A program made the translations under genes and the position numbers. The notes below the pieces were generated by a model. It had not been told where the DNA came from. It did no database searches and was given only the letters and a program-made list of their open reading frames with translations. A stretch of DNA of 25,857 bases from positions 1 to 25,857 of the IMG/VR virus record IMGVR_UViG_3300028110_000080. One strand, written 5' to 3'. Positions within the stretch are counted from its first letter, which is position 1, and every line of letters begins with the position of its first letter. This document shows positions 1-25,857 of this stretch, piece by piece. Source of the DNA: a virus.

Positions 1-49
1 GGTGTTCTAAAAGAAAAGAAAAATTAAATAAAGCATTCCCTTATAAAAA

Positions 50-448
50 ATGAAAAAAATTTGGCAATGGTTAACCGGTAACGTTATCAAAGAAGTTGGT
101 AATGTTATTGACAAACTAACTACAACCAAAGAAGAGAAGTTAGAGGCTCATAGGTTAATAACTGAAATTCTTGAGAAAGCTGACAAAGAGGCACAAGAGC
201 AAGTAACAGCAAGATGGAAAGCGGACATGGAGTCCGATAGCTTCTTATCTAAAAATATAAGACCTATGGTCCTTATATACTTAACTGTTATATTTACTGT
301 TTGTGCTTTTTTTGATGGTAACATAGGTGAATTTAGTATAGCCGAAGAATATATACCAATATTTCAAACATTACTTGTAACGGCGTATGGAGCCTACTTT
401 GTGGGTAGAACTTGGGAAAAAGCAAAAGCTATAACAAAAAAAGACTAA
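50..448 (+). CDS. Holin, GTA-holin-like (3TM family type)
   Basis: This 132-residue protein has a charged amphipathic N-terminal half (about 1-68) and two hydrophobic segments at about 72-89 and 103-118, followed by a basic tail. The block around residues 56-72 (WKADMESDSFLSKNIRP) and the GAYFVGRTWEK segment are what I remember of the GTA_holin_3TM family, small membrane proteins that form the lysis lesion in the inner membrane and let endolysin out. Only two helices are obvious here, so the third would have to be the N-terminal amphipathic stretch. The ATG follows an A-rich leader (ttataaaaa) with no Shine-Dalgarno. The next gene begins immediately after its stop, so it is co-transcribed with the fibre genes. 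No endolysin is in this window. The holin role is inferred from family resemblance and membrane pattern. Confidence 0.72.
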   Translation: MKKIWQWLTGNVIKEVGNVIDKLTTTKEEKLEAHRLITEILEKADKEAQEQVTARWKADMESDSFLSKNIRPMVLIYLTVIFTVCAFFDGNIGEFSIAEEYIPIFQTLLVTAYGAYFVGRTWEKAKAITKKD

Positions 449-1138
449 ATGGCTAGGATTAGTACGTATGCAATAGATAGTAACGTAACCAAAGAGGATA
501 AGGTTATAGGTACTGATTCTTCAGGGTCACTTACTAAGAACTTTAAACTAGAGGATCTAGGTGAGTTTTTATCTAAAGGATTTGTAAACGTAAATGGCCA
601 ACATTCTTGGGAATTTGTAGACACAATAGAAGCAGGAGGGTTATATGGCCCATTAGATGGTGCTTCAATAAGTGGCTTAACAACTATAAAGTTAAATGAA
701 GTTACTAAGGGTGATAAAAATATACAAAACTTTTTGCTAGAATATAGAGGCAAAAGAATATTACTCGTTGATATAGTGGACCCAAATGTCTATGGATTAT
801 TTGATGTTACAAACATAGCCGAAGACGTAAATAATTTAAATAATTATGACGTAGAGCTGGATCACATATCTAGCAACGGCTCCCTTGCTTTAGAAAAAAT
901 ATATGCGATATCAATGTATGCTCAGGACGCAACATATGCGCATAGGCAAATAAACGCTTCGACAACTTGGACTATAAATCACAACTTAAATAAATTTCCA
1001 AGCGTTAGCATAAAATTCTCCAGCAGTAACCAGGTATATGAAAACGTGGGAGCGTTTGCTGGAGTACAATATATAGATCAAAACAACTTAACAATTAACC
1101 TAGCGGCCGCAGAAAGTGGTTACGCTTATTTAAACTAA
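449..1138 (+). CDS. Tail/fibre-associated structural protein
   Basis: The protein has 229 residues. Its N-terminus (MARISTYAIDSNVTKEDKVI, then GTDSSGSLTKNFKLEDL) is a short beta-rich attachment-like domain that I recognise from many marine phage fibre and baseplate-periphery proteins. The C-terminal part has a QINASTTWTINHNLNKFPSV stretch, also typical of small distal tail proteins in marine phages. There are no transmembrane segments or catalytic motifs. The ATG abuts the holin stop codon (zero-base gap), which suggests translational coupling, and only four bases separate it from the next fibre gene. The likely role is a short fibre or adaptor for the longer adhesins that follow. Function is inferred from N-terminal resemblance and context, and the receptor cannot be read from sequence. 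Confidence 0.6.
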   Translation: MARISTYAIDSNVTKEDKVIGTDSSGSLTKNFKLEDLGEFLSKGFVNVNGQHSWEFVDTIEAGGLYGPLDGASISGLTTIKLNEVTKGDKNIQNFLLEYRGKRILLVDIVDPNVYGLFDVTNIAEDVNNLNNYDVELDHISSNGSLALEKIYAISMYAQDATYAHRQINASTTWTINHNLNKFPSVSIKFSSSNQVYENVGAFAGVQYIDQNNLTINLAAAESGYAYLN

Positions 1139-1142
1139 AAAT

Positions 1143-2999
1143 ATGGCAATTCCATTTTTAAATCACTTAGACTTACGAAGCGTATCTGAATTACAAAATG
1201 CGATACTTCACAAAACAACAACAACAACCGCATCTAATGTTGAGGGTAAATTTATTTACGACACAGGAACGAATACCCTGCAGTATTACAACGGCAGCGC
1301 TTGGATTAGCTTAGATGGAACTGATACTGGTATTACTAGCGTTACATTGGATTCAGATGGTAATGCAACTTCTGGTAATACAATAATACAAAATGGTACG
1401 CTAACATTGTCTTTTGATGGTGCATCTTCTGAATACGTAAATGGTCAAGGAAATTTAGTAACTTTTCCAAGTATACCAACTGTAAACGATGGAACATTAA
1501 CAGTTCAAGGAACAGGCGTTTTAGGAGGCACTGGAACATTTACAGCAAATGACGCGGATAATGTTACAATAAATATATCTCACGATAACACGTCTAGGAC
1601 AGATACGAATACATTTCCCGCGCAATTAGACTTCGGTGATGCTTTTGATGTTGTATCAAGCGTTACCACGAATGCAACAGGCCACGTTACGGCTATAAAC
1701 TTAGCTAGGTTTCAATTACCAGATTCTGACGACACAACTTATGATTTAGAATCTGACCAGTCCGGGAACGATGTTGTTTTGCTTTTAAACGGTAGTGATG
1801 CGTCGCAGGACGTTGTGAAATTTGTTGCCGGAACAAATATAACGCTAACGGATGACGGAAGTAATGAGATTACTATAGACGCTGCTAATCAGGGTACAGT
1901 AACAGGCACTGGCACAGCAAACACAGTGCCAAAATGGTCAACAGGAGGAACAGGCATAGAAGACTCTTCTATTTCAGATGACGGAACAACCGTAACAATA
2001 GGTGGTAACTTAGATGTTCAAGGAACAACAACAACTATAGACTCAACAACTGTTGCTATTGGCGACAATATGATGAAGTACGCTAAAGATAATACAGCTA
2101 ACGCTTCAGATATCGGTTGGTACGGTAAGATTGTTTCTTCTGGGACAAAATACCCAGGTATGTGGTATGATGCTAGTACTGGCGTTTCAACACCTAAATT
2201 CTCTTTAGGTATTGCCACAACAGAACCAGCTGGCACGGGTACAATTGCTACTACAGGTACATTAATTGCCGACTTAGAAGGTAATGCTGTTACAGCTACA
2301 AGACTAGAAACTTCAAGAAACTTTTCTATAACTGGCGATATTACAGCCAGTGCGGTTAGTTTTAATGGTGCTGCAAATGTTGTTTTAAACGCTAATATAG
2401 ACGCTAATGTTGTAGGAGCTACTGAGCTTAATGTTTCTGGTAATGGAACTTCAGGTTATTTATTAGCTTCTGACGGCGATGGTTCATTTAGTTGGGTTGC
2501 TGCTGGAGCTGCTCCAAACGACGCTACTATAACTCTAAACGCTGGCGATGGATTAGACGGAGGAGGAGCATTTACTTTGAACCAGTCAAGTAACGAAACA
2601 ATAACATTTAGCGCTGAAAACGCTAGTACAACAAATAAAGGTGTTGTAGAATTAGCAACTTGTGCGGAAGTTTTAGCTGGTGTGGACGGCTCTAGAGTTT
2701 TGACACCAGACACATTGGCTTGTAAATCAGTTACAGCAACAATTTCAGCGGCTTCAGTTTCAGGTGCAAACTTATACGCTGAGATCAATCACGGCTTAGG
2801 TACTGAAGACGTAATGGTTGAATTGTTTGACGCCACAACAAAGGAAACGGTATTTGCCTTAGTAGAAAGAAAAACCAAAGCAGGTACAAACTCTACAAGC
2901 AAGGTTACAATTTACTTTTCAGCGGTTCCAACAAATAACATAGAAGTTCTTATTACATCATTAAAAGGGGCAACAACGGGTACAGTAGCTTATAGCTAA
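1143..2999 (+). CDS. Long tail fibre / adhesin
   Basis: This 618-residue protein is rich in T, S, G, N, D and V with little helix, as expected of a trimeric beta-structured fibre. Residues about 24-60 (SNVEGKFIYDTGTNTLQYYN) resemble an N-terminal fibre motif common in marine phages. A central block near residues 290-330 (LDVQGTTTTIDSTTVAIGDN, then MMKYAKDN) is like modules I know from cyanophage and pelagiphage fibres. Around residues 497-520 (TTNKGVVELATCAEVLAG, VLTPDTLA) there is a classic tail-fibre repeat. The last 80 or so residues (INHGLGTEDVMVELFDATTK) form a compact beta domain that probably caps the trimer or binds the receptor. It sits between other fibre genes, with a 22-base AT-only gap downstream. 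Fibre identity is fairly safe; the ligand is unknown. Confidence 0.72.
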   Translation: MAIPFLNHLDLRSVSELQNAILHKTTTTTASNVEGKFIYDTGTNTLQYYNGSAWISLDGTDTGITSVTLDSDGNATSGNTIIQNGTLTLSFDGASSEYVNGQGNLVTFPSIPTVNDGTLTVQGTGVLGGTGTFTANDADNVTINISHDNTSRTDTNTFPAQLDFGDAFDVVSSVTTNATGHVTAINLARFQLPDSDDTTYDLESDQSGNDVVLLLNGSDASQDVVKFVAGTNITLTDDGSNEITIDAANQGTVTGTGTANTVPKWSTGGTGIEDSSISDDGTTVTIGGNLDVQGTTTTIDSTTVAIGDNMMKYAKDNTANASDIGWYGKIVSSGTKYPGMWYDASTGVSTPKFSLGIATTEPAGTGTIATTGTLIADLEGNAVTATRLETSRNFSITGDITASAVSFNGAANVVLNANIDANVVGATELNVSGNGTSGYLLASDGDGSFSWVAAGAAPNDATITLNAGDGLDGGGAFTLNQSSNETITFSAENASTTNKGVVELATCAEVLAGVDGSRVLTPDTLACKSVTATISAASVSGANLYAEINHGLGTEDVMVELFDATTKETVFALVERKTKAGTNSTSKVTIYFSAVPTNNIEVLITSLKGATTGTVAYS

Positions 3000-3021
3000 T
3001 ATTAAAATAATAATTTAATTT

Positions 3022-5052
3022 ATGTCAATTAAAATTCTTAATGGAATTGACGTGGACAACGGCGTGTTGTACACAGACACTGCTAATAATAGGGTAGGGA
3101 TTGGAACGGCTAGTCCAGATCATAAGTTAGACGTAGACGGGGGCGCTCAATTCAACACTAATACTGGAACAACTCCATTTTACATAACAAGACTGGGAGG
3201 CACTAGCCAAGCGCTATCTATAAAAGTAATGGATGACAACGTTAGGTTTGAAAGCATTCAAGACGAAGCAGCAGATAATTACGGTGGTTTTGATTTTAGA
3301 ATGGACGGTGGAGTAACAGAGCCTGACTTTGTTATTAGAAAAAATGCTGGCAGCCCTATACTTAATGTAAAAGGAGACGGCAACGTTGGTATTGGAACTA
3401 CTAGTCCAGGTGAAAAATTAGAAGTAGCTGGAAATATAAAAATACAAAGTGGAGGTTCTTCTTCTGATAGTAATTATATATCAATGGTAGGAAGTAGAGC
3501 TATTTTTGGATATGATGGTAGTATCAGCTCAGCATATATGAGATCAAGTGATACATCAAAACCTTTAGTATTTGGATCAGGCTCAAGTGAGTTTATGAGA
3601 ATTGTATCTTCTTCAGGCAACGTTGGTATTGGAACTACTAGTCCTGATAGAAGACTGCACGTTAGAGACACTGCTATAGTTACTACAAAACTTGAGGGAA
3701 CTAGTCAAGGTTCTTTATTAGACTTAGTTAATTCTAACGCAAGTCAAACATATAACGGTTTAAGGTTTACTCAAGGAACTACAAGTAAAATGGCTGTTAC
3801 GCACATAGCAGACGGTACTACGAAAGGATATGTACAAATAGGTAATAGCTGGGGTGCAGGGTCAGAGATACTAGTCGTAGACGGTAGAACATCAAGAGTA
3901 GGTATTGGGACGACTAGTCCAAGCTCTAAATTACACATTTATGATGTTGCGCCTACTTTAAAACTACAAGCAGACTTATCAGTTGCGCCCTGCACTATTT
4001 CTTTCGATAATTCATCAGGAACTCAAGAAGGATCTTTAATTCATAACACAGGAAGCAATACTTTTAGACTTAATAATGTATCGGGCAATAGTAGGTTAAA
4101 TCTTGATAGTTATTCAGCTGCATTTTCTGTTGGAACAAGTAATTTAGATCAGTCAGGTGTAATATTAGGAGCTACTACTCTTACTTTAAAATCTAATTTT
4201 AGTACAGCTTTAACTTGTGATATGGCTGGCAAAGTAGGCATTGGGACTACTAGCCCTACCGATAAACTTACTGTGCAAGATGGAAACATAAGATTAAACT
4301 CCACCTCTACTTATCCTACTCAGGGCCTCTATGCTTATGCGAACAATAGTTCTCCAAACATGGGGGGAATTTCCTGGCACCAAAATCCAGGGTTTATTGG
4401 GTCTGAATGGACGCATTATAAGCGAACATCACCTTATACGTTGGCTAGAATAAGGCTGATTGGTGATGCTAGTAGCGGCGGAATGTTTGTAAATCTTAAT
4501 AATTCAGATGTTTTTACAATCAAAACCTCAACAGGCAATGCTGGTATAGGGGTAACTAACCCAAGTGAAAAACTTGAAGTTAATGGGGCTGTAAAAGCAA
4601 CAGCAACTACAGACGCTTATAAAGGTTATATTAAACAAAACGTAATTAGTTATGGGGCTGAAAAAGTAGAAAACTCTAACTATTATTTTACCTCTTACAA
4701 TACTACAGCCACGGTAACTAGCGCTCAAGCATACAATAGAATGGTTGCTGCTTATGATGGCAGGGTTAAAAAAGTATATGTAAGACACGGAGGGGGTTCA
4801 ACACCTACTGCAACTGCAGTTAATTTTAAAAAACACGTAAACAATGTTACATCTGCAACAACATACGCTGCAACTGTGGCTAATACTGCTAGTACAAACA
4901 TGACCGCTTATTATGAATTTGCAGACAGTGATTTTACTTTTAATGCTGGAGATTTAATAGGTCTTTTGTATCAAACTACAGAGCCCTTTGGAACATCTAA
5001 AACCATGGGGGGCGTAGCTATTACTATAACACTTGAATATAACATTACTTAA
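3022..5052 (+). CDS. Repeat-containing tail fibre / adhesin (VGIGTTSP modules)
   Basis: This 676-residue protein carries six copies of a [VA]GIG[TV][TA][SN]P..[KR]L motif, starting near residues 25, 122, 201, 293, 405 and 507. Each copy begins a segment of about 80-110 residues. The pattern is typical of long phage and bacterial adhesins whose beta-helical or beta-prism blocks are joined by this short turn motif. In many relatives it is followed by an S74-type chaperone domain; I see no S74 catalytic signature here. The protein instead ends in a distinct beta domain (about 540-676, including RVKKVYVRHGGGSTPTATAV and FTFNAGDLIGLLYQTTEPFG), probably the receptor-binding tip. The start is the only good ATG after the preceding AT-rich gap. 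The next gene starts one base after its stop. Confidence 0.72.
   Translation: MSIKILNGIDVDNGVLYTDTANNRVGIGTASPDHKLDVDGGAQFNTNTGTTPFYITRLGGTSQALSIKVMDDNVRFESIQDEAADNYGGFDFRMDGGVTEPDFVIRKNAGSPILNVKGDGNVGIGTTSPGEKLEVAGNIKIQSGGSSSDSNYISMVGSRAIFGYDGSISSAYMRSSDTSKPLVFGSGSSEFMRIVSSSGNVGIGTTSPDRRLHVRDTAIVTTKLEGTSQGSLLDLVNSNASQTYNGLRFTQGTTSKMAVTHIADGTTKGYVQIGNSWGAGSEILVVDGRTSRVGIGTTSPSSKLHIYDVAPTLKLQADLSVAPCTISFDNSSGTQEGSLIHNTGSNTFRLNNVSGNSRLNLDSYSAAFSVGTSNLDQSGVILGATTLTLKSNFSTALTCDMAGKVGIGTTSPTDKLTVQDGNIRLNSTSTYPTQGLYAYANNSSPNMGGISWHQNPGFIGSEWTHYKRTSPYTLARIRLIGDASSGGMFVNLNNSDVFTIKTSTGNAGIGVTNPSEKLEVNGAVKATATTDAYKGYIKQNVISYGAEKVENSNYYFTSYNTTATVTSAQAYNRMVAAYDGRVKKVYVRHGGGSTPTATAVNFKKHVNNVTSATTYAATVANTASTNMTAYYEFADSDFTFNAGDLIGLLYQTTEPFGTSKTMGGVAITITLEYNIT
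3097..4563 (+). repeat. Six dispersed copies of a GGTATTGGAACTACTAGTCC-type repeat
   Basis: Related 21-base units begin at 3097, 3388, 3625, 3901, 4237 and 4543, all in the same reading frame of the fibre gene. Copies 2 and 3 are identical over about 29 bases (3380-3408 and 3617-3645) although the protein between them differs. The copies encode the VGIGTTSP turn motif. Because DNA identity, not only protein identity, is kept between neighbouring copies, they could act as short homology arms for loss, gain or exchange of the modules between them. That last step is inference. Confidence 0.8.
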
Positions 5053-5053
5053 T

Positions 5054-5593
5054 ATGGCTAATATAAACGATAACATAAGAACAAAAAAGCTTTATAAAAG
5101 CGGGGACACAACAAGAGCCTATAAAGATTCTAATGGAGAGATAGTCGTACCATCTAAAGTGGCTTCAGAAATAGCAGCAGTATCAGATATAACTGAGCTT
5201 TTAAATGACCATGATAACTATACAAAATCAATATATCTTTTAAAAGAAATAGAAAATATAAGACAAGACCTAGAAGAGGTGCACGCTTTTGTTAAAGCCG
5301 CCTTTGGTAAAGATTCAACAACAGCTACCTCTAAAGGGGAAAAAGGGGATACAGGAAGCACTGGGCCTCAGGGACCTCAGGGCGCGACTGGACCTACTGG
5401 ACCTACTGGAGCAGATGGTAAAGATGGTAAAGATGGATCAAGCGGATCAACGGTTGTGTTTGGATGTAAGGGTAGGCCAATAGGGCTATTAGGCAGAATG
5501 ATGGTGTGTGATGAAACCGTAACATATGAAATTTTAGATATAGAATCCGGAAAACAAATAGATACTTTAAGAATACCTAGAATTTTAAAATAA
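5054..5593 (+). CDS. Short collagen-like fibre protein
   Basis: I start this 179-residue protein at the ATG at 5054, one base after the preceding stop. An upstream in-frame TTG at 5033 would overlap the fibre gene and is less likely. Residues 1-55 form a small N-terminal domain, 56-86 are predicted helical (IYLLKEIENIRQDLEEVHAF) and could trimerise, and 95-133 are 13 uninterrupted Gly-X-Y triplets (GEKGDTGSTGPQGPQGATG and onward). A C-terminal beta domain (134-179) has Cys138 and Cys152. Collagen-like triplets are common in phage fibres, where they make a stiff trimeric rod without proline hydroxylation. Placed last in the fibre block, it is probably a short appendage or head fibre. The structural role is inferred. 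Confidence 0.65.
   Translation: MANINDNIRTKKLYKSGDTTRAYKDSNGEIVVPSKVASEIAAVSDITELLNDHDNYTKSIYLLKEIENIRQDLEEVHAFVKAAFGKDSTTATSKGEKGDTGSTGPQGPQGATGPTGPTGADGKDGKDGSSGSTVVFGCKGRPIGLLGRMMVCDETVTYEILDIESGKQIDTLRIPRILK
5336..5452 (+). repeat. Collagen-like Gly-X-Y coding repeat (13 triplets)
   Basis: Thirteen consecutive codon triplets encode Gly-X-Y in the preceding short fibre gene. The X and Y positions are mainly P, T, D, K, Q and E, with no interruption. The stretch is locally more GC-rich than the surrounding genes, as Gly and Pro codons require. Slippage among near-identical glycine codons could change rod length. Confidence 0.85.
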
Positions 5594-5606
5594 ACAAATA
5601 AAAATA

Positions 5607-5927
5607 ATGATAACATACGATTGGAATTGCAAAACGGTAGATGTATACCCTCAGGAAGAGGGTGAGACAAATGTAGTGTATAATGTACACTGGAGAGTAA
5701 CAGGGGTCAAAGAAGATTATTCAGCAACTAATATTGGAACTCAAATAGTAACTTTAAATCCTGAAACTGAGTTTATACCTTTTGACGAATTAACAAACGA
5801 AGTTGTTGCGGGCTGGACAAAAGAAGCTATGAGTGAAGAGCAAGTTGAAGCTATTGAAGGCAGTATTGCTTCACAAATTGATGAACTAGAAAACCCGGCT
5901 TCAGTAACTATGACGATAGAGGATTAA
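5607..5927 (+). CDS. Small conserved marine-phage protein (possibly DUF7936)
   Basis: The protein has 106 residues and is acidic, with a beta-rich N-terminal half (TYDWNCKTVDVYPQEEGETN, VVYNVHWRVTG) and a helical C-terminal half (VVAGWTKEAMSEEQVEAIEG) that ends in TMTIED. I remember closely similar proteins in many marine podoviruses and myoviruses, next to fibre or structural genes and always of unknown function; DUF7936 is my best family guess. There are no catalytic motifs, signal peptide or membrane segment. It starts 13 bases after the collagen-like gene behind an A-rich leader (aaacaaataaaaata). It is probably a minor virion or assembly component, but only position supports that. Confidence 0.55.
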   Translation: MITYDWNCKTVDVYPQEEGETNVVYNVHWRVTGVKEDYSATNIGTQIVTLNPETEFIPFDELTNEVVAGWTKEAMSEEQVEAIEGSIASQIDELENPASVTMTIED

Positions 5928-5983
5928 AGTAACGCGTAAATACGTAATACTTAACTATATGTTAAACACTTAAATTAAATAAA
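5928..5983 (+). promoter_or_regulatory. Spacer between fibre block and packaging block
   Basis: This 56-base non-coding gap is one of the longest in the window. It holds two near-direct repeats (CGTAAATA and CGTAATAC, 5936-5950) and a weak 5-bp stem, TTAAC-TATAT-GTTAA (5951-5965). It ends in an A/T-only leader before the next ATG. I see no TAnnTTTG-type Bacteroidetes -7 box and no T-run after the stem, so neither promoter nor terminator is established. It may separate two transcription units. Confidence 0.2.
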
Positions 5984-6229
5984 ATGGCAAAAACAAAAAA
6001 AATTAAAAAAGAAGAATTAGAAGAATTAAAAACATTAATTAATAATTTTAATAAATTACAATTAGAATTAGGAAGACTAGATATTGAAAAGCACCAAATA
6101 TTGCATAGGGTTTCAGAATCTCAAGTGGGCTTACAAAAATTCCAAGACGAACTGAAAGAAGCTTATGGAGATGTTAGTGTTGATATAAATACTGGAGAAA
6201 TAAAAGAAAATGTTAATAAGGAAGATTAG
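5984..6229 (+). CDS. Small coiled-coil protein of unknown function
   Basis: This 81-residue protein has a lysine-rich N-terminus (MAKTKKIKKEELEELKTLIN), a continuous predicted coiled coil to about residue 62, and a short terminal beta hairpin (YGDVSVDINTGEI). Similar proteins (helix plus an IN..TGEI ending) recur in phages of Bacteroidetes as unannotated genes beside terminase. It has no known catalytic or DNA-binding signature, although the basic N-terminus could touch nucleic acid. It overlaps the next gene by 20 bases, which argues for coupled translation. The start is the first ATG after the spacer and has a typical Bacteroidetes leader (ttaaattaaataaa). Its function is unknown. Confidence 0.55.
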   Translation: MAKTKKIKKEELEELKTLINNFNKLQLELGRLDIEKHQILHRVSESQVGLQKFQDELKEAYGDVSVDINTGEIKENVNKED

Positions 6230-6425
6230 CATTGGATCAAATTATAAGAATGACGCCATGCATTATTCTGTCGGTCAGGAGGTGTATGGTGGTCATACTA
6301 TATATAATATAATAGAAGAAGACGAAAAGTACTCTATATATATTAAAAAGAAAGACGAAGTGCTGCCGTGGAAAGATTTTAATAAGAATATGGCGATATC
6401 TGTAGAATATAATTTAGACTATTAA
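6210..6425 (+). CDS. Small beta-rich protein of unknown function
   Basis: This 71-residue protein alternates short hydrophobic and charged stretches (YSVGQEVYGGHTIYNIIEED, KYSIYIKKKDEVLPWKDF). That pattern suggests a small beta-barrel or SH3-like fold with a VGQEVYGG turn. Its ATG lies inside the end of the previous gene and its stop overlaps the next ATG by one base (TAATG), so it is embedded in a tightly coupled cluster. That embedding is the main evidence that it is real. I do not recognise a family. Placement among a coiled-coil protein, a GroES-like protein and terminase suggests an assembly or packaging accessory, but nothing in the sequence proves it. Confidence 0.5.
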   Translation: MLIRKISIGSNYKNDAMHYSVGQEVYGGHTIYNIIEEDEKYSIYIKKKDEVLPWKDFNKNMAISVEYNLDY

Positions 6426-6811
6426 TGAATTCATTATTAGATTTTATAGTAACTCCTAAAGGTAAAAGCACTACTTCAATAAAGAACGTAGGTAATAAAA
6501 ATATTATTTTAAATACCGAGCTTCAAAATCACAATTACGTCAATAGAATAGGTATTGTAATTTCTGAACCGCTTATAAATAATACCAACATTAAAAAAGG
6601 CGACGAAGTAATACTGCATCACAATGTTTTTAGAAGATTCTACGACATTAGGGGTAAAGAAAAAAACAGCAGGAGCTACCTTGAGGAAAATAAATATCTT
6701 GTTAACGAGAATCAAATTTTTGCAGTCAAAAAAAAAAGAATGGGAGTGCTTAAAAGGTTTTTGTTTTATAAAGCCTTTAAAAGAAGACAAAATGTTTTCT
6801 ATAGATTTTGA
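6425..6811 (+). CDS. GroES-like co-chaperonin, 5' part (frame broken at A10)
   Basis: This 128-residue frame contains RIGIVISEPLINNTNIKKGD followed by EVILHHNVFRRFYD, which resembles the beta-barrel core of GroES-type co-chaperonins and related phage proteins. From about residue 105 it turns into an unconvincing basic tail. Meanwhile the frame at 6738-7004 picks up a well-formed second half. Removing one A from the run at 6728-6737 gives one continuous protein of about 192 residues with two similar GroES-like halves. Phage co-chaperonins such as T4 gp31 serve capsid-protein folding, and this gene lies just upstream of the packaging and capsid genes. The interruption could be a sequencing or assembly indel, a real mutation, or a slippage site. 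Family assignment is moderate, from recalled resemblance. Confidence 0.55.
   Translation: MNSLLDFIVTPKGKSTTSIKNVGNKNIILNTELQNHNYVNRIGIVISEPLINNTNIKKGDEVILHHNVFRRFYDIRGKEKNSRSYLEENKYLVNENQIFAVKKKRMGVLKRFLFYKAFKRRQNVFYRF
6728..6737 (+). other. A10 homopolymer at the frame break (possible slippage site)
   Basis: Ten consecutive A residues are followed by gaatggg. The upstream reading frame (codons starting at 6425) encodes a credible protein up to this point, and the frame one base further on is credible after it. Nine A residues would fuse them as ...FAVKKKEWECLKGF. RNA polymerases are known to slip on A runs of nine or more, and such runs are also frequent sites of sequencing error. A standard -1 ribosomal shift would go to the wrong frame. 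Loss of one A (or a +1 or -2 shift) is needed. Confidence 0.75.
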
Positions 6812-7004
6812 AAAACCCGGAATTGGTATTGTAAAGTACACTGATGGGTCCATCGAACAAGGCGCTTTGATAGGTTATAAGCTGGGTTTTGAATACGATT
6901 TTTATATAAACAAAGAAAAATTATATAGAGTTCCTGCAAATCAAATTACAATTAAATATGAATATCAAGGAAACGAAGAGGAATATAATCCAAGCTGGGC
7001 ATAA
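6792..7004 (+). CDS. GroES-like co-chaperonin, 3' part
   Basis: This is the second half of the split gene. The same frame is open back to 6624, but only sequence after the A10 run looks protein-like. Right after the run it reads EWECLKGFCFIKPLKEDKMF, and from the ATG at 6792 it gives a 70-residue piece. Residues such as PGIGIVKYTDGSIEQGALIG and LYRVPANQITIKYEYQG match the conserved C-terminal pattern I remember for phage GroES-like proteins, ending in EEEYNPSWA. This strong conservation suggests the piece is still translated, by frame restoration at the A-run or by restart at 6792. It overlaps the next gene by 47 bases. I annotate it separately only because the given sequence does not join the frames. 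Confidence 0.5.
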   Translation: MFSIDFEKPGIGIVKYTDGSIEQGALIGYKLGFEYDFYINKEKLYRVPANQITIKYEYQGNEEEYNPSWA

Positions 7005-7233
7005 AGCAGTTGAGGAATTAATTAAAGTAGCCAAGGAGGCTATTGTGGATTCTGATGATGATATTTCCGCTGATAGATTAAAAAATGCGGCAGCCACTAA
7101 AAAATTAGCAATATTCGATGCGTTTGAAATATTAAATCGTATTGACGAGGAGGAGCGAATAATTGATAACAAACCTAAAGAAGATGATAAGCCTAAGTCG
7201 TTTAAGGGGTTTGCTGAAAAAAGATCTAAGTAA
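6958..7233 (+). CDS. Terminase-adjacent small protein, candidate small terminase subunit
   Basis: This 91-residue protein is almost entirely helical and strongly charged. An N-terminal helix (IIQAGHKAVEELIKVAKEAI) is followed by a second (ADRLKNAAATKKLAIFDAFE, then ILNRIDEEE) and a lysine-rich tail (KSFKGFAEKRSK). It ends in a TAATG overlap with the large terminase gene, the usual place for a small terminase subunit that recognises phage DNA and regulates the large subunit. The size is at the low end for TerS, and I see no clear helix-turn-helix, so the role is inferred from position and helical makeup. Its start overlaps the end of the GroES-like gene by 47 bases. I recall similar unannotated proteins directly upstream of TerL in marine phages. 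Confidence 0.5.
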   Translation: MNIKETKRNIIQAGHKAVEELIKVAKEAIVDSDDDISADRLKNAAATKKLAIFDAFEILNRIDEEERIIDNKPKEDDKPKSFKGFAEKRSK

Positions 7234-9443
7234 TGTACGAACAGGCTTTATTAAAGATTATAACTCCTATTAAATTAAACACTATATCTAGGCTAAATAA
7301 AAGTAAAAAATGGCAGTATGGGTATAGCAAAGAGCATGATGTCGTCGTTATTAGTAAAACCGGCCAAATAGGAGAAGTTTACGAAATACAAGGGTTAAAA
7401 ATAGCTTTACCAAAAGCTCCGGCTAAATTAGATAAAACTTACGATAAATGGACGCCAGAGGAATACCCTAGAGAGCTAAAAAATATATCTAGTGTATTTG
7501 ATTGGCGCGATTATCCAGACGATTTTAAAGAAAAATGGGAACCATATATAGATGAACAATTTAAAAAAAGAGACGAAGGCCATTGGTTCAATAATAAGAG
7601 CATGGCTACTTACATTACTGGCGCTCACTTTATGTACTTGCAGTGGAGCAAGATTGACGTTGGGAAGCCAGACTTTAGGGAAGCAAACAGACTATTCTTC
7701 ATATTCTGGGAGGCTTGTAAAGCCGACGCACGATCTTACGGAATGTGTTACCTTAAAAACCGCCGTTCAGGATTTTCATTTATGTCTTCAGCAGAGACCG
7801 TTAATTTGGCGACAATTACGTCAGATGCACGGTACGGTATCTTGTCTAAGTCTGGAGCGGATGCTAAGAAAATGTTCACAGACAAGGTTGTACCAATATC
7901 CGTCAACTACCCGTTCTTTTTCAAACCCATCCAGGACGGTATGGACAGGCCAAAGACCGAGCTTGCCTATAGGATTCCAGCCAGTAGACTCACTAGGAAG
8001 TCTATACAAAATAAGAAAGATAAAGAATTACTCGAGGGGCTTGATACCACGATCGACTGGAAGAACACAGGCGACAACTCCTACGATGGGGAAAAACTTA
8101 AACTTCTCGTCCACGATGAATCGGGGAAGTGGGAAAGGCCAGACAACATCCTTAATAACTGGAGGGTTACAAAAACGACACTAAGATTAGGAGCCAGGAT
8201 TATTGGCAAATGTATGATGGGCTCAACGTCGAACGCATTAGACAAGGGAGGAGAGAACTTTAAAAAATTATATAATGATTCTGATGTTACCAAACGAAAT
8301 AGAAACGGACAAACTAAGTCAGGATTATATTCTTTGTTCATACCTATGGAATGGAATTACGAAGGATTCATTGATTCTTTTGGGATGCCTGTATTCGAAA
8401 CCCCACTTAAGCATTGTGAGGGACCATATGGAGACGTTATAGACGTCGGGGTTATAGAACATTGGGATAATGAGGTTGAGGGATTAAAAGGCGATCAGGA
8501 TGCTCTAAATGAGTTCTATAGGCAATTTCCACGAACAGAGGAGCATGCGTTCCGGGATGAGACTAAAAACAGTATATTTAATTTAGTAAAAATATACGAA
8601 CAAATAGACTATAACGAAGACTTAAAGAATAGTAGCGTTGTTACCACTGGGAGTTTTTCTTGGGAAAACGGTATTAAAGATACTAAAGTAAGATTTACGC
8701 CTAATCCCCAGGGAAGGTTTAAAGTTAGCTGGGTTCCAGACCGTGGCCTGCAAAATAGGCAGGTAATAAAAAACGGTGTTAAATATCCGGGTAATGATCA
8801 TATAGGGGCATTTGGCTGTGATAGCTATGACATATCAGGAACAGTAGGGGGGAGTGGGTCAAAAGGTGCTTTGCACGGATTAACTAAATTTTCAATGGAA
8901 AATGCACCTCCTAATCATTTTTTTTTAGAATATATAGCACGGCCACAAACAGCTGAAATGTTTTTTGAAGATGTACTTATGGCTTTAGTATTTTATGGAA
9001 TGCCGTTATTGGCTGAAAATAATAAACCTAGATTGCTGTATTATTTAAAAAGAAGAGGATACAGGGGCTATTCAATGAACAGACCAGATAAGCTATGGAA
9101 TAAACTTTCCGTAGCAGAAAAGGAAATAGGCGGGATACCGAACTCAAGCGAGGATATAAAGCAAGCACACGCAGCAGCTATCGAAAGCTATATAGATAAA
9201 CACGTAGGTTTGCTGGATGATAATAGTTACGGCACCTTGTATTTTAGTTCAACATTAAATGATTGGTCTAAGTTTGATATAAACAAAAGAACAAAATTTG
9301 ATGCCGCAATAAGTAGCGGGCTGGCTATAATGGCATGTAATAAAAACCTTTATAGACCAATACCTTCAACACAAAAACAAAAACTAAATTTAAATATTGC
9401 TAAATATAATAATGGCAGTAATATTTCAAAAATAATAAAATAA
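7233..9443 (+). CDS. terL: Terminase large subunit (ATPase-nuclease)
   Basis: This is the DNA-packaging motor, which threads genomic DNA through the portal using ATP and cuts concatemers. At 736 residues it is on the long side for TerL, as in crAss-like and related phages. An N-terminal extension precedes the ATPase domain. I read a deviant Walker A at about 175-182 (KNRRSGFS, lacking the classic GK[ST]), a Walker B at 289-296 (LKLLVHDE, with D295/E296), and a coupling motif near 328-335 (MMGSTSNA). The RNase H-type nuclease domain opens with GAFGCDSYDISG (D530, D533) and continues through YIARPQTAEMFFEDV to a late acidic site near FDAAISSGLAIMA. Its start overlaps the upstream stop by one base and the portal gene follows after two bases. 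The stretch 7621-8220 is clearly more GC-rich than the rest. Confidence 0.9.
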   Translation: MYEQALLKIITPIKLNTISRLNKSKKWQYGYSKEHDVVVISKTGQIGEVYEIQGLKIALPKAPAKLDKTYDKWTPEEYPRELKNISSVFDWRDYPDDFKEKWEPYIDEQFKKRDEGHWFNNKSMATYITGAHFMYLQWSKIDVGKPDFREANRLFFIFWEACKADARSYGMCYLKNRRSGFSFMSSAETVNLATITSDARYGILSKSGADAKKMFTDKVVPISVNYPFFFKPIQDGMDRPKTELAYRIPASRLTRKSIQNKKDKELLEGLDTTIDWKNTGDNSYDGEKLKLLVHDESGKWERPDNILNNWRVTKTTLRLGARIIGKCMMGSTSNALDKGGENFKKLYNDSDVTKRNRNGQTKSGLYSLFIPMEWNYEGFIDSFGMPVFETPLKHCEGPYGDVIDVGVIEHWDNEVEGLKGDQDALNEFYRQFPRTEEHAFRDETKNSIFNLVKIYEQIDYNEDLKNSSVVTTGSFSWENGIKDTKVRFTPNPQGRFKVSWVPDRGLQNRQVIKNGVKYPGNDHIGAFGCDSYDISGTVGGSGSKGALHGLTKFSMENAPPNHFFLEYIARPQTAEMFFEDVLMALVFYGMPLLAENNKPRLLYYLKRRGYRGYSMNRPDKLWNKLSVAEKEIGGIPNSSEDIKQAHAAAIESYIDKHVGLLDDNSYGTLYFSSTLNDWSKFDINKRTKFDAAISSGLAIMACNKNLYRPIPSTQKQKLNLNIAKYNNGSNISKIIK

Positions 9444-9445
9444 GT

Positions 9446-11878
9446 ATGGCTGAATCAGTTGTAAAAAGTTCTTTCCCTAGTCAAGTTGCTAGTGACGCTG
9501 AAAAAATTTCTTCGGAATACGGCTTAAAAGTTGGACGAGCAATTCAAGACGAGTGGTTCAAAACAGATTCTGGAGCTAATTCAAATAGATTTGTTAGTAA
9601 CCAACACACTTTTCATAAATTACGATTATACGCAAGGGGCGAACAGCCTATACAAAAATACAAAGATGAGTTGTCAATAAACGGTGATTTATCTTATTTG
9701 AATTTAGATTGGAAGCCTGTGCCTATTATTCCTAAGTTTGTAGATATCGTAGTAAACGGTATGGCGGAAAGGAACTTTGATATAAAAGCATATTCTCAAG
9801 ATCCGTATGGGGTGAGCAAAAGAACACAATATATGGAAGATGTTCTTAGAGATATGCACGCTAAGGACCTATCAGATTTTGTGCAAAATGAATTTGGTAT
9901 ATCTATATTTAAAACAAATGTAGAGGATTTACCTGAAACAAAAGAAGAATTAGAAATACACATGCAGCTGACCTACAAGCAAGCTGTAGAAATAGCTGAA
10001 GAGCAGGCAATAAACACTTTGCTAGAGGGTAATTCTTATGATCTTACGCAAAGAAGAACTTATTATGATTTAACTACGATAGGTATTGGAGCTGTAAAAA
10101 ACAGATTTACATTATCAGAAGGTGTGGTGGTTGATTATGTAGACCCGGCTAATTTAGTTTACTCATATACTGAATCGCCATATTTTGAAGATATATACTA
10201 TGTTGGTGAAGTAAAAGACATTACAATAAATGATCTTAAAAAGCAATTCCCAAGTTTAACAAATGATGATTTAGAAAAAATATCTAAAACGTCTTACCAA
10301 AGCAATAGTTTTTATAACAGACCATTAAACAACTCTGCGTCTCCAGACGTTAATACAGTGCAGGTACTGTATTTTAATTTTAAAACCTACATGAACGAGG
10401 TTTACAAGATTAAGGAAACCGCTACAGGGGCTAGTAAAATAGTTTTAAGGGATGATCAATTTGATCCACCTGTAGAGATGTTAGAAGAACAATTTGGTAA
10501 GCTTTCAAGGTCTTTAGAGGTTTTATACGAAGGAGTATTAATACTAGGTACAGACTATTTGTTAAAGTGGGAAATGGCTAAAAATATGATGAGGCCAAAA
10601 AGCGACTATACCAAAGTATTAATGAACTACAGTATTGTTGCCCCGAGAATGTACAAAGGCAAAATTGAGTCTTTAGTGAGTCGTATAACAGGCTTTGCTG
10701 ATATGATACAACTTACGCATTTAAAGTTGCAGCAGGTATTATCTCGTATGGTACCAGATGGTGTTTATCTTGACGCTGACGGCTTAGCCGAAGTCGACCT
10801 AGGTAACGGAACAAATTACAATCCTCAAGAAGCATTAAATATGTTTTTCCAAACAGGTTCTGTAATTGGTAGGTCGTTTACTCAAGAAGGTGATATGAAC
10901 CCGGGCAAAGTGCCTATTCAAGAAATAACAAGCGGTTCTGGGGGTAATAAAATGGCGGCCTTAATTAATACGTATAATTATTATCTACAAATGATTCGAG
11001 ACACAACGGGTCTAAACGAAGCTAGAGACGGTAGTACGCCTGATTCAAGAGCTTTGGTGGGTATACAAAAAATAGCAGCGGCAAATAGTAACACTGCTAC
11101 AAGGCACATTCTTAATGGAGGTTTATATTTAACGGCTACATTAGCGGAGTGCTTATCTCTTAGAATATCTGACATATTAGAATTTTCACCTACAAGAGAT
11201 GCTTTTATACAGAAGATAGGCGGCCACAATGCAGCTACTCTTGAAGAAATGGGTGGGTTACATTTGTACGATTTTGGTATATTCTTAGAGCTAACACCAG
11301 ATGAGGAAGAAAAACAGCAGCTAGAAAATAATATTCAAACAGCGTTGTCTGCAGGTTTAATAGAACTTTCTGACGCTATAGACATCAGGGAAATAAAAAA
11401 TATTAAATTAGCTAACCAAGTATTAAAGCTAAGAAGAAAGAAAAAGCAAGAGCGTGATCAGCTAATGCAACAGCAAAATATTCAAGCCCAAGCCCAAGCT
11501 AATGCTCAAGCACAGCAGGTAGCAGCTCAAGCTGAAGTGCAAAAAAATCAAGCTTTAAAACAACAAGAAATAGAGCTAAAACAAATCGAAGCACAGCTTG
11601 CTGAAAGAAAAATGCAATTAGAGGTTCAGTCCAAAATGCAACTAATGAATTTAGAATTTCAATACAATATTCAGCTTAGGAACATGGACACTCAGCAAAA
11701 AGACACTATTGAGAATTCCAAAGAAGACCGAAAAGACAAAAGAATTAAAATGCAAGGCTCTCAGCAAAGCGAGCTAATTGATCAAAGAAAAAATAATACG
11801 CCACCAAAAAACTTCGAATCTAGCGGAAACGATATATTAGGAGGTGGATTTGACTTAGGTTCTTTCGAGCCCAAGTAA
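9446..11878 (+). CDS. Portal protein
   Basis: The portal is the dodecameric ring at the unique capsid vertex, through which DNA enters and leaves. This 810-residue protein begins two bases after the terminase stop, the canonical position. The core contains long helices and a segment with GGNKMAALINTYNYYLQMIR, DTTGLNEARDGSTPDSRALV and ILNGGLYLTATLAECLSLRI, matching the stem, wing and crown region of large portals in crAss-like and related podoviruses. From about residue 660 to 790 there is a long K/E/Q-rich coiled coil with many QAQ repeats (QAQAQANAQAQQVAAQAE), probably forming the barrel that projects into the capsid. It ends with a glycine-rich segment and FDLGSFEPK. Family call is from recalled resemblance plus gene order, and is strong. 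Confidence 0.85.
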   Translation: MAESVVKSSFPSQVASDAEKISSEYGLKVGRAIQDEWFKTDSGANSNRFVSNQHTFHKLRLYARGEQPIQKYKDELSINGDLSYLNLDWKPVPIIPKFVDIVVNGMAERNFDIKAYSQDPYGVSKRTQYMEDVLRDMHAKDLSDFVQNEFGISIFKTNVEDLPETKEELEIHMQLTYKQAVEIAEEQAINTLLEGNSYDLTQRRTYYDLTTIGIGAVKNRFTLSEGVVVDYVDPANLVYSYTESPYFEDIYYVGEVKDITINDLKKQFPSLTNDDLEKISKTSYQSNSFYNRPLNNSASPDVNTVQVLYFNFKTYMNEVYKIKETATGASKIVLRDDQFDPPVEMLEEQFGKLSRSLEVLYEGVLILGTDYLLKWEMAKNMMRPKSDYTKVLMNYSIVAPRMYKGKIESLVSRITGFADMIQLTHLKLQQVLSRMVPDGVYLDADGLAEVDLGNGTNYNPQEALNMFFQTGSVIGRSFTQEGDMNPGKVPIQEITSGSGGNKMAALINTYNYYLQMIRDTTGLNEARDGSTPDSRALVGIQKIAAANSNTATRHILNGGLYLTATLAECLSLRISDILEFSPTRDAFIQKIGGHNAATLEEMGGLHLYDFGIFLELTPDEEEKQQLENNIQTALSAGLIELSDAIDIREIKNIKLANQVLKLRRKKKQERDQLMQQQNIQAQAQANAQAQQVAAQAEVQKNQALKQQEIELKQIEAQLAERKMQLEVQSKMQLMNLEFQYNIQLRNMDTQQKDTIENSKEDRKDKRIKMQGSQQSELIDQRKNNTPPKNFESSGNDILGGGFDLGSFEPK

Positions 11879-11913
11879 TAATAGTAATAGTAGTAATTTT
11901 ATAATATTTTATC

Positions 11914-13083
11914 ATGGAAAACAAAGAAAACGAAGCAACTAATCCTGAAGAAATTAAACAGGAAGTAGTGCAAGAATCAGGCCCCGTAACAAAGGACGAA
12001 GATGGCACGATTAAAGTTAATTTATCAGAATTAAATAACACGGAAGAAAATGCCATTCAAAACGAAAGCCCAGATGACAGCAATGATGTTGTCGAGCAAC
12101 CCGAAAACGAGACAAGTAGCGAAGAAGTGGTTCAAGAAGTACGGGAGCCCGAGCAAGTCGAGGAATCAGCACTTGAAGAAATAATAGAAGAAGAAGTTCA
12201 AGAGCAAACAGAGCAACTAACCGAGGATGTTGCAGAAGCAATTGCGGAACAAAAAGAAACAGGTATTGAATTACCTGAAAATATTCAAAAAGTTGTTGAC
12301 TTTATGAACGAAACCGGCGGCAGCTTACAGGATTATGTAAAGCTAAATACCGATTATTCGTCATTAAATGAAGCACAATTGTTAAAAGAATATTACGAAA
12401 ACACAAAACCTCATCTTGATAAAGAAGAAATTGACTTTTTAATGGAAGACAATTTTTCTTATGACGAAGAGTTAGACGAGGAAAGAGATGTCCGTAAAAA
12501 GAAAATAGCTTATAAAGAAGAGCTAGCAAAGGCTAAGAATCACTTAAATGGATTAAAGTCTAAATATTACGAAGAAATTAAAGCTGGATCAAAATTAAAT
12601 CCAGAACAGCAAAAAGCAGTTGAATTTTTCAACCGCTATAACAAACAGGAAGAGAAAGCAACGCAGCAAAAAACTACGTTTTTAAATCAGACCAATCAGG
12701 TTTTTAATAAAGATTTCAAAGGTTTTGAATATCAAGTTGGAGACAAAAAGTATAGGTTTAATGTTAAAAATGCAAGCGAGGTAAAGACTACTCAAAGCGA
12801 CATTAATAATTTTGTTAAGAAGTTCTTAAACGATAAAAATGAAATGTCAGATGCTAGGGGTTATCATAAATCTCTATTTACTGCAATGAACCCTGATGCA
12901 GTCGCAAAACACTTTTATGAGCAAGGCAAAGCCGACGCTATGAAAGACAGTATGGCCAGAACGAAGAATGTCAATATGGATCCGAGAGGGGTTCATGAAA
13001 ACACGACTCTTCAGAACGGCTGGAAAGTGCGATCTGTTAATGGTGTAGATTCTTCCAGATTAAAGATAAAAATAAAAAAATAA
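11914..13083 (+). CDS. Capsid scaffolding protein
   Basis: This 389-residue protein is very acidic in its first 120 residues (runs of E and D, such as EEIIEEEVQEQTEQ) and helical through the middle (EELAKAKNHLNGLKSKYYEE). It ends in a basic segment (SSRLKIKIKK). An acidic, coiled N-terminal part with a basic C-terminal end that binds the capsid protein is the usual organisation of podovirus scaffolds, which guide procapsid assembly and then leave. It lies directly between portal and major capsid genes. I see no protease motif, so it is probably a plain scaffold. There is no sequence signature strong enough to exclude another internal head protein. The leader is AT-only (taatattttatc). Confidence 0.75.
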   Translation: MENKENEATNPEEIKQEVVQESGPVTKDEDGTIKVNLSELNNTEENAIQNESPDDSNDVVEQPENETSSEEVVQEVREPEQVEESALEEIIEEEVQEQTEQLTEDVAEAIAEQKETGIELPENIQKVVDFMNETGGSLQDYVKLNTDYSSLNEAQLLKEYYENTKPHLDKEEIDFLMEDNFSYDEELDEERDVRKKKIAYKEELAKAKNHLNGLKSKYYEEIKAGSKLNPEQQKAVEFFNRYNKQEEKATQQKTTFLNQTNQVFNKDFKGFEYQVGDKKYRFNVKNASEVKTTQSDINNFVKKFLNDKNEMSDARGYHKSLFTAMNPDAVAKHFYEQGKADAMKDSMARTKNVNMDPRGVHENTTLQNGWKVRSVNGVDSSRLKIKIKK

Positions 13084-13104
13084 ACAATTTAAAATTAAAA
13101 AACT

Positions 13105-14583
13105 ATGAGTTTTCCAACACCGGGTATTGGTGCCCAATTAAATCACCAAACTCCACGTCCTACTAAAGGGTTGTTTGCGGACAACTACCTTTCATTAGCT
13201 GACATGGATTTTACACAACAGTTTTTACCAGAAGTGTACGAAAAAGAAGTAGAAAGATACGGTAACCGTACTGTTTCTGGATTCTTACGCATGGTAGGAG
13301 CAGAAATGCCAATGGCTTCTGACCAAATTGTATGGTCTGAACAAGGGCGACTACACATCGCAATGGATGACTGTTCAATTACAGTAGCGCAAGCTGGAAA
13401 TAACACTATTCAATTTACAGCTGATCCAGCGGGAACTGCTGGGTTACAGAGTGCAGCTGAAAAAGCGGAATTGATTAACGCAGGCCAGACAGTTATTATT
13501 GCAAAAGACGGCGTTGTTGTTAAGGCAAGAGTAACAACCGGAGGCGATGGCACAGCTACAACTATAGCAGTGGCTCCATACAACGCTCAAGACTTGAATG
13601 CACTTCTACCAACACCTGCTGGGGACATTACTGATGTTGCCGTATTTGTTTATGGTTCTGAGTACAAAAAAGGCTCTTCTGTTGTTGCGGCACAACCAAA
13701 TGCTAAATTCACACAATTCAGCAACAAACCTATCATACTTAGAGAAAAGTATGCAGTAAACGGTTCAGACGTTGCTCAAATTGGGTGGGTTGAAGTAACT
13801 ACTGAAGCTGGAACTGGAGGATACCTATGGTACCTAAAGTCTGAGCATGAAGCTAGGTTACGTTTTGAAGATTATTTAGAAATGTCTATGATTGAAGCCG
13901 TACAAGACAACGGTGGAGGCGGTGGAGATTCTGCTGGTGATAATGGCTTTACTGGATCTGAGGGTCTTTTTGCTGCTATCGAAAGTAGAGGCTTAACTTT
14001 TAATGATCCTGATTTTGCAAACGCTGTACCAGCTACTGGTATTGGAGAGTTTGATTTAATTTTAGGAGAGCTAGATAAGCAAGGGGCTATTGAAGAGAAC
14101 ATGTTGTTCTTAGATCGTAGCACTTCTTTGGATATCGACATCATGTTGGCTGCGCAAAATTCTTACGGAAGTGGAGGTACATCTTATGGTGTATTTGAAA
14201 ATTCTGAAGATATGGCACTTAACTTAGGATTTAGCGGATTCCGAAGAGGATCTTACGATTTCTATAAGACAGACTGGAAATACCTAAATGATTCAACTAC
14301 AAGAGGAATGGTTAATGACGTTCTTGGAGTTATTGTACCTGCAGGTGTCTCTACGGTTTACGACCAAATTTTAGGACAAAATATTCAACGACCATTTTTA
14401 CACGTACGCTACAGAGCTTCTGAAGCTGACGATCGTAGATTGAAATCTTGGATTACAGGTTCTGTTGGTGGCAACTACACGAGCGAAGAGGACGCTATGA
14501 ATGTTAATTTCTTATCAGAAAGAGCATTATGTGTTCAAGGAGCTAATAACTTTGTTATTCTTAAGAAAACACAAAATTTCTAA
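13105..14583 (+). CDS. Major capsid protein
   Basis: This 492-residue protein builds the icosahedral shell. Its size and C-terminal block (RPFLHVRYRASEADDRRLKS, then WITGSVGGNYTSEEDAMNV and FLSERALCVQGANNFV) match the major capsid proteins I recall from crAss-like and related Bacteroidetes podoviruses with an HK97-type fold. N-terminal helices (DFTQQFLPEVYEKEVERYGN) and a central beta-rich insertion fit that fold. Half of its 20 arginine codons are CGN, whereas in the next gene only 1 of 16 is, which hints at selection for high expression. It follows the scaffold gene after 21 bases and is itself followed by a strong intrinsic terminator. No maturation cleavage site is obvious. Confidence 0.85.
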   Translation: MSFPTPGIGAQLNHQTPRPTKGLFADNYLSLADMDFTQQFLPEVYEKEVERYGNRTVSGFLRMVGAEMPMASDQIVWSEQGRLHIAMDDCSITVAQAGNNTIQFTADPAGTAGLQSAAEKAELINAGQTVIIAKDGVVVKARVTTGGDGTATTIAVAPYNAQDLNALLPTPAGDITDVAVFVYGSEYKKGSSVVAAQPNAKFTQFSNKPIILREKYAVNGSDVAQIGWVEVTTEAGTGGYLWYLKSEHEARLRFEDYLEMSMIEAVQDNGGGGGDSAGDNGFTGSEGLFAAIESRGLTFNDPDFANAVPATGIGEFDLILGELDKQGAIEENMLFLDRSTSLDIDIMLAAQNSYGSGGTSYGVFENSEDMALNLGFSGFRRGSYDFYKTDWKYLNDSTTRGMVNDVLGVIVPAGVSTVYDQILGQNIQRPFLHVRYRASEADDRRLKSWITGSVGGNYTSEEDAMNVNFLSERALCVQGANNFVILKKTQNF

Positions 14584-14600
14584 TAAGAAGGCAAATTAAT

Positions 14601-14641
14601 GTAATTATTACCCTCGTTATATCGACGGGGGTAATTATTAC
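14601..14641 (+). terminator. Intrinsic terminator after the major capsid gene
   Basis: The arm GTAATTATTACCC (14601-14613) pairs with GGGTAATTATTAC (14629-14641), with a single T-T mismatch. It is extended inward by four pairs (TCGT with ACGG, including one G-T) around a 7-base loop (14618-14624). A T-rich tract follows. The placement, 17 bases after the capsid stop and 29 before the next start, fits partial termination that raises capsid mRNA relative to downstream genes. Confidence 0.85.
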
Positions 14642-14670
14642 TCTTATTAATTATTTAATTTTATTATATC

Positions 14671-15498
14671 ATGGCGAAAAAAGCTGAAGCAGTAGAAAAA
14701 CCCGAGGTTGCACCTCAACCAAAAATTACAAAAAAAGAAAAAATACAACAACCAGTAGAACCAGTGTGGGAAATAAAAGATAGGCTTTATAATCTGGTAG
14801 ACAGATTAGGAAAACCTATAGTTTATTCTTTAGCCTCTAAACATAGTGCTAAGTTTCCTTTACTGTATTTTGACGAAAAACTCGGATATCAAAGAGAGTT
14901 AAGATATGCCACTAATCAAAAGTCTGTATTTGTAGACGAGCAAAAAGGGCAATCAACTTTAGGTAGAATAGTTTTTAGAGACGGAAGGTTGTATGTTCCA
15001 AAAGAACAACAAAATTTACAAAAATTATTATCTTTATACCACCCTTTAAGAAACAAATATTTTTCTGAAGACAAGCCAAGAGAGCAAGCAATGAATGAGG
15101 TAGAATACATTAACTACGAAATTCAAGCTTTGCTGGCTGCTAAAGAAATGGACATCGAAGGATTAGAAGCAATATTAAGAGTGGAGTTCGGTGAAAGAGT
15201 AGATTTATTATCTTCTAGCGAATTAAAAAGAGATGGATTAGTTTTTGCTAAAAGAAACCCTATATTGTTTTTACAACTTGCAAATGATGAAAATGTAGAG
15301 TTAAGAAATATAGGTGTAAAGGCGGTACAGCAAGGAATTATATCTTTATCACAAGATCAAAGAACATTTTCTTATGGCGAAACCGGCCGAAAATTAATGA
15401 CAGTGCCATTTGACGAGCATCCATATTCCGCGTTAGCAGTATTCTTCAAAACAGATGAAGGTATGGACGTTTACAAACATATAATTAAAAAATTATAA
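14671..15498 (+). CDS. Conserved uncharacterised protein following the capsid gene
   Basis: This 275-residue protein has a charged, proline-containing N-terminal tail (1-33), then a beta-rich domain (about 34-115; GKPIVYSLASKHSAKFPLLY, RELRYATNQKSVFVDEQKGQ, IVFRDGRLYVPKEQQNLQKL) and a helical C-terminal half (about 125-275; INYEIQALLAAKEMDIEGLE). I remember related proteins in marine phage contigs in the same place but know no function. There is no signal peptide, membrane segment or catalytic motif. It is isolated between two strong hairpins (14601-14641 and 15507-15549), so its expression is set apart from the capsid gene. A capsid decoration, inner-head or cargo protein is plausible from position only. 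The A/T-only leader (ttattatatc) fits the other starts. Confidence 0.6.
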   Translation: MAKKAEAVEKPEVAPQPKITKKEKIQQPVEPVWEIKDRLYNLVDRLGKPIVYSLASKHSAKFPLLYFDEKLGYQRELRYATNQKSVFVDEQKGQSTLGRIVFRDGRLYVPKEQQNLQKLLSLYHPLRNKYFSEDKPREQAMNEVEYINYEIQALLAAKEMDIEGLEAILRVEFGERVDLLSSSELKRDGLVFAKRNPILFLQLANDENVELRNIGVKAVQQGIISLSQDQRTFSYGETGRKLMTVPFDEHPYSALAVFFKTDEGMDVYKHIIKKL

Positions 15499-15506
15499 GT
15501 CACTAA

Positions 15507-15549
15507 TTATAGTAGCTAGGCCGCTGTAATAGTGGCCTAATTACTATAA
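15507..15549 (+). terminator. Long hairpin, possible terminator, between gene 14671 and ring proteins
   Basis: TTATAGTA (15507-15514) pairs with TACTATAA (15542-15549), and AGGCCGC (15518-15524) pairs with GTGGCCT (15532-15538), allowing one G-T. One T-A pair, one G-T wobble and one C-A mismatch lie between the two stems, and the loop is TGTAATA. The stem is about as strong as the post-capsid terminator, but the bases that follow are CTAATAATAAA rather than a T-run. It could be a weaker terminator or an mRNA processing or stabilising structure. Confidence 0.65.
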
Positions 15550-15567
15550 CTAATAATAAACAACAAT

Positions 15568-16296
15568 ATGCCAATAAATGTAAACACAGTATATCAAAGA
15601 GTTTTAGGTATATTAAATAAAGAACAGCGAGGGTATGTAACCGCTCAGGAATTTAACTTGTTTGCTAATCAAGCACAGCAAGATTTATTTGAGCAATACT
15701 TTTATGATATAAATCAATTTGGAAGATTACACGGTAATGACACCGAGTATTCAGATATGCTAACCATACTTGATCAAAAAATAAGCCCTTTTAAAACATC
15801 CGCGTCATTAGCATATAACCAAACAACTCTTCACTTTGATCTTCCGGCTGATCTTTATAGGCTAGGAAGTATTGTATATACAAATGCTATCACAGATGGA
15901 TTCACAGCTACAACGGAGCTTGTAGAGGCTGAAAGAATTAATCAAAACGAATTATTATACATAAACTTATCTCCATTAACAAGGCCCGTTAATAGACGTC
16001 CTATATACGCTCAAAACACGCAGGGCGTTAAGGTATACGGCGACGCAGAGCTTACGTCAAGCGTTAGCTGTAATTATATTAGAACACCGGCCACTGTACA
16101 ATGGGCATATCAAATTGTTTTTGATGAACCCTTGTATGATGCCTCAAATTCAGTAAACTTTGAGCTTGAGCCTTCTGAAGAAACAGAATTAGTTATAAAA
16201 ATACTAGAGTTGTCAGGGCTATTGATTAAAGACTTTAACATGTATAACGCCATCAACCAGGAGGAAGTAGAAACTATCCAACAAGAAAAATCATAA
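15568..16296 (+). CDS. Head-tail connector / ring protein 1 type
   Basis: This 242-residue protein has a helical N-terminal part (TVYQRVLGILNKEQRGYVTA, QEFNLFANQAQQDLFEQYFY) and a beta-rich middle (SLAYNQTTLHFDLPADLYRL). It then has an RTPATVQWAYQIVFDEPLYD strand pair and a C-terminal helix (EETELVIKILELSGLLIKDF). This helix-beta-helix organisation fits adaptor or ring proteins that sit below the portal in T7- and crAss-like podoviruses. The next two genes are its likely partners in the collar stack. The start is 18 bases after the upstream hairpin, behind an A-rich leader (aataataaacaacaat). Fold assignment is by resemblance; the exact ring position cannot be read. Confidence 0.6.
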   Translation: MPINVNTVYQRVLGILNKEQRGYVTAQEFNLFANQAQQDLFEQYFYDINQFGRLHGNDTEYSDMLTILDQKISPFKTSASLAYNQTTLHFDLPADLYRLGSIVYTNAITDGFTATTELVEAERINQNELLYINLSPLTRPVNRRPIYAQNTQGVKVYGDAELTSSVSCNYIRTPATVQWAYQIVFDEPLYDASNSVNFELEPSEETELVIKILELSGLLIKDFNMYNAINQEEVETIQQEKS

Positions 16297-16299
16297 CAT

Positions 16300-17208
16300 A
16301 TGCCATTAATAAATATAAGTAACGAACAATATTACGAGGGGCCAGACGGCGTATGGAATAGCTTAGACGAAAATTATGGGGACTACCAATATATAACACT
16401 GAAGGACATAGTAAATAACTTTGTTGTAGCTTATGTTGGAGAAGATAAAATAATATCTAAAGTAAAAAGATCCGACATTGCATTCCATGCACAGCGCGGT
16501 ATTCAGGAGTTAAATTTTGATACCCTGCAATCTATTAAATCACAGGAGATAGAAGTTCCACCTACTTTGTATATGATTTTACCACAAGACTATGTTAACT
16601 ATGTAAAGCTAACTTGGCTTGACGAAAGCGGAGTTGAAAGAATAATTTATCCAACTTCTAAAACCAGCAACCCTTTACCTATTATACAGGATAGCAACTA
16701 CGAATACACATTTGACAATAACGGGGAAATTCTTTATGCACAGGAGTCCGAAACTTGGGAAAGATTCCAAAGCTCTAATGATGACATATTGGTAGACTCT
16801 AACAGTAGAGACGCAAGAGAACTTACTCGCTCTGATTTCGCTGGGGGGAGATATGGTTTAGATCCGCAGTATACTCAATCAAATGGAGTATTTTATATTG
16901 ACCAAATAAAAGGGCTAATACACTTCAGTTCTGATATGACAAATCGTATTGTAACTTTAAAATACATAAGTGATGGTTTAGGGTGCGAAGATGATATGGT
17001 TGTGCATAAGTTTGCTGAAGAGGCTATATATAAACATATTGCGCATGCTATTTTAGCGACTAGAGCAAATACTCAAGAATACCTTGTAATGAGGTTTAAA
17101 AAAGAAGCAAGAGCCGCTAAGCGAAATGCTAAATTAAGATTATCAAATATAAAATTAGAGGAAATTTCGCAAACCATGCGAGGTAAGTCTAAACAAATAA
17201 AACACTAA
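16300..17208 (+). CDS. Tail-adaptor / ring protein 2 type (P22 gp4- or T7 gp11-like role)
   Basis: This 302-residue protein opens with a conserved helical part (YITLKDIVNNFVVAYVGEDK, then KVKRSDIAFHAQRGIQELNF) that I recall as the hallmark of tail-adaptor proteins in crAss-like and related podoviruses. It continues with a beta-rich middle (GVFYIDQIKGLIHFSSDMTN, RIVTLKYISDGLGCEDDM). A helical, basic C-terminal end follows (KKEARAAKRNAKLRLSNIKL). The protein would stack between the ring protein encoded just upstream (3-base gap) and the nozzle gene just downstream (3-base gap), which fits obligate partners made in equal amounts. Basic C-terminal helices may touch DNA or the nozzle. Confidence 0.68.
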   Translation: MPLINISNEQYYEGPDGVWNSLDENYGDYQYITLKDIVNNFVVAYVGEDKIISKVKRSDIAFHAQRGIQELNFDTLQSIKSQEIEVPPTLYMILPQDYVNYVKLTWLDESGVERIIYPTSKTSNPLPIIQDSNYEYTFDNNGEILYAQESETWERFQSSNDDILVDSNSRDARELTRSDFAGGRYGLDPQYTQSNGVFYIDQIKGLIHFSSDMTNRIVTLKYISDGLGCEDDMVVHKFAEEAIYKHIAHAILATRANTQEYLVMRFKKEARAAKRNAKLRLSNIKLEEISQTMRGKSKQIKH

Positions 17209-17211
17209 TAT

Positions 17212-20200
17212 ATGCCAGAATTTATCCGTTCTTTCCAGACTGGGAAAATGAATAAAGATCTCGACGAGCGACTAGTGCCTCAGGGCCAATATCGCGATGC
17301 TTTAAACTTAGATTTAGCAAACTCAGAGGGGTCTAACGTAGGTACTTTACAAAATGTAAAAGGCAATGTTGAATTGCGCGGCAAAATATCAGACACTGAA
17401 AACGGATGGCAGGCTAACTATATAGAAGATTTAGATAATCCTGTTTGTATCGCGTCTATAAAAAACGATATAAACGAAAAAATATATTGGTTTATTGCGT
17501 CTGACAATGTTAGCGCTATCGCTGAATTAGACACCACAACAGGGTATATACATCCCATATTAGTCGACACAAATAACATATTAAATTTTTCTACAGATTA
17601 TTTAATTACAGGAGTTAACATAATTGATAAGTTTTTATTTTGGACAGACGATCAGACAGAACCAAAAAGAATTAATATTAACAAGTTTAAAGCTGGATCT
17701 TGTAATTTTAATACACATACGAAAATTCCTGAATGGAACCCAGGACAAGATAATTATACAGAGGTTAATTGTGGCTTTGGCGGAAGCGCGGAACCAAACT
17801 TTACAGAAGACGATATTACTGTAATTAAAAAATCCCCTTTAAAAGCGCCATTATTAGATGTTTCTGCATCTCCCTTCGGTAATAATATTAACGGCACAGG
17901 TATTACTCCAGTATACACTACAGCCGAAAGCCCAGCAGGCACAGGTACTGGAAATTTTACATTTATACCTAATACCTTAGAACCTGCTGTAACCCTTCCT
18001 TTAGACACATACGGAGCATATTTAGCTAATATAGAAGAAAGCCCTACATATTATGCAAATAGTAATATACCCAATTGGAACGGTTTAATTACTTTTGATG
18101 TTGCGCCTATATACGACCAATTTGCAAACAACGGAGGACCTGTTTGGCAAAATGACGATATATTATTATTAAACGGTAAATTTACCTCACAATTTAATGA
18201 AACATTTGAATATCAACTTAGAGTACAAATTGATTCTTTAAATAATAGTATAGTAACGGCTAAAATATTAGGTATTTCATCTGATTTATATAAACCTACA
18301 GATGAAAATGGCGATGTAATATTAATACAATGGGAGGTATTGCTTGAAGAAAAGGAGCCTATGTTTGAATATATTTTCCCAAGATTTGCATATCGTTGGA
18401 AATATATTGATAATGAATATTCTTGTTTTTCTCCATTTTCAGAAGTAGCTTTTGTTGGCAATGATTTTAAATACTTGTCTTCAGACGGGTATAATGTCGG
18501 GATGACTAACAATATTAGAAAACTTATTATAAATTCTTTAGAATTAGGAACAGAGGAAGTAGATGAGATAGAAATATTATATAAGGAATCTCATAATACA
18601 ACGGTTTATTCTGTTGATTCTATTAAGAAAAAAGATTTTTTACCCTATAACGCTGGCGCTGGAAGTGTGCCTACATCTTTTGAAATAAAGTCCGAGATAA
18701 TTGGAGCGGTTGTACAGTCTAATCAAATATTAAGACCTTGGGATAATGTTCCACGTAAAGCTAAATCACAAGAGATTGTTGGAAATAGAATAATATATGG
18801 TAATTATTTACAAAATTATAATATAGAATATCCTATTGATTTAACAGTAAGTTATTTGCCGAAAGTTCACCCCGCAAATTTAACGATCAATCAAGAAACC
18901 GTTCCAAATCCTTTTGAAAGACAACCTTTCTCAAGTTTAAAATCAATAAGAACTTATCAAGCGGGAATAGTATTTAAAGACAAATATGGGAGAGAAACCC
19001 CGGTGCAAACAACAAAAACAGCTTCTATAAATATACCTATATTAAATTCTGTTAGCACAAACGTTCTTCAAATAACCCCGTCTGGACCCTCTCCAAGCTG
19101 GGCAACTCATTTTAAATTTTTTATAAAAGAAACCTCTAATCAGTATTATAATTTAGCCTTAGATAGGTTTTATTTCGCAGAAGATGGCAATGTATGGCTA
19201 TCATTTCCTTCGTCAGAAAGAAATAAACTTGATGAGGAGACCTATCTAATTCTTAAAAAGCAGCATGATAACAACGTTGCGGTAGATAATTTAAATAGAT
19301 ATAAGGTATTAGCTATAGAAAACGAGGCGCCAGATTTTATAAAAACTTTTGAGTCAACCATAGCTAGAGCAACAGTTGAAATTACAAGCGGATTTGAGCA
19401 AGATTTTATTACACTAATATTTAATTGCGGAACAACAAATACTTTATTTAAAGAAGGATTTAAATCTACTAGAAAATTACAAATAGTAGCAGGGGCTAAT
19501 GTCACTGATAAATACGATATAAAATCAGGAGGACCAACAGGAGTAGGTGACCAATATACCATTACACTAGAAAGGCCTTTAGGGTTTGATGCAGCTTGGT
19601 TGTCTTCATACAATCCTGGAGATAATATCGACATTTCTATACTAGAAAATGTTGTAGAAAATAAACAAGAATTTGAGGGTAGATTTTTTGCTAAAATAAA
19701 TAGAGACTTTGCTTTTGATACAAATATTGTTGCGTCTTTTGAGGCATTGCAACCACGATATGCGATTAGAGCTGAGCATAATGTTGTAAATTCAATTACA
19801 GGTATTAGCCCAGGTAACGGTGGTATAAAAATGGGCTGGCTAGATAGTAGAGGCTATGGGCATACAACGCCTTTTTTGCCTAAAAGACCTTCAAATGGGT
19901 CCAATAAGTTTACATTAAATTTCGCAGGCTGGCCTTATGGTGGTGGTACTAATGTATCTTTACATGATTTTGACATCGATCATTATATACACTCAGCAAC
20001 GATTGGTCCTTTTGAGTATAATCATATTAGGGGTACCGGAGTTTTATTAAGATTTATCTCTAGCACCGGAGAGGTAAGTGATAATGTTTACAAAATTATT
20101 GCATACGAAAGAAAGAAAAGCTACAGGGGTTATACAGATATTGTTGGTGACCCCAGACAAGTCCATACTAATATGCGTAAAACCTCATATTATACAATGG

Positions 20201-22563
20201 ATCAAAACTACAATGAAACTTTTTTACCTACAGGTATTCAAGTTGTAGAGGAAATAATAGAAGACGATAATAAGCTTTTAACATCAAACAATCCAGCTAT
20301 TTTTGAAACTGAACCAAAAGAGGCTATTGATTTAGATTTATATTACGAAGCTTCTGATGCAATACCTATAGCGAATTATAACAGCACACATGAGCTAAAT
20401 AGCTATTATAATTGTTATTCTTATGGGCAGGGCGTGGAATCTAATAGAATAAGAGACGATTATAATGCTTTTACAATAGATAAGGGCCCTAAGGTTTCTG
20501 CTCCACTTGACGAGCCATACGCTCAAGAAAGAAGGGGGAATGGTTTAATATTTTCTCAAATATTTAACTCTACAAGCGGTATAAATAGGCTCAACCAATT
20601 TATACAAGCAGAACCTATAACAAAAGATTTAAATCCAACATATGGTACAATTCAAAAACTACATACCAGACAAACAGATTTATTAGCTTTATGTGAGGAC
20701 AAAATAGTAAAAATATTAGCGAATAAAGATGCTTTATTTAATGCAGATGGCAATGTTAATTTAACCGGTAATAATGCTGTTTTAGGCCAAGCTATGGTTC
20801 CTGCTACTTTTGGTGAGTTTGGAATAAGCAAAAACCCTGAAAGCTTTGCGGCGGATAATTATAGAATATATTTCACAGACAAAAACCGTGGAGCTGTTTT
20901 ACGATTATCAATGGACGGAGTAACGGATATAGCTGGAAAGGGTATGTCTGACTTTTTCGCTGATAATTTAAAAGTATCAAATAAGCTTATAGGCAGCTTT
21001 GATAAAGAAAAAGACTTATATAACATAACTTTCGACCGGTTGTCTCAGGATTGGAATAATATTCTTAGCCCTAGTCAACAATATCAATTAACACCGGAAT
21101 GTGACATAAATGCTTTTACTAAATGCAACGAAACTACAGTTTCTTTTAAAGAAATGGTTGACGGCTGGACTTCGAGAAAGTCATTTATACCGGAAAGTGG
21201 TATAAGTTTAAACAATATCTATTACACTTTTAAAGATGGCCGAATATATGAGCACGGGCTAAACATACTATATAACAACTTTTATAGGCAACAATATGAC
21301 AGCTCCTTCAATGTTCTAATGAACGATGGGCCTCAATCTGTAAAAGGGTTTAGCACTGTAAATTACACAGGAACAAGATCAAGAAGATTTGAGTATCTGC
21401 ATGATTCCGAATGGTATTCAATAGCTGAAATAAACGCTATACCTGCAATACCTACTTCAATACAACAAAAGCAACCAGGTTGGTATGTAAACTTTGTTAA
21501 AACTGACCTCGAAGGAGGAGAAGTTAAAGAATTTGAAAAGAAAGAGGGTAAATATTTTAATTACATAAAAGGGTTGGAGATATTTAATGACTGCGACGAC
21601 ACACCTGATGGAATTGGTAACCCTGATATCATAGATAGCGACCCACAGGATTACATATTAACTGTTACAATTGATGAAGGCTGTAGCGGAAGCGGAGGAG
21701 CTGTGCCTGATGTAATACAATCTTTTGTAAATATATGGAATTGTGTTAAACCGACTATAGAGTTAAACATTGAAAATGAAACTATTGCTCAAGATATTAA
21801 GTGTTTAATCGAAGAGTTCTACGATCCTCTTTTTCAAAATTATACTTTGGTTTCAAATAATGCAACTGCATTTTCTTATTTATCTAGTCAGGGGCTGCAA
21901 GTTGGCACGCAAATGTATAATAGCTTAACTAACGAACCTATCACCACGCCTGGCGCATATTTATTCGTTGGTGCTGGGCAACAAATGTCTGATTTAACAG
22001 TGAATCACGCTGGGCTAGACGCTAATAATGCAACAGTTGCACCTTCTACTTATTACGTAATGATATTAGATAGTAGCGGCCAAATAGCATCGTGGACACA
22101 ATATAATACATTAGCGGCCTGTGAAGACGACTGTATGCCTGATACTGAAATTAATTTTTATTGGTTTAGATCTCCTGATTCTAGTGATATATATAGTGGC
22201 GTAAACTGGTCAGGATATACTAACTTTGGTAACACTAGATATGTTATTGAAGAGAACTTTACTGATTATCCAAATGGAGGCCCTGTAGGCAATGTTAATG
22301 TAGAATGGAGATATAATTTATCTGACGGGGTTGACGTTGGTACTAAAATATGGAACTACGGGCAGCACGTAAGTAACCCATGTGAATTTGTGCCTTTTGA
22401 TGCAATGTATTTGTGGGTAGGATCTTCTACTGTTGATCCTAACCTTGCCCTAGATCCAAATGACCCTACTCCAATACCAAATGAATACCGATTAATAAAA
22501 ATAACAAATGGAATAATAACCTCCTGGATGAGATATAACGCAATAACTCCAGTAGCACCTTAA
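17212..22563 (+). CDS. Tail nozzle / stabilisation protein (1783 residues)
   Basis: The N-terminus carries GKMNKDLDERLVPQGQYRDA followed by LNL, the signature I remember for the tail nozzle or 'stabilization protein' of crAss-like phages, related in role to P22 gp10 and T7 gp12. Repeated beta segments follow (KIYWFIASDNVSAIAELDTT; DYLITGVNIIDKFLFWTDDQ), consistent with a propeller-like barrel near residues 50-150. The long remainder is mostly beta with inserted domains. Near residue 1130 a second block begins (LHTRQTDLLALCEDKIVKIL; RIYFTDKNRGAVLRLSMDGV). The C-terminal 250 residues hold two diverged copies of one module (see repeat entry). The protein forms the tail end that contacts the cell and is a multidomain, surface-exposed assembly. 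It is the largest gene in the window. Confidence 0.82.
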   Translation: MPEFIRSFQTGKMNKDLDERLVPQGQYRDALNLDLANSEGSNVGTLQNVKGNVELRGKISDTENGWQANYIEDLDNPVCIASIKNDINEKIYWFIASDNVSAIAELDTTTGYIHPILVDTNNILNFSTDYLITGVNIIDKFLFWTDDQTEPKRININKFKAGSCNFNTHTKIPEWNPGQDNYTEVNCGFGGSAEPNFTEDDITVIKKSPLKAPLLDVSASPFGNNINGTGITPVYTTAESPAGTGTGNFTFIPNTLEPAVTLPLDTYGAYLANIEESPTYYANSNIPNWNGLITFDVAPIYDQFANNGGPVWQNDDILLLNGKFTSQFNETFEYQLRVQIDSLNNSIVTAKILGISSDLYKPTDENGDVILIQWEVLLEEKEPMFEYIFPRFAYRWKYIDNEYSCFSPFSEVAFVGNDFKYLSSDGYNVGMTNNIRKLIINSLELGTEEVDEIEILYKESHNTTVYSVDSIKKKDFLPYNAGAGSVPTSFEIKSEIIGAVVQSNQILRPWDNVPRKAKSQEIVGNRIIYGNYLQNYNIEYPIDLTVSYLPKVHPANLTINQETVPNPFERQPFSSLKSIRTYQAGIVFKDKYGRETPVQTTKTASINIPILNSVSTNVLQITPSGPSPSWATHFKFFIKETSNQYYNLALDRFYFAEDGNVWLSFPSSERNKLDEETYLILKKQHDNNVAVDNLNRYKVLAIENEAPDFIKTFESTIARATVEITSGFEQDFITLIFNCGTTNTLFKEGFKSTRKLQIVAGANVTDKYDIKSGGPTGVGDQYTITLERPLGFDAAWLSSYNPGDNIDISILENVVENKQEFEGRFFAKINRDFAFDTNIVASFEALQPRYAIRAEHNVVNSITGISPGNGGIKMGWLDSRGYGHTTPFLPKRPSNGSNKFTLNFAGWPYGGGTNVSLHDFDIDHYIHSATIGPFEYNHIRGTGVLLRFISSTGEVSDNVYKIIAYERKKSYRGYTDIVGDPRQVHTNMRKTSYYTMDQNYNETFLPTGIQVVEEIIEDDNKLLTSNNPAIFETEPKEAIDLDLYYEASDAIPIANYNSTHELNSYYNCYSYGQGVESNRIRDDYNAFTIDKGPKVSAPLDEPYAQERRGNGLIFSQIFNSTSGINRLNQFIQAEPITKDLNPTYGTIQKLHTRQTDLLALCEDKIVKILANKDALFNADGNVNLTGNNAVLGQAMVPATFGEFGISKNPESFAADNYRIYFTDKNRGAVLRLSMDGVTDIAGKGMSDFFADNLKVSNKLIGSFDKEKDLYNITFDRLSQDWNNILSPSQQYQLTPECDINAFTKCNETTVSFKEMVDGWTSRKSFIPESGISLNNIYYTFKDGRIYEHGLNILYNNFYRQQYDSSFNVLMNDGPQSVKGFSTVNYTGTRSRRFEYLHDSEWYSIAEINAIPAIPTSIQQKQPGWYVNFVKTDLEGGEVKEFEKKEGKYFNYIKGLEIFNDCDDTPDGIGNPDIIDSDPQDYILTVTIDEGCSGSGGAVPDVIQSFVNIWNCVKPTIELNIENETIAQDIKCLIEEFYDPLFQNYTLVSNNATAFSYLSSQGLQVGTQMYNSLTNEPITTPGAYLFVGAGQQMSDLTVNHAGLDANNATVAPSTYYVMILDSSGQIASWTQYNTLAACEDDCMPDTEINFYWFRSPDSSDIYSGVNWSGYTNFGNTRYVIEENFTDYPNGGPVGNVNVEWRYNLSDGVDVGTKIWNYGQHVSNPCEFVPFDAMYLWVGSSTVDPNLALDPNDPTPIPNEYRLIKITNGIITSWMRYNAITPVAP
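21840..22560 (+). repeat. Two diverged tandem copies of a ~90-residue module at the nozzle C-terminus
   Basis: In copy 1, LQVGTQMYN (around residue 1564), GAYLFVG and GQIASWTQYNTL fall in order. In copy 2, VDVGTKIWN (around residue 1709), AMYLWVG and GIITSWMRYNAI fall in the same order. The distance from the first motif to the last is about 58-59 residues in both. The DNA is diverged, so the duplication is old. I align these by eye. Confidence 0.6.
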
Positions 22564-22572
22564 TATAATAAT

Positions 22573-24123
22573 ATGCCGGAAATAAATAACTATAGTTTTT
22601 CAAACGCTGTGTTTAATATACAAGAGGGTACTGTAATAAACGATCAAGTTACAAGCGCTATAATAACAATATCCCCATTGTCTGGGCATACTGTTACAGC
22701 ATCTGACTTTAGTTTAGACCCTTCGTTTTCTAATGCATATGTACAAAGTGTAACGTTTACGCAAAGCGGAACTAATGTTATATGTACAACTACTTTTTTA
22801 CCTACTGTAACTATGCCATCCGCTAACGTTACAATACCTTTGTGTATTGTGGGCCAAGGTGTTGTTAACGAAATAACAATAGGGGGAACAGTTACAGCAG
22901 TTGTAGGGGCTGATGTTACAGGAGATAGTAGCGAGACAGATACTACTTATTCTAACAGTGGTAATGTAGGGAATAATGAATTGCTTTTTACAAGAACATA
23001 TAACGCCGCAACAGGTTTTGCGTGGGCTAATAATGGGCTACCTTCAATAAATGTAACGCAAGGAAATCAATCCAACTATAATATAATCCAAACTCCAATT
23101 TTTGATTCGCAAAATAGATTAACAAATATAACTTACGATGTTAATTACATATATCCCTCCGCTGATATTTCAGGAGATCATATTGATATAGTAGTACCTA
23201 AAACAAATTTAATTTATAATCCTTTGCCAAAAATAACAGGATATACCTTTAATACTTCCGTATTGGGCAATGATGCTGAAATTAGATCTTTAGTGGTTTT
23301 AGGAACTCCCTCAACAACTTTCAGCGCTACATTAAATGACGGTACAACAACAACAACAATTATAAACAATCAGCCTCTTGATGCAAACGGAAGATTTGAG
23401 CAAGATGTATCATTCCCGGCGTTAACAAAAGGGCAACCCAATAGACTGTATACTATAGAGCTAACAGGGTCAAATGTTGCTAATATACCATTGCCTAACC
23501 CTTTTACCGTTAGTCAATTAAATGAAGTTCAAATTATAGTAGGTAAAGTAAATAATGTTCCTACCCCTGTTTCTGGTTGGCCGTCGACCGATCCGCGCAC
23601 AGAAATAGCGGCTTTGACTCAAAATCCTTTTACAAATTTAACGCAGTCTTCTGGCATATGGTTAATAAAATTAGATTATAATCTTTCACCTTATACCGGC
23701 ACAGGCACGTTCACCGTTATAAAACAAATAGAAACTTCGGATTTTACAAACACAGATGAAATTATAACTGCCGCTAATGGGAACCAAACAAATGTAACCT
23801 CACTTACTTTAGATAGTACAGCGGGGATAGTTGTGGGTGACAAGATTGCATTATTGGATGAATTGGCACCGTATGAATCTACAGTTTCTGGTGTTAATAC
23901 GTCTACAGCATTAACAATTTCACCAGCTATAACTGTTTTAGATAATCAACAAATAAATTTTTATAGAGATAATGGTAACAAAATAGAAGTTTTTAATAGT
24001 AATGTAACTTTAGTAAATAGCTCCACTGTTAATTTAAAATGTGATATTGCAATTGTAAATGTAGGGGATGCAGGTATAACATTTGATTTAGATTTAAGTA
24101 ACATAATTTCATATACGCCATAA
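22573..24123 (+). CDS. Beta-rich Ig-like structural protein
   Basis: This 516-residue protein is almost wholly beta with very few lysines or long helices, as expected of tandem Ig-like domains. Sections such as AIITISPLSGHTVTASDFSL, VQSVTFTQSGTNVICTTTFL and KITGYTFNTSVLGNDAEIRS show alternating-strand spacing. The last 120 residues (SLTLDSTAGIVVGDKIALLD, then TALTISPAITVLDNQQINFY) look like a small beta-barrel repeated in the next gene. There are no signal peptide, catalytic or membrane features. It follows the nozzle gene by nine bases and overlaps the next by one base. It is most likely a nozzle-associated appendage or adhesion protein on the particle surface. That is inference, as I do not recognise the full protein. 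Confidence 0.55.
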   Translation: MPEINNYSFSNAVFNIQEGTVINDQVTSAIITISPLSGHTVTASDFSLDPSFSNAYVQSVTFTQSGTNVICTTTFLPTVTMPSANVTIPLCIVGQGVVNEITIGGTVTAVVGADVTGDSSETDTTYSNSGNVGNNELLFTRTYNAATGFAWANNGLPSINVTQGNQSNYNIIQTPIFDSQNRLTNITYDVNYIYPSADISGDHIDIVVPKTNLIYNPLPKITGYTFNTSVLGNDAEIRSLVVLGTPSTTFSATLNDGTTTTTIINNQPLDANGRFEQDVSFPALTKGQPNRLYTIELTGSNVANIPLPNPFTVSQLNEVQIIVGKVNNVPTPVSGWPSTDPRTEIAALTQNPFTNLTQSSGIWLIKLDYNLSPYTGTGTFTVIKQIETSDFTNTDEIITAANGNQTNVTSLTLDSTAGIVVGDKIALLDELAPYESTVSGVNTSTALTISPAITVLDNQQINFYRDNGNKIEVFNSNVTLVNSSTVNLKCDIAIVNVGDAGITFDLDLSNIISYTP

Positions 24124-24446
24124 TGCCAGATATAACACTAACATTTTCAAATCCGCTTCCTGTCAATATTCAAACAGGAGATATAGCTTGGTACGTCGAT
24201 ATTTCTGAAGGAACAGAAATACAGATGGGCCCTATAACATCAATTAATGGAACAACAATAATTATAGACGCGGCTGCTGGGGTAGCACCTCCTGTGGCAC
24301 AAGACTTTGTGTTTTATGTGAAAGATCCCATTGGGCACGTGGGCCAACTAAAGGGCTATTACGCGGAAATTCAATTTAGAAATAATACAACAAAATATGC
24401 AGAGCTGTTTTCTGTGGGTACTGAAATATTTGAAAGCAGTAAATAA
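24123..24446 (+). CDS. Small tail structural protein
   Basis: This 107-residue protein resembles in layout the C-terminal domain of the preceding gene: a GD-containing strand (NIQTGDIAWYVDIS), a central TSINGTTIIIDAAAGV section and a VFYVKD turn. It then has an extra end, GQLKGYYAEIQFRNN and AELFSVGTEIFESSK, that I remember as a conserved ending in marine phage structural proteins. Its ATG overlaps the previous stop (TAATG), implying coupled translation. It probably joins a tail or fibre complex. There are no enzyme motifs. The family is uncharacterised to my knowledge. Confidence 0.6.
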   Translation: MPDITLTFSNPLPVNIQTGDIAWYVDISEGTEIQMGPITSINGTTIIIDAAAGVAPPVAQDFVFYVKDPIGHVGQLKGYYAEIQFRNNTTKYAELFSVGTEIFESSK

Positions 24447-24479
24447 TGTGTAATAATATAATAATAAAATAATAAAGAT

Positions 24480-25082
24480 ATGATACCAATGGGAGCAGTT
24501 ATGTCTGGAGTCCAAGGCTTAATGGGAATAGCCGGAGGGATTATAGGCAGTGGCAAAAGGAAAAGAGAGCAAAGAAGAGCTCAGCAAGAATTTCAAAGAA
24601 GAAAAGCGCAGTTTGAAAATTTAGACACATCTAATGTATATGCAGGACTCGAAAACGTTTACGAAGACTTAACAGTGAATCAGCAACAAGCTGAATTTGC
24701 TAATAGAGCACAACAACAATCATTGGCTAACACTATGTCTGGAATGCAAGGTGCCGCAGGTGGATCAGGTATTGCTGCCTTAGCACAGGCTATGGCAAAC
24801 CAATCTTCGATGAACGCAGAAAGAGCTAGCGTAAGTATTGGTCAACAAGAAAGACAAAACCAAATGGCTCAAATGCAGCAAGAATCTAATCTACAAAGAA
24901 TGGAGGCCGCTGGCGAATTAAAATCAAGAGAAGCAGAGCTTAATAAAGTTTCTACTTTAATGGGTATGTCAGGGCAAAGAGTTCAAGCCGCTAATGAAGC
25001 AAGAAACGCCGCAACTCAAGGAATACTAGGAGGCGTTGGCAACTTAGCCGGTGGGTTTGCTACTTCGGGCATTATGGGATAA
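24480..25082 (+). CDS. Internal virion / DNA-ejection-like protein
   Basis: This 200-residue protein has a short N-terminal hydrophobic, glycine-rich segment (GVQGLMGIAGGIIGSGKRKR, residues about 10-29) directly followed by a basic helix. A long Q/A/R/M-rich helical region follows, and there is a second glycine-rich hydrophobic end (GILGGVGNLAGGFATSGIMG). Glycine-flanked helical proteins of this size after the tail genes are typical of podovirus internal proteins (T7 gp14-type role) that are ejected into the host envelope ahead of DNA. A membrane-insertion role is plausible from the two glycine-rich ends. The start has an AT-only leader. In-frame ATGs at 24489 and 24501 are alternative starts. 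The following partial gene is a likely partner. Confidence 0.6.
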   Translation: MIPMGAVMSGVQGLMGIAGGIIGSGKRKREQRRAQQEFQRRKAQFENLDTSNVYAGLENVYEDLTVNQQQAEFANRAQQQSLANTMSGMQGAAGGSGIAALAQAMANQSSMNAERASVSIGQQERQNQMAQMQQESNLQRMEAAGELKSREAELNKVSTLMGMSGQRVQAANEARNAATQGILGGVGNLAGGFATSGIMG

Positions 25083-25097
25083 TACAATATTTTTAAA

Positions 25098-25857
25098 ATG
25101 AATAAAGACTATATAAATAAACTAGTACAAACCGATCGCGATAAAGTGGGCGAGTTTTTGGCTGTTGCGGAAAGTGGAGCTGTTAAAGCAGGTCTAACGC
25201 CTGAGCAACAAAGAAAGCAAAGAGAGTATGTACAGCGTCAAGCAGATATTTATTCTAACGCTGCTTTTAGAGCAACTAATAAAGGTCTTAAGCCTACAGA
25301 TCCTGCATATTTAGACAATGTAAGAGAAATGAATGGTGTTAGAAATAATTTGGAAAATTTAGCAACCCAGCAAAAGGCTATTGAAAAAAACCAAAAGCAA
25401 TTTTTGGACGATTTTAATGAGGGCAGAATTTCAAAAGCGAATTATGCGGATGGGTCTACTATGCCCCTAGTTAATATTTATTCCGGTAAGTCTAACATGG
25501 AAATAGACGACTACGGTAATTTAATGTTTGAAGATGGTTTAGGAGAATTTAAACCTTATACTCAATTAGCTGATTATTCTTTAAAATCTTACGATACTGC
25601 TAATTCACTGCTTTCCGACATAGGAAAAATAGCAGATTCTAAAAAAGGCCTTTCAGATGCTCAAATGGGTTTATTTAAAAATAAAATAGCTACTACTATA
25701 AACGAGGCAAGCAGAAGTGATATATTATCAATGCTAAGTGACGACTTATTGCCTGGTCTTGATGATTTAGAAATACCAGAAGATTTAACAAATCCAGAGA
25801 ACATAGGGCAGCTAAAGTCATTTATAATACAAACTATAGGTAACGCAGGAACAGAAA
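25098..25857 (+). CDS. Partial CDS, likely internal virion protein, cut by the window end
   Basis: The frame is open from the ATG at 25098 to the last base (253 complete codons and one extra base) with no stop. The start follows the ejection-like gene by 15 bases behind tatttttaaa, the local leader style. The visible N-terminus (MNKDYINKLVQTDRDKVGEF) and following helices (EQQRKQREYVQRQADIYSNA; NLENLATQQKAIEKNQKQFL) look like a helical internal or ejection protein, with a short SGKSNMEIDDYGNLMFEDG beta section near residue 128. I do not recognise the family. Position suggests a larger internal virion protein of the type encoded by T7 gp15 and gp16. It is not a frameshifted gene as far as can be seen. 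Confidence 0.6.
   Translation, partial: MNKDYINKLVQTDRDKVGEFLAVAESGAVKAGLTPEQQRKQREYVQRQADIYSNAAFRATNKGLKPTDPAYLDNVREMNGVRNNLENLATQQKAIEKNQKQFLDDFNEGRISKANYADGSTMPLVNIYSGKSNMEIDDYGNLMFEDGLGEFKPYTQLADYSLKSYDTANSLLSDIGKIADSKKGLSDAQMGLFKNKIATTINEASRSDILSMLSDDLLPGLDDLEIPEDLTNPENIGQLKSFIIQTIGNAGTE

Follow-up and report, generated by a model that had tools for sequence, protein, structure and literature searches.

The muzzle homologue and its setting

The window, the whole stretch of 25,857 bases analysed here, is the virus record IMGVR_UViG_3300028110_000080. Its plus strand carries a large open reading frame (ORF; Table 1), which sits in a block with the genes for the terminase (7233–9443), the portal (9446–11878) and virion structural proteins. 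Besides the PHROG match given in Table 1, residues 1–1389 of the product have homologues among the structural proteins of phages that infect Cellulophaga and Flavobacterium, found in 87 records. PF25729, the muzzle C-terminal domain, scores 29.3 bits against a cut-off of 27 when residues 1004–1486 are scanned, and 23.4 bits, under the cut-off, when the scan covers the whole protein. The long muzzle model PF25731 has no match in the protein at E up to 1, nor in the proteins of phi38:1 and elemoF at E up to 0.1, and it is for this reason that the product is termed a muzzle homologue rather than a member of PF25731. As judged from its sequence, it is a homologue of the crAss-type muzzle. The virus itself is crAss-like and has a bacterial host, which is probably a flavobacterium, as Flavobacterium and Cellulophaga are the hosts of the closest cultured relatives.

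Table 1. Positions of the muzzle homologue and of its C-terminal features in the window
Feature	Position (nt)	Strand	Basis
Muzzle (tail nozzle) homologue, 1783 aa	17212–22563	+	ORF; PHROG 14478, E 2.8e-130; phi38:1-type homology over aa 1–1389
PF25729 domain, aa 1354–1453, final part of the conserved core	21271–21570	+	Profile scan
Core end and Ser/Gly-rich junction, aa 1484–1496	21661–21699	+	Module-less L039 and L054 stop here
Module 1, aa 1497–1637 (profile core 21781–22113)	21700–22122	+	Module profile; predicted model
Helix Cys1531 of module 1 (putative disulfide partner Cys1637 at 22120–22122)	21802–21804	+	Joint presence or absence
TQYNTL end of module 1, exchange seam	22096–22113	+	Breakpoints at most 30 nt away in 12/12 mosaic pairs
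Module 2, aa 1638–1783 (profile core 22225–22545)	22123–22560	+	Module profile; hhalign; predicted model

Two further genes of the window are of note. The gene at 3022–5052 encodes a protein of 676 amino acids with six repeats of the type G-I-G-[TV]-x-[SN]-P, counted by eye, which give it a fibre-like look; it has no Pfam match at E up to 1. The gene that follows the muzzle, at 22573–24123, encodes 516 amino acids that are unmatched in PHROGs and Pfam at the limits used, and its product is a further candidate for a variable surface protein. The last 307 residues of the muzzle homologue are also found at 100% identity in two other IMG/VR contigs, L002 (21,371 bases) and L003 (52,603 bases), the second of which may reveal more of the phage to which the window belongs.

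The two C-terminal modules

The last ~285 residues of the muzzle homologue are made up of two homologous modules of ~140 amino acids each, which follow one another with a period of 145 amino acids. A preliminary description of this DNA had noticed a duplicated unit here on the strength of three motifs, and these do occur in both copies where it placed them: the VGT-aromatic-N motif as VGTQMYN at residue 1564 and VGTKIWN at residue 1709, the YL[FW]VG motif as YLFVG at residue 1583 and YLWVG at residue 1733, and the ending motif as GQIASWTQYN up to residue 1632 and GIITSWMRYN up to residue 1776. The equal spacing ascribed to them holds from VGT to the G of the ending motif (59 and 58 residues) and breaks down between VGT and YL[FW]VG (19 versus 24). 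The unit is, moreover, about twice as long as was described, for the repeat period is not ~60 residues and a strand and a helix precede VGT in each copy (in copy 1, TIAQDIKCLIEEFY); the start of the duplication had been put at 21840, which falls inside module 1, whose beginning lies at ~21700.

That the repeat is real is confirmed in several ways. Local alignment of one half of the region with the other gives a score of 87, the highest of 2000 shuffles being 61. A profile built from copy 1 only, with seven sequences, retrieves copy 2 of the window with an i-E of 3.1e-7 and 29.9 bits, and shuffled copy-2 controls reach at most 8.2 bits under the same profile (4228 of 5000 shuffles scored). With hhalign, the copy-1 family (7 rows) and the copy-2 family (5 rows) are paired with a probability of 95 and a P of 3.4e-8 over 113 columns. 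The self-comparison by profile that had been proposed as a check on the repeat therefore brings the two copies together.

A predicted structure had been chosen beforehand as the result on which the repeat could fail. An AlphaFold model based on 33 related tails, which supersedes an earlier and poor one from 7 rows (pLDDT 51.0), has a mean pLDDT of 81.6 and a pTM of 0.60. When averaged in blocks of ten residues, the pLDDT of copy 1 is 86–98 with one block at 63, and that of copy 2 is mostly 69–89 with three blocks at 52–59. Both copies are predicted to have the same order of elements, namely a helix, a strand, short strands, a strand, a short helix, a two-strand hairpin and a short helical turn. 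They thus appear to share one fold, a view based on this order and on the sequence homology rather than on a superposition.

Comparison of the two-module model with the PDB by Foldseek, in which the part compared was mostly module 1, gives a best E of 0.54, and comparison with viral models a best E of 0.038, so that neither has a match at E up to 0.001. VIA-align returns one chain at Z 2.3, over ranges that lie mainly in model residues 1–128 and barely cover copy 2. At the sequence level, seven whole tails give no Pfam family at E up to 1, and the names that Pfam returns for 53 module copies are scattered over one or two copies each (best E 0.008) and are taken as chance, as are the scattered weak names that are the most that PHROGs and NCBIfam yield with tails or module copies. 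No described adhesion, lectin or Ig domain of Pfam-A has a profile match in the modules, and a search of PDB sequences with the modules gives no accepted match; a pentatricopeptide protein (PDB, E 3.8e-6) was dismissed, as its score adds up eight matches of 2.9 bits each, all to a single short motif. An alignment termed A5, which takes in 53 of the 76 copies found among relatives (see below), has no invariant column, and G42, G100 and N109 are the positions that come close to it. The modules form an undescribed family, with a recognisable skeleton and a cysteine pair.

This pair consists of a cysteine in the helix and another within ten residues after the module. In the 71 of the 76 copies that have the helix column (five are without it), both cysteines are present in 59 and both absent in 12, with no mixed case. 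A thinned set of 26 copies under 50% identity, from which relatedness is partly removed, contains 21 copies with both and five with neither (Fisher p 1.5e-5). Because the two cysteines are present or absent jointly, a disulfide between Cys1531 and Cys1637 would be expected in module 1 of the window. Such a bond from helix to tail may close most modules; copy 2 of the window has neither partner.

Distribution among related phages

A total of 92 muzzle ORFs were read, from the window, L002–L009, L016, L018, L020 and L021–L100, and 81 of them have distinct last 300 residues, the 11 repeats being left out. The relatives are limited to the best 80 of 483, and the figures therefore apply to near relatives. 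Within this set an iterated module profile finds 76 copies in 43 of the 81 muzzles, with two copies in 31, one in 11 and three in a single muzzle, and no recognised module in 38. Among these 38, the muzzles of L051, L052, L062 and L063 are truncated at the edge of their contigs, and that of L060 terminates within the core. The one-copy L046 is likewise truncated by its contig, and L009 and L020 are counted with one copy each, their second copies being visible by eye and beyond the reach of the profile. The muzzles of L009 and L020 (2044 and 2061 amino acids) also have ~250 additional residues between the core and the module array.

Two of the module-less proteins, L039 and L054, terminate at the stretch that precedes the array of the window. 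In L059, L064 and L066, bacterial Ig domains are found at the module position. DUF285 repeats come after the modules in L043 (7876–9663, E 5e-214), and in L035 two modules are followed by a BNR/sortilin-like stretch (8317–9321) that is below the cut-off. These matches come from eight tails scanned out of ten listed, of which three, L053, L075 and L076, matched nothing. Since no module is recognised in 38 of the 81 near-relative muzzles, and none is seen in phi38:1, elemoF and crAss001, modules would not be needed for infection as such.

Module matches are tied to the muzzle. In ten of ten related records searched by profile, all 21 matches fall in muzzle ORFs, those of L134 being in a muzzle fragment. 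In L134 (4191–5804), according to a six-frame scan of 136 records, the output of which was limited to open frames below 1000 amino acids and seven named loci, the muzzle region is split into several frames, one of which, with 538 amino acids, holds the core end and two modules; the split is either a sequencing error or a real break. The records of phi38:1, elemoF and crAss001 give no module match at E up to 1, an empty result that says little by itself, the positives for this search being related records searched separately. Four tblastn queries against 50,697 records of cultured phages yield no match at E up to 1, and plasmids searched with copy 1 yield none either. In genome contigs, the scan of which bears on the suggested occurrence in Bacteroidetes proteins, 9 stretches matched the pattern from the module alignment and 53 the pattern from the muzzle core, none of which was confirmed; one or two short patterns make this a weak test, which does not imply absence from cells.

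Exchange of modules between phages

All 496 pairs of the 32 proteins with at least two copies were compared over a stretch of 460 amino acids of the core before the array, over copy 1 and over copy 2. For the 304 pairs with a core identity of 65–97%, the median identity is 72% in the core, 44% in copy 1 and 28% in copy 2. The window and L007 have amino-acid identities of 92% in the core, 77% in copy 1 and 24% in copy 2; for L004 and L022 the corresponding values are 74%, 42% and 94%, and for L032 and L022 they are 80%, 88% and 20%. L022 is therefore a mosaic, with a copy 1 that resembles that of L032 and a copy 2 that resembles that of L004. At the level of DNA, the identity between L004 and L022 rises from 49–56% in copy 1 to 93–96% in copy 2, and it stays high for ~120 nt beyond the muzzle stop, into the start of the next gene.

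Twelve pairs are mosaic when this is defined by a DNA identity of at least 78% in one module and a difference of at least 20 points between the two modules, and these pairs overlap in their proteins, L022 being present in five. As they were picked for unequal modules, some breakpoint between the two is to be expected. The informative part is that a two-segment fit puts it in every pair at the TQYNTL end of module 1 (Table 1) rather than ~100 nt further on, so the linker travels with module 2; the seam is the ending motif of the preliminary description. These comparisons show the modules to be mosaic between phages, with whole modules changing places at a junction at the TQYNTL end. The terminal modules thus vary and are exchanged on an anchor that is conserved, which is the arrangement by which a phage receptor-binding region is recognised.

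Copy 2 is not the sole variable part of the protein. Residues 841–1020 (19732–20271) form a second highly variable part, with 18–35% identity between the window and L004 and between the window and L007, which is as low as in copy 2 or lower, in muzzles that are 92–100% identical over the first ~60 residues and over the C-terminal core. This stretch may be the counterpart of a part of the crass domain. A reverse-transcriptase element was considered as a source of the variation and set aside, PF00078 being absent from six of six related records (52–67 kb, possibly fragments; the control matched 3 of 14 genomes), a result that is not exclusive.

A proposed role in host recognition

The favoured reading, to which a probability of about 0.6 is given, is that the C-terminus of the muzzle acts as a socket bearing a row of exchangeable modules for recognition of the host surface, their binding being putative. 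The surface-binding role, already suggested when the repeat was first noticed, is supported indirectly, in that phages with similar adjoining cores trade the modules, and copy 2 foremost. It is the combination of a conserved anchor, homologous outer modules, exchange of whole modules, a changeable outer copy and adhesion-type domains elsewhere that has the look of host recognition. In its favour there is also a series of copy numbers from 0 to 3 that share one junction, and the presence of adhesion-type domains at the same place in other relatives. Against it, no known binding domain resembling the modules emerged by sequence or, in comparisons mostly of module 1, by fold, and the many muzzles in which no module is recognised also count against it. 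The separate fibre-like genes of the window, together with the variation of residues 841–1020, which is as great or greater, argue against an exclusive role. The modules probably help to decide which bacteria are recognised.

If the muzzle is hexameric, as in crAss001, a virion would bear six arrays and hence twelve modules. The inner module would be the more conserved and the outer the more changeable, and the outer one may contact a variable structure of the host surface, either a polysaccharide or an outer-membrane protein. The array probably projects from the side of the muzzle, flanking rather than capping it, since in crAss001, a distant homologue, the C-terminus of the chain follows the distal crass domain. 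The modules are, as was claimed for them, appended at the C-terminus of the muzzle homologue; this comparison makes it doubtful that they also lie spatially at the nozzle's end. It is conceivable, if somewhat short of an even chance, that the muzzle gate doubles as a receptor-binding platform, with a standard socket for homologous modules of an undescribed fold, swapped at an inbuilt seam, or for other adhesion domains, such that recognition and gate opening would be combined on one molecule. More speculatively, binding by the gate protein itself could help to place or trigger the muzzle.

An alternative is that the modules are docking adaptors for another virion protein, either the product of 22573–24123 or a fibre, with copy 2 tracking its partner. 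The next gene adjoins the muzzle directly, and near relatives are also unlike in the later part of this gene (54–69% identity between the window and L004 at ~700–1400 nt after the stop), and the copy 2 that moved between L004 and L022 is accompanied by the start of this gene. However, the rest of the gene is not shared by L004 and L022, where identity goes down to 35–74%, and between the window and L004 copy 2 has a DNA identity of 63–69%, yet the first ~600 nt past the stop are 82–97% identical. On these identities copy 2 and the next gene do not travel as partners, and a docking role is unlikely.

The modules could also confer a general stickiness near algal or cell polysaccharides, without selection of the host strain, for which the decorative Ig domains of other phages offer a comparison. 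Their optional presence and varied copy number would suit this, as would the unrelated adhesion-type domains that occupy the same place in relatives. However, copy 2 diverges strongly even where the cores are nearly identical, and whole modules are exchanged, both of which are better suited to a changing specificity; stickiness alone is given a low probability, much like that of docking. That the modules are enzymes, acting for example on polysaccharide, instead of binders is very improbable: depolymerase tails are described as common in podoviruses in the available text of one source (PMC10136315), but no enzyme family is matched and the near-invariant columns of A5 are not a catalytic set.

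Origin of the pair

The preliminary description had suggested that the pair could be the product of a tandem duplication, and the copies are indeed neighbouring homologues, with 34% identity across their aligned cores. A tree of the 76 copies, built by a quick method from few columns and having long branches, with 27 of its 71 inner branches left open, mostly separates first from later copies, the position labels requiring 5 changes against a mean of 25.2 when shuffled. The exceptions are the first copies of L023 and L084, which fall among later ones, and the second copies of L031, L035 and L036, which fall among first ones. Copy 1 of the window falls in a set of 11 rows, all first copies (SH-aLRT 95). 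Copy 2 falls in a set of 5 rows (SH-aLRT 100), together with copy 3 of L028 and the second copies of L004, L005 and L022. The two copies of the window are thus not sisters, each being grouped with the like-placed copies of other phages, and copy 1 is 64–78% identical to the first copies of nine relatives, well above its identity to its own neighbour. A recent, local duplication within this phage lineage has next to no probability left, and any duplication would predate these phages.

Comparison with known systems

The muzzle of crAss001 is a hexamer, the distal part of which is the crass domain within residues 318–1021, and insertions in the crass domain and in IG2 make muzzles vary in length, according to the available part of one account (PMC10172136). 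Its muzzle protein, gp44 (PDB 7qok), matches both PF25731 and PF25729. The second of these domains is common to gp44 and the protein of the window, and in both phages the muzzle gene comes after the gene of a small tail protein. In contrast, gp44 stops 38 amino acids after PF25729, whereas the protein of the window continues for 330, and PF25731 is matched by gp44 and not by the window protein, the direct similarity between the two being weak. Closer counterparts are gp97 of the Cellulophaga phage phi38:1 (Pervagoviridae) and the corresponding protein of the Flavobacterium elemo phages, which are 31–35% identical to residues 1–1389 in the matched pieces. The order of genes around the muzzle is the same in these phages as in the window, but the records of phi38:1 and elemoF have no module array.

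Receptor-binding domains are exchanged in tailspikes and tail fibres, as far as the available text of two sources goes (PMC10408124, PMC8432352). As in those systems, whole C-terminal modules are swapped on a conserved anchor in the family of the window; unlike the cases described there, the anchor is a muzzle, the modules are homologous to one another and their family is undescribed. The targets of diversity-generating retroelements (DGRs) in crAss-like phages provide for rapid change of a putative binding region, again going by the accessible parts of the sources (PMC11054128, PMC12386605), whereas the modules of the window family differ as wholes, by exchange. In the available text of the open literature on the crAss muzzle protein, preprints and subscription journals aside, no description of C-terminal muzzle modules was found.

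Domain exchange is therefore known in other phages, and what appears to be new is the muzzle as its site, together with the undescribed family of modules. The crass-type muzzle has mostly been discussed as a conserved gate, and here its C-terminus behaves like a site for host-range cassettes with a visible seam. If the modules do bind host surfaces, then the types of module would provide a sequence handle by which uncultured phages could be linked to their hosts.
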